Shown here: positions 1 to 64,000 of the stretch, in pieces | Layout of the letters: every line of letters begins with the position of its first letter | Position numbering within the stretch: position 1 is the stretch's first letter | Virus record (IMG/VR): IMGVR_UViG_3300035034_002798 | Location: 62,001-126,000 of that record | Length of the DNA stretch: 64,000 nt | Strand: one strand, 5' to 3' | Source of the DNA: a virus | Position numbers and translations under genes: made by a program | The notes under the pieces: model-generated | The model's database searches: none | What the model saw: only the letters and a program-made list of their open reading frames with translations | What the model was told of the DNA's origin: nothing

Positions 1-48
1 ATGCATGCTCAAAGATCTTTATTTGACAGCAGTAAATTAAATAGATAG
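1..48 (+). CDS. C-terminal fragment of radical SAM/SPASM protein (mirror copy)
   Basis: Last 15 codons and stop of the radical SAM protein whose complete copy is at 46901-48115 on the other strand. The frame is open to the window edge, so it is partial only because the window begins here. The visible C-terminus is AQRSLFDSSKLNR. It is followed after 17 bases by the first octad-repeat gene. Confidence 0.9.
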   Translation: MHAQRSLFDSSKLNR

Positions 49-65
49 AGAAAGAAGGTGCTAGG

Positions 66-395
66 ATGGGAGGACATACAGACTACCCCCATGATAATTG
101 GGGGGTAGATTCTGATAGACTAAAAGGAGAAAACGTAAAAGACGCCAGGGATATCAAAAATAATGATAGTAAGTTCAGAGGGAATGTGGTAGATAACGAC
201 GCAAAGCAAAGCAACCATATTCCAGAAAATGACGACAAGGCAAGGTGGACACATTTCGACCACAGTGATTACACAGACACTCATCGGGATTATGGTTATG
301 ATGTTTATACAAATACCGGTCATGATGACCACACAAATAGTGGCCACGACGATCACACAAATTCTGGGCATGATACACATACTGACAGAGGTTAG
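66..395 (+). CDS. His/Asp-rich octad-repeat protein 1, candidate radical SAM substrate
   Basis: A 109-residue acidic protein of no family I recognise. Residues 1-65 are hydrophilic and leader-like. The last 45 residues are octads of the form G-H/Y-D-x-H/Y-T-N-x, ending with GHDDHTNS twice and then GHDTHTDR. The two identical octads use different codons (ggtcatgat against ggccacgac), so the peptide rather than the DNA is conserved. It has no Cys, signal peptide or membrane segment. AAGAAGGTG precedes the ATG. It follows the radical SAM/SPASM gene by 17 bases and precedes a second repeat gene by 31 bases, the usual layout of a maturase with its precursor peptides. I infer a modified (RiPP-like) peptide; a metal-binding repeat protein is the alternative. 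Confidence 0.8.
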   Translation: MGGHTDYPHDNWGVDSDRLKGENVKDARDIKNNDSKFRGNVVDNDAKQSNHIPENDDKARWTHFDHSDYTDTHRDYGYDVYTNTGHDDHTNSGHDDHTNSGHDTHTDRG

Positions 396-426
396 TAATA
401 TCAAAAGAAGATAGAGGTGATTTAAT

Positions 427-744
427 TTGGGATATGATTTATATGTAGATGATTACGCTAAATATGATAAAACAGGATCTTATGATGCTGGATCATACGG
501 GGACGGTCATTCGGACGACTCTGGTAGTGGTTATAGTGATGATGGTGGTTATAGCGAGTCAAGTCATGATACTCACAGCGATCACGATACGCACAGCAAC
601 TATGGTCATGATACGCATTCAAATTACGGCTATGATGATCATAATGACAATGGTAGTCACGATAACCACACAGACGGAACCTACAATCAGCATACAGATG
701 CTCCCCACGACAATAGTCACAGCGATTCTCCAGATTTATGGTAG
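427..744 (+). CDS. His/Asp-rich octad-repeat protein 2, candidate radical SAM substrate
   Basis: A 105-residue protein, started at TTG because AGAGGTG stands seven bases upstream. The N-terminal part is rich in Tyr, Asp, Gly and Ser. From about residue 46 it runs in octads: HDTHSNYG, then YDDHNDNG, SHDNHTDG and TYNQHTDA. Nearly every octad has a His or Tyr two or three residues before Asp or Asn. No Cys and no hydrophobic stretch. It shares the octad pattern with the gene 31 bases upstream but not its leader part, as expected for two substrates of one enzyme. A promoter of the conserved type lies directly after its stop, so it closes the radical SAM transcription unit. Function is inferred from context only. 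Confidence 0.8.
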   Translation: MGYDLYVDDYAKYDKTGSYDAGSYGDGHSDDSGSGYSDDGGYSESSHDTHSDHDTHSNYGHDTHSNYGYDDHNDNGSHDNHTDGTYNQHTDAPHDNSHSDSPDLW

Positions 745-749
745 ATTAT

Positions 750-830
750 TTTCTTTTAACAAGAAAAACTGGAAATGGTTAGGAAAATCTTTTTCGACTT
801 GGCAAAACACCCCCTAAAACGGGTATTATA
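750..830 (+). promoter_or_regulatory. Conserved late-type promoter (mirror copy A)
   Basis: TTGGCA (799-804) and TATTAT (824-829) are separated by 19 bases. Upstream lie TTTTAAC and a box reading AATGGTTAGGAAAAT. The same arrangement occurs before the radical SAM gene (48157-48235, minus) and at 58220-58287 (minus). It should drive the zinc-ribbon gene and the terminase genes downstream. The long spacer suggests need of an activator. Confidence 0.7.
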
Positions 831-879
831 TATATAGAAGCACATTTAAATAAAGGCGTGCTTACAGGAGTGACAACGG

Positions 880-1038
880 ATGAAATGCAACAAATGCCAC
901 AGCAATGTTCAGAAAATATTACTAGACAATAGGAAAAAGCCCAGCATGTATGCATATTACTGTAGTAACTGCGGCAATTTCTGGGTTAAGTTAGAAAATG
1001 ACGATGATAAGGATAGTCAGAGCAGGGAAAACTCATAA
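880..1038 (+). CDS. 52-residue zinc-ribbon protein
   Basis: A small protein with two zinc knuckles: CNKC at residues 3-6 and CSNC at 28-31, the latter followed by GNFW, then an acidic tail. This is the four-Cys pattern of a minimal zinc ribbon, as in small transcription-associated proteins. ACAGGAGTG lies upstream of the ATG. It is the first gene after the conserved promoter at 799-829 and precedes the small-terminase-like gene. A regulatory role in late transcription is possible but not shown by the sequence. Confidence 0.75.
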   Translation: MKCNKCHSNVQKILLDNRKKPSMYAYYCSNCGNFWVKLENDDDKDSQSRENS

Positions 1039-1090
1039 ACCAGCCTGGAGCTCGGCTATCCTTCATATATAGATTATGGAGGTTGAAGTT

Positions 1091-1753
1091 ATGAGCGATT
1101 CTCAAGAAGTTATAGAACAAGAAGCAGAAGACAACTATCCCAGTGAATGGAATCTCTCAGAAGAGGGGAAGAGAAATATAGCCCACGCAAAGACAGAGCA
1201 ACAGGTTAAGCACGGTCTTTATGCCGGCATACCTATGATATGTCTTGATGATAAATGTCCTTACAAGGAGACGTGTGGCTATTACAAAAACGATAATGCC
1301 CCAGAAGGAGAGCGTTGTCCAAAAGAGATCGCAAAAGTATTAGACCTTTATGAGAAATACAGTAAACAAATGGGTTTAGAAAGTAAAGACATGGTTGAAT
1401 TATCACTGCTTAAAGAGGTAATAGACCTTGACATAAAAATAGACAGGGCTGACAGGAAACAGGCGGCTGATCCAGATTTAATTAATGATGTGCCGGTAGC
1501 TGTTAGTGATTCTGGTAAGGTAATCAGAAAGCCAGAGATCAATAAAGTAGCTGAGTTAAAAGATAAGCTATTAGATAGAAGACATAAGATATTAAGTTAC
1601 CTGAATGCAACACCAAAAGACCAATCAGCTGATAAACTCGAGATATCTCAGGATCCAAGTACTTATGCTGCCAAGCTTCTGAAAAAGAAGCAGGAATCAG
1701 AAAAGGAAAAGACTGTTGAGATAGAGGCAGAGTCGGAAGCTGAAGAAGAATAA
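1091..1753 (+). CDS. Putative small terminase subunit-like protein
   Basis: A 220-residue hydrophilic protein. I start it at ATG 1091 rather than 1076, because ATGGAGG at 1076-1082 is its ribosome binding site. Residues about 40-80 carry KHGLYAGIPMIC followed by a Cys cluster (C-x4-C-x4-C and a later ERCPKE), a zinc-binding pattern I associate with terminase small subunits of large phages. The middle is helical (residues 85-190) and the C-terminus is a Lys/Glu-rich coil. Position upstream of the tRNA block, nuclease and large terminase fits DNA recognition for packaging. The family assignment is from memory of similar proteins and is uncertain. Confidence 0.5.
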   Translation: MSDSQEVIEQEAEDNYPSEWNLSEEGKRNIAHAKTEQQVKHGLYAGIPMICLDDKCPYKETCGYYKNDNAPEGERCPKEIAKVLDLYEKYSKQMGLESKDMVELSLLKEVIDLDIKIDRADRKQAADPDLINDVPVAVSDSGKVIRKPEINKVAELKDKLLDRRHKILSYLNATPKDQSADKLEISQDPSTYAAKLLKKKQESEKEKTVEIEAESEAEEE

Positions 1754-1833
1754 ATCATTCCCTAGTCTTTTCAATAAATTTTTATAGATTGATACAAACC
1801 AAATTAAATCCCTCGCAACAAATACTCCCTCCA

Positions 1834-1864
1834 ATAGGAGTGCCCTCATGAGTGGTACTCCTAT
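1834..1864 (+). promoter_or_regulatory. RNA hairpin in leader of the gene at 1892
   Basis: ATAGGAGTGCC pairs with GGTACTCCTAT (11 bp, one G-U) around a loop CTCATGAGT. It has no T-run after it, so it looks like a 5' leader structure rather than a terminator. It sits 27 bases upstream of the next start codon. Confidence 0.5.
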
Positions 1865-1891
1865 AACACATCCATTCAAGGAGGCTTTCCA

Positions 1892-2050
1892 ATGAAAAGA
1901 CAATTAGACGAAAACAGATTAGTAGATGTATATGTTCACAATAGACTGGATGAGATCATTATCTCCAGAAAGAACACTCAGGAGGAGATAAATCAAAGGA
2001 CCAAAAATCTAGCCTTAAATAGATTACAAAAAAATAACCCTTCACAATAA
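1892..2050 (+). CDS. Small hypothetical protein (52 residues)
   Basis: Preceded by a clear CAAGGAGG ribosome binding site. The protein is charged and mostly helical (MKRQLDENRLVDVYV start, RRKNT-like basic middle). Its predicted strand LVDVYVHNR followed by helices is faintly reminiscent of small ribbon-helix-helix proteins, but I cannot assign it. It is preceded by a strong leader hairpin. Confidence 0.6.
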   Translation: MKRQLDENRLVDVYVHNRLDEIIISRKNTQEEINQRTKNLALNRLQKNNPSQ

Positions 2051-2078
2051 CTATAACTAAGATAAGGAGAGGGTAATA

Positions 2079-2206
2079 ATGTTAAAAGAAATCGCAGATG
2101 CTATTTTTAAGGCAGGCGAAATGGAAGCAAAGGCAAGAGATTTTAGAGAAGATTCTTTAGAGAAGATTCTTTAGATAAGGCAATGAAACACGGATATTTC
2201 CTATAA
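2079..2206 (+). pseudogene. Small ORF broken by a 14-bp tandem duplication
   Basis: ATG with GATAAGGAGAGG upstream opens a 31-residue frame that stops at 2174. The stop arises at a tandem duplication of AGAGAAGATTCTTT (around 2146-2174). With one unit removed, the frame would run on through KAMKHGYFL to the stop at 2206, giving 37 residues. It is either a recently frameshifted small gene or a sequencing artefact of the duplication. Confidence 0.5.
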
Positions 2207-2235
2207 GTAATATAACTTTATAAGAGGTGGTAATA

Positions 2236-2325
2236 ATGAAAATCAATGTATGTGAAGATTGCGGCCATGAAAATAGAATGTCAATAGACCATTATTGTAA
2301 TAGATGTAGTAATGACTTAATGTAG
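2236..2325 (+). CDS. 29-residue zinc-ribbon micro-protein
   Basis: A tiny ORF with AAGAGGTGG before the ATG. It has CEDCGHE near the start and CNRC near the end, spaced as one treble-clef or ribbon zinc site. It ends nine bases before the tRNA cluster. Its ribosome binding site and two CxxC pairs make it likely to be real despite its length. Confidence 0.6.
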   Translation: MKINVCEDCGHENRMSIDHYCNRCSNDLM

Positions 2326-2333
2326 AACTTTAA

Positions 2334-2410
2334 CTGACTGTAGCCTAGTTTGGTAGGGAACTTCGTTTGGGACGAAGGAGTCGTAGGTTCAAATCCTACC
2401 AGTCATACCA
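2334..2410 (+). tRNA. tRNA-Pro(TGG)
   Basis: Anticodon stem CTTCG/CGAAG encloses TTTGGGA, giving anticodon TGG. T arm is GTAGG/CCTAC. Acceptor pairs over six bases with a C1-T72 mismatch. CCA is encoded. First gene of a tRNA cluster. Confidence 0.85.
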
Positions 2411-2413
2411 TTT

Positions 2414-2486
2414 TGCAGGGAGGATTGGTGTCCAGTCGAGGTTCATAATCTCGCTTTCGCGTGTTCGATTCACGCCCCTGCTCCCA
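2414..2486 (+). tRNA. tRNA with CAT anticodon (Met or Ile2)
   Basis: Anticodon stem CGAGG/TCTCG around TTCATAA gives CAT. T arm is GCGTG/CACGC. Acceptor GCAGGG/CCCTGC, with CCA encoded. The D arm is short. It lacks the three G-C pairs of an initiator anticodon stem, so elongator Met or lysidine-type Ile is likely. Confidence 0.8.
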
Positions 2487-2577
2487 ATTTATAAATAAAT
2501 CCGCTCCGTTGAGTGGATAAGTAATAGATAAGTAATAGAAATGACAAATAAGAGAGGCCATGAGCGCCCCTCAGTAA

Positions 2578-2653
2578 AGTAGAATAGCTCAGTTGGTAGA
2601 GCAGCTCACTGTTAATGAGAAGATCTCAGGTTCGAATCCTGATTCTACTGCCA
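2578..2653 (+). tRNA. tRNA-Asn(GTT)
   Basis: Acceptor AGTAGAA pairs with TTCTACT; loop CTGTTAA gives anticodon GTT; T arm TCAGG/CCTGA; G73 and CCA encoded. A regular cloverleaf. Confidence 0.9.
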
Positions 2654-2664
2654 TATTTACTTGT

Positions 2665-2814
2665 TATAAGGAATAAAGGAAGGAATAATAACTGAAGTTT
2701 TGTATTAGTGGGATGTGATCATTTCTTAAAGTACAGAATGAGAGTTTAAAGATTAGTTACATAATTCTAGAATAAGTGCTAATTAATTCGCAGGTTCGAA
2801 TCCAGCCCTTATAG
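2665..2814 (+). pseudogene. tRNA-like remnant with distant acceptor halves
   Basis: A T arm (GCAGG, loop TTCGAAT, CCAGC with one mismatch) at 2790-2806 is followed by CCTTATA and G. The matching TATAAGG stands at 2665-2671, 150 bases upstream, but no recognisable D or anticodon arm lies between. It is either a tRNA interrupted by about 75 bases or a decayed gene. Confidence 0.4.
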
Positions 2815-2878
2815 CAAAAAGTTTTATCCCCGGGAGTAACGGAGATTGATAGAGAATATTACTCATTCGTAAGTAAAT

Positions 2879-2966
2879 GTAAGGATGGCCGAGTGGTTGA
2901 AGGCGCGAGATTGTAAATCTCGTACACGAAGAAACAGCGGAGGTTAAAATCCTCCTCCTTATACTA
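2879..2966 (+). tRNA. tRNA-Tyr(GTA)
   Basis: Acceptor GTAAGGA pairs with TCCTTAT (one G-T), D stem GCC/GGC, anticodon stem CGAGA/TCTCG around TTGTAAA, long variable arm, T arm GGAGG/CCTCC. The 3' end reads ACTA, so a full CCA is not encoded. Confidence 0.85.
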
Positions 2967-2967
2967 T

Positions 2968-3043
2968 GGACCCATAGCTCAACCGGCAGAGTCGCCGGCT
3001 CATAACCGGCTTGTTGCAAGTTCGATTCTTGCTGGGTCCACCA
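2968..3043 (+). tRNA. tRNA with CAT anticodon (Met or Ile2)
   Basis: Acceptor GGACCCA/TGGGTCC, anticodon stem GCCGG/CCGGC around CTCATAA, T arm GCAAG/CTTGC, A73 and CCA encoded. It starts one base after the tRNA-Tyr end, so the two are probably processed from one transcript. Overall sequence resembles Gram-positive Ile2/Met elongator tRNAs. Confidence 0.88.
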
Positions 3044-3049
3044 TAATAT

Positions 3050-3102
3050 GGACAAGAAACCAGGCGGTACATTTTCGAGAGGTTCGATTCCTCTATTGTC
3101 CT
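3050..3102 (+). pseudogene. Truncated tRNA-like minihelix
   Basis: GGACAA (3050-3055) pairs with TTGTCC (3096-3101), and a good T arm AGAGG-TTCGATT-CCTCT lies inside. Only about 22 bases separate acceptor and T arm, so D arm and normal anticodon arm are missing; a weak GAAA/TTTC pairing remains. No CCA. Deletion remnant or unusual mini-tRNA. Confidence 0.5.
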
Positions 3103-3141
3103 TTGAATAAAAACGCAGAAAGATGAAAAGGGGTAGTTTAA

Positions 3142-3267
3142 ATGTTCAAATTATTTATGAAAGTATTTGGGATATATAAAGGCGAAACGATCATTAGACA
3201 CGGTTCGCTATCTGGAGTTTATGAAGTTTACGAATTTTTCGGTAAGAACTTCGAATTCAAAAAATAA
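3142..3267 (+). CDS. Small hypothetical protein (41 residues)
   Basis: Starts at ATG 3142 with AAAAGGGG upstream. Short and rich in Phe, Gly and Lys (KVFGIYKGET, YEFFGKNF). No motif recognised. It follows the tRNA block and precedes another small gene. Confidence 0.5.
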   Translation: MFKLFMKVFGIYKGETIIRHGSLSGVYEVYEFFGKNFEFKK

Positions 3268-3285
3268 AAAAGTAGGTGTCAGCCT

Positions 3286-3474
3286 ATGTACAAAAAGTTC
3301 ACTGAGTATGTAAATAGAATAGACGATATTGATAAACTTATGAAAGAGTTTATTATTATTAACCGAATCATCAGCAATCAAATAAAGAAAAGGCGGCACT
3401 TGAATGTAAAAATACTCAGAGAAATGTCTTATAAACTTTTTATAATCTCCAATAAAATAATAAATACACAATAG
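3286..3474 (+). CDS. Small helical protein (62 residues)
   Basis: Basic, Ile/Lys-rich, predicted all-helical (DDIDKLMKEFIIINRIIS). AGGTG precedes the ATG at short distance. It is 12 bases before the nuclease-like gene. No family recognised. Confidence 0.5.
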   Translation: MYKKFTEYVNRIDDIDKLMKEFIIINRIISNQIKKRRHLNVKILREMSYKLFIISNKIINTQ

Positions 3475-3486
3475 AGAGTGATAATA

Positions 3487-4077
3487 ATGGAACTAAAAAC
3501 AAACCCCGATTTACACCCACCGCTTAATGAATCATCCACACACTACCTACTCAAACTCGTGGCAAGTAAGTACTTAAAAGATAAAAAGAACTGTAAGTTT
3601 ATTGCCAAAGAGGTCTACGTAGGAGACGAAAAAAATCCCTATTTAAATTCAAAATACAGAACTACAAAACAAATAACAGATGTAATTGGAATGACTGTAA
3701 GAGGCCGCAAGAAAAGAAGGACGGCTTTTAATATAGAAGTTAAGGTATCAAAGGAAGACTTCAAAGCAGGATACACACTTGCAGGAGACTATAATTACAT
3801 AATGGCTCCAAAAAATGTGCTTACTCGTGATGATATGCCTCCTAAAGTGGGGCTTGTTGAGGTTGACCTGGATAAATTAAACTTTGAGCTTGATGGTGTC
3901 CAATCGATCAAGAATGCAACCAAGATGCACGAGGAAGTAGTTAAATTTAGAAATAACTATTATAAACAGAGTTATTACAACTTTCTTGAGAGTCAAGTAA
4001 TAGGAAGTTTAACTAACGAAATAATATACAACAATCCCTGGTTTTATCAGGATGTTGATATAAAAAAGGGCGGATAA
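3487..4077 (+). CDS. PD-(D/E)XK nuclease-like protein (MmcB-like)
   Basis: A 196-residue protein. I take ATG 3487, with GAGAGTG as binding site, instead of the upstream GTG inside it. The order HYLLKLVASKYL, a DVIG strand near residue 65, then FNIEVKVSKEDF near 80-91 gives the D...E-x-K active-site layout of restriction-like folds. The following stretch (Y-N-Y-I-M-A-P, then P-P-K-V-G-L) is as in MmcB-type nucleases. It may process DNA ends in replication or packaging. Fold assignment is by motif only. Confidence 0.55.
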   Translation: MELKTNPDLHPPLNESSTHYLLKLVASKYLKDKKNCKFIAKEVYVGDEKNPYLNSKYRTTKQITDVIGMTVRGRKKRRTAFNIEVKVSKEDFKAGYTLAGDYNYIMAPKNVLTRDDMPPKVGLVEVDLDKLNFELDGVQSIKNATKMHEEVVKFRNNYYKQSYYNFLESQVIGSLTNEIIYNNPWFYQDVDIKKGG

Positions 4078-4080
4078 TAA

Positions 4081-4308
4081 ATGAAAGATTCAGTAAGAGG
4101 AATTATCAGAGAAAGAATTGCAAATGAAAAACCAGAACATTTAAATGGCTTTGATGAAGGCTGGCTTGAGATAGTAGAAAATGACTTCCAAATAGAAGAA
4201 TCAGAAGATAAAGAAGATAAAGAAGATGGCCCGGCCAGAGGAAAATCAATTCAAGTATTTAGCAATGAGAATGGTTTTAAGAAAATAGTAACTACAGTAA
4301 TAATTTAA
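4081..4308 (+). CDS. Small acidic hypothetical protein (75 residues)
   Basis: Starts three bases after the nuclease-like stop. N-terminal half looks helical (RGIIRERIAN); the centre is an acidic run of Glu, Asp and Lys (EDKEDKED). No motif recognised. Followed directly by two tRNA genes. Confidence 0.55.
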   Translation: MKDSVRGIIRERIANEKPEHLNGFDEGWLEIVENDFQIEESEDKEDKEDGPARGKSIQVFSNENGFKKIVTTVII

Positions 4309-4314
4309 TTTTAA

Positions 4315-4390
4315 GCTAATGTAGCTCAGTAGGTAGAGTAGCTCATTTGTAACGAGCAGGTCGCGGGTTCAATTCCTGTCATTAGCTCCA
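4315..4390 (+). tRNA. tRNA-Thr(TGT)
   Basis: Acceptor GCTAATG/CATTAGC, D arm with GCTC/GAGT, anticodon loop TTTGTAA (TGT), T arm GCGGG with one mismatch, CCA encoded. One mismatch closes the anticodon stem. Confidence 0.85.
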
Positions 4391-4401
4391 TTTTATATAT
4401 T

Positions 4402-4476
4402 AGGAGAGTAGCTCAATTGGTAGAGCAGTGGACTCCAAATCCATGTGTATGGGTTCAAAACCTGTCTCTCCTGCCA
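4402..4476 (+). tRNA. tRNA-Trp(CCA)
   Basis: Acceptor AGGAGAG/CTCTCCT, anticodon stem GTGGA/TCCAT around CTCCAAA (anticodon CCA), T arm with TTCAAAA loop, G73 and CCA encoded. Confidence 0.88.
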
Positions 4477-4508
4477 ATTTTTAAAATATAACGAGAGAGG
4501 TGAACGAT

Positions 4509-4967
4509 ATGGCTTTAATGAGTAATTTAGGAAGTACATTAGGAGATTTTGCTGGTAAAGCCGCAAGAGGAGTTTCTGACGGAGCATCTGGAATAGCAAA
4601 AGTCGGAAAGCACATTTCGAATCAACCCATAGAATCAGCTTCGAGCTTTTGGACCAAAAACGGTGCAAAAGTACTGGGCGGCGCCACTATAGGAGCTGGC
4701 GTAGGAGCTGGATCTGCAGCAGTAACAGGAAACAGTATAATTAAAGGTGGGTTAATGGGGGCCGCTGGTGGAGCAACAGCAGGTGGAGCTATAAGCCACG
4801 GTGGTGGAATGGACGCAATTAAAGGTCAATTCACCAAAGGCTCATCCGCATCTAAGGTTAGTAGAACCGCAAAGTCGGTTAATGAGGGTGCAATTAATGC
4901 AACCAAAAGAACAATGAATGCGGCCGCCAAAAACAATGCTAGGAAAACCGGCAGAACAGTACTTTAA
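4509..4967 (+). CDS. Gly/Ala-rich glycine-zipper protein 1
   Basis: A 152-residue protein started at ATG 4509, eight bases after AGAGAGGTG. Residues about 55-100 form a Gly/Ala-rich hydrophobic stretch with GxxxG spacing (GGATIGAGVGAG, GAAGGATAGG), typical of glycine zippers that insert in membranes. The rest is basic and Ser/Ala-rich. First of four neighbouring genes of similar composition placed directly upstream of the large terminase. I infer an internal virion or DNA-ejection protein; no family recognised. Confidence 0.65.
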   Translation: MALMSNLGSTLGDFAGKAARGVSDGASGIAKVGKHISNQPIESASSFWTKNGAKVLGGATIGAGVGAGSAAVTGNSIIKGGLMGAAGGATAGGAISHGGGMDAIKGQFTKGSSASKVSRTAKSVNEGAINATKRTMNAAAKNNARKTGRTVL

Positions 4968-4979
4968 AGTAGGTAAGCA

Positions 4980-5558
4980 ATGAATATTTATAGAAAAGCC
5001 TTAGACGGTGTATTCTCTGGACTGCTTAAAGGGGCCAAAAACCTAGCAATAGCCCCTTTAGCCGGTGCAGTTAGCGGTTCAGTATTAAAAGACATACCAG
5101 AAAATATACTCAATACAGTGGGCATGAAAAAGGGCCTCGGAGGTTTAATGTATAACGCATCCAATGCTGCGGCACAGGGAGCGTCAATGGCTGGAATATC
5201 AGCGGCTAAAGCAGCACCCGGTGTTGCTAAGACATTAGGATCTGGAGCGCACAAATTCGCAAAAGAAGTTGCTCCCGGTTTGAAAAAGGGTGCAGTTAAT
5301 ACCTTCAAAGCCTTAACAGTAGAAGCCCCAGATGAAGCAATGGGTAGAATGCTTAGACCTGCAGTTCAGAACACAGTTGCGGGTACAGCAGTTGCCGGTG
5401 GAATATACGCTGGAGTTAAATCGTACAACACCTCAAAACATCAAGTAGCAAATACTGAAAATACAATGCCCACATCCGGTTATGATGGTAGACCAAATAA
5501 AAGACAGGATGTAGAAAATACTATGGGCCTAGTTCAGGCATTAAATGATTTAAGATAA
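4980..5558 (+). CDS. Gly/Ala-rich protein 2
   Basis: A 192-residue basic, Ala/Gly-rich protein. Long small-residue helices (AAQGASMAGISAAKAAPG near 60-80; NTVAGTAVAGGIYAGV near 133-148) suggest membrane-active segments. C-terminal 40 residues are polar. It begins 12 bases after the previous gene with a weak binding site, suggesting translational coupling. Candidate internal head protein. Confidence 0.62.
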   Translation: MNIYRKALDGVFSGLLKGAKNLAIAPLAGAVSGSVLKDIPENILNTVGMKKGLGGLMYNASNAAAQGASMAGISAAKAAPGVAKTLGSGAHKFAKEVAPGLKKGAVNTFKALTVEAPDEAMGRMLRPAVQNTVAGTAVAGGIYAGVKSYNTSKHQVANTENTMPTSGYDGRPNKRQDVENTMGLVQALNDLR

Positions 5559-5571
5559 GGAGCTAATCGCT

Positions 5572-5985
5572 ATGGATAAAAATGTAGCAGGAAAATGGTT
5601 AAAAAAACATGGTGATTTTGTAAAAGGAGTAAGTGCAGGAGCCGCGATAGATGTAGGAATGGAACTTGCAATGGGTAACGGCTTAGGCAAAGGCTTAAAG
5701 AATGCCGCTATTGAAGGTTTAATGTTTGAAATGTTCCCTGCAGTAGGTCTTTCGACTATGGTAGTAGCTCCTCTGGCAACAGTTGGAGCGCAATTAGGTA
5801 AGGCTCATTATGACAACGATAAAGCTCAGTATAATGAAATGTTTGATGACAGTCTTGGCGGAGGCTATCAGGACACACAATCGGCCTACACAATGAGGCA
5901 GAGAGGTATGCAGGCGATACAGAACAGCAGAATGAACTCAAGAAGTGCCCTCGGTAATACAGCAAGAATGAAACATAGATTATAA
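5572..5985 (+). CDS. Gly/Ala-rich protein 3
   Basis: A 137-residue protein preceded by AAGGAGC. Residues about 15-75 are hydrophobic with small residues (VKGVSAGAAIDVGMELAMG; MFPAVGLSTMVVAPLATVGA), the C-terminus is polar and Gln/Arg/Asn-rich. Third of the four-gene set before the terminase; same inferred role. Confidence 0.62.
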   Translation: MDKNVAGKWLKKHGDFVKGVSAGAAIDVGMELAMGNGLGKGLKNAAIEGLMFEMFPAVGLSTMVVAPLATVGAQLGKAHYDNDKAQYNEMFDDSLGGGYQDTQSAYTMRQRGMQAIQNSRMNSRSALGNTARMKHRL

Positions 5986-6000
5986 AGGAAGTGACTATAA

Positions 6001-6669
6001 ATGGCAAGTTTTATGGGAAAAGCAAGAAAAATACTCTCAAATGCAGCCAATGAGATAGGGCAAAAAGCAACCAAATTAGGAGACGATGTTGGAAGCACAG
6101 TAAACAGGGCTTTTAATAGGTCAAGTGGTTATGAAGACATAATGGGCGAAGTTGGAGGCAAAGTGGGAAGAACTGCAAATGATGCCACCACAAAAGCCGC
6201 ATCCCAAGGCGACGATCTGGCTAAAGCTAGCTGGGCAAAAAGAAATGCTACGGAGAGAGGAAGAAATTATAACAACTCTTCCAGTACTACTAGAAAAAAC
6301 CTCAGAAACGCTAGAACTGTTAATAACCCCCAAAGAGCTAAAGAATTGGAAGTTGATGAGATCACTCGTGGTATTGATAACTATAATGCTCATAGCAAAG
6401 CAAATAAAGCTAGTGTTGGTCAAAATACCACTATCAATGCAAACAAGAAAGTATCCCAAGAGGGCGTATCAAGCAATGGTAAAAGAACTCTAACCAGTAA
6501 CAACTCACTTAGTTCAGATGGTTATACTAGAAAGAAAAGTGGTTTACTGGCAAGTGCAAAAAGACATCCAGTAGTAACCGGTACACTTGCGGCTGGCGGA
6601 GTTGGAACAGTTGGATACATGTCAGGTAAAAAAGGTAGAAGAGAAAACAACGATCTTTTTAGAAGATAA
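6001..6669 (+). CDS. Basic Ala/Asn-rich protein 4 with C-terminal hydrophobic segment
   Basis: A 222-residue strongly basic protein. The N-terminal half is helical and Lys/Ala-rich. The region 85-170 is low-complexity Asn/Ser/Thr. Residues about 190-210 form one hydrophobic Gly/Ala segment (VVTGTLAAGGVGTVGYMSG) followed by KKGRR. GGAAGTG precedes the ATG. Basic DNA-contacting body plus a membrane-like tail fits an ejected internal virion protein, by inference. Confidence 0.62.
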   Translation: MASFMGKARKILSNAANEIGQKATKLGDDVGSTVNRAFNRSSGYEDIMGEVGGKVGRTANDATTKAASQGDDLAKASWAKRNATERGRNYNNSSSTTRKNLRNARTVNNPQRAKELEVDEITRGIDNYNAHSKANKASVGQNTTINANKKVSQEGVSSNGKRTLTSNNSLSSDGYTRKKSGLLASAKRHPVVTGTLAAGGVGTVGYMSGKKGRRENNDLFRR

Positions 6670-6692
6670 ATAAATTACGATAAGGTGAGATT

Positions 6693-8294
6693 ATGAGTGA
6701 AAATTTTACAGATGAGGAACTAAATACTCTTGAAATACTAGAAGATCCCGTTAAGTTTGCAGAATATGAACTTGACTGGACAGCAAGATCTTACCAGGAG
6801 ACCATGCTCAACTCAGATGAGAATAGAGTAGTTGTAAGAGCTGGTCGTCGTATTGGTAAAACCGATATGGCCGTAATTAAAATGCTTCACTCAGCATTCA
6901 CAATAGAAGGATACAGGGTATTGATTGTTACACCTTTTGAGTCACAGATTAAACATATATTCCAGAGATTAAGAGCTCTAATTAAAAAAAGCGATATGAT
7001 ACAGCAAAGTGTTACCAGAGATATTAGATCACCTAATAGAATAGAATTCGGTAACGGAAGTTATATCGTAGGATTTACAGCAGGAACCACCGGCGGAGGC
7101 GGAGCAGCAAGCGTTCGTGGGCAGGGCGGGGACCTCATTTATCTTGATGAGGCAGATTATTTGAGTGATGATGATATAGATACAATTATCTCGGTTGCCT
7201 ATGAGGATGCTGAGAACGTAAAGATATGGGCAACATCAACGCCGACTGGTCGCAGGGGCAGGTTCTGGCAGTGGTGTACCAAAAAAGAACTTGACTGGAC
7301 AGAGTTTCATTATACATCTCATGTTAACCCTAACTGGTCAGATGCGGCAGAAAGAGATGCACGCAACAACCTTACTGAACTCGGTTATGTACACGAGATA
7401 CTAGCAGAATTCGGAGATATGGCTGAAGGAGTATTCCAGAGAAAGTTTGTAGAGAAGTCAGCAGAAAAAGGCAAAGAAAAAGGGATAGAGCTGGTAGATG
7501 AGATCGACTACCAGGCTGTTAGAACGATAGGTATCGACTGGGATAAAGCTGGTGCAGCAACACAGATTGTAGTATCAGAGTACGATCCTGAAGAGGATAT
7601 ATTCTATCCAATAAACAGGTCAGAGATACCATCTGGAGAATTCACTTATTCAAATGCTATCGACACTATCGTAGAGTTAAACGAAGAGTTCGATCCAGAC
7701 TTCATTTACGCTGACAGGGGCCACGGAGAGTATCAAATAGAAGCCCTGCATAAATATGGAATAGCACATCCTGGTACTGGACTGGAAGACAAGGTTAAAG
7801 GTATTAGTTTCTCGGATAAAATTAATATTCCTGATCCTCACACCAAAGAAATCGGGAAAAAACATATTAAACCATTTATGGTAAATACAACGGTTTTATT
7901 ATGTGAAAACGAGAGAATCGCCTTACCAGGCAATGATCAGATGATAAAAGAGCAAATGCTTGATTATTATATAGAAAGAGTAACCCCAACTGGCCGACCG
8001 GTATACAACGATGATAATGAACATGCATTAGATGCTTTCATGTTGAGTCTGCTCGCAATGCAGTTAGAATTTACAGATATAGCAAAGTCAAAATTTGCAA
8101 GTAATGTAGCAACAGCACCCAGACTCGACTACGCGCGACACAAGAAAAAAAGAGAAGAAGACAAGAATAAATCTAAGAATACAGGTGTTGCTTTCCTTGA
8201 TGGTCCAGGACTGTCAAAAGGAGCAAATGCCATAAGATCAAGCTTTAATAGAAGCAGAACTTTAAAAAGACCTCCAAAAAGGAGCAGTTTTTAG
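6693..8294 (+). CDS. terL: Terminase large subunit
   Basis: A 533-residue DNA-packaging motor that pumps DNA into the prohead and cuts the concatemer. ATPase: Walker A GRRIGKTD at 51-58, Walker B DLIYLDEA at 147-154, coupling motif WATSTPTG at 179-186. Nuclease (RNase H-like): acidic residues in GIDWDK (282, 284), YADRG (341) and HALDAF (447). The C-terminal 50 residues are a basic tail. Length is normal. ATAAGGTGAG precedes the ATG. It follows the four Gly/Ala-rich genes and is separated from the next gene by a GC-rich hairpin. Confidence 0.95.
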   Translation: MSENFTDEELNTLEILEDPVKFAEYELDWTARSYQETMLNSDENRVVVRAGRRIGKTDMAVIKMLHSAFTIEGYRVLIVTPFESQIKHIFQRLRALIKKSDMIQQSVTRDIRSPNRIEFGNGSYIVGFTAGTTGGGGAASVRGQGGDLIYLDEADYLSDDDIDTIISVAYEDAENVKIWATSTPTGRRGRFWQWCTKKELDWTEFHYTSHVNPNWSDAAERDARNNLTELGYVHEILAEFGDMAEGVFQRKFVEKSAEKGKEKGIELVDEIDYQAVRTIGIDWDKAGAATQIVVSEYDPEEDIFYPINRSEIPSGEFTYSNAIDTIVELNEEFDPDFIYADRGHGEYQIEALHKYGIAHPGTGLEDKVKGISFSDKINIPDPHTKEIGKKHIKPFMVNTTVLLCENERIALPGNDQMIKEQMLDYYIERVTPTGRPVYNDDNEHALDAFMLSLLAMQLEFTDIAKSKFASNVATAPRLDYARHKKKREEDKNKSKNTGVAFLDGPGLSKGANAIRSSFNRSRTLKRPPKRSSF

Positions 8295-8309
8295 TTCTTT
8301 TCTAGACAC

Positions 8310-8351
8310 CATGGGGTCGCGTTTTTCCAACCCCCTTTTTCGCGCCCCATG
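8310..8351 (+). terminator. GC-rich hairpin after terL
   Basis: CATGGGG-t-CGCG pairs with CGCGCCCCATG around a 19-base pyrimidine-rich loop flanked by two T5 runs. No T-run follows it, so it may be a processing or attenuation structure rather than a simple terminator. Confidence 0.45.
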
Positions 8352-8434
8352 ATGCCTATAAAACAAAAGGGAGAAACAGTTGTTAGAAGTACAACTTTAA
8401 GAATTTCCATAAATAAAAGTGGGAAGTGATAATT

Positions 8435-8725
8435 ATGAAAAAAGTATTAGTTATTTCAACAGAGTTCAGACGGTCAAGAAGATTTGCAGAAAAGATAATA
8501 GAAGACAGAAAAGAAGAGATATTAGAGGCAAGCTACATGGACAACATTGAAACCGAAGATACTAATTATTTAATGTGCAGCACTAATAACCTCGAATCTA
8601 AAAGAGGCCTGGATGTTGATGAAGTATTAATTGATATGGAAGTAGAGATCAATAATGAACTAAATGATGTTGTAGAACCTCTCATTTTAAATAGTGATTT
8701 AAACTTTCCAGTTAAGCTTATATAA
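8435..8725 (+). CDS. Hypothetical protein (96 residues)
   Basis: Start at ATG 8435, in a recurring context (AAGTGATAATTATG). N-terminus KKVLVISTEFRRSRRFAEKI looks like a beta strand and helix of an alpha/beta fold; the middle reads RGLDVDEVLIDMEVEI. No catalytic motif is certain. It lies between the terminase and a coiled-coil protein. Function unknown. Confidence 0.6.
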   Translation: MKKVLVISTEFRRSRRFAEKIIEDRKEEILEASYMDNIETEDTNYLMCSTNNLESKRGLDVDEVLIDMEVEINNELNDVVEPLILNSDLNFPVKLI

Positions 8726-8738
8726 AGGTGGTTAAAAG

Positions 8739-10160
8739 ATGGGTAGAGGTATAGACACAAAAGAAGAGAGAAGATCAATAGAATATAAACCTAATCTTGA
8801 GTATATACCAGAAGAAGTCTTTATAGAAGATGAAGAATCAGCTACTCAAAAAAATTACAAAGTACCACCACAGCTAACAAGAGTAAGCGAAATTAAAGTA
8901 ACAGATAGTTATGAAAAGGTGTCGGATACCCTAAAGAAGCTGGAAGAATTCATCAGTAACTTGGAAGAAGATTTAGAAGACGATACAGTCAAGTTAGATG
9001 ACGAGATAAAAGAATACTTAAAAGATGAAGATTTCGGTGATGAGATATCTTTTACTGATTATAAAGACATAAGGTTCAAGCCTGAGCCGACATCAGATGA
9101 AATAAGTATTTCTAACTATTACGAGAAAGAACATAAAAGTATAACAGATGATATAAAAGTAGAGATACTTGATATGGCCTGGGATATGAGGGATGAATTT
9201 ACAGACTCCTTATCTTTTATGGAAAACACTCTACTTGATGTAAGTGATGATTTCAGCCTCGAAAAGCAGAGAGACAAAGAACTCGAACTTTTAAACAGGT
9301 GGCTTGAACTGGATATAAAAAAACAAAACTTAGAAGAAGAATACAAGAGGATGGACAACCCTGATCAAGACGAGCTAAGATCATGGCGCGAAGAATACCA
9401 GGGTGTTAATGAAGAGCTTGATGAAATATCAGTATATGGACCCAAGGGTGATATCGGTAAAACATTGTACGACAGGGCCACCAAAATGAATGAAGTAATA
9501 GATGAGTGGTCAGAACTAAGAAACAATACCGTAGCCGATTATTTCGATGGATATGTTTACTGCATAATACATGAATTCCTTTCAAATAATAAAGTTGGAT
9601 TCGATACTGCAAGAATAGCCGGCAGATTAAAGAAAGTAAAAGCACTACTTGAATTCGCACACAGAGGTTTAAATGATGATATTAAAAACATCAAACAGCA
9701 GATTAGAAGCCTAAAGAATCTACCACAAAGGCTTGCCATGGAGGCTGGAGGGGCAGCAATTGGTGTCTTAACCCAGTATATTGGAGAGTCTGTTGCAAAC
9801 TTCGTTCAATACTCTACTACGTCAGGAACAAGCTGTCAGCCCTTTTACGAGATAGGTAGAGAGCTATTAGATATCATAAAGGGACTTGATATTCAGTACA
9901 ACGAGCTGCTTGACGATTATTATAGAACAAACAGCCTAGAATTCAATAAATACAAGAATACAAATAATATACTTAGGAATAAAAAGAAAAAACAGGGCGT
10001 ATTTTACATGCTAGATCTAGTAGTAGATGTTGTTGATACACTCGAAAAATCAACACGAGAAAAACCGTTAGATGAGTGGATCGAGGATTTCATCAAAAAC
10101 AACAATCTAAATACGACCTACAATAAGAAAACAAACCAGGTAGAGCGGTTTGAAATATAA
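8739..10160 (+). CDS. Coiled-coil hypothetical virion protein
   Basis: A 473-residue acidic protein. Residues about 55-90 and 150-215 are charged coiled coil; residues 330-350 include a short Gly/Ala patch; the C-terminus is basic then acidic. AAAGGTGG precedes the ATG. Conserved position between terL and portal suggests a structural or assembly role, but no family is recognised. Confidence 0.6.
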   Translation: MGRGIDTKEERRSIEYKPNLEYIPEEVFIEDEESATQKNYKVPPQLTRVSEIKVTDSYEKVSDTLKKLEEFISNLEEDLEDDTVKLDDEIKEYLKDEDFGDEISFTDYKDIRFKPEPTSDEISISNYYEKEHKSITDDIKVEILDMAWDMRDEFTDSLSFMENTLLDVSDDFSLEKQRDKELELLNRWLELDIKKQNLEEEYKRMDNPDQDELRSWREEYQGVNEELDEISVYGPKGDIGKTLYDRATKMNEVIDEWSELRNNTVADYFDGYVYCIIHEFLSNNKVGFDTARIAGRLKKVKALLEFAHRGLNDDIKNIKQQIRSLKNLPQRLAMEAGGAAIGVLTQYIGESVANFVQYSTTSGTSCQPFYEIGRELLDIIKGLDIQYNELLDDYYRTNSLEFNKYKNTNNILRNKKKKQGVFYMLDLVVDVVDTLEKSTREKPLDEWIEDFIKNNNLNTTYNKKTNQVERFEI

Positions 10161-10175
10161 AAAGGGGCGTTATAA

Positions 10176-11087
10176 TTGGCCAACGATTTAGATAAAGAAT
10201 TAGAAGATAAGGTGAAAGAGTTTATATCAGAGATGGAAATGGACCCAGAAAAAGAAGTTCAGGAAGATGATAACAGTCTTAAGAAGTTTGACAAACTGAA
10301 TGCACAGTCTGAAGCCCAGATGCAGAGCAAAGAAGTCCAGGTTCTAGATTTTGAACCTGAAGGAGATAAGGTACAGATAGTACCCATATCGGATATACAT
10401 CTCGGCTCAATAAATGCGAATATACCAAAGCTTAGAGATTTTATTAAATATATAGAAGAGACTCCCAACACCTACACGGTACTTACTGGAGATCTTGGAG
10501 AGAATGCAACTAAAACATCTATAGGACTTGGTGTGTATGAACAAAGATATGACCCGCAGACACAAATAGAAATCTTAGAAGAAGAACTAAGACCACTCGC
10601 AGAAAAGGGCAAGATACTCGGAATCCAACCCGGCAATCATGAAAGACGGATCATGAGAAGCACTTCAATTGATCCTATGAGAATACTCGCAAGAAGCTTA
10701 GGAGTACCTTATTTAGGTTATCAGGGCTACCTGAAACTTAATGTCGGAGAACAAACCTACCACGCAATTACCTTCCACGGAAGATCTGGAGCCCGCACAC
10801 ACGGAGGAAAAATTAATGCAGCTCATAAGATGAATCGAGTTGCCAATGTTGACCTCTACATTTCAGGACACACTCACGTCTTAGACTCTTCACACGATAT
10901 CATAATGGAAATCGACGATGAAACAAATGAAATTGTATACAGAAGAAGATATTACGTTATAGCAGGTTCCTTTTTAAGCTATTGGGGTGGCTATCCAGAG
11001 ATGAAAGCTTATTCCGTAGCAGATCAAGGAGCTATGCGTATTGACTTATATAAAGACAGACACAAGATAAAAGTACACAAACCATAA
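10176..11087 (+). CDS. Calcineurin-like metallophosphoesterase
   Basis: A 303-residue protein started at TTG after AAAGGGGCG. After a charged 65-residue N-terminal extension it shows the full two-metal motif order: SDIHLG, TGDLGE, GNHE, FHG and GHTH. This is the Mre11/SbcD/YfcE-type fold that hydrolyses phosphoesters (nucleic acid, nucleotide or protein substrates). It sits in the head-gene operon next to a nucleotide-metabolism enzyme, so DNA-end or nucleotide processing is possible; the substrate cannot be read from the sequence. Confidence 0.88.
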   Translation: MANDLDKELEDKVKEFISEMEMDPEKEVQEDDNSLKKFDKLNAQSEAQMQSKEVQVLDFEPEGDKVQIVPISDIHLGSINANIPKLRDFIKYIEETPNTYTVLTGDLGENATKTSIGLGVYEQRYDPQTQIEILEEELRPLAEKGKILGIQPGNHERRIMRSTSIDPMRILARSLGVPYLGYQGYLKLNVGEQTYHAITFHGRSGARTHGGKINAAHKMNRVANVDLYISGHTHVLDSSHDIIMEIDDETNEIVYRRRYYVIAGSFLSYWGGYPEMKAYSVADQGAMRIDLYKDRHKIKVHKP

Positions 11088-11131
11088 AATATATCTAACC
11101 ATTAAACTATATCACAAAAAAGGGGATTTAT

Positions 11132-11539
11132 ATGATTAAAAAAGTTTACATGGCCGGGCCAGTAACCGGTAAAGACTTACTGGAAGCAAAAAAACACAGA
11201 AATAACATAGCGGATATGTTATCTGACCAAGGATTAATGGGTATCTCACCGCTAAGGGGTAAAAAAGAAGGAGAAGAATATACCCCTCAAGAGATAGTTA
11301 ATAGAGACTTAATGGATATTAGAAATTCTGATGCTATTTTATGTGATTACTTTGATGAAGACCACAGTTACATAGGTACGAGCATGGAAATCATGTATGC
11401 AGCTCAAAAAGAAATACCAGTATTTATAGTAACTGGTAGTGACACCATAAGAAATCATTACTGGATCCAAAACTATGCCACTAAGATTTTTAGCTGTATA
11501 GAAGATGCAGTAATATATATAAATAATTTTTTAGAATAG
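11132..11539 (+). CDS. Nucleoside 2-deoxyribosyltransferase-like protein
   Basis: A 135-residue protein with VYMAGPVTG at the N-terminus, NRDLMDIRNSDAILCDY in the middle and GTSMEIMYAAQKEIPVFIV near residue 85, the usual signature of the nucleoside deoxyribosyltransferase/DNPH1 family. The family cleaves or transfers deoxyribose on nucleosides or nucleotides. Here the Glu of SMEI would be the nucleophile. A role in salvaging or destroying nucleotides during infection fits; exact substrate is unknown. Confidence 0.82.
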   Translation: MIKKVYMAGPVTGKDLLEAKKHRNNIADMLSDQGLMGISPLRGKKEGEEYTPQEIVNRDLMDIRNSDAILCDYFDEDHSYIGTSMEIMYAAQKEIPVFIVTGSDTIRNHYWIQNYATKIFSCIEDAVIYINNFLE

Positions 11540-11562
11540 ATAAGCAAGGAGACTGATCATCG

Positions 11563-13650
11563 ATGAAGATATTCCAGAAAATTGGTAATTTCTTCAATCG
11601 TATGATTTCTTTAAAAAACGCTTCACCTCAAGATTATGACCCTAAAAATGTAAGAATCGGAAGAGTGGGTACAGCTGATATAGCAGGAGGTGGCGGAGGA
11701 GAAACATTTGAAGCCCCGCAATGGGACTTTCAACAAATAACAGATGCTTACGCTACTTCAAGTTACACAAGACAGGCTGTAGATAAGTATATAGAGCTGC
11801 TCTTTAAAGAATCATATGATTTTGTAGGGCCAGATTCAGACGCAATAAAATACATCAGACAGAGGTTTAAGGTTATGGCCCTGGCAACTGGCAAGCCCGT
11901 TCAACAGTTTTTTAATGAAATGGCTGAGGACTTAGTTAAATACTCCAATGTTTTTGTAGTAAAAGCAAGAGAAAATAATTCTAAAGCTTTGCAGATGCAG
12001 GGTGTTAGTCTTACCGGTGTGACTGGTAATCAACCAATAGCTGGGTATTTTATATTAAATCCTACTACTGTTGAAATTTTAAGAGACGAACACGGAACTA
12101 TAACTAAGTACAAACAGGAAGTGCCAGGGGTTGGAGATCCAGTCGAATTTGACCCCAACGACATAATACATATCTACTATAAAAAGGACAGAGGTAAGGC
12201 ATTTGGACAGCCTTTTATACTTCCCGTCCTAGACGACATAAGGGCTTTAAGAGAGGCAGAAGAAAGCGTTTTAAGGCTTTTATATAGACACCTTTTCCCC
12301 TTATATCAGTACAAAGTAGGTATTGCAGAACCCGGTTTTGAAGCAGACGAAAAAGAAATAGATAATGTAAGAAATCAGATAGAGAACATGCCCTCAGATG
12401 GCGGCATAGTAACCCCAGAGAGGCACGAAATAAAAGTAATCGGCGCAGATGGTGAGGCGATAGATGCCAAGGACTACCTGGAGCACTTTGAAAAACGAGT
12501 CTTCACCGGTTTAGGAGTGTCGTCTACTGTAATGGGTAGAGGCGACACGGCCAATAGATCAACTGCCGATAATATGACAAAAGAGATGCATGATAGGATA
12601 AAAGCTTTTCAAGAAGTATTATCAACCTTTTTAAATGAGTTCATGATACAGGAACTATTACTTGAAGCTGGGTATGATCCTTTAGAAAACCCAGAAAGCG
12701 AAGTTAAGTTCCAGTTTAGAGAAATAGATACTGAGCTTAAAATAAAAAAGGAAAATCATGCAGTATATAAATATGAACATAATGCAATTACAGAAGATGA
12801 GATGAGACAGGAAATTGGAATGGACCCCATAACTGATAGGGCTAAAATGCATATCAATCTGGTTACTGGAGCTACATCTGATGCAGAAGACTCCGAAGGA
12901 AGCAGCTCAGATACTGATAATAAAAATAACCCAGAAAACCAGAGCGGAAAAAGGGGAGGGCCTAAGACTAAGGAAAACTTAGAGAGCCTTACGGCAAATG
13001 AACTTGTCGATAACTTAAATTATGAAAAGCATCTTTCCAAACTAAAAAAGCAATACACAAACTCCAAAAAAGATGTATTAGAGCTTACGGAAAAGTACTT
13101 CGAAGATAACAAAAAGAAACACCCCAATTCCACGAAAGACATAACATCCTCACTTAAATCACTCGCACGATTAACTCTCAAAATGAGTGCTGACACCTTC
13201 AGTACTTCTTTCCAAGCAGGCAACGACACAGCTTTTAAAGATATAGCAGATGAAAAAGTGTCTAAAGCCACTCACGATTATGAAATCAAACAGGTAGAGG
13301 AATCTCATAAAAAATACTTCAATAAGCTGGCAGATGAAATGTCGGCCAAAATAGAAACAGCACTTAAAAACAACAATAAGAGTAAAGCTCTAAATAGAGT
13401 CAACAGGCTTTATGAGGCTTATGCTCATAGAATAGATTTCATTGCATTTACAGAAATGATGCATGCCTATAACTACGGATATGCTGTATCCGCAAGGGAT
13501 TTAGGCAAAACAGAGTTGATAGTTAATTCTAGTGAAGACACTTGTGAATTATGTGGAGAAAAGAAAAAGATCAACTTAGAAGGCAGCAACTTATATGAAA
13601 GGGTGCCGCCATTCCACACCAATTGTCATTGCACTTTAGAAGATAAATAG
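11563..13650 (+). CDS. Portal protein fused to MuF-like minor head domain
   Basis: A 695-residue protein. Residues 1-430 follow a phage portal: an N-terminal acidic clip region, DIIHIYY near 205, the long helix region IRALREAEESVLRLLYRHL, and FTGLGVSSTVMGRGDTANRST near 320. From about 500 comes a helical region ending in EDTCELCGEKK and VPPFHTNCHC, the Cys/His end typical of MuF/SPP1 gp7-type minor head proteins. In most phages these are two genes; here they are one. AAGGAGA precedes the ATG. The portal forms the dodecameric DNA channel. Confidence 0.88.
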   Translation: MKIFQKIGNFFNRMISLKNASPQDYDPKNVRIGRVGTADIAGGGGGETFEAPQWDFQQITDAYATSSYTRQAVDKYIELLFKESYDFVGPDSDAIKYIRQRFKVMALATGKPVQQFFNEMAEDLVKYSNVFVVKARENNSKALQMQGVSLTGVTGNQPIAGYFILNPTTVEILRDEHGTITKYKQEVPGVGDPVEFDPNDIIHIYYKKDRGKAFGQPFILPVLDDIRALREAEESVLRLLYRHLFPLYQYKVGIAEPGFEADEKEIDNVRNQIENMPSDGGIVTPERHEIKVIGADGEAIDAKDYLEHFEKRVFTGLGVSSTVMGRGDTANRSTADNMTKEMHDRIKAFQEVLSTFLNEFMIQELLLEAGYDPLENPESEVKFQFREIDTELKIKKENHAVYKYEHNAITEDEMRQEIGMDPITDRAKMHINLVTGATSDAEDSEGSSSDTDNKNNPENQSGKRGGPKTKENLESLTANELVDNLNYEKHLSKLKKQYTNSKKDVLELTEKYFEDNKKKHPNSTKDITSSLKSLARLTLKMSADTFSTSFQAGNDTAFKDIADEKVSKATHDYEIKQVEESHKKYFNKLADEMSAKIETALKNNNKSKALNRVNRLYEAYAHRIDFIAFTEMMHAYNYGYAVSARDLGKTELIVNSSEDTCELCGEKKKINLEGSNLYERVPPFHTNCHCTLEDK

Positions 13651-13685
13651 AATATTTACTACCACAATGGGGAGGAGGTGTTAGA

Positions 13686-14990
13686 TTGAGAAGATTACGT
13701 TTAAACGAATCATATAAATTAGAAGTATCCAAAGAAGAGAAAGAGAAAAGACTGGAATCGACTGAGGGTGTTTCTAAAAAAGGTGGTTCTGTCATTGCTA
13801 ATCTCGCCGCGATTCATGCCGGCACTACAGCAAATTACACTGTTTACGGTGCCGATAAGTTGCGAGGAGATGAAGCAGAAGGCACCGGAGTAGCCTCATG
13901 GACTAATCCATACAACAAACCAGTACTTACTCACCACGATAAGCACTCAGACCCCATAGGTCGAGTAGAGAGCGCTTCTTATATGACAGCAGGAAGTAAG
14001 CCCTTTATCAAGCTTAAGGTAAAGATATCGGATGAAAGTGCCGCCGAGAAAGTTTTAGATGGCAGGTACGACACGGTAAGCATCGGCTCAGAAACTGATG
14101 CAGCTATCTGTAGCATTTGTGGTACAGACATAGTAGAAGAGGGTTTTTGTGGCCACTGGCGTGGAGAAACATACGAAGGAGAGACTGCTAAGTGGATACT
14201 TGGTGACTTATGGTTTAACGAAGTGAGTTATGTCAATGTTCCAGCTGACAAAGATGCAGGAACTCTTTCAAAAGAAAGATTACAAGAAAGCGCTGATTAC
14301 AACATAGATACAGTAGAAAGTCTAGGAGATGGTACTGCAGTCCTCATTGTGGGCTCAGAAGAAACTGAAGAAAGCAAAAACAAAAAGAATACAGCTTCAG
14401 TTCAATACACCATAGAAGAAAGCAAGGAAGGAGATAACACATTGCCAGAAGGTAAAGAAAATGAAAAAACAGTTGCAGAGTTACAGGAGGAATTAGATTC
14501 CCTTCAAGAGAGTCATGACGAACTAGAGGAAAGTAACAAAGACCTCGAAGGAAAGTTAGAAACTCTCAAAGAAGAAAAACAGGATCTTGAAACAGAGAAA
14601 GAAAAGTTGATGGAAAATGTTGAAGAAAAAACAGACAAGCTCCACGATGCTCTATCACAAAGAATCGTTGATATGAGAACTGTATTGGGTAAACCAATGG
14701 AGGAAGAAAGAGACGATGAGGTAGAAAAGTACGCATCTAGAAGCTTTGAGTCATTAAACGACACCATGGGTGATTTAGTATTGGAATATAAAGATGCATT
14801 ACCCGGACTGAGAGGTCAAATTGAAAAGGTAAATAATCCTGGAGCCGCAGTCAATGACGGGAAAGAACCAAATTCCTCAATTGAAGGTGTAGAGGAGAAA
14901 GATGACGATGAAGATGTAGAGATGACAGAAGAAGAGATCAACAAGAAAACAGAAGATGTATTAAAAAACTTATTCGGTGGAACTAACTAA
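13686..14990 (+). CDS. Prohead protease / scaffold-like protein
   Basis: A 434-residue protein starting at TTG after GGAGGAGGTG. Residues 35-200 form a globular domain with TNPYNKPVLTHHDKHSDPIGR, SIGSETD and a zinc knuckle CSICG...GFCGHW, then NEVSYVNVPAD. This resembles phage capsid-maturation protease domains. Residues 250-330 are a heptad coiled coil (ELQEELDSLQESHDELEES), as in scaffolds, and the tail is acidic. I infer a fused protease-scaffold that guides capsid assembly. Placement between portal and capsid supports it. Confidence 0.68.
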   Translation: MRRLRLNESYKLEVSKEEKEKRLESTEGVSKKGGSVIANLAAIHAGTTANYTVYGADKLRGDEAEGTGVASWTNPYNKPVLTHHDKHSDPIGRVESASYMTAGSKPFIKLKVKISDESAAEKVLDGRYDTVSIGSETDAAICSICGTDIVEEGFCGHWRGETYEGETAKWILGDLWFNEVSYVNVPADKDAGTLSKERLQESADYNIDTVESLGDGTAVLIVGSEETEESKNKKNTASVQYTIEESKEGDNTLPEGKENEKTVAELQEELDSLQESHDELEESNKDLEGKLETLKEEKQDLETEKEKLMENVEEKTDKLHDALSQRIVDMRTVLGKPMEEERDDEVEKYASRSFESLNDTMGDLVLEYKDALPGLRGQIEKVNNPGAAVNDGKEPNSSIEGVEEKDDDEDVEMTEEEINKKTEDVLKNLFGGTN

Positions 14991-15016
14991 AAATAACCCA
15001 AGGAGGTAATTAATAG

Positions 15017-16066
15017 ATGCCACTTTTTGAACAGTATAATCAGGTACCAGATAGTCGTTCTAACACAAAATTAGTAGTTTCTGGCGGGGATTCCCCAGCA
15101 GAAGAATTTATAGTTGACCCAACATTAGAAGTTAAATTTAAACATGAATATGGTGGATGGGGCCAGCAAGAGGTTGTTATCGCAAAAGGACAGTTATGTG
15201 CGATTGGCGACCCAGTTAAAGACACAGTTACAGGTGAGTATCGTCCAACACTTACTATCGCGGACGGAACAAACCCAGTAATCGGTGTAGCTCCATACAA
15301 CATTAGTAAGAATACAGACGATAGGTTTGACGGGAATCAGCCTTCAGTAATTACCAAAAATTACATTGAAGTACCTTATATTCCAGATAGCAAGTACTCA
15401 TCTCAGGTACATTGGGGATTAGCAACAGGTAGCCTTGAACAAGGTGACTTTGTTAAGGCTAATGGCAATGGTAAATTTGAGAAATGGGAAGAAGGAACAG
15501 ACTCCATTAGACAGATCGCAGGAACATTATGGGCTATTGAACAAAATATTCCACCTGCAGGATGGTTAAAGTGGGCGATGTTACCAGACGAAGTATTAAG
15601 ACAGATGGAGAACCCAGGAGAAGCACCAGGACCAGAAGGGTATCCTTACGATCCTCAGTATGGCTGGCCTACAGAAGGTATGGAAGGACAGGACGCAACA
15701 GGTATTCCTGGACTTACAGATGCTTATAATCTATCTAAAGAAGATGTAGCAGCAGAAGAATTGGGAACAGTATCCGCTGGAACATTAGCTGGCACTAACT
15801 TTGTCTTCAAGACAGATCATACACCAGTAGTTGAAGGTACATTAGTACTGAAAGCAGACGGAGCACCAATCGACGCAGTTAACTACACAGTAAATGAAGA
15901 AAAAGGCGAAGTAACTTACACAGTAGAAAGTGATATCGGCGCGTCTGATGTAACAATCACAGCTGATTATACACATACCGAAGCTCAATGGGATAACACT
16001 GGTTTACCAACTGGTTGGGACTTCCAAGGAAGCACAGGAGCTGCAAGAATCTTACTACGCATGTAA
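15017..16066 (+). CDS. Capsid decoration-like protein
   Basis: A 349-residue protein with a strong AAGGAGG site. The first 190 residues are beta-rich, with LTIADGTNPVIGVAPYNI, as in proteins encoded just before major capsid proteins. A Pro/Gly-rich linker (GEAPGPEGYPYDPQYG) leads to an Ig-like C-terminal domain (residues 250-335, GTVSAGTLAGTNFVF to VTITADYTH). It probably binds the capsid surface, by position and composition. Confidence 0.6.
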   Translation: MPLFEQYNQVPDSRSNTKLVVSGGDSPAEEFIVDPTLEVKFKHEYGGWGQQEVVIAKGQLCAIGDPVKDTVTGEYRPTLTIADGTNPVIGVAPYNISKNTDDRFDGNQPSVITKNYIEVPYIPDSKYSSQVHWGLATGSLEQGDFVKANGNGKFEKWEEGTDSIRQIAGTLWAIEQNIPPAGWLKWAMLPDEVLRQMENPGEAPGPEGYPYDPQYGWPTEGMEGQDATGIPGLTDAYNLSKEDVAAEELGTVSAGTLAGTNFVFKTDHTPVVEGTLVLKADGAPIDAVNYTVNEEKGEVTYTVESDIGASDVTITADYTHTEAQWDNTGLPTGWDFQGSTGAARILLRM

Positions 16067-16141
16067 TTGATCATAAATAACAAAATTATAGATTAACAAA
16101 ATAAATAATATATTGGAGAAAACTTCAAAGGAGGAAGAATA

Positions 16142-17218
16142 GTGCCAAAAGAATTAACCGAAGAACAGCAAAAAAAGCTTAATTTAATTGAGCGTTACCA
16201 AGATATGATGAACCCAGACTATAACTCACCTTCCAAGTTAAAGGAAGAGAGAATTTCCGTAAATGAAGCTCTATCTACACCAGATGCTTCCGTACTTATT
16301 CCTAGAGTGATTGTGGGTGAATTAAGAGAGTCCGCAGAACCTAATTATATTGCAAGCGAGTTCTTTGATCAGGTGCAATTAACAGAAGGTAGAAGCATGG
16401 TATTTCCTAGTGTGTCAGCGATTCGAGCGCATGATATAGCTGAAGGTCAGGAATATCCTCAAGAAAATCTCGATTTTAATCAGTACAAAAGTACTGAAAT
16501 TCGCGTTGGTAAAGTTGGTCTACAGGTCAGCATTACCGATGAGATGATCGAAGATAGTCAGTGGGATACTATAGGTCTTCACATTCGCCACGCTGGACGG
16601 GCAATGGCTCGTTTCAAAGAGGAAAAGATTTACAATGAGTTTAAAAAGCACGGACACACATTATTTGATAATGATATCAGGGGTGAGCAGCCAGAAGCCG
16701 GTACTACAGGCTTAGGAAAAGATGGTAATCCAAACGATACTATGTCAGTAAATGACTTTATCGATATGGTATTAGCATTAATGGCTAATGGGTATGCAGC
16801 AACTGATATTTTAATGCACCCTTTAACATGGTCAATGTTTGCTAAGAATAATGCATTATCTAAGTTAGACTTAGCTGCTTTAGGTGGAGAAGGAAACGAT
16901 GTAACTTTATCACCATCTATGGTACAGGGTCGTATCCCAATGAACTTAAATGTTAACTTAACACCATTTATGCCTATCGATAGAGAGAACAAGAAGTTTG
17001 ATATGTATGTATTGGACCGTAATAACGTAGGTATTATGCTGGTCAAGGATCCACTCTCCACAGAGCGTTTTGACAATCCTCGGAGAGATATCCAATCAAT
17101 TAAAGTTAAGGAAAGATATGGCATTGGATTACTGGACTCTGGAAAGGCCGTTGTGTCAGCGAAGAATATCGCACTTGACGAGACCTACGAGGAGCCACAG
17201 CTAGTAAGAAACGTATAA
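16142..17218 (+). CDS. Major capsid protein (HK97-fold)
   Basis: A 358-residue protein begun at GTG after AAAGGAGGAAG. The N-terminal 40 residues are helical. Then follow the E-loop-like region (FFDQVQLTEGRSMVFPSVSA), IRVGKVGLQVSITDEMIEDS, the spine helix IGLHIRHAGRAMARFKEEKI and TDILMHPLTWSMFAKNN of the A domain. Length and position after protease and decoration genes are normal for HK97-type capsid proteins. A 75-base AT-rich leader with strong binding site suits high expression. Confidence 0.85.
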   Translation: MPKELTEEQQKKLNLIERYQDMMNPDYNSPSKLKEERISVNEALSTPDASVLIPRVIVGELRESAEPNYIASEFFDQVQLTEGRSMVFPSVSAIRAHDIAEGQEYPQENLDFNQYKSTEIRVGKVGLQVSITDEMIEDSQWDTIGLHIRHAGRAMARFKEEKIYNEFKKHGHTLFDNDIRGEQPEAGTTGLGKDGNPNDTMSVNDFIDMVLALMANGYAATDILMHPLTWSMFAKNNALSKLDLAALGGEGNDVTLSPSMVQGRIPMNLNVNLTPFMPIDRENKKFDMYVLDRNNVGIMLVKDPLSTERFDNPRRDIQSIKVKERYGIGLLDSGKAVVSAKNIALDETYEEPQLVRNV

Positions 17219-17257
17219 TAAGCTCTCAATACTAAATAAAAGCTAGGAGGAGATTAA

Positions 17258-17683
17258 ATGGCTAAAACAAGAGTCGGATTAGCTCCTGGTCGAGTTGCTT
17301 TTTATGACGAACTTACTGGTATACATTTAGGACTGCAGTCCCCTGTCGCGGAAGTGCCCGGGGACTCAGACTTAAAAGCTATTAAGTCGGGGTTAAGAGC
17401 GGGAACGCTCATAATGATAGAAGGCAATATTGAAGACCTAGAGCAAAAAGTGGAAGAGAAGGATGAAGATTCTAAAGCGGGCACCGAAAAAGAAGATGAA
17501 ACAGAAGATGCCCCCACTGACGAGTCTAAAGAGGCAGAGAAAGATACCTCGGAAGGCTTTACAGAAAAAGAGTTGGAAGATCTAACTGTTCCAGACTTAA
17601 AGGACTTAGCAAGAGAAAAGGATTTAAGCGGCTATTCAAGTATGAAAAAGGACAGCCTAATTGCTTTAATTCTTGATTCATAA
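17258..17683 (+). CDS. Small head-associated protein with SAP/HeH-like C-terminus
   Basis: A 141-residue protein preceded by TAGGAGG. Residues 1-60 are beta-rich; 65-105 form an acidic Glu/Asp/Lys linker; the last 40 residues (LEDLTVPDLKDLAREKDLSG) have the two-helix pattern of SAP/HeH/Rho-N DNA-contacting motifs, often seen in small genes after the major capsid protein. A head-completion or DNA-contact role is inferred. Confidence 0.65.
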   Translation: MAKTRVGLAPGRVAFYDELTGIHLGLQSPVAEVPGDSDLKAIKSGLRAGTLIMIEGNIEDLEQKVEEKDEDSKAGTEKEDETEDAPTDESKEAEKDTSEGFTEKELEDLTVPDLKDLAREKDLSGYSSMKKDSLIALILDS

Positions 17684-17693
17684 AAACAAAACA

Positions 17694-17719
17694 ATGGGGT
17701 CTTGTAAAAGAGGCCCCAT
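17694..17719 (+). terminator. Hairpin after capsid gene pair
   Basis: ATGGGGTCT pairs with AGGCCCCAT (9 bp, one T-G) around TGTAAAAG. Followed by TATATACATA, not a real T-run; likely a partial terminator or RNA-stability hairpin between head and fibre genes. Confidence 0.55.
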
Positions 17720-17749
17720 ATATACATATAGGAAACGAGGAGGATTTAG

Positions 17750-18736
17750 ATGGCTTTAAGACCGATTAACTCAAAGATGATCTTAGCAATTGAACCAAGA
17801 AAGATAGACTCAAATGTACCATTAGATACAGACATAAAGGTAACTTTTCAAAGAGATATGGATGTTAGTACCCTTAACACCTCCACGTTTCAGGTTGCTA
17901 AAAATAATGGTGAAACAATAGAAGGTCATATTAACTATGATGATAAAATTGCTTATTTTGTTCCAGAAGGTGAATTGGAACCAGACACTACCTATCAAGT
18001 AACACTTGTAGGCCAAAGTGATTTAGAAGAAAACGAAAAGGAACAAGGTATAAAAGACATATTAGATAACAGTCTTTATGGTAATTACACCTGGACTTTT
18101 ACAACAGAAAATTCAAAGACCATTGATCCCCCACAACTTGAAGAACCTTACAACGAAAGTTACTTAACAGAAAATCCAATAGAATTCAGCTGGGAGAGAC
18201 CAGAAGGCGCAGTAAGATTCGAATTACAGGTTGCAAGAGATAGAAACTTCAGAGCAGTAATCTGGCCTAAAAAAGATTCACATATATCCAAGGAGCACAT
18301 AACTCCAGATGTAGAATTTGAAGATGGGCAGTATTACTGGAGGGTTAGATCTATTGATTCAAGAGAAAGACCCAGTAAGTGGAGTGAGATCTGGACTTTT
18401 TCGATAGATACTCTTAAAAAGGGAAAGGTTACAGAACACGACGCTGATGAACCAGAAGTAATAGAAAGCGGGTATGTTCCAGCAAGAGAGCTTGCTGACC
18501 AGTTCCCAGAAGAAAGCGACTCCAACCTTGATTTAAACCTAGGCGCGATCGTCATTAAGGTTCTTGGCGAGGTTGACCCAGAAGAAGTAAATGAAAACAA
18601 TTTTAAGATAAATGGTAAGACAATAGGATACCGACAGGAAGATGAATCACACGGCAGAGTAGAAGGAACAATATCTGTTTTTTATAAGGATGGGCTCAGT
18701 CATATAATATTCCAACCAGAGCCGATCACGGAGTAA
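17750..18736 (+). CDS. Ig-like/fibronectin-type virion protein
   Basis: A 328-residue protein with CGAGGAGG before the ATG. Residues 10-120 match a bacterial Ig-like (SbsA/Big_5) domain: PLDTDIKVTFQRDMD, then LEPDTTYQVTLVG and YTWTFTTE. Residues 125-225 are fibronectin III-like (NPIEFSWERPEGAVRFELQV, YYWRVRSID, WSEIWTFSID). The remainder is beta-rich. Such modules are found on tail or capsid surfaces and bind cell-wall polymers or sugars. Confidence 0.75.
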   Translation: MALRPINSKMILAIEPRKIDSNVPLDTDIKVTFQRDMDVSTLNTSTFQVAKNNGETIEGHINYDDKIAYFVPEGELEPDTTYQVTLVGQSDLEENEKEQGIKDILDNSLYGNYTWTFTTENSKTIDPPQLEEPYNESYLTENPIEFSWERPEGAVRFELQVARDRNFRAVIWPKKDSHISKEHITPDVEFEDGQYYWRVRSIDSRERPSKWSEIWTFSIDTLKKGKVTEHDADEPEVIESGYVPARELADQFPEESDSNLDLNLGAIVIKVLGEVDPEEVNENNFKINGKTIGYRQEDESHGRVEGTISVFYKDGLSHIIFQPEPITE

Positions 18737-18748
18737 AGGAGGATCTAA

Positions 18749-21700
18749 ATGGCAATTAATATACAAGGTGGCACCGAAGATCCAAAAAAAGTTTTGTTAG
18801 AATTTAAAGGCAATCAAGCCGAAATATCAGAAGATGGAGCCATTAAAGTTGACAGTACTCACACTATACAGGAAGTATCGGGTAGTGTTGATATAAATAG
18901 TCCTGTTGACATAAATGACCCAATTGAGACGAAAGAGCTCAATACAATAAGAAGTATAGAGTCAATGCCACCGGTTAAGATAGACGGTGCTCAAAACATA
19001 GTTAAAGCTGAGATAGATCAGCCCATTACTGTAAAACAAAATGATACGGTTTTATCAAGAATAGTTAATTCAAAAGTGCCGGTTGAAGGGGAAGTATCTG
19101 TAAGCAATATCCCGATACCACTTAATGCTGGTAAAGATGCTGTTAAGATTGATGGCAGTATTGATGTTAATAATCTGCCCGCAGTCCAGGAAGTTGATGG
19201 TACAGTAACTATCAAACAGGAAACTGGTGACAGATTAAAGGTTGACGCTAATATAGGTAACACCCCATTACCAGTGAGTACAGGTACAAACTCTCTGGAT
19301 ATAGATGGTGAGGTTAGATTAAAGCCAGGAGACGAGCTTATTGGTTCGGTTAATATAAACGGAAGACCTACTGTTGATGTTGGCAATCTCGCAAAAGATG
19401 CTAATGATCACCTTCAGGTGGATATAGTATCACAGCCTACTATTACTTTTGATGAAGTAAAAATAAATCCAGACTGGAATGGAGTAACAGTAACCAATTT
19501 TCCAGATATCCAAACAGTTAATCTTAAAGAAAATACCGTAAGACTCCCAACTTCAATACAGGAAAACTTAAAAAGTGTAACAGCAGAAGTTTCAAACATA
19601 GTAAAAGTAAAAGACCTTTCAGATAATAAGCATGTTGATGTAAATAACTGGCCGGCAGTACAGGATATAAGAGGAGAGGTTACACTACCAAGTGATATGG
19701 TGGATGACCTTAAAGTAGTACAGGTCGATAACTTCCCTGCAGTCCAGGATGTATCAATACCAGATGCTCACTTAGATTCTCTAGGTAGATGGATGGTTAA
19801 GGTAGATAAAATGCCTGCTATCACAATTGATGATTCCACGCCTATTAAAGTAGATACAGAGCTTACGGTCGAAAATGCCCAGGTTAATTTAGATAATCTA
19901 AAAAGTGTTGATGTAATAGATACATTGACTTCTATAACCAACCCGGTACCGATAGATGATGCAGAACCGATCAAAGTAGATGTAATAGGTATTGACCAGG
20001 TAACCTTTACTAACAGCTATTTAGATACTCATGAACAGAATGCATACGACGATATAAACGATAGATTTAAAGTGACTGTAGAAGAAGATCTTACAGGTCT
20101 AAGAAATGTAAATGTAGTGAATGAGTTATTGGATGTGAATGTTACAAATATTCCTGCAGTCCAGACTGTTGATGCTACTGGATTAGATATAAGAAATCTA
20201 ACAGCAGCACAGGATCATGTTAGTGCACAGATACTTAATAGCTCGCTTACGGTAGATAACGGTACACAACCTTTAGAAGTTACTGGAATGGTGGATGTAA
20301 ATAACTTCCCCAATGTTTATCCAATAACAAATGACGGTTCACCAATATCTATAGAAGGAACAGTAAATTCTAAGATAGTCAGTGCTCCTACAATAGAGGT
20401 TGCACCTGATTTAATGAAAGATCCTTTTCCTGTAGTTGGAACAGATTTTGATATCAGATCTCTTACAGCACTGGAAGATACTATAAGTGTTGAAGGGGGA
20501 AACACAAACCCTGTTAATATAGCTGGAGATGTAAGAGTAGAAAATCTCCCTGCAAATCAGGACGTAAAGGTGACCAACATCTCCCTGGACGCAAATAATC
20601 ATGTCCAGGCGGATTTATTATCGCTGCCGGCTGTAGAATTACATGCTGATACGCTGGCAGCCCTTGAAAATACCACAGTAACAGTTGACAATATACCATC
20701 AAACCAAGATGTTACTGTAACCAATATAAATCTAGACGATCTCGGCAATCAGCAGGTTGATATAGTTGATATGCCAAGCATACCACAGGGTAATAACATA
20801 ATAGGACAGACCAGAACTCTAGGGTATAACTACGACGAATTGTCTCCTACAGAAAATGAGATAAGAGTCAATGGAACTGGCGAGCAGTTTACCCATATCA
20901 TGAATCTACCCGAAGTACAAAAGGTAGACCTAAATAATGTAAGCCAGGACGCTGACAATAGGGTAAATGTAAATATAGACAATCAGCCAACAGTAAAAAT
21001 AGATGATTCTACTCCGATCAAAGTCGACACAGAGCTATCAGTACAGAACGCTGAAATTACACTAGATAATCTAACAAGTGTTGATACTGTTGATACTATT
21101 ACTTCGATCACAAATCCCGTACCAATCGATGATTCTACACCAATAGCTGTTGACGTAATCGGAATAGATACAGTTAATATCGAAGGCGGGATCTTAGATA
21201 CCAGAGAACAGAATGCATACGATACTGTAAATGATAGATTTAAAGTATCTATAGAACAGGAACCAGGAATAAGAGATGTAAATGTTACAAATACTGTACT
21301 TCCTATTGAGGGGACAGTAGAGGTTACAAATATTCCTGCCATTCAGACTGTAGATGCTACAGATTTAGATATAAGAGCCCTAGCAGCGGCAACCGATTCA
21401 GTTACTGCCACAATAGATAATCCTAGCTTAGATGTAAACCTTAATAATGGAATATTACAGGATGCTGCAGGGCATGGTCAGATAGATATACTAGATATGC
21501 CGAGTATAACTGGTAATGTAGTAATCGACAACCTTCCTGCTAATCAAGATGTAACAGTTTCCAATCCAGAAGCAAGAGATCTCGACGGACACCCGCAGGT
21601 CGATATAGTCAATACGCCAACGGTAAACGTACAGAATCTTGATGTTATTGGTTCAGAAACAGACCATTCAACAAGCAGTGTTCAGGTATACGGTAATGAT

Positions 21701-22132
21701 GGCACATCCAACCAACCTGTTGCTACAGATAATGAAGGTAGATTAAGAACTGTAAGCGAGCAAAATAAAGCACCTATAGATAAATACTTTGAGAAAACCT
21801 TAGATAAAGATGAATTTTCATATAAAGACTATGTAATTCCAGCAGGAGAAGAGTGGGTTATAGAAAACTTAGGGTACTCAATGTCACCTAAATGGGGACA
21901 CTGGCACGACTGGCATAAAGATTATGGACTGGAAATAGAAATGGTCTGGGATCCAGACGGTGTTGACGAAACAGTTAGAAGATTATCAGGTAACGGCAGC
22001 AACCCAGAGATAAACCTAAGACGCTCATTTATTGGAGACGGGACTAAAAAGATAAGAATAGTTGTCAGAAATAGAAGTCACGATGACGATGACCTTGTAA
22101 CTTCAGCCTGGTTCTTAGGCTACAGGAAATAA
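18749..22132 (+). CDS. Very large beta-repeat fibre protein
   Basis: A 1127-residue protein made of short beta-strand repeats marked by N-L/I/F/W-P-A-V/N-Q (for example NLPAVQEV, NWPAVQDI, NIPAVQTV, NLPANQDV). A larger unit around residues 360-480 (IDDSTPIKVDTEL ... NPVPIDD ... EQNAYDD) recurs around 750-870, so part arose by internal duplication. The last 115 residues are a distinct domain with WGHWHDWHKDYG, likely the receptor- or sugar-binding tip. AAGGAGG precedes the ATG. Composition and position suggest an adhesin or tail fibre. Confidence 0.7.
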   Translation: MAINIQGGTEDPKKVLLEFKGNQAEISEDGAIKVDSTHTIQEVSGSVDINSPVDINDPIETKELNTIRSIESMPPVKIDGAQNIVKAEIDQPITVKQNDTVLSRIVNSKVPVEGEVSVSNIPIPLNAGKDAVKIDGSIDVNNLPAVQEVDGTVTIKQETGDRLKVDANIGNTPLPVSTGTNSLDIDGEVRLKPGDELIGSVNINGRPTVDVGNLAKDANDHLQVDIVSQPTITFDEVKINPDWNGVTVTNFPDIQTVNLKENTVRLPTSIQENLKSVTAEVSNIVKVKDLSDNKHVDVNNWPAVQDIRGEVTLPSDMVDDLKVVQVDNFPAVQDVSIPDAHLDSLGRWMVKVDKMPAITIDDSTPIKVDTELTVENAQVNLDNLKSVDVIDTLTSITNPVPIDDAEPIKVDVIGIDQVTFTNSYLDTHEQNAYDDINDRFKVTVEEDLTGLRNVNVVNELLDVNVTNIPAVQTVDATGLDIRNLTAAQDHVSAQILNSSLTVDNGTQPLEVTGMVDVNNFPNVYPITNDGSPISIEGTVNSKIVSAPTIEVAPDLMKDPFPVVGTDFDIRSLTALEDTISVEGGNTNPVNIAGDVRVENLPANQDVKVTNISLDANNHVQADLLSLPAVELHADTLAALENTTVTVDNIPSNQDVTVTNINLDDLGNQQVDIVDMPSIPQGNNIIGQTRTLGYNYDELSPTENEIRVNGTGEQFTHIMNLPEVQKVDLNNVSQDADNRVNVNIDNQPTVKIDDSTPIKVDTELSVQNAEITLDNLTSVDTVDTITSITNPVPIDDSTPIAVDVIGIDTVNIEGGILDTREQNAYDTVNDRFKVSIEQEPGIRDVNVTNTVLPIEGTVEVTNIPAIQTVDATDLDIRALAAATDSVTATIDNPSLDVNLNNGILQDAAGHGQIDILDMPSITGNVVIDNLPANQDVTVSNPEARDLDGHPQVDIVNTPTVNVQNLDVIGSETDHSTSSVQVYGNDGTSNQPVATDNEGRLRTVSEQNKAPIDKYFEKTLDKDEFSYKDYVIPAGEEWVIENLGYSMSPKWGHWHDWHKDYGLEIEMVWDPDGVDETVRRLSGNGSNPEINLRRSFIGDGTKKIRIVVRNRSHDDDDLVTSAWFLGYRK

Positions 22133-22147
22133 CGGGGGAGGTATTAG

Positions 22148-22723
22148 ATGTTAGATAATCAAGTGATCGACATGGGATACTGGAAATTTAAAGAACTCTA
22201 TCAAGAAAGAAACTATCCCATGTGTTATTCAGAAAACTCAAAGGCTTACACGCTAATGATGTATGAGAGACACAGAGGATATAGATGTAAGGTAATAAAA
22301 AGCGGCTATGAAGATAGTTATATGACTGACCTAACAAGTCAGCAAGTAACAGATGTAGAAACAGACTTTAATGCAACCGGCAGCATCAAAGAGAATGCCA
22401 AGTTAGTAGAAGATATCACTAATGAGGCAGCTCTTGGTATAAACGTGAGTTCTTTTAAATACAATGCTAGCTTTAAAGAGAATCATCGTATAATCGATTT
22501 AGTACAGGACGATATCCCGTTTGAAGGTAAATGTAAATCGATCTGGTTTAAATCAGATAAAGATCTTAATTTCCAGATAAATAATGGTGATGTTATCTAT
22601 GTACATCACGGAGTAGAATATCAAGTAGAATTTGATTATAAATTAGTAAATCCAGTCTTTAACTTCACCTCTCAAAACGGTGATGGCTGGTTGAATTATT
22701 ACATTGATGGCGAGGTGTTATAA
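22148..22723 (+). CDS. Hypothetical virion-associated protein (191 residues)
   Basis: A beta-rich protein after GGGGGAGG. N-terminus MGYWKFKELYQERNYPMCY is aromatic; the C-terminal half (NINNGDVIYVHHGVEYQVE-like strands) looks like a jelly-roll or carbohydrate-binding fold. The gene ends exactly where the next begins. No family recognised; fibre-cluster location suggests a surface role. Confidence 0.6.
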   Translation: MLDNQVIDMGYWKFKELYQERNYPMCYSENSKAYTLMMYERHRGYRCKVIKSGYEDSYMTDLTSQQVTDVETDFNATGSIKENAKLVEDITNEAALGINVSSFKYNASFKENHRIIDLVQDDIPFEGKCKSIWFKSDKDLNFQINNGDVIYVHHGVEYQVEFDYKLVNPVFNFTSQNGDGWLNYYIDGEVL

Positions 22724-23212
22724 ATGCCAGTAAGAAAAACCACTAAAGATGTAAGTTTATCTGGAAAGTATATAGACGGGACAGAAAGACAGGCTAACAT
22801 TGACCAACATGGAGCTCTTAAGGTAGTCACCCTAAACTACAAGCCCGGACGAAATATCTTAATGAAAGGTCATAAATTCACGGCAAAAGCGGCCTTTGGT
22901 CCAGATAGTCCAAGAACAACAGAGCATGTATGGGAACTGCCCTACGGTATAAACCTGCTAGGTGGAAATTTTAAAATGAAGAACGCTACTGATGGAGATA
23001 AGATAAATATATCTGTAATATATCCACAGGAAGATGGTTCTGAGATAGAGGTTAATTTTGTAGAAGACCTCTTTATCTTCCAGGGCGAGGAGTACTCTCT
23101 TAATAATGACACAAGTTTTGAGTTACCTGCGGCAACAAAGATAAAGGTATATTACACTAATACAGCAGAAAAGACCAAAGAAATATTTTACAGTTACACA
23201 CTTTATAGATAA
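22724..23212 (+). CDS. Hypothetical fibre-cluster protein (162 residues)
   Basis: Starts directly after the previous stop, with GAGGTG inside that gene. Residues 5-35 ([19 protein letters not shown], then HGALKV) resemble the ladder repeats of the large fibre protein; the rest is a beta sandwich-like domain ([19 protein letters not shown]). Probably a fibre accessory or tip protein. Confidence 0.6.
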
Positions 23213-23223
23213 GGAGTGAAGCC

Positions 23224-23532
23224 ATGAAAGCATTAGTCTTGTCAGGCGGCGCCTTCAGAGGTGCTGTGCACATAGGTGCTATAAAGGCACTAGAGGAAGC
23301 AGGATACAAACCAGATATTATAGTAGGAACAAGCATGGGGTCCGTAGTTGGCGGGGCTTATGCTTACGGGTATTCACCAGAAGAGATACAAGATATATTA
23401 AACGAAATAAATTGGTTCAAGATGATAGATCCAGATATAAGAGGATTTTTATCAACAGTATTACCATTTTATGATCATAAAATGGTAATACTGTTGATAA
23501 AAATCCTCTTATATCTGGATCTATCATCTTGA
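23224..23532 (+). pseudogene. Patatin-like phospholipase, truncated at the palindrome centre
   Basis: Only the first 83 codons (to 23474) are genuine patatin sequence. They carry the oxyanion-hole motif [14 protein letters not shown] and the nucleophile elbow GTSMGS of the Ser-Asp dyad phospholipases. The catalytic Asp motif (DG-G/A), expected some 100 residues further, is missing because the frame folds back into its own antisense and stops at 23532. GGAGTG precedes the ATG. An intact patatin gene very probably exists on the real molecule. Confidence 0.85.
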
Positions 23533-23725
23533 ACCAATTTATTTCGTTTAATATATCTTGTATCTCTTCTGGTGAATACCCGTAAGCATAAGCCCCGCCA
23601 ACTACGGACCCCATGCTTGTTCCTACTATAATATCTGGTTTGTATCCTGCTTCCTCTAGTGCCTTTATAGCACCTATGTGCACAGCACCTCTGAAGGCGC
23701 CGCCTGACAAGACTAATGCTTTCAT
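23417..23725 (-). pseudogene. Patatin-like phospholipase, truncated (right-arm twin)
   Basis: Mirror of the gene at 23224. It shows GTSMGS and the glycine-rich oxyanion loop but lacks the catalytic Asp. The two copies converge tail to tail and overlap across the centre. Confidence 0.85.
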
Positions 23726-23736
23726 GGCTTCACTCC

Positions 23737-24225
23737 TTATCTATAAAGTGTGTAACTGTAAAATATTTCTTTGGTCTTTTCTGCTGTATTAGTGTAATAT
23801 ACCTTTATCTTTGTTGCCGCAGGTAACTCAAAACTTGTGTCATTATTAAGAGAGTACTCCTCGCCCTGGAAGATAAAGAGGTCTTCTACAAAATTAACCT
23901 CTATCTCAGAACCATCTTCCTGTGGATATATTACAGATATATTTATCTTATCTCCATCAGTAGCGTTCTTCATTTTAAAATTTCCACCTAGCAGGTTTAT
24001 ACCGTAGGGCAGTTCCCATACATGCTCTGTTGTTCTTGGACTATCTGGACCAAAGGCCGCTTTTGCCGTGAATTTATGACCTTTCATTAAGATATTTCGT
24101 CCGGGCTTGTAGTTTAGGGTGACTACCTTAAGAGCTCCATGTTGGTCAATGTTAGCCTGTCTTTCTGTCCCGTCTATATACTTTCCAGATAAACTTACAT
24201 CTTTAGTGGTTTTTCTTACTGGCAT
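23737..24225 (-). CDS. Hypothetical fibre-cluster protein, twin of 22724
   Basis: Identical 162-residue beta-rich protein with fibre-like ladder repeats at its N-terminus. It is coupled to the gene upstream (24226-24801) with no gap. Confidence 0.6.
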
Positions 24226-24801
24226 TTATAACACCTCGCCATCAATGTAATAATTCAACCAGCCATCACCGTTTTGAGAGGTGAAGTTAAAGACTGGATT
24301 TACTAATTTATAATCAAATTCTACTTGATATTCTACTCCGTGATGTACATAGATAACATCACCATTATTTATCTGGAAATTAAGATCTTTATCTGATTTA
24401 AACCAGATCGATTTACATTTACCTTCAAACGGGATATCGTCCTGTACTAAATCGATTATACGATGATTCTCTTTAAAGCTAGCATTGTATTTAAAAGAAC
24501 TCACGTTTATACCAAGAGCTGCCTCATTAGTGATATCTTCTACTAACTTGGCATTCTCTTTGATGCTGCCGGTTGCATTAAAGTCTGTTTCTACATCTGT
24601 TACTTGCTGACTTGTTAGGTCAGTCATATAACTATCTTCATAGCCGCTTTTTATTACCTTACATCTATATCCTCTGTGTCTCTCATACATCATTAGCGTG
24701 TAAGCCTTTGAGTTTTCTGAATAACACATGGGATAGTTTCTTTCTTGATAGAGTTCTTTAAATTTCCAGTATCCCATGTCGATCACTTGATTATCTAACA
24801 T
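24226..24801 (-). CDS. Hypothetical virion-associated protein, twin of 22148
   Basis: Identical 191-residue beta-rich protein with an aromatic N-terminus. It lies between the large fibre gene and the 162-residue protein. Confidence 0.6.
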   Translation of the reverse strand: MLDNQVIDMGYWKFKELYQERNYPMCYSENSKAYTLMMYERHRGYRCKVIKSGYEDSYMTDLTSQQVTDVETDFNATGSIKENAKLVEDITNEAALGINVSSFKYNASFKENHRIIDLVQDDIPFEGKCKSIWFKSDKDLNFQINNGDVIYVHHGVEYQVEFDYKLVNPVFNFTSQNGDGWLNYYIDGEVL

Positions 24802-24816
24802 CTAATACCTCCCCCG

Positions 24817-27800
24817 TTATTTCCTGTAGCCTAAGAACCAGGCTGAAGTTACAAGGTCATCGTCATCGTGACTTCTATTTCTGACAACTATTCTTATCTT
24901 TTTAGTCCCGTCTCCAATAAATGAGCGTCTTAGGTTTATCTCTGGGTTGCTGCCGTTACCTGATAATCTTCTAACTGTTTCGTCAACACCGTCTGGATCC
25001 CAGACCATTTCTATTTCCAGTCCATAATCTTTATGCCAGTCGTGCCAGTGTCCCCATTTAGGTGACATTGAGTACCCTAAGTTTTCTATAACCCACTCTT
25101 CTCCTGCTGGAATTACATAGTCTTTATATGAAAATTCATCTTTATCTAAGGTTTTCTCAAAGTATTTATCTATAGGTGCTTTATTTTGCTCGCTTACAGT
25201 TCTTAATCTACCTTCATTATCTGTAGCAACAGGTTGGTTGGATGTGCCATCATTACCGTATACCTGAACACTGCTTGTTGAATGGTCTGTTTCTGAACCA
25301 ATAACATCAAGATTCTGTACGTTTACCGTTGGCGTATTGACTATATCGACCTGCGGGTGTCCGTCGAGATCTCTTGCTTCTGGATTGGAAACTGTTACAT
25401 CTTGATTAGCAGGAAGGTTGTCGATTACTACATTACCAGTTATACTCGGCATATCTAGTATATCTATCTGACCATGCCCTGCAGCATCCTGTAATATTCC
25501 ATTATTAAGGTTTACATCTAAGCTAGGATTATCTATTGTGGCAGTAACTGAATCGGTTGCCGCTGCTAGGGCTCTTATATCTAAATCTGTAGCATCTACA
25601 GTCTGAATGGCAGGAATATTTGTAACCTCTACTGTCCCCTCAATAGGAAGTACAGTATTTGTAACATTTACATCTCTTATTCCTGGTTCCTGTTCTATAG
25701 ATACTTTAAATCTATCATTTACAGTATCGTATGCATTCTGTTCTCTGGTATCTAAGATCCCGCCTTCGATATTAACTGTATCTATTCCGATTACGTCAAC
25801 AGCTATTGGTGTAGAATCATCGATTGGTACGGGATTTGTGATCGAAGTAATAGTATCAACAGTATCAACACTTGTTAGATTATCTAGTGTAATTTCAGCG
25901 TTCTGTACTGATAGCTCTGTGTCGACTTTGATCGGAGTAGAATCATCTATTTTTACTGTTGGCTGATTGTCTATATTTACATTTACCCTATTGTCAGCGT
26001 CCTGGCTTACATTATTTAGGTCTACCTTTTGTACTTCGGGTAGATTCATGATATGGGTAAACTGCTCGCCAGTTCCATTGACTCTTATCTCATTTTCTGT
26101 AGGAGACAATTCGTCGTAGTTATACCCTAGAGTTCTGGTCTGTCCTATTATGTTATTACCCTGTGGTATGCTTGGCATATCAACTATATCAACCTGCTGA
26201 TTGCCGAGATCGTCTAGATTTATATTGGTTACAGTAACATCTTGGTTTGATGGTATATTGTCAACTGTTACTGTGGTATTTTCAAGGGCTGCCAGCGTAT
26301 CAGCATGTAATTCTACAGCCGGCAGCGATAATAAATCCGCCTGGACATGATTATTTGCGTCCAGGGAGATGTTGGTCACCTTTACGTCCTGATTTGCAGG
26401 GAGATTTTCTACTCTTACATCTCCAGCTATATTAACAGGGTTTGTGTTTCCCCCTTCAACACTTATAGTATCTTCCAGTGCTGTAAGAGATCTGATATCA
26501 AAATCTGTTCCAACTACAGGAAAAGGATCTTTCATTAAATCAGGTGCAACCTCTATTGTAGGAGCACTGACTATCTTAGAATTTACTGTTCCTTCTATAG
26601 ATATTGGTGAACCGTCATTTGTTATTGGATAAACATTGGGGAAGTTATTTACATCCACCATTCCAGTAACTTCTAAAGGTTGTGTACCGTTATCTACCGT
26701 AAGCGAGCTATTAAGTATCTGTGCACTAACATGATCCTGTGCTGCTGTTAGATTTCTTATATCTAATCCAGTAGCATCAACAGTCTGGACTGCAGGAATA
26801 TTTGTAACATTCACATCCAATAACTCATTCACTACATTTACATTTCTTAGACCTGTAAGATCTTCTTCTACAGTCACTTTAAATCTATCGTTTATATCGT
26901 CGTATGCATTCTGTTCATGAGTATCTAAATAGCTGTTAGTAAAGGTTACCTGGTCAATACCTATTACATCTACTTTGATCGGTTCTGCATCATCTATCGG
27001 TACCGGGTTGGTTATAGAAGTCAATGTATCTATTACATCAACACTTTTTAGATTATCTAAATTAACCTGGGCATTTTCGACCGTAAGCTCTGTATCTACT
27101 TTAATAGGCGTGGAATCATCAATTGTGATAGCAGGCATTTTATCTACCTTAACCATCCATCTACCTAGAGAATCTAAGTGAGCATCTGGTATTGATACAT
27201 CCTGGACTGCAGGGAAGTTATCGACCTGTACTACTTTAAGGTCATCCACCATATCACTTGGTAGTGTAACCTCTCCTCTTATATCCTGTACTGCCGGCCA
27301 GTTATTTACATCAACATGCTTATTATCTGAAAGGTCTTTTACTTTTACTATGTTTGAAACTTCTGCTGTTACACTTTTTAAGTTTTCCTGTATTGAAGTT
27401 GGGAGTCTTACGGTATTTTCTTTAAGATTAACTGTTTGGATATCTGGAAAATTGGTTACTGTTACTCCATTCCAGTCTGGATTTATTTTTACTTCATCAA
27501 AAGTAATAGTAGGCTGTGATACTATATCCACCTGAAGGTGATCATTAGCATCTTTTGCGAGATTGCCAACATCAACAGTAGGTCTTCCGTTTATATTAAC
27601 CGAACCAATAAGCTCGTCTCCTGGCTTTAATCTAACCTCACCATCTATATCCAGAGAGTTTGTACCTGTACTCACTGGTAATGGGGTGTTACCTATATTA
27701 GCGTCAACCTTTAATCTGTCACCAGTTTCCTGTTTGATAGTTACTGTACCATCAACTTCCTGGACTGCGGGCAGATTATTAACATCAATACTGCCATCAA

Positions 27801-28200
27801 TCTTAACAGCATCTTTACCAGCATTAAGTGGTATCGGGATATTGCTTACAGATACTTCCCCTTCAACCGGCACTTTTGAATTAACTATTCTTGATAAAAC
27901 CGTATCATTTTGTTTTACAGTAATGGGCTGATCTATCTCAGCTTTAACTATGTTTTGAGCACCGTCTATCTTAACCGGTGGCATTGACTCTATACTTCTT
28001 ATTGTATTGAGCTCTTTCGTCTCAATTGGGTCATTTATGTCAACAGGACTATTTATATCAACACTACCCGATACTTCCTGTATAGTGTGAGTACTGTCAA
28101 CTTTAATGGCTCCATCTTCTGATATTTCGGCTTGATTGCCTTTAAATTCTAACAAAACTTTTTTTGGATCTTCGGTGCCACCTTGTATATTAATTGCCAT
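24817..28200 (-). CDS. Very large beta-repeat fibre protein, twin of 18749
   Basis: Identical 1127-residue fibre or adhesin with recurring N-x-PAVQ beta repeats, an internal large duplication and a distinct C-terminal tip domain containing WGHWHDWHKDYG. Confidence 0.7.
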   Translation of the reverse strand: MAINIQGGTEDPKKVLLEFKGNQAEISEDGAIKVDSTHTIQEVSGSVDINSPVDINDPIETKELNTIRSIESMPPVKIDGAQNIVKAEIDQPITVKQNDTVLSRIVNSKVPVEGEVSVSNIPIPLNAGKDAVKIDGSIDVNNLPAVQEVDGTVTIKQETGDRLKVDANIGNTPLPVSTGTNSLDIDGEVRLKPGDELIGSVNINGRPTVDVGNLAKDANDHLQVDIVSQPTITFDEVKINPDWNGVTVTNFPDIQTVNLKENTVRLPTSIQENLKSVTAEVSNIVKVKDLSDNKHVDVNNWPAVQDIRGEVTLPSDMVDDLKVVQVDNFPAVQDVSIPDAHLDSLGRWMVKVDKMPAITIDDSTPIKVDTELTVENAQVNLDNLKSVDVIDTLTSITNPVPIDDAEPIKVDVIGIDQVTFTNSYLDTHEQNAYDDINDRFKVTVEEDLTGLRNVNVVNELLDVNVTNIPAVQTVDATGLDIRNLTAAQDHVSAQILNSSLTVDNGTQPLEVTGMVDVNNFPNVYPITNDGSPISIEGTVNSKIVSAPTIEVAPDLMKDPFPVVGTDFDIRSLTALEDTISVEGGNTNPVNIAGDVRVENLPANQDVKVTNISLDANNHVQADLLSLPAVELHADTLAALENTTVTVDNIPSNQDVTVTNINLDDLGNQQVDIVDMPSIPQGNNIIGQTRTLGYNYDELSPTENEIRVNGTGEQFTHIMNLPEVQKVDLNNVSQDADNRVNVNIDNQPTVKIDDSTPIKVDTELSVQNAEITLDNLTSVDTVDTITSITNPVPIDDSTPIAVDVIGIDTVNIEGGILDTREQNAYDTVNDRFKVSIEQEPGIRDVNVTNTVLPIEGTVEVTNIPAIQTVDATDLDIRALAAATDSVTATIDNPSLDVNLNNGILQDAAGHGQIDILDMPSITGNVVIDNLPANQDVTVSNPEARDLDGHPQVDIVNTPTVNVQNLDVIGSETDHSTSSVQVYGNDGTSNQPVATDNEGRLRTVSEQNKAPIDKYFEKTLDKDEFSYKDYVIPAGEEWVIENLGYSMSPKWGHWHDWHKDYGLEIEMVWDPDGVDETVRRLSGNGSNPEINLRRSFIGDGTKKIRIVVRNRSHDDDDLVTSAWFLGYRK

Positions 28201-28212
28201 TTAGATCCTCCT

Positions 28213-29199
28213 TTACTCCGTGATCGGCTCTGGTTGGAATATTATATGACTGAGCCCATCCTTATAAAAAACAGATATTGTTCCTTCTACTCTGCCGTGT
28301 GATTCATCTTCCTGTCGGTATCCTATTGTCTTACCATTTATCTTAAAATTGTTTTCATTTACTTCTTCTGGGTCAACCTCGCCAAGAACCTTAATGACGA
28401 TCGCGCCTAGGTTTAAATCAAGGTTGGAGTCGCTTTCTTCTGGGAACTGGTCAGCAAGCTCTCTTGCTGGAACATACCCGCTTTCTATTACTTCTGGTTC
28501 ATCAGCGTCGTGTTCTGTAACCTTTCCCTTTTTAAGAGTATCTATCGAAAAAGTCCAGATCTCACTCCACTTACTGGGTCTTTCTCTTGAATCAATAGAT
28601 CTAACCCTCCAGTAATACTGCCCATCTTCAAATTCTACATCTGGAGTTATGTGCTCCTTGGATATATGTGAATCTTTTTTAGGCCAGATTACTGCTCTGA
28701 AGTTTCTATCTCTTGCAACCTGTAATTCGAATCTTACTGCGCCTTCTGGTCTCTCCCAGCTGAATTCTATTGGATTTTCTGTTAAGTAACTTTCGTTGTA
28801 AGGTTCTTCAAGTTGTGGGGGATCAATGGTCTTTGAATTTTCTGTTGTAAAAGTCCAGGTGTAATTACCATAAAGACTGTTATCTAATATGTCTTTTATA
28901 CCTTGTTCCTTTTCGTTTTCTTCTAAATCACTTTGGCCTACAAGTGTTACTTGATAGGTAGTGTCTGGTTCCAATTCACCTTCTGGAACAAAATAAGCAA
29001 TTTTATCATCATAGTTAATATGACCTTCTATTGTTTCACCATTATTTTTAGCAACCTGAAACGTGGAGGTGTTAAGGGTACTAACATCCATATCTCTTTG
29101 AAAAGTTACCTTTATGTCTGTATCTAATGGTACATTTGAGTCTATCTTTCTTGGTTCAATTGCTAAGATCATCTTTGAGTTAATCGGTCTTAAAGCCAT
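28213..29199 (-). CDS. Ig-like/fibronectin-type virion protein, twin of 17750
   Basis: Identical 328-residue surface protein: SbsA-type Ig-like domain, then fibronectin III-like domain, then a beta-rich tail. It lies upstream of the fibre gene with a 12-base gap. Confidence 0.75.
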   Translation of the reverse strand: MALRPINSKMILAIEPRKIDSNVPLDTDIKVTFQRDMDVSTLNTSTFQVAKNNGETIEGHINYDDKIAYFVPEGELEPDTTYQVTLVGQSDLEENEKEQGIKDILDNSLYGNYTWTFTTENSKTIDPPQLEEPYNESYLTENPIEFSWERPEGAVRFELQVARDRNFRAVIWPKKDSHISKEHITPDVEFEDGQYYWRVRSIDSRERPSKWSEIWTFSIDTLKKGKVTEHDADEPEVIESGYVPARELADQFPEESDSNLDLNLGAIVIKVLGEVDPEEVNENNFKINGKTIGYRQEDESHGRVEGTISVFYKDGLSHIIFQPEPITE

Positions 29200-29229
29200 C
29201 TAAATCCTCCTCGTTTCCTATATGTATAT

Positions 29230-29255
29230 ATGGGGCCTCTTTTACAAGACCCCAT
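29230..29255 (-). terminator. Hairpin after capsid gene pair (twin of 17694)
   Basis: Same 9-bp stem ATGGGGTCT/AGGCCCCAT read on the minus strand, between the SAP-like head protein and the Ig-like protein. Confidence 0.55.
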
Positions 29256-29265
29256 TGTTTTGTTT

Positions 29266-29691
29266 TTATGAATCAAGAATTAAAGCAATTAGGCTGTCCT
29301 TTTTCATACTTGAATAGCCGCTTAAATCCTTTTCTCTTGCTAAGTCCTTTAAGTCTGGAACAGTTAGATCTTCCAACTCTTTTTCTGTAAAGCCTTCCGA
29401 GGTATCTTTCTCTGCCTCTTTAGACTCGTCAGTGGGGGCATCTTCTGTTTCATCTTCTTTTTCGGTGCCCGCTTTAGAATCTTCATCCTTCTCTTCCACT
29501 TTTTGCTCTAGGTCTTCAATATTGCCTTCTATCATTATGAGCGTTCCCGCTCTTAACCCCGACTTAATAGCTTTTAAGTCTGAGTCCCCGGGCACTTCCG
29601 CGACAGGGGACTGCAGTCCTAAATGTATACCAGTAAGTTCGTCATAAAAAGCAACTCGACCAGGAGCTAATCCGACTCTTGTTTTAGCCAT
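29266..29691 (-). CDS. Small head protein with SAP/HeH-like C-terminus, twin of 17258
   Basis: Identical 141-residue protein with beta-rich N-terminus, acidic linker and two-helix SAP-like end. Directly downstream of the major capsid gene. Confidence 0.65.
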   Translation of the reverse strand: MAKTRVGLAPGRVAFYDELTGIHLGLQSPVAEVPGDSDLKAIKSGLRAGTLIMIEGNIEDLEQKVEEKDEDSKAGTEKEDETEDAPTDESKEAEKDTSEGFTEKELEDLTVPDLKDLAREKDLSGYSSMKKDSLIALILDS

Positions 29692-29730
29692 TTAATCTCC
29701 TCCTAGCTTTTATTTAGTATTGAGAGCTTA

Positions 29731-30807
29731 TTATACGTTTCTTACTAGCTGTGGCTCCTCGTAGGTCTCGTCAAGTGCGATATTCTTCGCTGACACAACG
29801 GCCTTTCCAGAGTCCAGTAATCCAATGCCATATCTTTCCTTAACTTTAATTGATTGGATATCTCTCCGAGGATTGTCAAAACGCTCTGTGGAGAGTGGAT
29901 CCTTGACCAGCATAATACCTACGTTATTACGGTCCAATACATACATATCAAACTTCTTGTTCTCTCTATCGATAGGCATAAATGGTGTTAAGTTAACATT
30001 TAAGTTCATTGGGATACGACCCTGTACCATAGATGGTGATAAAGTTACATCGTTTCCTTCTCCACCTAAAGCAGCTAAGTCTAACTTAGATAATGCATTA
30101 TTCTTAGCAAACATTGACCATGTTAAAGGGTGCATTAAAATATCAGTTGCTGCATACCCATTAGCCATTAATGCTAATACCATATCGATAAAGTCATTTA
30201 CTGACATAGTATCGTTTGGATTACCATCTTTTCCTAAGCCTGTAGTACCGGCTTCTGGCTGCTCACCCCTGATATCATTATCAAATAATGTGTGTCCGTG
30301 CTTTTTAAACTCATTGTAAATCTTTTCCTCTTTGAAACGAGCCATTGCCCGTCCAGCGTGGCGAATGTGAAGACCTATAGTATCCCACTGACTATCTTCG
30401 ATCATCTCATCGGTAATGCTGACCTGTAGACCAACTTTACCAACGCGAATTTCAGTACTTTTGTACTGATTAAAATCGAGATTTTCTTGAGGATATTCCT
30501 GACCTTCAGCTATATCATGCGCTCGAATCGCTGACACACTAGGAAATACCATGCTTCTACCTTCTGTTAATTGCACCTGATCAAAGAACTCGCTTGCAAT
30601 ATAATTAGGTTCTGCGGACTCTCTTAATTCACCCACAATCACTCTAGGAATAAGTACGGAAGCATCTGGTGTAGATAGAGCTTCATTTACGGAAATTCTC
30701 TCTTCCTTTAACTTGGAAGGTGAGTTATAGTCTGGGTTCATCATATCTTGGTAACGCTCAATTAAATTAAGCTTTTTTTGCTGTTCTTCGGTTAATTCTT
30801 TTGGCAC
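29731..30807 (-). CDS. Major capsid protein (HK97-fold), twin of 16142
   Basis: Identical 358-residue capsid subunit; GTG start after AAAGGAGGAAG, with E-loop-like, spine-helix and A-domain segments. Confidence 0.85.
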   Translation of the reverse strand: MPKELTEEQQKKLNLIERYQDMMNPDYNSPSKLKEERISVNEALSTPDASVLIPRVIVGELRESAEPNYIASEFFDQVQLTEGRSMVFPSVSAIRAHDIAEGQEYPQENLDFNQYKSTEIRVGKVGLQVSITDEMIEDSQWDTIGLHIRHAGRAMARFKEEKIYNEFKKHGHTLFDNDIRGEQPEAGTTGLGKDGNPNDTMSVNDFIDMVLALMANGYAATDILMHPLTWSMFAKNNALSKLDLAALGGEGNDVTLSPSMVQGRIPMNLNVNLTPFMPIDRENKKFDMYVLDRNNVGIMLVKDPLSTERFDNPRRDIQSIKVKERYGIGLLDSGKAVVSAKNIALDETYEEPQLVRNV

Positions 30808-30882
30808 TATTCTTCCTCCTTTGAAGTTTTCTCCAATATATTATTTATTTTGTTAATCTATAATTTTGTTATTTATGATCAA

Positions 30883-31932
30883 TTACATGCGTAGTAAGAT
30901 TCTTGCAGCTCCTGTGCTTCCTTGGAAGTCCCAACCAGTTGGTAAACCAGTGTTATCCCATTGAGCTTCGGTATGTGTATAATCAGCTGTGATTGTTACA
31001 TCAGACGCGCCGATATCACTTTCTACTGTGTAAGTTACTTCGCCTTTTTCTTCATTTACTGTGTAGTTAACTGCGTCGATTGGTGCTCCGTCTGCTTTCA
31101 GTACTAATGTACCTTCAACTACTGGTGTATGATCTGTCTTGAAGACAAAGTTAGTGCCAGCTAATGTTCCAGCGGATACTGTTCCCAATTCTTCTGCTGC
31201 TACATCTTCTTTAGATAGATTATAAGCATCTGTAAGTCCAGGAATACCTGTTGCGTCCTGTCCTTCCATACCTTCTGTAGGCCAGCCATACTGAGGATCG
31301 TAAGGATACCCTTCTGGTCCTGGTGCTTCTCCTGGGTTCTCCATCTGTCTTAATACTTCGTCTGGTAACATCGCCCACTTTAACCATCCTGCAGGTGGAA
31401 TATTTTGTTCAATAGCCCATAATGTTCCTGCGATCTGTCTAATGGAGTCTGTTCCTTCTTCCCATTTCTCAAATTTACCATTGCCATTAGCCTTAACAAA
31501 GTCACCTTGTTCAAGGCTACCTGTTGCTAATCCCCAATGTACCTGAGATGAGTACTTGCTATCTGGAATATAAGGTACTTCAATGTAATTTTTGGTAATT
31601 ACTGAAGGCTGATTCCCGTCAAACCTATCGTCTGTATTCTTACTAATGTTGTATGGAGCTACACCGATTACTGGGTTTGTTCCGTCCGCGATAGTAAGTG
31701 TTGGACGATACTCACCTGTAACTGTGTCTTTAACTGGGTCGCCAATCGCACATAACTGTCCTTTTGCGATAACAACCTCTTGCTGGCCCCATCCACCATA
31801 TTCATGTTTAAATTTAACTTCTAATGTTGGGTCAACTATAAATTCTTCTGCTGGGGAATCCCCGCCAGAAACTACTAATTTTGTGTTAGAACGACTATCT
31901 GGTACCTGATTATACTGTTCAAAAAGTGGCAT
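30883..31932 (-). CDS. Capsid decoration-like protein, twin of 15017
   Basis: Identical 349-residue protein; beta-rich N-terminal domain, Pro/Gly linker and Ig-like C-terminal domain. Encoded just before the major capsid gene. Confidence 0.6.
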   Translation of the reverse strand: MPLFEQYNQVPDSRSNTKLVVSGGDSPAEEFIVDPTLEVKFKHEYGGWGQQEVVIAKGQLCAIGDPVKDTVTGEYRPTLTIADGTNPVIGVAPYNISKNTDDRFDGNQPSVITKNYIEVPYIPDSKYSSQVHWGLATGSLEQGDFVKANGNGKFEKWEEGTDSIRQIAGTLWAIEQNIPPAGWLKWAMLPDEVLRQMENPGEAPGPEGYPYDPQYGWPTEGMEGQDATGIPGLTDAYNLSKEDVAAEELGTVSAGTLAGTNFVFKTDHTPVVEGTLVLKADGAPIDAVNYTVNEEKGEVTYTVESDIGASDVTITADYTHTEAQWDNTGLPTGWDFQGSTGAARILLRM

Positions 31933-31958
31933 CTATTAATTACCTCCTTGGGTTATTT

Positions 31959-33263
31959 TTAGTTAGTTCCACCGAATAAGTTTTTTAATACATCTTCTGT
32001 TTTCTTGTTGATCTCTTCTTCTGTCATCTCTACATCTTCATCGTCATCTTTCTCCTCTACACCTTCAATTGAGGAATTTGGTTCTTTCCCGTCATTGACT
32101 GCGGCTCCAGGATTATTTACCTTTTCAATTTGACCTCTCAGTCCGGGTAATGCATCTTTATATTCCAATACTAAATCACCCATGGTGTCGTTTAATGACT
32201 CAAAGCTTCTAGATGCGTACTTTTCTACCTCATCGTCTCTTTCTTCCTCCATTGGTTTACCCAATACAGTTCTCATATCAACGATTCTTTGTGATAGAGC
32301 ATCGTGGAGCTTGTCTGTTTTTTCTTCAACATTTTCCATCAACTTTTCTTTCTCTGTTTCAAGATCCTGTTTTTCTTCTTTGAGAGTTTCTAACTTTCCT
32401 TCGAGGTCTTTGTTACTTTCCTCTAGTTCGTCATGACTCTCTTGAAGGGAATCTAATTCCTCCTGTAACTCTGCAACTGTTTTTTCATTTTCTTTACCTT
32501 CTGGCAATGTGTTATCTCCTTCCTTGCTTTCTTCTATGGTGTATTGAACTGAAGCTGTATTCTTTTTGTTTTTGCTTTCTTCAGTTTCTTCTGAGCCCAC
32601 AATGAGGACTGCAGTACCATCTCCTAGACTTTCTACTGTATCTATGTTGTAATCAGCGCTTTCTTGTAATCTTTCTTTTGAAAGAGTTCCTGCATCTTTG
32701 TCAGCTGGAACATTGACATAACTCACTTCGTTAAACCATAAGTCACCAAGTATCCACTTAGCAGTCTCTCCTTCGTATGTTTCTCCACGCCAGTGGCCAC
32801 AAAAACCCTCTTCTACTATGTCTGTACCACAAATGCTACAGATAGCTGCATCAGTTTCTGAGCCGATGCTTACCGTGTCGTACCTGCCATCTAAAACTTT
32901 CTCGGCGGCACTTTCATCCGATATCTTTACCTTAAGCTTGATAAAGGGCTTACTTCCTGCTGTCATATAAGAAGCGCTCTCTACTCGACCTATGGGGTCT
33001 GAGTGCTTATCGTGGTGAGTAAGTACTGGTTTGTTGTATGGATTAGTCCATGAGGCTACTCCGGTGCCTTCTGCTTCATCTCCTCGCAACTTATCGGCAC
33101 CGTAAACAGTGTAATTTGCTGTAGTGCCGGCATGAATCGCGGCGAGATTAGCAATGACAGAACCACCTTTTTTAGAAACACCCTCAGTCGATTCCAGTCT
33201 TTTCTCTTTCTCTTCTTTGGATACTTCTAATTTATATGATTCGTTTAAACGTAATCTTCTCAA
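31959..33263 (-). CDS. Prohead protease / scaffold-like protein, twin of 13686
   Basis: Identical 434-residue protein; protease-like N-terminal domain with zinc knuckle, then scaffold-like coiled coil. TTG start after GGAGGAGGTG. Confidence 0.68.
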   Translation of the reverse strand: MRRLRLNESYKLEVSKEEKEKRLESTEGVSKKGGSVIANLAAIHAGTTANYTVYGADKLRGDEAEGTGVASWTNPYNKPVLTHHDKHSDPIGRVESASYMTAGSKPFIKLKVKISDESAAEKVLDGRYDTVSIGSETDAAICSICGTDIVEEGFCGHWRGETYEGETAKWILGDLWFNEVSYVNVPADKDAGTLSKERLQESADYNIDTVESLGDGTAVLIVGSEETEESKNKKNTASVQYTIEESKEGDNTLPEGKENEKTVAELQEELDSLQESHDELEESNKDLEGKLETLKEEKQDLETEKEKLMENVEEKTDKLHDALSQRIVDMRTVLGKPMEEERDDEVEKYASRSFESLNDTMGDLVLEYKDALPGLRGQIEKVNNPGAAVNDGKEPNSSIEGVEEKDDDEDVEMTEEEINKKTEDVLKNLFGGTN

Positions 33264-33298
33264 TCTAACACCTCCTCCCCATTGTGGTAGTAAATATT

Positions 33299-35386
33299 CT
33301 ATTTATCTTCTAAAGTGCAATGACAATTGGTGTGGAATGGCGGCACCCTTTCATATAAGTTGCTGCCTTCTAAGTTGATCTTTTTCTTTTCTCCACATAA
33401 TTCACAAGTGTCTTCACTAGAATTAACTATCAACTCTGTTTTGCCTAAATCCCTTGCGGATACAGCATATCCGTAGTTATAGGCATGCATCATTTCTGTA
33501 AATGCAATGAAATCTATTCTATGAGCATAAGCCTCATAAAGCCTGTTGACTCTATTTAGAGCTTTACTCTTATTGTTGTTTTTAAGTGCTGTTTCTATTT
33601 TGGCCGACATTTCATCTGCCAGCTTATTGAAGTATTTTTTATGAGATTCCTCTACCTGTTTGATTTCATAATCGTGAGTGGCTTTAGACACTTTTTCATC
33701 TGCTATATCTTTAAAAGCTGTGTCGTTGCCTGCTTGGAAAGAAGTACTGAAGGTGTCAGCACTCATTTTGAGAGTTAATCGTGCGAGTGATTTAAGTGAG
33801 GATGTTATGTCTTTCGTGGAATTGGGGTGTTTCTTTTTGTTATCTTCGAAGTACTTTTCCGTAAGCTCTAATACATCTTTTTTGGAGTTTGTGTATTGCT
33901 TTTTTAGTTTGGAAAGATGCTTTTCATAATTTAAGTTATCGACAAGTTCATTTGCCGTAAGGCTCTCTAAGTTTTCCTTAGTCTTAGGCCCTCCCCTTTT
34001 TCCGCTCTGGTTTTCTGGGTTATTTTTATTATCAGTATCTGAGCTGCTTCCTTCGGAGTCTTCTGCATCAGATGTAGCTCCAGTAACCAGATTGATATGC
34101 ATTTTAGCCCTATCAGTTATGGGGTCCATTCCAATTTCCTGTCTCATCTCATCTTCTGTAATTGCATTATGTTCATATTTATATACTGCATGATTTTCCT
34201 TTTTTATTTTAAGCTCAGTATCTATTTCTCTAAACTGGAACTTAACTTCGCTTTCTGGGTTTTCTAAAGGATCATACCCAGCTTCAAGTAATAGTTCCTG
34301 TATCATGAACTCATTTAAAAAGGTTGATAATACTTCTTGAAAAGCTTTTATCCTATCATGCATCTCTTTTGTCATATTATCGGCAGTTGATCTATTGGCC
34401 GTGTCGCCTCTACCCATTACAGTAGACGACACTCCTAAACCGGTGAAGACTCGTTTTTCAAAGTGCTCCAGGTAGTCCTTGGCATCTATCGCCTCACCAT
34501 CTGCGCCGATTACTTTTATTTCGTGCCTCTCTGGGGTTACTATGCCGCCATCTGAGGGCATGTTCTCTATCTGATTTCTTACATTATCTATTTCTTTTTC
34601 GTCTGCTTCAAAACCGGGTTCTGCAATACCTACTTTGTACTGATATAAGGGGAAAAGGTGTCTATATAAAAGCCTTAAAACGCTTTCTTCTGCCTCTCTT
34701 AAAGCCCTTATGTCGTCTAGGACGGGAAGTATAAAAGGCTGTCCAAATGCCTTACCTCTGTCCTTTTTATAGTAGATATGTATTATGTCGTTGGGGTCAA
34801 ATTCGACTGGATCTCCAACCCCTGGCACTTCCTGTTTGTACTTAGTTATAGTTCCGTGTTCGTCTCTTAAAATTTCAACAGTAGTAGGATTTAATATAAA
34901 ATACCCAGCTATTGGTTGATTACCAGTCACACCGGTAAGACTAACACCCTGCATCTGCAAAGCTTTAGAATTATTTTCTCTTGCTTTTACTACAAAAACA
35001 TTGGAGTATTTAACTAAGTCCTCAGCCATTTCATTAAAAAACTGTTGAACGGGCTTGCCAGTTGCCAGGGCCATAACCTTAAACCTCTGTCTGATGTATT
35101 TTATTGCGTCTGAATCTGGCCCTACAAAATCATATGATTCTTTAAAGAGCAGCTCTATATACTTATCTACAGCCTGTCTTGTGTAACTTGAAGTAGCGTA
35201 AGCATCTGTTATTTGTTGAAAGTCCCATTGCGGGGCTTCAAATGTTTCTCCTCCGCCACCTCCTGCTATATCAGCTGTACCCACTCTTCCGATTCTTACA
35301 TTTTTAGGGTCATAATCTTGAGGTGAAGCGTTTTTTAAAGAAATCATACGATTGAAGAAATTACCAATTTTCTGGAATATCTTCAT
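33299..35386 (-). CDS. Portal-MuF fusion protein, twin of 11563
   Basis: Identical 695-residue protein; portal body to about residue 430, then a MuF-like domain ending in CELC and FHTNCHC. Confidence 0.88.
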   Translation of the reverse strand: MKIFQKIGNFFNRMISLKNASPQDYDPKNVRIGRVGTADIAGGGGGETFEAPQWDFQQITDAYATSSYTRQAVDKYIELLFKESYDFVGPDSDAIKYIRQRFKVMALATGKPVQQFFNEMAEDLVKYSNVFVVKARENNSKALQMQGVSLTGVTGNQPIAGYFILNPTTVEILRDEHGTITKYKQEVPGVGDPVEFDPNDIIHIYYKKDRGKAFGQPFILPVLDDIRALREAEESVLRLLYRHLFPLYQYKVGIAEPGFEADEKEIDNVRNQIENMPSDGGIVTPERHEIKVIGADGEAIDAKDYLEHFEKRVFTGLGVSSTVMGRGDTANRSTADNMTKEMHDRIKAFQEVLSTFLNEFMIQELLLEAGYDPLENPESEVKFQFREIDTELKIKKENHAVYKYEHNAITEDEMRQEIGMDPITDRAKMHINLVTGATSDAEDSEGSSSDTDNKNNPENQSGKRGGPKTKENLESLTANELVDNLNYEKHLSKLKKQYTNSKKDVLELTEKYFEDNKKKHPNSTKDITSSLKSLARLTLKMSADTFSTSFQAGNDTAFKDIADEKVSKATHDYEIKQVEESHKKYFNKLADEMSAKIETALKNNNKSKALNRVNRLYEAYAHRIDFIAFTEMMHAYNYGYAVSARDLGKTELIVNSSEDTCELCGEKKKINLEGSNLYERVPPFHTNCHCTLEDK

Positions 35387-35409
35387 CGATGATCAGTCTC
35401 CTTGCTTAT

Positions 35410-35817
35410 CTATTCTAAAAAATTATTTATATATATTACTGCATCTTCTATACAGCTAAAAATCTTAGTGGCATAGTTTTGGATCCAGTAATGATTTCTT
35501 ATGGTGTCACTACCAGTTACTATAAATACTGGTATTTCTTTTTGAGCTGCATACATGATTTCCATGCTCGTACCTATGTAACTGTGGTCTTCATCAAAGT
35601 AATCACATAAAATAGCATCAGAATTTCTAATATCCATTAAGTCTCTATTAACTATCTCTTGAGGGGTATATTCTTCTCCTTCTTTTTTACCCCTTAGCGG
35701 TGAGATACCCATTAATCCTTGGTCAGATAACATATCCGCTATGTTATTTCTGTGTTTTTTTGCTTCCAGTAAGTCTTTACCGGTTACTGGCCCGGCCATG
35801 TAAACTTTTTTAATCAT
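35410..35817 (-). CDS. Nucleoside 2-deoxyribosyltransferase-like protein, twin of 11132
   Basis: Identical 135-residue enzyme with YMAGP and GTSMEI motifs of the deoxyribosyltransferase/DNPH1 family. Confidence 0.82.
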   Translation of the reverse strand: MIKKVYMAGPVTGKDLLEAKKHRNNIADMLSDQGLMGISPLRGKKEGEEYTPQEIVNRDLMDIRNSDAILCDYFDEDHSYIGTSMEIMYAAQKEIPVFIVTGSDTIRNHYWIQNYATKIFSCIEDAVIYINNFLE

Positions 35818-35861
35818 ATAAATCCCCTTTTTTGTGATATAGTTTAATGGTTAGATATATT

Positions 35862-36773
35862 TTATGGTTTGTGTACTTTTATCTTGTGTCTGTCTTTATA
35901 TAAGTCAATACGCATAGCTCCTTGATCTGCTACGGAATAAGCTTTCATCTCTGGATAGCCACCCCAATAGCTTAAAAAGGAACCTGCTATAACGTAATAT
36001 CTTCTTCTGTATACAATTTCATTTGTTTCATCGTCGATTTCCATTATGATATCGTGTGAAGAGTCTAAGACGTGAGTGTGTCCTGAAATGTAGAGGTCAA
36101 CATTGGCAACTCGATTCATCTTATGAGCTGCATTAATTTTTCCTCCGTGTGTGCGGGCTCCAGATCTTCCGTGGAAGGTAATTGCGTGGTAGGTTTGTTC
36201 TCCGACATTAAGTTTCAGGTAGCCCTGATAACCTAAATAAGGTACTCCTAAGCTTCTTGCGAGTATTCTCATAGGATCAATTGAAGTGCTTCTCATGATC
36301 CGTCTTTCATGATTGCCGGGTTGGATTCCGAGTATCTTGCCCTTTTCTGCGAGTGGTCTTAGTTCTTCTTCTAAGATTTCTATTTGTGTCTGCGGGTCAT
36401 ATCTTTGTTCATACACACCAAGTCCTATAGATGTTTTAGTTGCATTCTCTCCAAGATCTCCAGTAAGTACCGTGTAGGTGTTGGGAGTCTCTTCTATATA
36501 TTTAATAAAATCTCTAAGCTTTGGTATATTCGCATTTATTGAGCCGAGATGTATATCCGATATGGGTACTATCTGTACCTTATCTCCTTCAGGTTCAAAA
36601 TCTAGAACCTGGACTTCTTTGCTCTGCATCTGGGCTTCAGACTGTGCATTCAGTTTGTCAAACTTCTTAAGACTGTTATCATCTTCCTGAACTTCTTTTT
36701 CTGGGTCCATTTCCATCTCTGATATAAACTCTTTCACCTTATCTTCTAATTCTTTATCTAAATCGTTGGCCAA
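35862..36773 (-). CDS. Calcineurin-like metallophosphoesterase, twin of 10176
   Basis: Identical 303-residue protein with SDIH, GDLGE, GNHE and GHTH metal-binding motifs; TTG start. Confidence 0.88.
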   Translation of the reverse strand: MANDLDKELEDKVKEFISEMEMDPEKEVQEDDNSLKKFDKLNAQSEAQMQSKEVQVLDFEPEGDKVQIVPISDIHLGSINANIPKLRDFIKYIEETPNTYTVLTGDLGENATKTSIGLGVYEQRYDPQTQIEILEEELRPLAEKGKILGIQPGNHERRIMRSTSIDPMRILARSLGVPYLGYQGYLKLNVGEQTYHAITFHGRSGARTHGGKINAAHKMNRVANVDLYISGHTHVLDSSHDIIMEIDDETNEIVYRRRYYVIAGSFLSYWGGYPEMKAYSVADQGAMRIDLYKDRHKIKVHKP

Positions 36774-36788
36774 TTATAACGCCCCTTT

Positions 36789-38210
36789 TTATATTTCAAA
36801 CCGCTCTACCTGGTTTGTTTTCTTATTGTAGGTCGTATTTAGATTGTTGTTTTTGATGAAATCCTCGATCCACTCATCTAACGGTTTTTCTCGTGTTGAT
36901 TTTTCGAGTGTATCAACAACATCTACTACTAGATCTAGCATGTAAAATACGCCCTGTTTTTTCTTTTTATTCCTAAGTATATTATTTGTATTCTTGTATT
37001 TATTGAATTCTAGGCTGTTTGTTCTATAATAATCGTCAAGCAGCTCGTTGTACTGAATATCAAGTCCCTTTATGATATCTAATAGCTCTCTACCTATCTC
37101 GTAAAAGGGCTGACAGCTTGTTCCTGACGTAGTAGAGTATTGAACGAAGTTTGCAACAGACTCTCCAATATACTGGGTTAAGACACCAATTGCTGCCCCT
37201 CCAGCCTCCATGGCAAGCCTTTGTGGTAGATTCTTTAGGCTTCTAATCTGCTGTTTGATGTTTTTAATATCATCATTTAAACCTCTGTGTGCGAATTCAA
37301 GTAGTGCTTTTACTTTCTTTAATCTGCCGGCTATTCTTGCAGTATCGAATCCAACTTTATTATTTGAAAGGAATTCATGTATTATGCAGTAAACATATCC
37401 ATCGAAATAATCGGCTACGGTATTGTTTCTTAGTTCTGACCACTCATCTATTACTTCATTCATTTTGGTGGCCCTGTCGTACAATGTTTTACCGATATCA
37501 CCCTTGGGTCCATATACTGATATTTCATCAAGCTCTTCATTAACACCCTGGTATTCTTCGCGCCATGATCTTAGCTCGTCTTGATCAGGGTTGTCCATCC
37601 TCTTGTATTCTTCTTCTAAGTTTTGTTTTTTTATATCCAGTTCAAGCCACCTGTTTAAAAGTTCGAGTTCTTTGTCTCTCTGCTTTTCGAGGCTGAAATC
37701 ATCACTTACATCAAGTAGAGTGTTTTCCATAAAAGATAAGGAGTCTGTAAATTCATCCCTCATATCCCAGGCCATATCAAGTATCTCTACTTTTATATCA
37801 TCTGTTATACTTTTATGTTCTTTCTCGTAATAGTTAGAAATACTTATTTCATCTGATGTCGGCTCAGGCTTGAACCTTATGTCTTTATAATCAGTAAAAG
37901 ATATCTCATCACCGAAATCTTCATCTTTTAAGTATTCTTTTATCTCGTCATCTAACTTGACTGTATCGTCTTCTAAATCTTCTTCCAAGTTACTGATGAA
38001 TTCTTCCAGCTTCTTTAGGGTATCCGACACCTTTTCATAACTATCTGTTACTTTAATTTCGCTTACTCTTGTTAGCTGTGGTGGTACTTTGTAATTTTTT
38101 TGAGTAGCTGATTCTTCATCTTCTATAAAGACTTCTTCTGGTATATACTCAAGATTAGGTTTATATTCTATTGATCTTCTCTCTTCTTTTGTGTCTATAC
38201 CTCTACCCAT
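36789..38210 (-). CDS. Coiled-coil hypothetical virion protein, twin of 8739
   Basis: Identical 473-residue acidic coiled-coil protein between terminase and portal genes; function unknown. Confidence 0.6.
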   Translation of the reverse strand: MGRGIDTKEERRSIEYKPNLEYIPEEVFIEDEESATQKNYKVPPQLTRVSEIKVTDSYEKVSDTLKKLEEFISNLEEDLEDDTVKLDDEIKEYLKDEDFGDEISFTDYKDIRFKPEPTSDEISISNYYEKEHKSITDDIKVEILDMAWDMRDEFTDSLSFMENTLLDVSDDFSLEKQRDKELELLNRWLELDIKKQNLEEEYKRMDNPDQDELRSWREEYQGVNEELDEISVYGPKGDIGKTLYDRATKMNEVIDEWSELRNNTVADYFDGYVYCIIHEFLSNNKVGFDTARIAGRLKKVKALLEFAHRGLNDDIKNIKQQIRSLKNLPQRLAMEAGGAAIGVLTQYIGESVANFVQYSTTSGTSCQPFYEIGRELLDIIKGLDIQYNELLDDYYRTNSLEFNKYKNTNNILRNKKKKQGVFYMLDLVVDVVDTLEKSTREKPLDEWIEDFIKNNNLNTTYNKKTNQVERFEI

Positions 38211-38223
38211 CTTTTAACCACCT

Positions 38224-38514
38224 TTATATAAGCTTAACTGGAAAGTTTAAATCACTATTTAAAATGAGAGGTTCTACAACATCATTTAGTTCATTATTGA
38301 TCTCTACTTCCATATCAATTAATACTTCATCAACATCCAGGCCTCTTTTAGATTCGAGGTTATTAGTGCTGCACATTAAATAATTAGTATCTTCGGTTTC
38401 AATGTTGTCCATGTAGCTTGCCTCTAATATCTCTTCTTTTCTGTCTTCTATTATCTTTTCTGCAAATCTTCTTGACCGTCTGAACTCTGTTGAAATAACT
38501 AATACTTTTTTCAT
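38224..38514 (-). CDS. Hypothetical protein (96 residues), twin of 8435
   Basis: Identical alpha/beta-looking small protein; ATG start at 38514 in the AAGTGATAATTATG context. Function unknown. Confidence 0.6.
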   Translation of the reverse strand: MKKVLVISTEFRRSRRFAEKIIEDRKEEILEASYMDNIETEDTNYLMCSTNNLESKRGLDVDEVLIDMEVEINNELNDVVEPLILNSDLNFPVKLI

Positions 38515-38597
38515 AATTATCACTTCCCACTTTTATTTATGGAAATTCTTAAAGTTGTACTTCTAACAACTGTTTCTCCCTTTTGTTTTATAGGCAT

Positions 38598-38639
38598 CAT
38601 GGGGCGCGAAAAAGGGGGTTGGAAAAACGCGACCCCATG
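38598..38639 (-). terminator. GC-rich hairpin after terL (twin of 8310)
   Basis: Same CATGGGG-t-CGCG/CGCGCCCCATG stem with a pyrimidine-rich 19-base loop; no T-run follows. Confidence 0.45.
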
Positions 38640-38654
38640 GTGTCTAGAAAAGAA

Positions 38655-40256
38655 CTAAAAACTGCTCCTTTTTGGAGGTCTTTTTAAAGTTCTGCTTCTA
38701 TTAAAGCTTGATCTTATGGCATTTGCTCCTTTTGACAGTCCTGGACCATCAAGGAAAGCAACACCTGTATTCTTAGATTTATTCTTGTCTTCTTCTCTTT
38801 TTTTCTTGTGTCGCGCGTAGTCGAGTCTGGGTGCTGTTGCTACATTACTTGCAAATTTTGACTTTGCTATATCTGTAAATTCTAACTGCATTGCGAGCAG
38901 ACTCAACATGAAAGCATCTAATGCATGTTCATTATCATCGTTGTATACCGGTCGGCCAGTTGGGGTTACTCTTTCTATATAATAATCAAGCATTTGCTCT
39001 TTTATCATCTGATCATTGCCTGGTAAGGCGATTCTCTCGTTTTCACATAATAAAACCGTTGTATTTACCATAAATGGTTTAATATGTTTTTTCCCGATTT
39101 CTTTGGTGTGAGGATCAGGAATATTAATTTTATCCGAGAAACTAATACCTTTAACCTTGTCTTCCAGTCCAGTACCAGGATGTGCTATTCCATATTTATG
39201 CAGGGCTTCTATTTGATACTCTCCGTGGCCCCTGTCAGCGTAAATGAAGTCTGGATCGAACTCTTCGTTTAACTCTACGATAGTGTCGATAGCATTTGAA
39301 TAAGTGAATTCTCCAGATGGTATCTCTGACCTGTTTATTGGATAGAATATATCCTCTTCAGGATCGTACTCTGATACTACAATCTGTGTTGCTGCACCAG
39401 CTTTATCCCAGTCGATACCTATCGTTCTAACAGCCTGGTAGTCGATCTCATCTACCAGCTCTATCCCTTTTTCTTTGCCTTTTTCTGCTGACTTCTCTAC
39501 AAACTTTCTCTGGAATACTCCTTCAGCCATATCTCCGAATTCTGCTAGTATCTCGTGTACATAACCGAGTTCAGTAAGGTTGTTGCGTGCATCTCTTTCT
39601 GCCGCATCTGACCAGTTAGGGTTAACATGAGATGTATAATGAAACTCTGTCCAGTCAAGTTCTTTTTTGGTACACCACTGCCAGAACCTGCCCCTGCGAC
39701 CAGTCGGCGTTGATGTTGCCCATATCTTTACGTTCTCAGCATCCTCATAGGCAACCGAGATAATTGTATCTATATCATCATCACTCAAATAATCTGCCTC
39801 ATCAAGATAAATGAGGTCCCCGCCCTGCCCACGAACGCTTGCTGCTCCGCCTCCGCCGGTGGTTCCTGCTGTAAATCCTACGATATAACTTCCGTTACCG
39901 AATTCTATTCTATTAGGTGATCTAATATCTCTGGTAACACTTTGCTGTATCATATCGCTTTTTTTAATTAGAGCTCTTAATCTCTGGAATATATGTTTAA
40001 TCTGTGACTCAAAAGGTGTAACAATCAATACCCTGTATCCTTCTATTGTGAATGCTGAGTGAAGCATTTTAATTACGGCCATATCGGTTTTACCAATACG
40101 ACGACCAGCTCTTACAACTACTCTATTCTCATCTGAGTTGAGCATGGTCTCCTGGTAAGATCTTGCTGTCCAGTCAAGTTCATATTCTGCAAACTTAACG
40201 GGATCTTCTAGTATTTCAAGAGTATTTAGTTCCTCATCTGTAAAATTTTCACTCAT
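38655..40256 (-). CDS. terL: Terminase large subunit, twin of 6693
   Basis: Identical 533-residue packaging ATPase/nuclease with Walker A GRRIGKTD, Walker B DLIYLDEA and RNase H-like acidic residues. Confidence 0.95.
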   Translation of the reverse strand: MSENFTDEELNTLEILEDPVKFAEYELDWTARSYQETMLNSDENRVVVRAGRRIGKTDMAVIKMLHSAFTIEGYRVLIVTPFESQIKHIFQRLRALIKKSDMIQQSVTRDIRSPNRIEFGNGSYIVGFTAGTTGGGGAASVRGQGGDLIYLDEADYLSDDDIDTIISVAYEDAENVKIWATSTPTGRRGRFWQWCTKKELDWTEFHYTSHVNPNWSDAAERDARNNLTELGYVHEILAEFGDMAEGVFQRKFVEKSAEKGKEKGIELVDEIDYQAVRTIGIDWDKAGAATQIVVSEYDPEEDIFYPINRSEIPSGEFTYSNAIDTIVELNEEFDPDFIYADRGHGEYQIEALHKYGIAHPGTGLEDKVKGISFSDKINIPDPHTKEIGKKHIKPFMVNTTVLLCENERIALPGNDQMIKEQMLDYYIERVTPTGRPVYNDDNEHALDAFMLSLLAMQLEFTDIAKSKFASNVATAPRLDYARHKKKREEDKNKSKNTGVAFLDGPGLSKGANAIRSSFNRSRTLKRPPKRSSF

Positions 40257-40279
40257 AATCTCACCTTATCGTAATTTAT

Positions 40280-40948
40280 TTATCTTCTAAAAAGATCGTT
40301 GTTTTCTCTTCTACCTTTTTTACCTGACATGTATCCAACTGTTCCAACTCCGCCAGCCGCAAGTGTACCGGTTACTACTGGATGTCTTTTTGCACTTGCC
40401 AGTAAACCACTTTTCTTTCTAGTATAACCATCTGAACTAAGTGAGTTGTTACTGGTTAGAGTTCTTTTACCATTGCTTGATACGCCCTCTTGGGATACTT
40501 TCTTGTTTGCATTGATAGTGGTATTTTGACCAACACTAGCTTTATTTGCTTTGCTATGAGCATTATAGTTATCAATACCACGAGTGATCTCATCAACTTC
40601 CAATTCTTTAGCTCTTTGGGGGTTATTAACAGTTCTAGCGTTTCTGAGGTTTTTTCTAGTAGTACTGGAAGAGTTGTTATAATTTCTTCCTCTCTCCGTA
40701 GCATTTCTTTTTGCCCAGCTAGCTTTAGCCAGATCGTCGCCTTGGGATGCGGCTTTTGTGGTGGCATCATTTGCAGTTCTTCCCACTTTGCCTCCAACTT
40801 CGCCCATTATGTCTTCATAACCACTTGACCTATTAAAAGCCCTGTTTACTGTGCTTCCAACATCGTCTCCTAATTTGGTTGCTTTTTGCCCTATCTCATT
40901 GGCTGCATTTGAGAGTATTTTTCTTGCTTTTCCCATAAAACTTGCCAT
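40280..40948 (-). CDS. Basic Ala/Asn-rich protein 4, twin of 6001
   Basis: Identical 222-residue basic protein with one C-terminal hydrophobic Gly/Ala segment; candidate internal virion protein. Confidence 0.62.
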   Translation of the reverse strand: MASFMGKARKILSNAANEIGQKATKLGDDVGSTVNRAFNRSSGYEDIMGEVGGKVGRTANDATTKAASQGDDLAKASWAKRNATERGRNYNNSSSTTRKNLRNARTVNNPQRAKELEVDEITRGIDNYNAHSKANKASVGQNTTINANKKVSQEGVSSNGKRTLTSNNSLSSDGYTRKKSGLLASAKRHPVVTGTLAAGGVGTVGYMSGKKGRRENNDLFRR

Positions 40949-40963
40949 TTATAGTCACTTCCT

Positions 40964-41377
40964 TTATAATCTATGTTTCATTCTTGCTGTATTACCGAGG
41001 GCACTTCTTGAGTTCATTCTGCTGTTCTGTATCGCCTGCATACCTCTCTGCCTCATTGTGTAGGCCGATTGTGTGTCCTGATAGCCTCCGCCAAGACTGT
41101 CATCAAACATTTCATTATACTGAGCTTTATCGTTGTCATAATGAGCCTTACCTAATTGCGCTCCAACTGTTGCCAGAGGAGCTACTACCATAGTCGAAAG
41201 ACCTACTGCAGGGAACATTTCAAACATTAAACCTTCAATAGCGGCATTCTTTAAGCCTTTGCCTAAGCCGTTACCCATTGCAAGTTCCATTCCTACATCT
41301 ATCGCGGCTCCTGCACTTACTCCTTTTACAAAATCACCATGTTTTTTTAACCATTTTCCTGCTACATTTTTATCCAT
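40964..41377 (-). CDS. Gly/Ala-rich protein 3, twin of 5572
   Basis: Identical 137-residue protein with a hydrophobic small-residue centre and polar C-terminus; member of the four-gene pre-terminase set. Confidence 0.62.
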   Translation of the reverse strand: MDKNVAGKWLKKHGDFVKGVSAGAAIDVGMELAMGNGLGKGLKNAAIEGLMFEMFPAVGLSTMVVAPLATVGAQLGKAHYDNDKAQYNEMFDDSLGGGYQDTQSAYTMRQRGMQAIQNSRMNSRSALGNTARMKHRL

Positions 41378-41390
41378 AGCGATTAGCTCC

Positions 41391-41969
41391 TTATCTTAAA
41401 TCATTTAATGCCTGAACTAGGCCCATAGTATTTTCTACATCCTGTCTTTTATTTGGTCTACCATCATAACCGGATGTGGGCATTGTATTTTCAGTATTTG
41501 CTACTTGATGTTTTGAGGTGTTGTACGATTTAACTCCAGCGTATATTCCACCGGCAACTGCTGTACCCGCAACTGTGTTCTGAACTGCAGGTCTAAGCAT
41601 TCTACCCATTGCTTCATCTGGGGCTTCTACTGTTAAGGCTTTGAAGGTATTAACTGCACCCTTTTTCAAACCGGGAGCAACTTCTTTTGCGAATTTGTGC
41701 GCTCCAGATCCTAATGTCTTAGCAACACCGGGTGCTGCTTTAGCCGCTGATATTCCAGCCATTGACGCTCCCTGTGCCGCAGCATTGGATGCGTTATACA
41801 TTAAACCTCCGAGGCCCTTTTTCATGCCCACTGTATTGAGTATATTTTCTGGTATGTCTTTTAATACTGAACCGCTAACTGCACCGGCTAAAGGGGCTAT
41901 TGCTAGGTTTTTGGCCCCTTTAAGCAGTCCAGAGAATACACCGTCTAAGGCTTTTCTATAAATATTCAT
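41391..41969 (-). CDS. Gly/Ala-rich protein 2, twin of 4980
   Basis: Identical 192-residue Ala/Gly-rich protein with two membrane-like small-residue segments. Confidence 0.62.
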   Translation of the reverse strand: MNIYRKALDGVFSGLLKGAKNLAIAPLAGAVSGSVLKDIPENILNTVGMKKGLGGLMYNASNAAAQGASMAGISAAKAAPGVAKTLGSGAHKFAKEVAPGLKKGAVNTFKALTVEAPDEAMGRMLRPAVQNTVAGTAVAGGIYAGVKSYNTSKHQVANTENTMPTSGYDGRPNKRQDVENTMGLVQALNDLR

Positions 41970-41981
41970 TGCTTACCTACT

Positions 41982-42440
41982 TTAAAGTACTGTTCTGCCG
42001 GTTTTCCTAGCATTGTTTTTGGCGGCCGCATTCATTGTTCTTTTGGTTGCATTAATTGCACCCTCATTAACCGACTTTGCGGTTCTACTAACCTTAGATG
42101 CGGATGAGCCTTTGGTGAATTGACCTTTAATTGCGTCCATTCCACCACCGTGGCTTATAGCTCCACCTGCTGTTGCTCCACCAGCGGCCCCCATTAACCC
42201 ACCTTTAATTATACTGTTTCCTGTTACTGCTGCAGATCCAGCTCCTACGCCAGCTCCTATAGTGGCGCCGCCCAGTACTTTTGCACCGTTTTTGGTCCAA
42301 AAGCTCGAAGCTGATTCTATGGGTTGATTCGAAATGTGCTTTCCGACTTTTGCTATTCCAGATGCTCCGTCAGAAACTCCTCTTGCGGCTTTACCAGCAA
42401 AATCTCCTAATGTACTTCCTAAATTACTCATTAAAGCCAT
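41982..42440 (-). CDS. Gly/Ala-rich glycine-zipper protein 1, twin of 4509
   Basis: Identical 152-residue glycine-zipper protein; ATG start at 42440 after AGAGAGGTG. Confidence 0.65.
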   Translation of the reverse strand: MALMSNLGSTLGDFAGKAARGVSDGASGIAKVGKHISNQPIESASSFWTKNGAKVLGGATIGAGVGAGSAAVTGNSIIKGGLMGAAGGATAGGAISHGGGMDAIKGQFTKGSSASKVSRTAKSVNEGAINATKRTMNAAAKNNARKTGRTVL

Positions 42441-42472
42441 ATCGTTCACCTCTCTCGTTATATTTTAAAAAT

Positions 42473-42547
42473 TGGCAGGAGAGACAGGTTTTGAACCCAT
42501 ACACATGGATTTGGAGTCCACTGCTCTACCAATTGAGCTACTCTCCT
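42473..42547 (-). tRNA. tRNA-Trp(CCA), twin of 4402
   Basis: Same cloverleaf with acceptor AGGAGAG/CTCTCCT, anticodon CCA and encoded 3' CCA. Confidence 0.88.
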
Positions 42548-42558
42548 AATATATAAAA

Positions 42559-42634
42559 TGGAGCTAATGACAGGAATTGAACCCGCGACCTGCTCGTTAC
42601 AAATGAGCTACTCTACCTACTGAGCTACATTAGC
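42559..42634 (-). tRNA. tRNA-Thr(TGT), twin of 4315
   Basis: Same cloverleaf with acceptor GCTAATG/CATTAGC, anticodon TGT and encoded CCA. Confidence 0.85.
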
Positions 42635-42640
42635 TTAAAA

Positions 42641-42868
42641 TTAAATTATTACTGTAGTTACTATTTTCTTAAAACCATTCTCATTGCTAAATACTTGAAT
42701 TGATTTTCCTCTGGCCGGGCCATCTTCTTTATCTTCTTTATCTTCTGATTCTTCTATTTGGAAGTCATTTTCTACTATCTCAAGCCAGCCTTCATCAAAG
42801 CCATTTAAATGTTCTGGTTTTTCATTTGCAATTCTTTCTCTGATAATTCCTCTTACTGAATCTTTCAT
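42641..42868 (-). CDS. Small acidic hypothetical protein, twin of 4081
   Basis: Identical 75-residue protein with an EDKEDKED acidic centre, three bases after the nuclease-like gene. Confidence 0.55.
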   Translation of the reverse strand: MKDSVRGIIRERIANEKPEHLNGFDEGWLEIVENDFQIEESEDKEDKEDGPARGKSIQVFSNENGFKKIVTTVII

Positions 42869-42871
42869 TTA

Positions 42872-43462
42872 TTATCCGCCCTTTTTTATATCAACATCCT
42901 GATAAAACCAGGGATTGTTGTATATTATTTCGTTAGTTAAACTTCCTATTACTTGACTCTCAAGAAAGTTGTAATAACTCTGTTTATAATAGTTATTTCT
43001 AAATTTAACTACTTCCTCGTGCATCTTGGTTGCATTCTTGATCGATTGGACACCATCAAGCTCAAAGTTTAATTTATCCAGGTCAACCTCAACAAGCCCC
43101 ACTTTAGGAGGCATATCATCACGAGTAAGCACATTTTTTGGAGCCATTATGTAATTATAGTCTCCTGCAAGTGTGTATCCTGCTTTGAAGTCTTCCTTTG
43201 ATACCTTAACTTCTATATTAAAAGCCGTCCTTCTTTTCTTGCGGCCTCTTACAGTCATTCCAATTACATCTGTTATTTGTTTTGTAGTTCTGTATTTTGA
43301 ATTTAAATAGGGATTTTTTTCGTCTCCTACGTAGACCTCTTTGGCAATAAACTTACAGTTCTTTTTATCTTTTAAGTACTTACTTGCCACGAGTTTGAGT
43401 AGGTAGTGTGTGGATGATTCATTAAGCGGTGGGTGTAAATCGGGGTTTGTTTTTAGTTCCAT
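42872..43462 (-). CDS. PD-(D/E)XK nuclease-like protein, twin of 3487
   Basis: Identical 196-residue protein with DVIG and IEVKVSKEDF active-site-like strands; ATG start at 43462. Confidence 0.55.
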   Translation of the reverse strand: MELKTNPDLHPPLNESSTHYLLKLVASKYLKDKKNCKFIAKEVYVGDEKNPYLNSKYRTTKQITDVIGMTVRGRKKRRTAFNIEVKVSKEDFKAGYTLAGDYNYIMAPKNVLTRDDMPPKVGLVEVDLDKLNFELDGVQSIKNATKMHEEVVKFRNNYYKQSYYNFLESQVIGSLTNEIIYNNPWFYQDVDIKKGG

Positions 43463-43474
43463 TATTATCACTCT

Positions 43475-43663
43475 CTATTGTGTATTTATTATTTTATTGG
43501 AGATTATAAAAAGTTTATAAGACATTTCTCTGAGTATTTTTACATTCAAGTGCCGCCTTTTCTTTATTTGATTGCTGATGATTCGGTTAATAATAATAAA
43601 CTCTTTCATAAGTTTATCAATATCGTCTATTCTATTTACATACTCAGTGAACTTTTTGTACAT
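43475..43663 (-). CDS. Small helical protein (62 residues), twin of 3286
   Basis: Identical Ile/Lys-rich helical protein upstream of the nuclease-like gene; unknown function. Confidence 0.5.
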   Translation of the reverse strand: MYKKFTEYVNRIDDIDKLMKEFIIINRIISNQIKKRRHLNVKILREMSYKLFIISNKIINTQ

Positions 43664-43681
43664 AGGCTGACACCTACTTTT

Positions 43682-43807
43682 TTATTTTTTGAATTCGAAG
43701 TTCTTACCGAAAAATTCGTAAACTTCATAAACTCCAGATAGCGAACCGTGTCTAATGATCGTTTCGCCTTTATATATCCCAAATACTTTCATAAATAATT
43801 TGAACAT
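43682..43807 (-). CDS. Small hypothetical protein (41 residues), twin of 3142
   Basis: Identical Phe/Gly/Lys-rich short protein following the tRNA block. Confidence 0.5.
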   Translation of the reverse strand: MFKLFMKVFGIYKGETIIRHGSLSGVYEVYEFFGKNFEFKK

Positions 43808-43846
43808 TTAAACTACCCCTTTTCATCTTTCTGCGTTTTTATTCAA

Positions 43847-43899
43847 AGGACAATAGAGGAATCGAACCTCTCGAAAATGTACCGCCTGGTTTCTTGTCC
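43847..43899 (-). pseudogene. Truncated tRNA-like minihelix, twin of 3050
   Basis: Same GGACAA/TTGTCC acceptor and intact T arm without D or anticodon arms. Confidence 0.5.
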
Positions 43900-43905
43900 A
43901 TATTA

Positions 43906-43981
43906 TGGTGGACCCAGCAAGAATCGAACTTGCAACAAGCCGGTTATGAGCCGGCGACTCTGCCGGTTGAGCTATGGGTCC
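43906..43981 (-). tRNA. tRNA with CAT anticodon, twin of 2968
   Basis: Same regular cloverleaf GGACCCA/TGGGTCC with loop CTCATAA; Met or Ile2. Confidence 0.88.
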
Positions 43982-43982
43982 A

Positions 43983-44070
43983 TAGTATAAGGAGGAGGAT
44001 TTTAACCTCCGCTGTTTCTTCGTGTACGAGATTTACAATCTCGCGCCTTCAACCACTCGGCCATCCTTAC
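43983..44070 (-). tRNA. tRNA-Tyr(GTA), twin of 2879
   Basis: Same class II tRNA with loop TTGTAAA, long variable arm and no full encoded CCA. Confidence 0.85.
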
Positions 44071-44134
44071 ATTTACTTACGAATGAGTAATATTCTCTAT
44101 CAATCTCCGTTACTCCCGGGGATAAAACTTTTTG

Positions 44135-44284
44135 CTATAAGGGCTGGATTCGAACCTGCGAATTAATTAGCACTTATTCTAGAATTATGTAACTAATCTT
44201 TAAACTCTCATTCTGTACTTTAAGAAATGATCACATCCCACTAATACAAAACTTCAGTTATTATTCCTTCCTTTATTCCTTATA
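44135..44284 (-). pseudogene. tRNA-like remnant, twin of 2665
   Basis: Same isolated T arm with CCTTATA acceptor half and TATAAGG 150 bases away. Confidence 0.4.
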
Positions 44285-44295
44285 ACAAGTAAATA

Positions 44296-44371
44296 TGGCA
44301 GTAGAATCAGGATTCGAACCTGAGATCTTCTCATTAACAGTGAGCTGCTCTACCAACTGAGCTATTCTACT
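44296..44371 (-). tRNA. tRNA-Asn(GTT), twin of 2578
   Basis: Same cloverleaf with loop CTGTTAA, acceptor AGTAGAA/TTCTACT and encoded CCA. Confidence 0.9.
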
Positions 44372-44462
44372 TTACTGAGGGGCGCTCATGGCCTCTCTTA
44401 TTTGTCATTTCTATTACTTATCTATTACTTATCCACTCAACGGAGCGGATTTATTTATAAAT

Positions 44463-44535
44463 TGGGAGCAGGGGCGTGAATCGAACACGCGAAAGCGAGA
44501 TTATGAACCTCGACTGGACACCAATCCTCCCTGCA
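44463..44535 (-). tRNA. tRNA with CAT anticodon, twin of 2414
   Basis: Same tRNA with loop TTCATAA and GCAGGG/CCCTGC acceptor; Met or Ile2. Confidence 0.8.
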
Positions 44536-44538
44536 AAA

Positions 44539-44615
44539 TGGTATGACTGGTAGGATTTGAACCTACGACTCCTTCGTCCCAAACGAAGTTCCCTACCAAA
44601 CTAGGCTACAGTCAG
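44539..44615 (-). tRNA. tRNA-Pro(TGG), twin of 2334
   Basis: Same tRNA with loop TTTGGGA and CTTCG/CGAAG anticodon stem. Confidence 0.85.
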
Positions 44616-44623
44616 TTAAAGTT

Positions 44624-44713
44624 CTACATTAAGTCATTACTACATCTATTACAATAATGGTCTATTGACATTCTATTTTCATGGCCGCAATCTTCACATA
44701 CATTGATTTTCAT
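44624..44713 (-). CDS. 29-residue zinc-ribbon micro-protein, twin of 2236
   Basis: Identical micro-protein with CEDC and CNRC pairs and an AAGAGGTGG binding site. Confidence 0.6.
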   Translation of the reverse strand: MKINVCEDCGHENRMSIDHYCNRCSNDLM

Positions 44714-44742
44714 TATTACCACCTCTTATAAAGTTATATTAC

Positions 44743-44870
44743 TTATAGGAAATATCCGTGTTTCATTGCCTTATCTAAAGAATCTTCTCTAAAGAATCTT
44801 CTCTAAAATCTCTTGCCTTTGCTTCCATTTCGCCTGCCTTAAAAATAGCATCTGCGATTTCTTTTAACAT
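44743..44870 (-). pseudogene. Small ORF with 14-bp tandem duplication, twin of 2079
   Basis: Same frame broken by duplicated AGAGAAGATTCTTT. Its presence in both arms shows the arms share every irregularity. Confidence 0.5.
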
Positions 44871-44898
44871 TATTACCCTCTCCTTATCTTAGTTATAG

Positions 44899-45057
44899 TT
44901 ATTGTGAAGGGTTATTTTTTTGTAATCTATTTAAGGCTAGATTTTTGGTCCTTTGATTTATCTCCTCCTGAGTGTTCTTTCTGGAGATAATGATCTCATC
45001 CAGTCTATTGTGAACATATACATCTACTAATCTGTTTTCGTCTAATTGTCTTTTCAT
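44899..45057 (-). CDS. Small hypothetical protein (52 residues), twin of 1892
   Basis: Identical charged protein with a CAAGGAGG binding site. Confidence 0.6.
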   Translation of the reverse strand: MKRQLDENRLVDVYVHNRLDEIIISRKNTQEEINQRTKNLALNRLQKNNPSQ

Positions 45058-45084
45058 TGGAAAGCCTCCTTGAATGGATGTGTT

Positions 45085-45115
45085 ATAGGAGTACCACTCA
45101 TGAGGGCACTCCTAT
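45085..45115 (-). promoter_or_regulatory. Leader RNA hairpin, twin of 1834
   Basis: Same 11-bp stem ATAGGAGTGCC/GGTACTCCTAT upstream of the 52-residue gene. Confidence 0.5.
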
Positions 45116-45195
45116 TGGAGGGAGTATTTGTTGCGAGGGATTTAATTTGGTTTGTATCAATCTATAAAAATTTATTGAAAAGACTAGGGAATGAT

Positions 45196-45858
45196 TTATT
45201 CTTCTTCAGCTTCCGACTCTGCCTCTATCTCAACAGTCTTTTCCTTTTCTGATTCCTGCTTCTTTTTCAGAAGCTTGGCAGCATAAGTACTTGGATCCTG
45301 AGATATCTCGAGTTTATCAGCTGATTGGTCTTTTGGTGTTGCATTCAGGTAACTTAATATCTTATGTCTTCTATCTAATAGCTTATCTTTTAACTCAGCT
45401 ACTTTATTGATCTCTGGCTTTCTGATTACCTTACCAGAATCACTAACAGCTACCGGCACATCATTAATTAAATCTGGATCAGCCGCCTGTTTCCTGTCAG
45501 CCCTGTCTATTTTTATGTCAAGGTCTATTACCTCTTTAAGCAGTGATAATTCAACCATGTCTTTACTTTCTAAACCCATTTGTTTACTGTATTTCTCATA
45601 AAGGTCTAATACTTTTGCGATCTCTTTTGGACAACGCTCTCCTTCTGGGGCATTATCGTTTTTGTAATAGCCACACGTCTCCTTGTAAGGACATTTATCA
45701 TCAAGACATATCATAGGTATGCCGGCATAAAGACCGTGCTTAACCTGTTGCTCTGTCTTTGCGTGGGCTATATTTCTCTTCCCCTCTTCTGAGAGATTCC
45801 ATTCACTGGGATAGTTGTCTTCTGCTTCTTGTTCTATAACTTCTTGAGAATCGCTCAT
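45196..45858 (-). CDS. Putative small terminase subunit-like protein, twin of 1091
   Basis: Identical 220-residue protein with KHGLYAGIPMIC and a Cys cluster; ATG start at 45858 after ATGGAGG. Confidence 0.5.
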   Translation of the reverse strand: MSDSQEVIEQEAEDNYPSEWNLSEEGKRNIAHAKTEQQVKHGLYAGIPMICLDDKCPYKETCGYYKNDNAPEGERCPKEIAKVLDLYEKYSKQMGLESKDMVELSLLKEVIDLDIKIDRADRKQAADPDLINDVPVAVSDSGKVIRKPEINKVAELKDKLLDRRHKILSYLNATPKDQSADKLEISQDPSTYAAKLLKKKQESEKEKTVEIEAESEAEEE

Positions 45859-45910
45859 AACTTCAACCTCCATAATCTATATATGAAGGATAGCCGAGCT
45901 CCAGGCTGGT

Positions 45911-46069
45911 TTATGAGTTTTCCCTGCTCTGACTATCCTTATCATCGTCATTTTCTAACTTAACCCAGAAATTGCCGCAGTTACTACAGTAATATGCATA
46001 CATGCTGGGCTTTTTCCTATTGTCTAGTAATATTTTCTGAACATTGCTGTGGCATTTGTTGCATTTCAT
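45911..46069 (-). CDS. 52-residue zinc-ribbon protein, twin of 880
   Basis: Identical four-Cys zinc ribbon (CNKC, CSNC), the first gene after the promoter at 46119-46199. Confidence 0.75.
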   Translation of the reverse strand: MKCNKCHSNVQKILLDNRKKPSMYAYYCSNCGNFWVKLENDDDKDSQSRENS

Positions 46070-46118
46070 CCGTTGTCACTCCTGTAAGCACGCCTTTATT
46101 TAAATGTGCTTCTATATA

Positions 46119-46199
46119 TATAATACCCGTTTTAGGGGGTGTTTTGCCAAGTCGAAAAAGATTTTCCTAACCATTTCCAGTTTTTCTTGTTAAAAGAAA
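46119..46199 (-). promoter_or_regulatory. Conserved late-type promoter, twin of 750
   Basis: TTGGCA (46145-46150) and TATTAT (46120-46125) on the minus strand with 19-base spacing and the shared upstream block. It drives zinc-ribbon, terminase and head genes leftwards. Confidence 0.7.
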
Positions 46200-46204
46200 A
46201 TAAT

Positions 46205-46522
46205 CTACCATAAATCTGGAGAATCGCTGTGACTATTGTCGTGGGGAGCATCTGTATGCTGATTGTAGGTTCCGTCTGTGTGGTTATCGTGACTACCATT
46301 GTCATTATGATCATCATAGCCGTAATTTGAATGCGTATCATGACCATAGTTGCTGTGCGTATCGTGATCGCTGTGAGTATCATGACTTGACTCGCTATAA
46401 CCACCATCATCACTATAACCACTACCAGAGTCGTCCGAATGACCGTCCCCGTATGATCCAGCATCATAAGATCCTGTTTTATCATATTTAGCGTAATCAT
46501 CTACATATAAATCATATCCCAA
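46205..46522 (-). CDS. His/Asp-rich octad-repeat protein 2, twin of 427
   Basis: Identical 105-residue octad-repeat protein. This copy is contiguous with the intact radical SAM gene, as third gene of its transcription unit, and the next promoter lies just after its stop. Confidence 0.8.
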   Translation of the reverse strand: MGYDLYVDDYAKYDKTGSYDAGSYGDGHSDDSGSGYSDDGGYSESSHDTHSDHDTHSNYGHDTHSNYGYDDHNDNGSHDNHTDGTYNQHTDAPHDNSHSDSPDLW

Positions 46523-46553
46523 ATTAAATCACCTCTATCTTCTTTTGATATTA

Positions 46554-46883
46554 CTAACCTCTGTCAGTATGTGTATCATGCCCAGAATTTGTGTGATCGT
46601 CGTGGCCACTATTTGTGTGGTCATCATGACCGGTATTTGTATAAACATCATAACCATAATCCCGATGAGTGTCTGTGTAATCACTGTGGTCGAAATGTGT
46701 CCACCTTGCCTTGTCGTCATTTTCTGGAATATGGTTGCTTTGCTTTGCGTCGTTATCTACCACATTCCCTCTGAACTTACTATCATTATTTTTGATATCC
46801 CTGGCGTCTTTTACGTTTTCTCCTTTTAGTCTATCAGAATCTACCCCCCAATTATCATGGGGGTAGTCTGTATGTCCTCCCAT
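46554..46883 (-). CDS. His/Asp-rich octad-repeat protein 1, twin of 66
   Basis: Identical 109-residue octad-repeat protein, 17 bases downstream of the complete radical SAM/SPASM gene; candidate substrate of that enzyme. Confidence 0.8.
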   Translation of the reverse strand: MGGHTDYPHDNWGVDSDRLKGENVKDARDIKNNDSKFRGNVVDNDAKQSNHIPENDDKARWTHFDHSDYTDTHRDYGYDVYTNTGHDDHTNSGHDDHTNSGHDTHTDRG

Positions 46884-46900
46884 CCTAGCACCTTCTTTCT

Positions 46901-48115
46901 CTATCTATTTAATTTACTGCTGTCAAATAAAGATCTTTGAGCATGCATTCTCTTGAATGGATTGTGCTTACTGTTTCTGCCGGATCTATTTCTGTAATCT
47001 TTATGTTCATCTTCTATTCTTATCGGTTCATCTACTACTAGGTCTATATGTGGAAACATGGACTGCATTCTCTCTGTGATGTAAGCATAAGTTTTAAAAG
47101 TTGCTTTACAATAATGATCTTTTCTCATATAATCATCGTCTCTTGCTCTTCCTGGACAACCACCGTAACACACCTTGAAGAAACGGCATCCTTGGCAGTC
47201 TTTCTGTAATAATAACTCATGTCTACCAGTAAAACTATTATCATCAAAAGGAATTGGATTACCGCCTTCATCTACCTGTTTTACACACGTAGAAAGGTCT
47301 CCGTCTGGTAATACAACCCTGCCTGCTGGTGTTTTGAAAGGTTCGCACTTTGTTTGAGTGCAGCAGCCTAATCCGTATCCCATTAAGTTGTCAGCAAATT
47401 CCCTAAAAGGATTATATCTTCTACGAGGCGAACTCAGGACGTATTCAGCTAGTCTTTCATAAACTATTGCAGCTCTCTCTCTACTTAGTTCTATTTCTGG
47501 AGTATCTCCATCTATGAATGCAAGGTTTAACCTACCACCTGTAATATCAAATTCTTCTTCTAATCTTCTTAAAAAGTTTAAAAACTTGTCTAATTTTTCA
47601 TCAGTGCCAACATTACCTTGGTGCAATACGGAAATAAAACCTGGGCGTACACCAGCATCTACCAGTTTTTTAAGAGTATCTTCAAGTCTGTTAGTGTATT
47701 CTTTTGTTCTTTCAACATCTGGATAACCTCTTAGATCATTCAAGTCACCGAATCCATCAAAAGAAATTCCAACACCAACATCATGTTTTTTAAATAATTC
47801 TACATGCTCATCGGTGATAAGATTTCCATTTGTTTGGATTCCTACTTTTTTTCCTAGATCGTTTTTATCCAGAATCTCGTTTGAAAATCTAATCAATTCT
47901 TCTAACTCGTCTATCGGAAGCAGTAGCGGCTCACCACCGTGGATTGTGATCCCATCTCTATTGCCAAATCTTTCATGATGTTTTTCTATCGACTCTTTCA
48001 TTAGTTCTATATCAGTTTCTACATTGGACTTATCTGATTCTAAAAGTCCTTCCTGGTGTTCGTAACAATAATCGCAGTTTAAATCGCATTTTAGTACTGG
48101 TTTAACTAATAACAT
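46901..48115 (-). CDS. Radical SAM/SPASM peptide-maturase-like enzyme
   Basis: A 404-residue enzyme. I place the start at ATG 48115 (AAGGGGGAG upstream); a longer frame to 48211 would run through its own promoter. C10, C14 and C17 (CDLNCDYC) bind the SAM [4Fe-4S] cluster, and GGEP near residue 60 follows. The C-terminal third is a SPASM/twitch domain for auxiliary clusters: CCTQTKC, a Cys after LPDGDLST, then C-x2-C-x5-C-x3-C (CQGCRFFKVCYGGC) and a last Cys (HYCKATF). Such enzymes install C-C, C-S or C-O crosslinks in ribosomal peptides or mature sulfatases. No sulfatase is present; two octad-repeat proteins follow directly, so they are the likely substrates. Oxygen sensitivity implies an anaerobic host. 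Confidence 0.9.
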   Translation of the reverse strand: MLLVKPVLKCDLNCDYCYEHQEGLLESDKSNVETDIELMKESIEKHHERFGNRDGITIHGGEPLLLPIDELEELIRFSNEILDKNDLGKKVGIQTNGNLITDEHVELFKKHDVGVGISFDGFGDLNDLRGYPDVERTKEYTNRLEDTLKKLVDAGVRPGFISVLHQGNVGTDEKLDKFLNFLRRLEEEFDITGGRLNLAFIDGDTPEIELSRERAAIVYERLAEYVLSSPRRRYNPFREFADNLMGYGLGCCTQTKCEPFKTPAGRVVLPDGDLSTCVKQVDEGGNPIPFDDNSFTGRHELLLQKDCQGCRFFKVCYGGCPGRARDDDYMRKDHYCKATFKTYAYITERMQSMFPHIDLVVDEPIRIEDEHKDYRNRSGRNSKHNPFKRMHAQRSLFDSSKLNR

Positions 48116-48156
48116 ACTTCTCCCCCTTGTTAAAATTAAATTATCTTCTATTATAT

Positions 48157-48235
48157 ATAATACGCATTTTAGAGGGTGTTTTGCCAAGTAGAGACTGGGA
48201 TTCCTAACCAAATCCCGTTTTTTACGTTAAAAAAA
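48157..48235 (-). promoter_or_regulatory. Conserved late-type promoter B, upstream of radical SAM gene
   Basis: On the minus strand: TTTTTTTAACGT block, ATTTGGTTAGGAAT box, TTGGCA (48182-48187), 19 bases, TATTAT (48157-48162), then the radical SAM ATG about 42 bases on. Same architecture as 46119-46199 and 58220-58287. Confidence 0.7.
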
Positions 48236-48275
48236 CAGATGTTTGTGCATTTATCCTTTTAATATGAAAAAACTT

Positions 48276-48300
48276 GTGATAATATATAACCTGTTATCAC
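48276..48300. promoter_or_regulatory. Inverted repeat, candidate operator
   Basis: GTGATAA and TTATCAC are perfect 7-bp arms around 11 bases. It lies in the divergent region between the radical SAM promoter and the gene at 48559. A related perfect palindrome follows at 48361. Confidence 0.45.
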
Positions 48301-48360
48301 GGTATACGAGCATTATTTGTCTTAATTTGTCGAATAAAAAAAGTTCTTTTAAAGACTAAG

Positions 48361-48372
48361 TTATCATGATAA
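48361..48372. promoter_or_regulatory. Palindrome TTATCATGATAA, candidate operator
   Basis: A perfect 12-bp palindrome sharing TTATCA/TGATAA with the dyad at 48276-48300. Two like sites in a divergent promoter region suggest one repressor. Confidence 0.45.
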
Positions 48373-48404
48373 CATAGATTATGTTGATAATTTTTTGATT
48401 ATAA

Positions 48405-48557
48405 GAACAGGAGAAGATCAATAATATATCAAACGATTAAGGAGTTGAATTTAAAGAACAGGAGAAGATCAATAATATATCAAACGATTAAGGAGTTGAA
48501 TTTAAAGAACAGGAGAAGATCAATAATATATCAAACGATTAAGGAGTTGAATTTAAA
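48405..48557 (+). repeat. Three perfect tandem copies of a 51-bp leader unit
   Basis: Units at 48405-48455, 48456-48506 and 48507-48557 are identical. Each contains a ribosome binding site AAGGAG followed by TTG. Being 51 bp (17 codons), the repeat keeps an open frame into the gene at 48559, so copy number could change the N-terminus or the number of binding sites. Confidence 0.9.
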
Positions 48558-48558
48558 G

Positions 48559-48960
48559 ATGGGATTTAAGGCGGTTATGTTGGACAACACTGTAGAGCTT
48601 CAAGGGGAAACAGGTAGTAGATGTATAAACATAACAGGTGACCTATCGCTTAAAGTATTAAGAAGAGAATGTGGTAGTACTCTTATGTGTGTGAGCTGCA
48701 ATGAGGAATTTAGCAGTGAGGCCATTGGTAATACCCTAGAGATACCAGACACCATAATTGAATTGTTCGAACTAAGTAATGGTCAAAATTATAGCACCTT
48801 TGTTAATGATGACGGTTCGGTTTCAATAGAGTTTGAAAAAGATGAATGTGTTGTCTGTGAAAAGGATAGGACTGGTAGTTATGATTTAATACCAGCAAAA
48901 GAAAAATATGTCTGCGAAGAATGTTTTCAGAACATGAGAAAGCATAGACTACTAAGATAA
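48559..48960 (+). CDS. Cys-pair (zinc-finger-like) early protein
   Basis: A 133-residue protein if begun at ATG 48559; the AAGGAG of the last tandem unit is 12 bases upstream. TTG starts inside the repeat would add 17-residue units (KNRRRSIIYQTIKELNL). Three CxxC pairs are seen: CVSC near 45, CVVC near 100 and CEEC near 122, suggesting zinc binding. Otherwise beta-rich and acidic. No family recognised. Followed by two hairpins that separate it from the convergent partition genes. Confidence 0.65.
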   Translation: MGFKAVMLDNTVELQGETGSRCINITGDLSLKVLRRECGSTLMCVSCNEEFSSEAIGNTLEIPDTIIELFELSNGQNYSTFVNDDGSVSIEFEKDECVVCEKDRTGSYDLIPAKEKYVCEECFQNMRKHRLLR

Positions 48961-48977
48961 ATAGACTTAACATAAAA

Positions 48978-49007
48978 AAGACTGGCCCATTTATTTAGGC
49001 CAGTCTT
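48978..49007 (-). terminator. Rho-independent terminator for the partition operon
   Basis: AAGACTGGCC/GGCCAGTCTT, 10-bp perfect stem. On the minus strand it is followed by TTTTTTATG, so it should stop transcripts coming from the ParA genes. Confidence 0.75.
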
Positions 49008-49056
49008 ACTTATTTATGGTTTTCCAAAAATTTTATTTTACACACCACTATATTTT

Positions 49057-49090
49057 AGTCCTGGCCATTTTCTGGCTGGGACTTTTTTTG
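49057..49090 (+). terminator. Rho-independent terminator for the gene at 48559
   Basis: AGTCCTGGCCA pairs with TGGCTGGGACT (two G-T pairs) around TTTTC and is followed by a T7 run on the plus strand. With the hairpin at 48978 it forms a convergent terminator pair. Confidence 0.8.
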
Positions 49091-49258
49091 TTTGTCTTCT
49101 AAGCTTAATAAACACCTACTATAAGGATTTAGGGTTAGTGATGATCAAATATGCACCCTCCGGCTACAAGCTCTTATAATGGTCGCTGTTCCCTGCTGTG
49201 GCTTACTTATTCGAGAATGTTAAGTCTATATTGGGTATTCATTAATATAAGCCCCTAA

Positions 49259-49672
49259 TTAGTCTCTTACTTCAACATGTTCGTAGAAATAGTCGATAGA
49301 TGTTCTGATGATATCTGACATATCTCTGCCTGAACGCTCAGATAACTCTCTTACTTTCCTCAATTGAGTTGGATAGAAGTAATAAGTCTTTTTTGTCTTC
49401 TGCTCCTTAATTCCCTTAGATTTAAGTATAAAAGAATCATCCCTTTCACTTTCAGAATCACTTTTAACATCACTTGCACTTGCAGAAGTGCCATCACTTT
49501 CACTTGCACCATCACTTTCACCATCAACATCTTCCGATTTGGCTTTATCCTTCTTACCTTTAACCTTATCTTTAAGCTTTTCATTAGCTTCCTGTTTTTC
49601 TTCGTCCTCTTTTTTAGTCTTCTCTTTCAAACCATTAAAGAACTCTTCATTTTGATCATCTTTTTTAGACAA
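49259..49672 (-). CDS. Ribbon-helix-helix partition protein (ParB-like)
   Basis: A 137-residue protein overlapping the end of parA by 8 bases. Residues 1-50 are a charged Lys/Glu coil; 50-85 are low-complexity Ser/Asp/Glu/Ala (SDGTSASASDV); the C-terminal 45 residues (KKTYYFYPTQLRKVRELSERSG, then DMSDIIRTSIDYF) fit the strand-helix-helix of MetJ/Arc DNA-binding proteins such as ParG and Omega. In type Ib partition systems this protein binds centromere repeats and activates ParA. The DNA coding the low-complexity part is itself a GTGNNN hexad array, like the region upstream of parA. Confidence 0.72.
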   Translation of the reverse strand: MSKKDDQNEEFFNGLKEKTKKEDEEKQEANEKLKDKVKGKKDKAKSEDVDGESDGASESDGTSASASDVKSDSESERDDSFILKSKGIKEQKTKKTYYFYPTQLRKVRELSERSGRDMSDIIRTSIDYFYEHVEVRD

Positions 49673-50429
49673 TTCTCTCCACCACCTTTTCTAGCACGGT
49701 AAAGTACTGCTTTGCCGCTTCCTCGTCGTATTCAAATACAGTCTTACCTAAAGAAGTTGATTCGGCTATTTTTGTCCTTCTGTGAACTGGCTCAGTTAAG
49801 AGCTCCTGTTCGTCCTCGAATATCTCTTTTAATAGTTTATATTTATCTTTGGCTTCATTAGTTCTAATATCAAACATAGTTGGTATTACTACCTGGATCA
49901 TATCGCTGCTTAATCTTAGATCATTTAGGTAGTCGTACATATTACCAACCGACTCTACTGAAGCTCCTTCAGTCTGGACCGGCATTATGATTGCGCTTAC
50001 ATATAATAATACAGCATCATTTACCATCGATCTTTTTGGTCCGCAGTCGAATATTACAAAATCATAACCTCTCTCCTCTAAATCTCCTAAGATTTCATCT
50101 AAAGCTATGTCCAATCTTCTGTGATTATTAAAATAGGATTCAATATATTTCATTTTAGAGTTAGGAAGTAAGTCTAAGTTTTCTCTTGCACTGACCACCA
50201 CTTCCTCGAACTTAGCAGGTATTTGATTGTCTTCCCGCTTTATCATGTCATAGATAGTCTTATCATAATCATCCTCATCAAAGCCTAGAAAAGAACTGCC
50301 ATTGTTTTGGTCATCCATATCTACTATTAGCACCTTATAGTCTAATTTAGTTAGACCATGGGCACAGTTTACTGCTGTGGTAGATTTTCCGACCCCTCCC
50401 TTGTTATTCATAACCGCAATTTTCTTCAA
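49665..50429 (-). CDS. parA: ParA-family partition ATPase
   Basis: A 254-residue ATPase with the deviant Walker A NKGGVGKST at 9-17 (signature Lys10), Walker A-prime VDMDDQNN near 36-43 and FDCGP near 127. It lacks an N-terminal DNA-binding extension, as in small type Ib ParA proteins. It segregates low-copy replicons by moving over the nucleoid. Partner gene overlaps its 3' end. The upstream 390 bases are a hexad array, probably centromere and operator. Its presence argues that the phage persists as a plasmid. Confidence 0.92.
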   Translation of the reverse strand: MKKIAVMNNKGGVGKSTTAVNCAHGLTKLDYKVLIVDMDDQNNGSSFLGFDEDDYDKTIYDMIKREDNQIPAKFEEVVVSARENLDLLPNSKMKYIESYFNNHRRLDIALDEILGDLEERGYDFVIFDCGPKRSMVNDAVLLYVSAIIMPVQTEGASVESVGNMYDYLNDLRLSSDMIQVVIPTMFDIRTNEAKDKYKLLKEIFEDEQELLTEPVHRRTKIAESTSLGKTVFEYDEEAAKQYFTVLEKVVERIV

Positions 50430-50820
50430 ATTACCATCTCCTTTGCCATTAATTCTAGTTTTGCCATTAGTGTTACTTGCAATTGTGCTTGCAACCTCAC
50501 TTGTACTTCCATAAGCAATTGTGCAATTACTTTTAATTCTGGATTCAATTGTAAAAGCCCTTGTGCTTTCGCTTGTAGAATTACCAGTACTTGTGGTTTT
50601 GATTTCAACATTACTTGCACCAGTAATTTTAACAGCACTTCTGCCATTATTCTGCCAGCACTTGCACCATCACATTACCAGCACTTGCACCATCATTGTT
50701 GATGGGCTTGTACCATTGCCAGCAATTAAATCCCCGTCATAAGAGTAATTAACTTGCTTGCACTATTGCCATTACCATTACCAGCAATTGCACCAGGACA
50801 TTACTTGCAACAGCAATTTG
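50430..50820 (-). repeat. Degenerate hexanucleotide array upstream of parA, candidate centromere
   Basis: Read on the minus strand the sequence falls into 6-base steps such as TGCAAG, TACTGG, TAATGG, CACAAG and TACAAG, running nearly unbroken up to the parA start. It has no credible coding content. Ribbon-helix-helix partition proteins bind such short tandem sites, so this is a likely parS/operator. Spacing looks kept while bases drift. Confidence 0.65.
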
Positions 50821-51216
50821 CTGTCATGGTTTTTGGCCTGTCTTGTTCTAATTATTCTCGGTCTATCTCTTTATTCCTGCTTTTTATTTTAATGAATCCT
50901 GTTTTTTTATAGCAAAAAGCTATTGGGATTATCAAAAATTATATGAAAATATTTTGAGACCACCCCTTTTATTTATCTTCCGCCCGGGCCATATATAGAC
51001 CCCACCCCTTTACGGTTGTTGTATGAAGTTGGAAAAATGCCATTGTAGATATCAAAAATTGGGGTAAAAACCTAGAGGGGGACCACGTATTATATATACA
51101 TTTATGTTTGACGTTCGACGCCCGACCCATCTAGAGAAGGCGTCACTTATAACTATTCCTCACTCGCAAGAGGAGGACCAAGTTAGTATAGGTGTCAAAC
51201 AGGAAGGAGTTTTATC
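50821..51216. other. Gene-free leader region before the gene at 51217
   Basis: About 400 bases without a gene. ATCAAAAATT occurs twice (near 50932 and 51052) next to C-rich tracts (ACCACCCC, CCCCACCCC). A small hairpin TCCTC/GAGGA stands near 51155-51177. GGAAGGAG precedes the ATG at 51217. I see no certain promoter. Confidence 0.5.
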
Positions 51217-52389
51217 ATGAGAATCAATAACAATATCGACTTAGCAAAGGCATTATTTAACGACTCAGACAACAGAGAGGTTACTCTTTCTGTTGGTGAT
51301 GGTGAGGTTACATTCAATAATCCAGTTAGTCTTGTGCGTGCTCTTAATGACGCAATAGGCAACAGGGAGCAAGATATTGTTGCCAAGACATGGATCTCTG
51401 GCGTGCCTGTACAGTATGTAATACTGCCTGAAGAAAGAACCATCTTCATTAAGAAGTACAATCCAGAGAAGAGGGAAGGCCTGATGGATGTAGGGAGTTA
51501 TCCTGCTCCTTACCAAGTAAATAGAGAAGAAAGAGAGAGAGAGGCTAAGGCAGTATTAGAGGCTGCTGCCGATAAAGGTACTAAACTAGATGACGTGCCT
51601 ACTGAGTCACTTGCTGATTTTGATGCGTTTATGGCAGCAGATAGTGGCATAAGAGGTGATATCTTAGATGCTATCTCAAAGGAAAAGGAGGTGAGTGCTG
51701 AGGAGAAGGATACAACAGAAGAAGCGGCTGGCCTGGAAGCTGAGGCAGCTAGCACTAATAAGGGGGCAACAACAATGACTAAGAAGACTAAGATTAAGAT
51801 GGCAGACAAGGACATACTCAAGATGGTAGACGCTATGAACGAGGAGCTTAGAGCTACTATTGAGTCTATGCTTGAACATGGTGAGGATATAGATGAGCTG
51901 ACATACGAGTGGTTCTCAGGTTCCAATGATATGAGTGGTATCTGGAAGCCTAAGTTCAAACAGGTAGTAACAGAGATCAAGAGACAGCTAGATGAGGGCA
52001 GAGTAGTTATTATCAATGAGTCCTCTGACGAGCAGGCAGAGAGCAAGACTAAGACTAAGGAGGTGAATAAGATGACAGATAAGCTTAAGAAAGAGAAGGC
52101 TAGATTATCAGACAAGCTGGGTCGTGGCTTAGGTAAGACAGCTATGGGCTTAGAGGCTGGGGTAAAGAAGACTGGATCTGGTGTTAAGACAGCTATCACT
52201 AAGACTGGTCAAGGTGTCCAGGGTGCCAGTAAGCTAGCTGGTACTGGTATAAGAAAGGTTGATGAGGCAGCAGGTACAGTAATAGAAAAGACTGCTTCTG
52301 CCGCGAATAATACTGGTGGTTTCTTTAAATCTCTTAAGTCTTCTTTTGTAGAGGGCTTCAAAGGCGAAGACAATAATAAGGAGGCGTAA
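51217..52389 (+). CDS. Early protein with two internal in-frame translation starts
   Basis: A 390-residue protein begun at ATG 51217 after AGGAAGGAG. Three parts are visible. Residues 1-186 are a globular domain (VTLSVGDGEVTFNNPVSLVRAL; WISGVPVQYVILPEERTIF) ending in an Ala/Glu linker. Residues 187-285 are helical. Residues 286-390 are Lys/Gly/Ala-rich (GRGLGKTAMGLEAGVKKTGSG), an amphipathic stretch. ATG 51775 (AAGGGGG upstream) and ATG 52072 (AAGGAGG, eight-base spacing) are in frame at the domain borders, so shorter proteins are probably made too. No family recognised. Confidence 0.65.
   Translation: MRINNNIDLAKALFNDSDNREVTLSVGDGEVTFNNPVSLVRALNDAIGNREQDIVAKTWISGVPVQYVILPEERTIFIKKYNPEKREGLMDVGSYPAPYQVNREEREREAKAVLEAAADKGTKLDDVPTESLADFDAFMAADSGIRGDILDAISKEKEVSAEEKDTTEEAAGLEAEAASTNKGATTMTKKTKIKMADKDILKMVDAMNEELRATIESMLEHGEDIDELTYEWFSGSNDMSGIWKPKFKQVVTEIKRQLDEGRVVIINESSDEQAESKTKTKEVNKMTDKLKKEKARLSDKLGRGLGKTAMGLEAGVKKTGSGVKTAITKTGQGVQGASKLAGTGIRKVDEAAGTVIEKTASAANNTGGFFKSLKSSFVEGFKGEDNNKEA
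51775..52389 (+). CDS. Predicted nested product of the 51217 gene (internal start)
   Basis: In-frame ATG with AAGGGGG nine bases upstream would make a 204-residue protein beginning MTKKTKIKMADKD. A second internal start at 52072, with an ideal AAGGAGG site, would give 105 residues beginning MTDKLKKEKARL. Both coincide with changes in composition, suggesting fused genes that kept their binding sites. Confidence 0.45.
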   Translation: MTKKTKIKMADKDILKMVDAMNEELRATIESMLEHGEDIDELTYEWFSGSNDMSGIWKPKFKQVVTEIKRQLDEGRVVIINESSDEQAESKTKTKEVNKMTDKLKKEKARLSDKLGRGLGKTAMGLEAGVKKTGSGVKTAITKTGQGVQGASKLAGTGIRKVDEAAGTVIEKTASAANNTGGFFKSLKSSFVEGFKGEDNNKEA

Positions 52390-52394
52390 CTACA

Positions 52395-52577
52395 ATGAGA
52401 GTAAGAGTACTCAAGTCACATGAGGTTAAGGCCATGTATGGTCGTATGAATAAGCGCTGTCCTGAGCTGGGTTGTTTCTCACACTACGAGCTAATAGGTA
52501 ACGAGCTCTATAGGGTACGTAAAGACGGTACTCTAGAGGGCTACCCAGTGGATGTACTGGAATCTATTACTCATTAA
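52395..52577 (+). CDS. Small hypothetical protein (60 residues)
   Basis: Starts five bases after the previous stop; AAGGAGG lies within the end of that gene. Sequence is beta-rich (MRVRVLKSHEV; YELIGNELYRVRKDG), like a small SH3-type or S4-like fold, but unassigned. Confidence 0.6.
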   Translation: MRVRVLKSHEVKAMYGRMNKRCPELGCFSHYELIGNELYRVRKDGTLEGYPVDVLESITH

Positions 52578-52642
52578 TCCCTTGTGGCGCCCTAGGCATG
52601 GCGTTAAACTGCCAAACTAATTCTCTTTAGGAGGAGATATAT

Positions 52643-52915
52643 ATGAAGAAGTTAATTACTGTTATTGCCCTAGTTGTTGTGCTGGGGTCTTTTGTTGTTG
52701 TGGGGATGTCAGGGGTTGGGGAAGTAGAAGATTACGATGTCATTATGCACAATGTAAGCTCAGGCGATACAGCCTGGGATATAGTGCAGGTCTATAACTC
52801 ACCAGAGGTTGACACAAGGAAGGCCGTTTATTACTTCAGACAGGAAAATGGACAGGACTTAATGTTGAGTATTGGCAGTAGGGTCAAGGTACCCGTATTA
52901 AAGGAGGCTAAATAA
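52643..52915 (+). CDS. Membrane-anchored LysM-like protein (YneA-like)
   Basis: A 90-residue protein after TTAGGAGGAG. Residues 2-25 form a hydrophobic anchor or signal (LITVIALVVVLGSFVVVGM). Residues 36-88 resemble a LysM domain: HNVSSGDTAWDIVQVY near the start and SIGSRVKVPV at the end. A short N-terminal membrane segment plus one LysM is the plan of YneA, the SOS cell-division inhibitor of Bacillota. A phage copy could halt septation or bind peptidoglycan. Similarity is by motif, not by search. Confidence 0.6.
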   Translation: MKKLITVIALVVVLGSFVVVGMSGVGEVEDYDVIMHNVSSGDTAWDIVQVYNSPEVDTRKAVYYFRQENGQDLMLSIGSRVKVPVLKEAK

Positions 52916-53322
52916 TGAGATTCGATTGCTTTGTTGATAAAGAGGTATTTGATTGTTTGGTAAGTGCGGAAAAGAGAGGTCACGATTCAAGGAGAGGTGA
53001 GATGAGTAAGGCTCAGTACCACCAAAAGAGCCGCTTTGTTGACTTATCCTCCAAGAAAGATCGAAGAAAGCGTCATGAGTCTAAGAGCGAGCACCAGAGG
53101 AGGTGGCTTTTAGACTATGTGGGTACCACAGATGTTGATGTGGACTCAGTATTAGAAACCCTGGAGGATGCCGGCTTTAAGATTGACATTAAGTGGCGAG
53201 CTCAAGGGCCTAAGACTAATATCATGTTTGCTAATGGCTATGATGATGAGATCATGCAGCAGGTAAGAGAAAATGGCTGGAAGAGTGTCTTCAGAAAAGA
53301 ATTAGGACTGGAGGTGAAGTAA
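52915..53322 (+). CDS. Basic hypothetical early protein (135 residues)
   Basis: Its ATG overlaps the preceding stop (TAATG), showing coupling. Residues 20-65 are very basic and polar (KKDRRKRHESKSEHQRRW); the C-terminal half (DVDSVLETLEDAGFKIDIKW) looks like a small alpha/beta domain. No family recognised. Confidence 0.6.
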   Translation: MRFDCFVDKEVFDCLVSAEKRGHDSRRGEMSKAQYHQKSRFVDLSSKKDRRKRHESKSEHQRRWLLDYVGTTDVDVDSVLETLEDAGFKIDIKWRAQGPKTNIMFANGYDDEIMQQVRENGWKSVFRKELGLEVK

Positions 53323-53511
53323 ATGACTGGACTTGTAAGTAAAGGAAAGGGCTGGTGGGATGCTAACGGTTATAACATGGACCGTTGGAATAACATGCCA
53401 TATAAGCAAAGATACGCTATCGCCAAGAAAGCGTCTTCTAAGGGCTGGCCCATGCGTAACCGTTCTTCTGCAGAGACTAGTGATCTCGTGCAGATGTCTT
53501 TATTTGAGTAG
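53323..53511 (+). CDS. 62-residue protein ending in a sliding-clamp-like motif
   Basis: Starts directly after the previous stop with CTGGAGGTG as binding site. Aromatic and basic body (GKGWWDANGYNMDRWNNMPYK). The last six residues are QMSLFE, matching the bacterial beta-clamp-binding consensus Q-x-S/D-L-F at the usual C-terminal position. It may dock on the host clamp to recruit or block replication. The body is otherwise unassigned. Confidence 0.6.
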   Translation: MTGLVSKGKGWWDANGYNMDRWNNMPYKQRYAIAKKASSKGWPMRNRSSAETSDLVQMSLFE

Positions 53512-53546
53512 ACAAAATAAGACTCCAAAGAAAGGAGGTGATTACT

Positions 53547-53720
53547 TTGCCTAGTTATGATTATACATGGATTGAAGGAGGAGAGCAAGTGTACTCTGAG
53601 GACGATCAGAGGCTTGCTGACCTGACTTTAAATGAAAAGCGCGGTAATGGCCGCGTCCATGTTTACTGTCCAGATAATACAGACACCGACAATACTGAGA
53701 CGACTGATTTACCATTTTAA
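53547..53720 (+). CDS. 57-residue protein ending in an SSB-tail-like tip
   Basis: Start at TTG 53547, eight bases after AAAGGAGG. It has a short aromatic N-terminus, then an acidic disordered tail (NTDTDNTETTDLPF). The final DLPF resembles the acidic tip (DDDIPF or DDDLPF) by which SSB recruits repair and replication proteins. It lies 35 bases after the clamp-motif gene. A decoy or recruiter role is inferred. Confidence 0.55.
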   Translation: MPSYDYTWIEGGEQVYSEDDQRLADLTLNEKRGNGRVHVYCPDNTDTDNTETTDLPF

Positions 53721-53732
53721 GGAGGAATTAAT

Positions 53733-54677
53733 ATGAGCGTTTATTTAAAGAAGTTTGGCCAAGATGTATTAGAGGCTAGTATAGAAACAGTTAGGATTAT
53801 GGGAAAGAATCACGGCAATGGTGGTAATCAGTATAAGTCCTGGAAAACTAACTTCCTGGGTGAAGTACTGATCAAACTTAAAGGACGGTTTGAGATTAAC
53901 GAGGAGTGGAATGAAGATCCACTTATTAAGATACTTGTTAATCTAAAGACTTATAAGGGACTTGATGAGATCAGGCAGAATAAGATTACAGTTGTGCCCG
54001 TTAGTTCTGGCTTAGAGAAGCCGGGGGCCATGAAGACAGAAGAAGAGTTGTTCTTATTAGAGAATCCCGGTGATATCCGCGGCCAGACTATTGGTTCAAT
54101 TGAGGCTGATACAGGGATCTTCTATTTAACAAATGCACTTAGAGGTGCAGCATCGGTTGCAATGTGGAAGAAGCTTAACCTCATATTGACCCAGAAGCAT
54201 GATGAGGTCGATAACCGCTTCTGGCATGATAATGACTACAATGATGAGTTCCCGTCCTGCTCTAACTGTGTTAACAAGTGCTATGTCCAGCCGGCTGAAG
54301 GACCAGTTTCAGGAGATGCCTTTAAACCAAGTAATAGATGTGCTATGACAGGGGAAACTCTGGATGATGGCGCTTCTGAGTCAGGGAACTGGTTGGCAAC
54401 AAGAGATCATGGTCTATTACACGGTCTCAAAGGCCACATGTATCTCAATGGTGAAAAACGTGTGACAGGAGGAGGGACTTATTCAGATAACGCTTTCTTT
54501 TCAGTAAAGACTGGGGGAAAGCATACTGATATGTCCGAGCTGCGTGAGGCTGACTTTGCCTACCATGCAGATAAATGCCCTTTCTATGCACCACACAGAG
54601 TTATACCAGAGAGAGCTATCTGGAGAAGAGATCTAAATAGAGTCTATTTACCAAATATTATCGTTAACTTTAAGTAA
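53733..54677 (+). CDS. Cys-cluster early protein (314 residues)
   Basis: Preceded by AAGGAGG. The N-terminal half is alpha/beta (DPLIKILVNLKTYKGLDEIRQ). Near residues 173-215 there is C-x2-C-x3-C (CSNCVNKC), then RCAMTGETL, and later DKCPFYAPHRVIPERAIW, so four to five Cys could hold zinc or an Fe-S cluster. Placed right after the two hub-docking mini-proteins, it may act in replication. No family recognised. Confidence 0.6.
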   Translation: MSVYLKKFGQDVLEASIETVRIMGKNHGNGGNQYKSWKTNFLGEVLIKLKGRFEINEEWNEDPLIKILVNLKTYKGLDEIRQNKITVVPVSSGLEKPGAMKTEEELFLLENPGDIRGQTIGSIEADTGIFYLTNALRGAASVAMWKKLNLILTQKHDEVDNRFWHDNDYNDEFPSCSNCVNKCYVQPAEGPVSGDAFKPSNRCAMTGETLDDGASESGNWLATRDHGLLHGLKGHMYLNGEKRVTGGGTYSDNAFFSVKTGGKHTDMSELREADFAYHADKCPFYAPHRVIPERAIWRRDLNRVYLPNIIVNFK

Positions 54678-54683
54678 TCTCAC

Positions 54684-54704
54684 AGCGCCCGGCTCAGAGG
54701 CGCT
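54684..54704 (+). terminator. Hairpin after the Cys-cluster gene
   Basis: AGCGCC pairs with GGCGCT around CGGCTCAGA, six bases after the stop codon. No strong T-run; a second hairpin TGGCT/AGCCA follows near 54752. Confidence 0.45.
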
Positions 54705-54780
54705 CTATAAATGTCTGGCATTATTTTATTTAACATCAAATATATAGGGTGGCTCCTCAATCAGCCAGGGGGTATATATT

Positions 54781-56088
54781 ATGACAATTACAGTAGAGAG
54801 ACTATTTGACCTGGACTTAATCACAAAGAGAATGCATAAAGTGGCGGCAGAGGAAGGGATAGAATCAGTTGAGGTATCCCAGGGTGGATTAACCTCCATC
54901 AAAGGGATCGGTGAGAAGCGCGCTCAGTCTATTATCGATGAGCTACCAGAAGAAGAGACAGATACTACTAATAAGGAGGAAAAGAAGATGACAGAAGAAA
55001 AAGATGTGATTCTAAGGAACGTTGAGAGCATTGAGAAAGTTGCTGTTAATGCTTACTACCTTGGGGACTCCGCGGTTAATTTAGATGCTGAGACCTATGT
55101 AGCCGACCTGAAGATAACCTATGGATCCGGCCACAACCAGATACTTGAGGTTTCCCTTATAGATGGCAACTTAGAATATGAAACCTATGGTGATGACCTG
55201 CGAGGAAAAGAATGGGAAGCTATCAAGATGGCCTTAATCCGCGCCTATAAGAAAGAACTGGGCGAGGTTAACGAGGATCCTGAAGAAGTATTAGTTTCAG
55301 GAGAGCAGATGAAGACACTGGTAGAAGACGGATTCAGAGAAGTAACAGTAGATGAGGTGTATTACAAGGAAGAGCTTGCTGATAGTGACTTAGTAGCTGA
55401 CGTTACCCTAATTAGAGGAGATGGCAGCTATATCAGCGGTGAAGCAATCTATAATGACGAGTCCCTATTTATTAAGTATGAAGATGCATTAGATAAAGAA
55501 GAAGCTGGGGATGAGGTTCCTGATCACGTAACAAAGCACCTAATTGGTGAGATCAGAAAAGTATATACCCGTAAGAAAAAGCGGGCAGAGGCAGACTTTA
55601 ACACTGGTGAAAATACTAAAGACGAGGGGGTGAATCCTGTGCGTAAGAATCAAGACGAAGAAGAAACTGTGCTAGTTAAGAACGGCATGGTTGTTAAGGT
55701 TAATGGACGCAGACTAATCAAAGAAATCCCTGCTACTGAGTACTTTGCTCAAGAAGCAGCAAACAAAAAGCGGGCCAGCAAGAAACCCGCTCCTAAAACA
55801 AAGAAAGCCCCAGTAGATACTAATCCAAAGAGAAAGCAGAAGACTGCCGATCATGGACTAGATCGCTGGAGCATTTCTAAATTGCGTGATGACCTAGAAG
55901 ACATCACTAATGGCACCGCAATAGCGGATGTTGAACTAGAAGCAGGAGACAAGAAAGCACAGTTTGTAGCTGTGTTCTATAATGGCTCCCTAAGATTCTT
56001 TGATAAGGATCAGAATACTAGCATCAAAAGAGAAGCTACCGCTCAGTTTATAACTGACAAAGTAAGAGATGCCTATATTAAGGCGTAA
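54781..56088 (+). CDS. HhH-containing multidomain protein with internal in-frame starts
   Basis: A 435-residue protein. Residues 1-60 end in a helix-hairpin-helix (GLTSIKGIGEKRAQSIIDEL), a DNA-backbone-binding motif. Three related domains follow (about 90-155, 200-265, 375-435), each two or three strands then a helix, for example LEVSLIDGNLEYETY with IKMALIRAYKKEL and VAVFYNGSLRFFD with ITDKVRDAYIKA. A Lys/Pro-rich linker sits at 325-350. ATG 54988 (AAGGAGG) and GTG 55639 (GAGGGGGTG) are in-frame with ideal spacing. Function unknown; DNA binding is likely. Confidence 0.65.
   Translation: MTITVERLFDLDLITKRMHKVAAEEGIESVEVSQGGLTSIKGIGEKRAQSIIDELPEEETDTTNKEEKKMTEEKDVILRNVESIEKVAVNAYYLGDSAVNLDAETYVADLKITYGSGHNQILEVSLIDGNLEYETYGDDLRGKEWEAIKMALIRAYKKELGEVNEDPEEVLVSGEQMKTLVEDGFREVTVDEVYYKEELADSDLVADVTLIRGDGSYISGEAIYNDESLFIKYEDALDKEEAGDEVPDHVTKHLIGEIRKVYTRKKKRAEADFNTGENTKDEGVNPVRKNQDEEETVLVKNGMVVKVNGRRLIKEIPATEYFAQEAANKKRASKKPAPKTKKAPVDTNPKRKQKTADHGLDRWSISKLRDDLEDITNGTAIADVELEAGDKKAQFVAVFYNGSLRFFDKDQNTSIKREATAQFITDKVRDAYIKA
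54988..56088 (+). CDS. Predicted nested product of the 54781 gene (internal start)
   Basis: In-frame ATG eight bases after AAGGAGG would give a 366-residue protein lacking the helix-hairpin-helix, beginning MTEEKDVIL. A further GTG start at 55639 would give 149 residues containing only the last domain. Start sites fall at domain borders. Confidence 0.45.
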   Translation: MTEEKDVILRNVESIEKVAVNAYYLGDSAVNLDAETYVADLKITYGSGHNQILEVSLIDGNLEYETYGDDLRGKEWEAIKMALIRAYKKELGEVNEDPEEVLVSGEQMKTLVEDGFREVTVDEVYYKEELADSDLVADVTLIRGDGSYISGEAIYNDESLFIKYEDALDKEEAGDEVPDHVTKHLIGEIRKVYTRKKKRAEADFNTGENTKDEGVNPVRKNQDEEETVLVKNGMVVKVNGRRLIKEIPATEYFAQEAANKKRASKKPAPKTKKAPVDTNPKRKQKTADHGLDRWSISKLRDDLEDITNGTAIADVELEAGDKKAQFVAVFYNGSLRFFDKDQNTSIKREATAQFITDKVRDAYIKA

Positions 56089-56096
56089 CTCTTATA

Positions 56097-56173
56097 GGCC
56101 CTTCGGGCCCTGGTTGTTAGGTATGTTCTCGTATTGAGTCTAGTTCTGAAACTTAGACAGACCCTTCGGGTCG
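56097..56173 (+). other. Two UUCG-type hairpins in a row
   Basis: GGCCC-TTC-GGGCC and GACCC-TTC-GGGTC lie about 60 bases apart after the stop of the 54781 gene. Such very stable tetraloop hairpins usually protect or terminate transcripts. Confidence 0.55.
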
Positions 56174-56263
56174 GGTGGTTGTACACTCGGCCTGAAGTTT
56201 AAAAGTTCTAGCTTTGTAGTATGTTTATTGTCCTGTACTAAAACAATATCACGCCCGTCCTAC

Positions 56264-56288
56264 CGTGTCAAGAAACCCATTTGACACG
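56264..56288 (+). ncRNA. Conserved early leader hairpin, copy 1
   Basis: CGTGTCAA pairs with TTGACACG around the 9-base loop GAAACCCAT. One of four copies with the same loop length and consensus GAARAYCAT, 50-90 bases before an early gene. The TTGACA half could also serve as a -35 element. Confidence 0.6.
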
Positions 56289-56378
56289 CCGCGGTGGTCG
56301 TGGATACGTATTGGGTAAGATTTATTAGTTGTTCAGTTTATTAGTCTTTAAGTAAATACTATATAAGGAGTGGTTAAT

Positions 56379-56627
56379 ATGCATTTTGAGTTAAGTTACA
56401 GACAAATTAGTGTTATGTCAGAGGTTATGGAACAGAAAAAGATTCAGAATATCCAGTGTGATGATATCAGCCTTAATTTAGATATCGCCAGAGATGATGA
56501 TGGCCCGGTAGTTGAGTCGTATACTTTCTACGACGATGGCAGTTGTGTTCGTTCTCTTGGCCAACAAGGAGTATATAATGACTATGAAGTAATCCAGGCT
56601 CAGGCAAGCAGAGAGGAGAGTAAATAG
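56379..56627 (+). CDS. Hypothetical early protein (82 residues)
   Basis: Start at ATG 56379 with ATAAGGAG upstream. N-terminus MHFELSYRQISVMSEVMEQ looks helical; then acidic beta-rich (DDISLNLDIARDDDG; YTFYDDGSCV). The stop abuts the next start codon, so the pair is coupled. No family recognised. Confidence 0.6.
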   Translation: MHFELSYRQISVMSEVMEQKKIQNIQCDDISLNLDIARDDDGPVVESYTFYDDGSCVRSLGQQGVYNDYEVIQAQASREESK

Positions 56628-57098
56628 ATGATTACTAAAAACGATACAGTGAAGGTAGAAGGCTGGAGAGGTAAATATAAAGTAGAAGGTAATCCGTTCT
56701 ATAATAGCACCTTTGGTCACTATGTACTACCCGTTACTACAAGTGAGGGTAATACTATGCGTGTGTTCTTAGATGAATGCACCAAAGTGGCCTCTAAGCC
56801 CGAAAATAAACCCTGGTACCTAGCTTTCAGCTCAGGTAGAGCCTTTCAGGAGGATATTAAGCTCGAAAGTGTTAATATAGACCAGTCTAAACTTGCCGAC
56901 GCCCTAGGGAGACACCCTGCCTCAGGCCTGGCACGCGTACAAGGTTCGATTTATAACCCTAGAAGAGATACCAAAACTAGCTTCACGATTAATATAGACT
57001 ATGATGGCAAGAAACTATTCCCACAGGAAACCTACAGGGACAAAGCGAAGATGGGATATATACTCTCTCTCGTCCGTGAGCGCCTGCTTAAGGACTAG
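56628..57098 (+). CDS. Hypothetical early protein (156 residues)
   Basis: Begins directly after the previous stop; AGAGGAG lies in that gene. Residues 1-60 are beta-rich (DTVKVEGWRGKYKVEG). The last 45 residues (SFTINIDYDGKKLF, then KMGYILSLVRERLLKD) share the strand-strand-helix pattern of the repeats in the 54781 protein, so a distant relation is possible. Confidence 0.58.
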   Translation: MITKNDTVKVEGWRGKYKVEGNPFYNSTFGHYVLPVTTSEGNTMRVFLDECTKVASKPENKPWYLAFSSGRAFQEDIKLESVNIDQSKLADALGRHPASGLARVQGSIYNPRRDTKTSFTINIDYDGKKLFPQETYRDKAKMGYILSLVRERLLKD

Positions 57099-57222
57099 TT
57101 AGCATCTAAGCTATATATTGAAGCCTCTCAACTCTGGTCTCGCTCATATGACCCTCTAGCGTGCTAATCTCGTATAGCCGTATTAGGGGGAAGATTCGCC
57201 GAGGCCGGAGGGAGCAGGTCTA

Positions 57223-57325
57223 GTTACCCCTATATTACTAGTTACCCATATATTAATTGTTACCCCTATATTAAGGGAGCAGGTCTAGTTACCCATATAT
57301 TACAGGTTTAGTTACTCCTATATTA
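57223..57325 (+). repeat. Five iterons GTTACCC(C/A)TATATTA
   Basis: Copies start at 57223, 57241, 57259, 57288 and 57311 (last one GTTACTCCTATATTA), all in the same orientation, spaced 18, 18, 29 and 23 bases. A 20-bp repeat including GGAGCAGGTCTAGTTACCC precedes copies 1 and 4. Directly repeated sites of this kind bind plasmid Rep proteins. Confidence 0.75.
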
Positions 57326-57540
57326 ATTGTTCTTTTCATCTATATAAGTTGTGGTTACATCTAGTTATGAGGTGATTGAATAGGTAGTGACAACATTAGT
57401 CGATACGAAGGAGAGTAAGTGTCGTGTCACAGTCATCTCTTAAATAATAGTGAGGTGTGACGGGGAGAGACAGTCGTATTCTTAGTGATGTGTAATAGGG
57501 AACAGGTTGGTCTGTATTCATTATTGTGAGTGGAGATGTA

Positions 57541-57640
57541 ATCGCAAGTGTAAGTGTTGGTAACATTGTAAGCAATTGTGTAAGTGTAGGTGCTGGTACA
57601 GTTACTGGTACAAGTGCAAGTGCAAGCAGTATTGGGGGGT
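57541..57640 (+). repeat. Second hexanucleotide array
   Basis: On the plus strand the sequence runs in 6-base steps such as AAGTGT, AAGTGT, TGGTAA, AGGTGC, TGGTAC and AAGTGC. It resembles the array before parA and the hexads within the ribbon-helix-helix gene, so it may be a second binding region of the same protein. Confidence 0.6.
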
Positions 57641-57723
57641 GAGTTAGTAGTGGCTAGTTGGCTAGTATCCTTAGTATCCTTAGTAGAGTTAGTAGTACCA
57701 CTATTAGAAGGAGAATCAAGAGT

Positions 57724-57822
57724 ATGGTTATAATGTTCCCTGCCGCGCCGGGCTTTTTGGTTGTATTACGAGATAGGTATATAAGTTATGTTATGACTAT
57801 TGATTATGTATTACAGAAATGA
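57724..57822 (+). CDS. Possible 32-residue hydrophobic peptide
   Basis: ATG ten bases after AGAAGGAG opens a short frame MVIMFPAAPGFLVVLRDRY... of mostly hydrophobic residues. It is the only ORF with a good binding site in this gene-poor region. Weak evidence; could be chance. Confidence 0.3.
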   Translation: MVIMFPAAPGFLVVLRDRYISYVMTIDYVLQK

Positions 57823-57998
57823 TACACTGGTATTATAGTTAAGGGACAGGGGAAAACAATCGCAATTGAAAGGGGAGAGGGTTTCACCTAAGAAGGGATC
57901 TCTATCTGAATGTTACTTTTGTGTACCTGCTATTGCGCGCCCTCCCTTTTTAACAATGAGTCCAGGGTTTTTAGGGATTTATCCCTGAATGTAAGAGT

Positions 57999-58019
57999 CT
58001 GAGAGGACACTCCTCTTAG
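57999..58019 (+). other. Hairpin CTGAGAGGA/TCCTCTTAG
   Basis: A 9-bp stem (one G-T) with loop CAC, preceded by AGGGAT/ATCCCT pairing at 57973-57985. Part of the structured gene-free region. Confidence 0.45.
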
Positions 58020-58104
58020 TACACCTCTCCCATTTTAGGTAGTTGTCAATAAATCGTTCAATAACTGATTAACTAAGTTCAAGTAACGTCTTTAGTTCTG
58101 ATAT

Positions 58105-58214
58105 CAAATTCGTTAAAGCGTCAGTGTTGTGTTTTCTGGAGACTTTCAAATCACAGAACTCGAAAGGCCTAAGAATTAAGACCAAAGTCCTTTTCCCAGA
58201 AAAGTGACGCTCTA
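58105..58214 (-). ncRNA. Candidate structured RNA started by promoter C
   Basis: On the minus strand the expected start (about 58213) is immediately followed by a long fold: GCGTCA/TGACGC, then TTTTCTGG/CCAGAAAA across an 8-base bulge, GACTTT/AAAGTC and an inner hairpin GGTCT/AGGCC. About 95 bases close completely. No coding frame fits. It may be a regulatory or replication-control RNA. No known family recognised. Confidence 0.55.
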
Positions 58215-58219
58215 TTTAT

Positions 58220-58287
58220 ATAATACCGTCAAAAACCCCCATTTTGTCAAGTCGATACTAACCAAATCATGTTATGACGTTAAAAAC
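58220..58287 (-). promoter_or_regulatory. Conserved late-type promoter C, firing into a gene-free region
   Basis: Minus strand: TTTTTAACGTCAT block, ATTTGGTTAG box, GACTTGACA (TTGACA 58245-58250), 19 bases, TATTAT (58220-58225). Same plan as promoters A and B, but the downstream 1.1 kb has no gene on this strand. Confidence 0.65.
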
Positions 58288-58357
58288 TTCGAATAATTGC
58301 TTAAAAATGGCCTTGTTGGCATTAAATAGTTCCTAAATAAAGAAAGGAAGGATATAA

Positions 58358-59062
58358 ATGGAAAGAGTTATAGTGTTCCCAATGGGTAAATCAGACAAGA
58401 TTATTAATTATTGTAAGGGTATTTTGAACAATTTAGGACAAAAAGGTGATCGCAAGGTTGTGGTCCCCGAAATCCAATCAGACGTAATAGATAGTATCTA
58501 TGCTAATTTCAATGATAGTCACCAGCCAGATGGTAGTGACAAAGATTATATTATTCAGTTAATAGATTATTCGACACAGGTTATTCTAGTAGGCAGTATT
58601 TCTAGTCCTTTGACAGGTACTGCATCACTTATTGCCAGATATACTATGGAAACACCAAAGAAGTTGATGGTCTTCGACACAGAGAATGGTGACTGGAAGA
58701 GTGAAGCCTTTTTAGACTTTGTTCAGGGTCCTAATGAAAAGGACTTACTTGACTATATAGACTTTGAGATAAAGGAAGTGGCTGAGTATATGGCTAAGGT
58801 GATAAACGAGAATGAACAGTGGCCACCAAAGGAGTTTAATATAGGGTTTGGTCACTTAGAGTTTGATTATAATTCTGACCACTGCCGCCGCGTCATGTAT
58901 TCTATTGAGCACAGGAGCTGGACACTTGCTAGATACAATGATGAACAGTATTTAGTATTTGATAACCCATCCTGCACCGAAGGTTATATCATAAATGGAG
59001 AGCTAATACATGCCGTTCCACCAGACTTAAGACCTCCCGAAGAATTTCAAAACGCCAGCTAA
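58358..59062 (+). CDS. Hypothetical early protein (234 residues)
   Basis: AAAGGAAGG precedes the ATG. Alternating hydrophobic strands and helices in residues 1-125 (RVIVFPMGKSDKIINYCKGI; IQLIDYSTQVILVGSISS; KKLMVFDTEN) suggest a Rossmann-like alpha/beta fold; the last 70 residues are aromatic and beta-rich. Promoter C runs divergently from its start region. No family recognised. Confidence 0.65.
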   Translation: MERVIVFPMGKSDKIINYCKGILNNLGQKGDRKVVVPEIQSDVIDSIYANFNDSHQPDGSDKDYIIQLIDYSTQVILVGSISSPLTGTASLIARYTMETPKKLMVFDTENGDWKSEAFLDFVQGPNEKDLLDYIDFEIKEVAEYMAKVINENEQWPPKEFNIGFGHLEFDYNSDHCRRVMYSIEHRSWTLARYNDEQYLVFDNPSCTEGYIINGELIHAVPPDLRPPEEFQNAS

Positions 59063-59072
59063 ATCTAGTTCT

Positions 59073-59131
59073 ACCCTTCGACTTCGCGGCGCCTGTCAAG
59101 AAGATCATTTGACAGGCTTGCTCGCGAGGGT
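59073..59131 (+). ncRNA. Conserved early leader hairpin, copy 2
   Basis: Inner stem GCCTGTCAA/TTGACAGGC (59091-59117) with loop GAAGATCAT. Outer pairing ACCCT/AGGGT and CGCG/CGCG extends it. It lies 49 bases before the gene at 59180. Confidence 0.65.
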
Positions 59132-59179
59132 TTGTTAAAGTTAGATTAATTTAACTATCTTATAAAGGAGTTGTTAATT

Positions 59180-59512
59180 ATGTCCGAAATAGTTGTGGAT
59201 TATCATGGAGAGCTTTGTGATGTCAATTTCAGTCACTATGTAGAAAACGATAACGTCGCAATAACTCTCACAACCGTAGAAGAAGGTATGCCTTTCACAA
59301 CGGCAACTGTCAATCTTGTCAACCTTCCCGGTCACCAGGTCGCTATCAAGAATTGGAGCGAGAATGAAGGGATGGCAAAAGCGTTGATAAAGGCTGAAGT
59401 TATCAAAGATGAAAGAATCGATGAAATCACGAGTGGATATGTTGTTGCACCTGTTTATGAACTCACTGAAAAAGCGATAGCTGAAAAGAAGAGAAGAGCT
59501 TTTAGTAACTAA
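59180..59512 (+). CDS. DUF4313-like early protein (110 residues)
   Basis: Start at ATG 59180 after AAAGGAG; an upstream TTG lies inside the leader. The sequence YHGELCDVNFSHYVENDNVA with VAIKNWSENEGMAKALIKA recalls DUF4313 proteins of conjugative and phage-like elements, of unknown function. Tail is basic. Naming is from memory of the pattern. Confidence 0.55.
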   Translation: MSEIVVDYHGELCDVNFSHYVENDNVAITLTTVEEGMPFTTATVNLVNLPGHQVAIKNWSENEGMAKALIKAEVIKDERIDEITSGYVVAPVYELTEKAIAEKKRRAFSN

Positions 59513-59536
59513 AAATACTTATAGGAGATGATAATT

Positions 59537-60379
59537 ATGATAAAGAATGTTAATGTAAAAGAGTTTTTTGAAGGTTGGATGGACGCAATTAAGACAAATA
59601 AAGAGAGTGGTCTTTTACCTGAAGAGATGGCTGAAGATTCTGTTGGTGTTTATGGCGGATTTGATATGGTTCCTATGCTTTTATTGCTTACTAATGAAAA
59701 TCAGATTGGTAAGACACTTATAACAGAGGATGGAAATAGTTATAAAGTAAGTCTTAGTAACTTTAATCCTGGTCTCAGTGAAGATGAAACAATCGATATA
59801 AAGGTATCAGAACAGTCTTTAGAGCTATCTAAATCAGTTTATGATGATTCATTTGTTGAGGAGAACGAGGAATTATTTACCGTCCAGCATCATAAAGACA
59901 TCTTAGAAAAGGTAATCTCAGAATCAGAAGAACAGATTTCATTTAAAACTATCGCTACTGCAAAAGAGATTAAGTTATCTGATTTAATTCAGTCTTTCAT
60001 TGATGGTCAAGATTCATTATATCAGCTCTACTCCGAACCCGAGCTTGAGCCTTATATGAATGATGAAAATGCATTAGTTGAAGAGCTAAGTAAAATTGTT
60101 GAACTTATACAGGAAGATGAAATTCTCAATAAAGATGAAAACGTAGTTGATGTTAACTTAATGCATGATGAGTTAAGAGACGTCTTAAAGTTTACCTTTA
60201 CCTATAAGGGAGACACAGTTCATTCTGAGGAGTTAGATAAAACAAAGTATCTTAAACAGTTGGTTGATATGAGATTAGTTGTTGATAGAGACTTAAGGGA
60301 GTTACTTGCTCTACCAGGTTATCACTGGAGCGACTTTAAGTTTTATTTAGAGAACACAGTTAAGTTGATGGCTGCATAG
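59537..60379 (+). CDS. Acidic hypothetical early protein (280 residues)
   Basis: Start at ATG 59537 (ATAGGAG upstream; the ATG at 59528 is within the spacer). Strongly acidic, with helical segments (KEFFEGWMDAIKTNKESG near the start; LVEELSKIVELIQEDEIL near 190). Possibly two related halves. No family recognised. Confidence 0.6.
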   Translation: MIKNVNVKEFFEGWMDAIKTNKESGLLPEEMAEDSVGVYGGFDMVPMLLLLTNENQIGKTLITEDGNSYKVSLSNFNPGLSEDETIDIKVSEQSLELSKSVYDDSFVEENEELFTVQHHKDILEKVISESEEQISFKTIATAKEIKLSDLIQSFIDGQDSLYQLYSEPELEPYMNDENALVEELSKIVELIQEDEILNKDENVVDVNLMHDELRDVLKFTFTYKGDTVHSEELDKTKYLKQLVDMRLVVDRDLRELLALPGYHWSDFKFYLENTVKLMAA

Positions 60380-60391
60380 TTTACCTTGTCT

Positions 60392-60423
60392 GCGCCCTCG
60401 GGTTTTATCTACTCGGGGGCAAA
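60392..60423 (+). other. GC-rich hairpin between early genes
   Basis: TGCGCCCTCG and CGGGGGCA pair imperfectly around GGTTTTATCTACT in the 64-base gap, upstream of the AAGGAGG of the next gene. It takes the place of the leader hairpin seen in other gaps. Confidence 0.35.
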
Positions 60424-60443
60424 TATTATAAGGAGGAATTAAA

Positions 60444-61076
60444 ATGGCTTATACTCAGTATTCAACAAATGATGGACTAGGTTCCTTAACAAGAAAATAT
60501 TCTAACTGGTGTGTAATCGACCTGCCCCGTATCTCTTACAGGGAGTATCAATTAATTAGAAAGCCTATTATGTCTAAGTTGGGACAGTTGCACAATCAGG
60601 GTTATGTGTTTGCTCTTCCAGCTATTAGTCAGTCTATACACTTTATGGAAGCTTTAATGAATATGAATGCCAAGTTTGTTGTTGTTCTGCCGCGCACCAT
60701 TTCCGATGAAAATATGTATATCAGAAATAAACTGGAAAAGGTAGAAGCTTATGATAAGGCATTTATAGTTGAACATGCTTCAAGATCAGATGAGATTGTT
60801 GAGGACGCCAAGCAGGCTTTAAGAAACTCTAATATATCAAATGCCCAGTATGCCTGGGCCAGCGAAACTATCGAAGACCCAGATAGAGCTGACTATATAG
60901 ACGGCCTTCGGCATAGAGAGCACGAATTTAACTCAATTATCAATGTTAAAACAAATAACACAGTTTTTATTGCTATTTTCAGAGATGGACCACAGTACCT
61001 ATCAGAAAAAGTACAGGATCGCATCCCTGTATGGAATTTAAACTTAAATAGTATCCGCAAAAAGGTCAAAAACTAA
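60444..61076 (+). CDS. Hypothetical early protein (210 residues)
   Basis: AAGGAGG precedes the ATG. Alpha/beta pattern: YSNWCVIDLPRISYREYQLI, KFVVVLPRTISDENMYIRNK, KAFIVEHASRSDEIVEDAKQAL. The strands ending in small loops suggest a Rossmann-like fold, with no recognised catalytic residues. No family assigned. Confidence 0.62.
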   Translation: MAYTQYSTNDGLGSLTRKYSNWCVIDLPRISYREYQLIRKPIMSKLGQLHNQGYVFALPAISQSIHFMEALMNMNAKFVVVLPRTISDENMYIRNKLEKVEAYDKAFIVEHASRSDEIVEDAKQALRNSNISNAQYAWASETIEDPDRADYIDGLRHREHEFNSIINVKTNNTVFIAIFRDGPQYLSEKVQDRIPVWNLNLNSIRKKVKN

Positions 61077-61078
61077 TC

Positions 61079-61137
61079 TACCTGTTTAGAGCTGTGCTCG
61101 TCAAGAAGACCGTTTGACGAACTTGCTCACACAGGTA
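61079..61137 (+). ncRNA. Conserved early leader hairpin, copy 3
   Basis: Inner stem TCGTCAA/TTGACGA (61098-61120) with loop GAAGACCGT, outer stem TACCTGT/ACAGGTA. Relative to the other copies, TGTCAA became CGTCAA and TTGACA became TTGACG, a compensating pair of changes. Confidence 0.68.
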
Positions 61138-61179
61138 TGTGATAGTTGAATTAAATAAAATTATTAGGAGATGATGTTA

Positions 61180-61332
61180 ATGATAACCTTCAGTAGTTTT
61201 TTATCTGGTTTTGATATGTTTATACCCACCTATCAGAAAAAAACCTGATTCAGAAAAAAGAATAAAAATATATAAAGAAAGAATAAATCAAATAATAAAA
61301 AATGTTAGTTCTTCTAAACAATGCAAAGGGTG
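61180..61332 (+). pseudogene. Small ORF interrupted at an A7 run
   Basis: ATG after TTAGGAG encodes 22 residues (MITFSSFLSGFDMF...) and stops at 61248 just after seven A. A -1 shift at that run would continue into PDSEKRIKIYKERIN and stop at 61332, 49 residues in all. Homopolymer error, decay or frameshifting. Confidence 0.4.
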
Positions 61333-61339
61333 ATTATAA

Positions 61340-61723
61340 ATGAAAATGGAAATAGATGAAATACATTTCAAGGGCAAACACAAAGAGCTTGGTCATTATG
61401 TATATGGTGATCTAATACACGGTCGTGACGGCAAAGTATATATAGACACAAAAGAAAATGAAGTTATTCCCGAAACTGTGGGTCAATACACAGGCATGAA
61501 GGATAAAAGGGATAACAGAATATACAATAAAGATGAAGTTAAAATAAACACGCTTGCTTTAAATCACAAGGGCAATTGGATAGAAGGTAAGATTATTTTT
61601 AGCGATGGTTGTTTTGATGTTAAATTTAATGAGCCAGTTTATGATATTGACAGTTCAATAAATAGAACAAAACTATATCTAAAATGTTTTACGGTTAATG
61701 ATGCTGTAAAAATAATTAAATAA
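61340..61723 (+). CDS. YopX-family protein
   Basis: A 127-residue protein with the family pattern: IHFKGKHKELGHYVYGDLI at the N-terminus, ETVGQYTGMKDKRDNRIYNKDEV in the middle and a beta-rich rest. YopX proteins occur in many phages of Gram-positive bacteria; role unknown. AAAGGGTG precedes the ATG. A strong terminator follows. Confidence 0.85.
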   Translation: MKMEIDEIHFKGKHKELGHYVYGDLIHGRDGKVYIDTKENEVIPETVGQYTGMKDKRDNRIYNKDEVKINTLALNHKGNWIEGKIIFSDGCFDVKFNEPVYDIDSSINRTKLYLKCFTVNDAVKIIK

Positions 61724-61733
61724 TATATAAAAG

Positions 61734-61757
61734 AACCCCGCTTTAATTAGCGGGGTT
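61734..61757 (+). terminator. Rho-independent terminator after yopX-like gene
   Basis: AACCCCGCT/AGCGGGGTT, 9-bp perfect stem with loop TTAATT, 10 bases after the stop, followed by TACTTTGTT. On the minus strand its flank is also T-rich (TTCTTTT). Confidence 0.85.
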
Positions 61758-61768
61758 TACTTTGTTAC

Positions 61769-61804
61769 TAAAATATTAAATTATTATAATAACTTAATAT
61801 TTTA
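61769..61804. promoter_or_regulatory. 36-bp AT-only dyad, candidate operator
   Basis: TAAAATATTAA and TTAATATTTTA are perfect 11-bp arms enclosing the perfect palindrome TTATTATAATAA. It lies about 100 bases upstream of the PcfJ-like gene, after the terminator. Confidence 0.5.
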
Positions 61805-61907
61805 ATACTAAACAATCATGTTTCTTTAATAATATAAAAGCAGGATAGTATGATTAGAAAATATCAAACAGGAATTCTTATACGAAAATGAAAGGAGTGC
61901 TTAAACA

Positions 61908-63935
61908 ATGGACATTCAAGCGCTTTATATTGGCGAAGAGGGTTTTGGTGAGGCTCTAATGCATTATTGTGATAAAGACAATTGCAAAAATAACATCAAA
62001 AAAGTAACAAAAGCTACAATGTTATCTCTTCTGAGCGGTTTAGACAGCAGCACTGACATTTATAAAAAAATAAGTCTCGTATCTCAAGAGGTAGAACTTA
62101 TTGAAATAATAAAGAAGATAAAACCAAGAAAAATATTTGACGTATTCAAGAGGTTTATGACTTATCTAGACCGTTTTAAAGAAGATAATGCTGAAGTTAA
62201 TCACTATTATAACAGTGAAAAAGAAATAAGAATTAACTTTAGAAAAAATTTGTATGAATTATTTATAAAAAAGCTTTTATCGTTCGATGTTAGGCTATCA
62301 GATACAAAGGATAGAACTTACTCTATATCATATAAGCATTATAATGTTTCTGAAAGATTAATGGAGTCCCACTATTTTTGTTCTTGTGGACATGAAGATG
62401 AGGTTAAAACCCGGGGGGTAAAAATACACGGAGTTTTAATGGATGGCGATTTGAAGCGACACCGTATAAAGACAGTCTGTTCAGAGTGCTTGAATTCTAA
62501 CTTTAAGCAATTGGTACAGAACCCTACACCACAAAGCGTTGAAGCTTATCAAGATTTTTTCGAAGATGGTAGTAAAATTAAGGTGTCATCTAAGAGATTG
62601 GAATCTGGCTATAATATAAAGAGTGGTAAAAGATACTTTGAAATAAAATATCACAACAAAATAGTATTAAATTTAAAAAGCGGACGAAGTTTCTATCTAT
62701 TTAAAAATCACGAATATCAGCAATTCAGAGTTCGTGCCCTTAAAACACATCATAGTACTTATGTTGGTGATACCGAAAAGATTCAATTATATAGAGCATT
62801 TGCTAGGAAAAAGTTTAAAGTAGAATTCATAGAAAGTGCTATTGATTCTGTCTTTACTGACAAATCAGCCAAAACTGAGGTAGTTGAACCTTTTAGAAAG
62901 ATTCCGTCTATGGAGAAAATCAATCAAACTATAATAAGAAAATTACCTCACTATTTAGCTGTAATAAATAGAAATCCAGAGTTAAAGGATCTACTGCAGT
63001 TTATATACGATAATGTAGATAACAAACTTCTTATTGATTTTATAGTACTTTCAATGCTTGAGAACTACCCCAGAGGTGATTTTACAGGAGCACCAGAAAA
63101 AGTACTATCTACTATTTTTAACAGAGAGATAACTAAACCTCTTTTGAGAGAGATAACTAAAAACTACTATATTAGAAGTTATGATGGTTTCCTTACTTCT
63201 CTTGAAATCTATAAATTGTTTGGTCTCGATAATGGTAGAGATATAATTAATTCTAAACAAATGAAAAAGTTTATTAAGTTTTTTCGTAAATTTATATTAG
63301 ACGATGATATCGAAGATGATGACGTATTTGAATCTACTTATGATACTTATAATAAACAGTTATTTAAAGATTTACTTAGATATTACAATGGTGATATGAC
63401 AATGATTAAGAGTAAATTACACAAAATCTTTTCTGATAACGATATGTATCTATATAGAGATTCATATAGAATATATGAGGACTTAATACAAGAAGGTATG
63501 GATTTGAATTTAGACATAATTTCTTATTCTGTATCTGAACTTGTAGATATTCATGACAATTTAACCGACCTTTATAACAAGAACAAAAATAAAAGATTAA
63601 ACAAAGCCTATAATGAAAGATATGAAGAAAACAAGAAACTAGAGTTTGATGGTGACCATTATGTGATTAAAACTCCTCAATCACTAGAAGAGTTGAGCAA
63701 AGAGGGAATGGAAATGGGTCATTGCGTTGGCACATACGATAAGATGCTGGCTCGGGGTTCATGTAAGATTTACTTTTTAAGAACTAAAGACAACGAGAGA
63801 GTCGCAACAGTTGAAGTAAGAGGAGATGATGTTGTGCAGGTCAAATCAAAGCACAACAATAAACCACCAGAAGACGCGTTAGATTTTGTCAATGAATGGA
63901 CGGAAAACAAGGAGCTTTCATATACAAGTTGGTAA
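61908..63935 (+). CDS. PcfJ-like protein
   Basis: A 675-residue protein with AAAGGAG upstream. The last 90 residues hold the PcfJ pattern: LEELSKEGMEMGHCVGTYDK, then KIYFLRTKDNERVATVEV and a QVKSKHNNKP stretch. PcfJ-like proteins occur on conjugative plasmids and phages; activity unknown. Residues 165-205 contain a Cys cluster (FCSCGHEDE ... VCSECLNSN) likely to bind zinc. The middle is helical. Family call rests on the C-terminal domain. Confidence 0.8.
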   Translation: MDIQALYIGEEGFGEALMHYCDKDNCKNNIKKVTKATMLSLLSGLDSSTDIYKKISLVSQEVELIEIIKKIKPRKIFDVFKRFMTYLDRFKEDNAEVNHYYNSEKEIRINFRKNLYELFIKKLLSFDVRLSDTKDRTYSISYKHYNVSERLMESHYFCSCGHEDEVKTRGVKIHGVLMDGDLKRHRIKTVCSECLNSNFKQLVQNPTPQSVEAYQDFFEDGSKIKVSSKRLESGYNIKSGKRYFEIKYHNKIVLNLKSGRSFYLFKNHEYQQFRVRALKTHHSTYVGDTEKIQLYRAFARKKFKVEFIESAIDSVFTDKSAKTEVVEPFRKIPSMEKINQTIIRKLPHYLAVINRNPELKDLLQFIYDNVDNKLLIDFIVLSMLENYPRGDFTGAPEKVLSTIFNREITKPLLREITKNYYIRSYDGFLTSLEIYKLFGLDNGRDIINSKQMKKFIKFFRKFILDDDIEDDDVFESTYDTYNKQLFKDLLRYYNGDMTMIKSKLHKIFSDNDMYLYRDSYRIYEDLIQEGMDLNLDIISYSVSELVDIHDNLTDLYNKNKNKRLNKAYNERYEENKKLEFDGDHYVIKTPQSLEELSKEGMEMGHCVGTYDKMLARGSCKIYFLRTKDNERVATVEVRGDDVVQVKSKHNNKPPEDALDFVNEWTENKELSYTSW

Positions 63936-63947
63936 AGACCTACCTAC

Positions 63948-63993
63948 AACGGCCGGCTACTGTCAAGAAAACCATTTGACAGTCTTGGTCGTT
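63948..63993 (+). ncRNA. Conserved early leader hairpin, copy 4
   Basis: Inner stem ACTGTCAA/TTGACAGT (63959-63983) with loop GAAAACCAT, outer stem AACGGCC/GGTCGTT (one G-T). It lies 12 bases after the PcfJ-like stop; the gene it should precede is beyond the window. Confidence 0.62.
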
Positions 63994-64000
63994 TTCGGTT

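Follow-up and report, generated by a model that had tools for sequence, protein, structure and literature searches.

A divergent phage radical SAM/SPASM enzyme encoded beside aromatic-x-Asp/Asn array proteins: probable member of a widespread, putatively peptide-modifying system

Cross-links between residues i and i+2 of a peptide are known from several enzymes, including Tyr/Asp for YxdB, His/Ala for HaaB, Trp/Asn or Trp/Asp for OscB, and Phe/Asn for both XncB and OscB (PMC11002830). In phages, a radical SAM module was noted in 2024 in the Thermus phages Cumys and phiMa, where a role in DNA modification was suggested and HxD arrays were not reported (PMC11437467). The gene module is already known from Thermus phages; in the open-access literature, neither HxD arrays nor their association with the enzyme nor an aromatic-x-Asp/Asn rule was found described, and within that literature these three are new.

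Here, a locus of this kind was analysed in a window of 64,000 nucleotides (positions 62,001 to 126,000 of IMG/VR virus record IMGVR_UViG_3300035034_002798). A preliminary description of this DNA had proposed a 404-residue enzyme and two Cys-free repeat proteins, all of which were found at the place given for them, on the minus strand. The features discussed below are the following.

46901..48115, minus strand: radical SAM/SPASM enzyme, 404 aa, ATG at 48115, ribosome-binding site GGGGGAG (Pfam PF04055 and motifs)
46554..46883, minus strand: P1, array protein of 109 aa, putative substrate, with 10 HxD/N and 2 YxD/N motifs and four C-terminal octads
46205..46522, minus strand: P2, array protein of 105 aa, putative substrate, TTG start, ribosome-binding site AGAGGTGAT, with 10 HxD/N and 4 YxD/N motifs
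48136..48235, minus strand: 100-bp element, copy 1, upstream of the enzyme, probable phage promoter/leader, 79% identical to 46100-46199
46100..46199, minus strand: 100-bp element, copy 2, downstream of P2 and upstream of the next gene, 79% identical to copy 1
66..395, plus strand: mirror copy of P1 (palindromic record)
427..744, plus strand: mirror copy of P2 (palindromic record)
38655..40256, minus strand: terminase large subunit, late-gene context marker (PHROG phrog_2, E 2.8e-35)
33299..35386, minus strand: portal protein, context marker (phrog_9232, E 1.4e-86)

A plausible ribosome-binding site precedes the enzyme, P1 and P2 alike, and the two 100-bp elements frame these three genes as one unit. 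A sigma-70 consensus scan lends no support to the promoter ascribed to the enzyme, as it gave no promoter excess (8 matches vs 10.8 expected) and did not match copy 1, but the recurrence of the same element before the enzyme and after P2 is consistent with a probable phage promoter/leader. Three near-identical 52-bp direct repeats at 48399-48559 immediately precede a zinc-finger-like ORF of the plus strand, the listed start of which runs through them.

Placement of the enzyme and its arrays at the head of the late genes is supported by what lies downstream on the same strand, namely tRNAs and genes for terminase, portal, head and tail-like proteins. The record of 170,948 bases is a perfect palindrome with only 85,474 bases of unique sequence; in the window, positions 1-46948 mirror themselves about 23474.5, and P1 and P2 are therefore mirrored as listed above. 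A patatin-like ORF is cut off at the palindrome centre of the record, which suggests that the palindrome probably arose during amplification or assembly; the record is thus likely to be incomplete and may be missing genes beyond that centre. Close relatives of this phage, with 84% in terminase, are fragments, and a search of them did not find the enzyme. Two further radical SAM genes, tandem and similar, are present in the same phage without array neighbours (L014 943-2052 and 2053-3210), together with an anaerobic ribonucleotide reductase activator-like gene (L014 8862-9425), which hints at an anaerobic host.

The enzyme is a radical SAM/SPASM protein of the peptide-modifying fold class. Both motif sets noted at the outset are present, namely the CX3CX2C motif CDLNCDYC (Cys10/14/17) and a complete SPASM set (Cys 252/257/277/307/310/316/320/336; CX9-15GX4C ... 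CX2CX5CX3C ... C), and Cys10/14/17 and all eight SPASM Cys are invariant across 36 aligned members. Pfam PF04055 is matched with E 1.3e-19 (71 bits vs a cut-off of 29.5). An AF2 model (pLDDT 81) found anSMEcpe and ChlB as its best Foldseek matches, and also matched SuiB and the thioether-forming enzyme of PDB 5wgg/5why. The nearest solved sequence is ChlB (PDB 9gm3; E 1.6e-15, ~20% identity), on which a search of the open-access literature gave nothing useful. When the enzyme was profiled against SPASM subfamilies, cyclophane-maturase models matched but every curated cut-off was missed: the best NCBIfam model, DynA (NF041298), gave 116/450 bits, the XyeB, GrrM, FxsB, YhhB and AmcB models gave 57-91 bits (cut-offs 310-450), and HxsB gave 40/370 bits. 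The DynA, AmcB, YhhB, FxsB, GrrM and XyeB models are matched by 36/36 aligned family members, but the family as such is not covered by any curated NCBIfam model. Within this family it is strongly divergent, with 26-33% identity to relatives and a tree branch of 2.8; it shares a long branch with L118 and L166 (support 99/99), both of which carry arrays.

Used as a single query, the window enzyme found no match in viral and genome collections, and a DNA-level search in phages gave none either. A tblastn search in phages pointed to the Thermus phages phiLo, phiMa and Cumys (~32-33% identity), and it was only after the window enzyme had been aligned with their enzymes that relatives were found. 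This alignment-based search returned 54 IMG/VR viral loci and 27 bacterial loci at about 30% identity. Beside the enzyme, Cumys_13 and phiMa_29 each contain about 250 residues of HxD repeats, and all 54 His of Cumys_13 lie in HxD; proteins 135 to 137 of phiLo, next to baseplate genes, contain 67, 113 and 80 [HY]x[DN] motifs. Nearly all viral loci have at least one array, usually in a gene that ends at or just before the enzyme start codon. In 36/37 distinct viral loci the upstream neighbour of the enzyme gene is an array, compared with 22/428 other ORFs (Fisher p 3e-37).

The pairing also holds in reverse. A degenerate DNA pattern for (HxDx)4, applied without the enzyme, returned 120 stretches. 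Among 21 records with diverse arrays (>=13 motifs), the enzyme occurs in 16 stretches and elsewhere in the record in 2 more (18/21, a set in which L123 and L189 possibly represent one phage and a small number of contigs are shared with the 54 loci), whereas it occurs in none of 96 pattern-matched stretches with microsatellite-like or no arrays. As for the enzyme-free matches, L184 and L203 carry real arrays on short fragments, and L200 was set aside as what looked like a frame-shifted low-complexity ORF. The association of enzyme and arrays is thus well supported, and the homologues collected for co-occurrence have the repeats consistently next to the enzyme, the opposite of the pattern that would speak against it.

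The arrays follow a simple rule. In 75 non-redundant arrays (81 array segments), 97.2% of 2608 His have Asp or Asn at +2, a figure that is biased upward since arrays were chosen by motif density; no other offset matches it. Motif spacing is free, mostly 3 to 9. Between related arrays of different phages, H is kept at 94%, D/N at 96%, x at 56% and spacers at 50%, a contrast that may be inflated by anchoring of the alignments on H and D. HxD is also found in the C-terminal tails of the enzyme in many phages. The repeating unit is therefore a tripeptide, [H/Y/F]-x-[D/N], mostly His-x-Asp, with free spacing, and the His/Tyr-x-Asn/Asp pairs proposed at first as sites are indeed the unit conserved across the family.

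P1 and P2 both lack Cys, and 20/25 of their His (10/12 in P1, 10/13 in P2) lie inside HxD/N. Composition shuffles reach the observed [HY]x[DN] count in a fraction of 1e-4 of trials for P1 and 6.5e-4 for P2. Among offsets from His to D/N, enrichment is strongest at +2 in both proteins, with a weaker excess at -2 in P2. The preliminary description had taken octads (G-H/Y-D-x-H/Y-x-N/D-x) as the repeat and small Cys-free proteins as their carriers. Such octads are present in P1, where GHDDHTNS forms a 24-bp tandem repeat of 3.4 copies; the free motif spacing across arrays rules them out as the unit, and they represent the local spacing of P1. Both terms fit only the window member, because the array proteins of most relatives are large and resemble tail fibres. 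Many relatives show N-terminal repeats of fibre type or tail domains, and P1 and P2 have neither.

Several variants are found across the family. Loci first scored as having no array proved to carry the motif as well. In L074, L075 and L078, the upstream protein ends in a stretch with about 5 to 14 HxD/N motifs. In the fibre-like protein of L030, which has the same N-terminal repeats as His arrays, 39/43 Phe occur as FxD/N. With Phe able to stand in for His, what the arrays share is an aromatic residue at position -2 from Asp/Asn; this is the rule of triceptides (PMC11002830) and not a metal-binding rule. Many array proteins have three GSIWVEG-type N-terminal repeats, collagen-like sequence or a LamG domain, and their neighbours include baseplate and tail genes in Thermus phages and host-specificity, tail-fibre and tape-measure-like proteins in the IMG/VR loci. 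In Bradyrhizobium (7 loci), Sphingomonas and Marinicella, precursor-like peptides of 79-99 aa end in a single HIDIL/HVDF/HIDF-type motif. In Pseudoalteromonas (L086/L087 8945-9229), the enzyme is adjoined by a 94-aa peptide that contains HTD/HSD/HTD as well as a long V/I-D alternation and is possibly another substrate type. Bacterial HxD-array proteins with TAT-like signal sequences (L083 8354-9280, L098 13370-13852) raise the prospect that secreted or surface forms may exist outside phages. Arrays are rich in Asn (23-55% of HxD/N) and FxN in one enzyme clade (L026, L033-L040, L049-L054) and have 56-65% Asn in another (L028, L046, L059), suggesting that the +2 residue tracks enzyme lineage. 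Two adjacent enzymes of the family and several arrays are present in a single phage in L063 and L066.

In almost every relative, a DUF483 gene lies beside the enzyme. Fusions of DUF483 with a methyltransferase are frequent, and fusions with the enzyme itself occur in some relatives, in single ORFs of L073, L076, L081 and L084. A model of DUF483 (pLDDT 94) gave no convincing match in a fold search of the PDB. A search of the window record for this DUF483/methyltransferase partner (own HMM and PF04467) found none, so that the window may contain a reduced version of the system, with the proviso that part of the genome is probably missing from the record.

Taken together, we give a probability of roughly 0.7 to the reading that the enzyme is a peptide-modifying SPASM maturase with P1 and P2 as its substrates, joining residue i to residue i+2 as in triceptides. 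The enzyme would read aromatic-x-Asp/Asn, mainly His-x-Asp, with Tyr-x-Asp/Asn in the window and Phe-x-Asn/Asp in relatives. By analogy with three-residue cyclophane enzymes, the most likely course on the arrays is that a 5'-deoxyadenosyl radical would take H from C-beta of Asp/Asn, the carbon radical would attack the aromatic ring two positions earlier, and an auxiliary cluster would accept the extra electron; the ring of residue i would thereby be joined to C-beta of residue i+2, with 2 H lost per site. Repeated along the array, this would yield a stiff chain of small, strained three-residue rings. In phages the substrate would be a tail-fibre-like protein with tens to about 110 sites, and gene context suggests that such proteins may be part of the virion; in some bacteria it would be a short precursor-like peptide with one C-terminal HxD. 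Counting against this reading are that no curated cyclophane cut-off was passed, that the window enzyme is divergent, that P1 and P2 have no fibre-like repeats, that 5/25 His lie outside HxD/N, and that the DUF483/methyltransferase partner common in relatives was not found in the record.

The alternative that fares best, though we consider it unlikely, is that the enzyme acts on the arrays with some other change, such as epimerisation of Asp/Asn or His, an imidazole C-N bond (dynobactin-like), an ether or a desaturation, one motif residue then serving for recognition only. It is favoured by DynA being the best NCBIfam model, since dynobactin carries a C-N cross-link (PMC11002830), and by the common methyltransferase-bearing partner, which makes more than one modification likely in most relatives. 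However, the Phe of the L030 fibre is incapable of an imidazole C-N bond, and the freedom of x with both i and i+2 fixed is as expected if both side chains react.

Far less probable is an explanation in which enzyme and arrays are linked by position only, the arrays serving as rods that bind metal in tail fibres. Metal is readily coordinated by His and Asp, and phage tail tips are known to contain HxH motifs that bind it. The enzyme would then modify something else, e.g., DNA, and homologues do lie near deazapurine DNA-modification genes (PMC11437467). This is opposed by a linkage that is reciprocal and far above background, by the inability of Phe arrays to bind metal, by the HxD in enzyme C-terminal tails of many phages, by the resemblance of relatives with short one-HxD peptides to RiPP loci, and by the peptide-modifying SPASM class of the enzyme fold.

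A further explanation, with an ordinary SPASM enzyme such as an anaerobic sulfatase maturase beside low-complexity ORFs that contain the repeats by chance, is already contradicted: although anSMEcpe is among the best Foldseek matches and TIGR03942 (anaerobic sulfatase maturase) is matched with E 1.6e-26, the score is only 93/349 bits, below the cut-off, no sulfatase (PF00884) was found in the record, the two other radical SAM genes of the genome have no adjoining array, and the arrays show conservation and for the most part do not consist of simple DNA repeats.

Returning to the triceptide-like reading, the same pairing occurs in dozens of further phages and bacteria, and the locus probably represents a widespread system, as yet without a name, in which side chains of tail-fibre-like proteins are stitched into chains of tiny rings. 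We give about even odds to the wider proposal that many tailed phages build fibre arms of dozens to about a hundred His-x-Asp/Phe-x-Asn units, each ring-closed by a dedicated radical SAM enzyme, with RiPP chemistry supplying a structural material of the virus and not a secreted peptide. If true, phage arrays would rank among the most heavily modified ribosomally made proteins known, peptide cross-linking would no longer be confined to small natural products but would reach large structural proteins, rigid rods could be made with a programmable tripeptide tag, and the gene module seen in cultured Thermus phages would be explained.

With regard to known systems, the locus resembles the triceptide/3-CyFE systems (XncB/XyeB, OscB/GrrM, MscB/FxsB, YxdB, HaaB and YhhB) in having a SPASM enzyme beside an aromatic-x-X3 peptide. 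Unlike in these, the window enzyme falls below every curated family cut-off tested, most substrates are large tail-like proteins of phages in which the sites number from tens to about 110, and the usual partner is a DUF483/methyltransferase protein. The radical SAM module of Cumys and phiMa belongs to the same enzyme family, with a homologous enzyme next to an aromatic-x-D/N array, whereas the window record has no DUF483 gene. The His-Xaa-Ser system (HxsA-D) likewise combines a radical SAM enzyme with a His-x-residue repeat protein, but the HxsB model scores far below its cut-off and the +2 residue is Asp/Asn here and Ser there. In the TVGG/TvgB poly-cyclopropylglycine system, a SPASM enzyme also modifies a repeat at many sites (PMC9062424), although its substrate is TVGG, the modification lies within one residue, and the system is bacterial and not of phage origin. 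The ChlB-ChlA radical SAM pair provides the closest solved sequence and a close fold, from which the window enzyme is separated by an identity of only ~20%.
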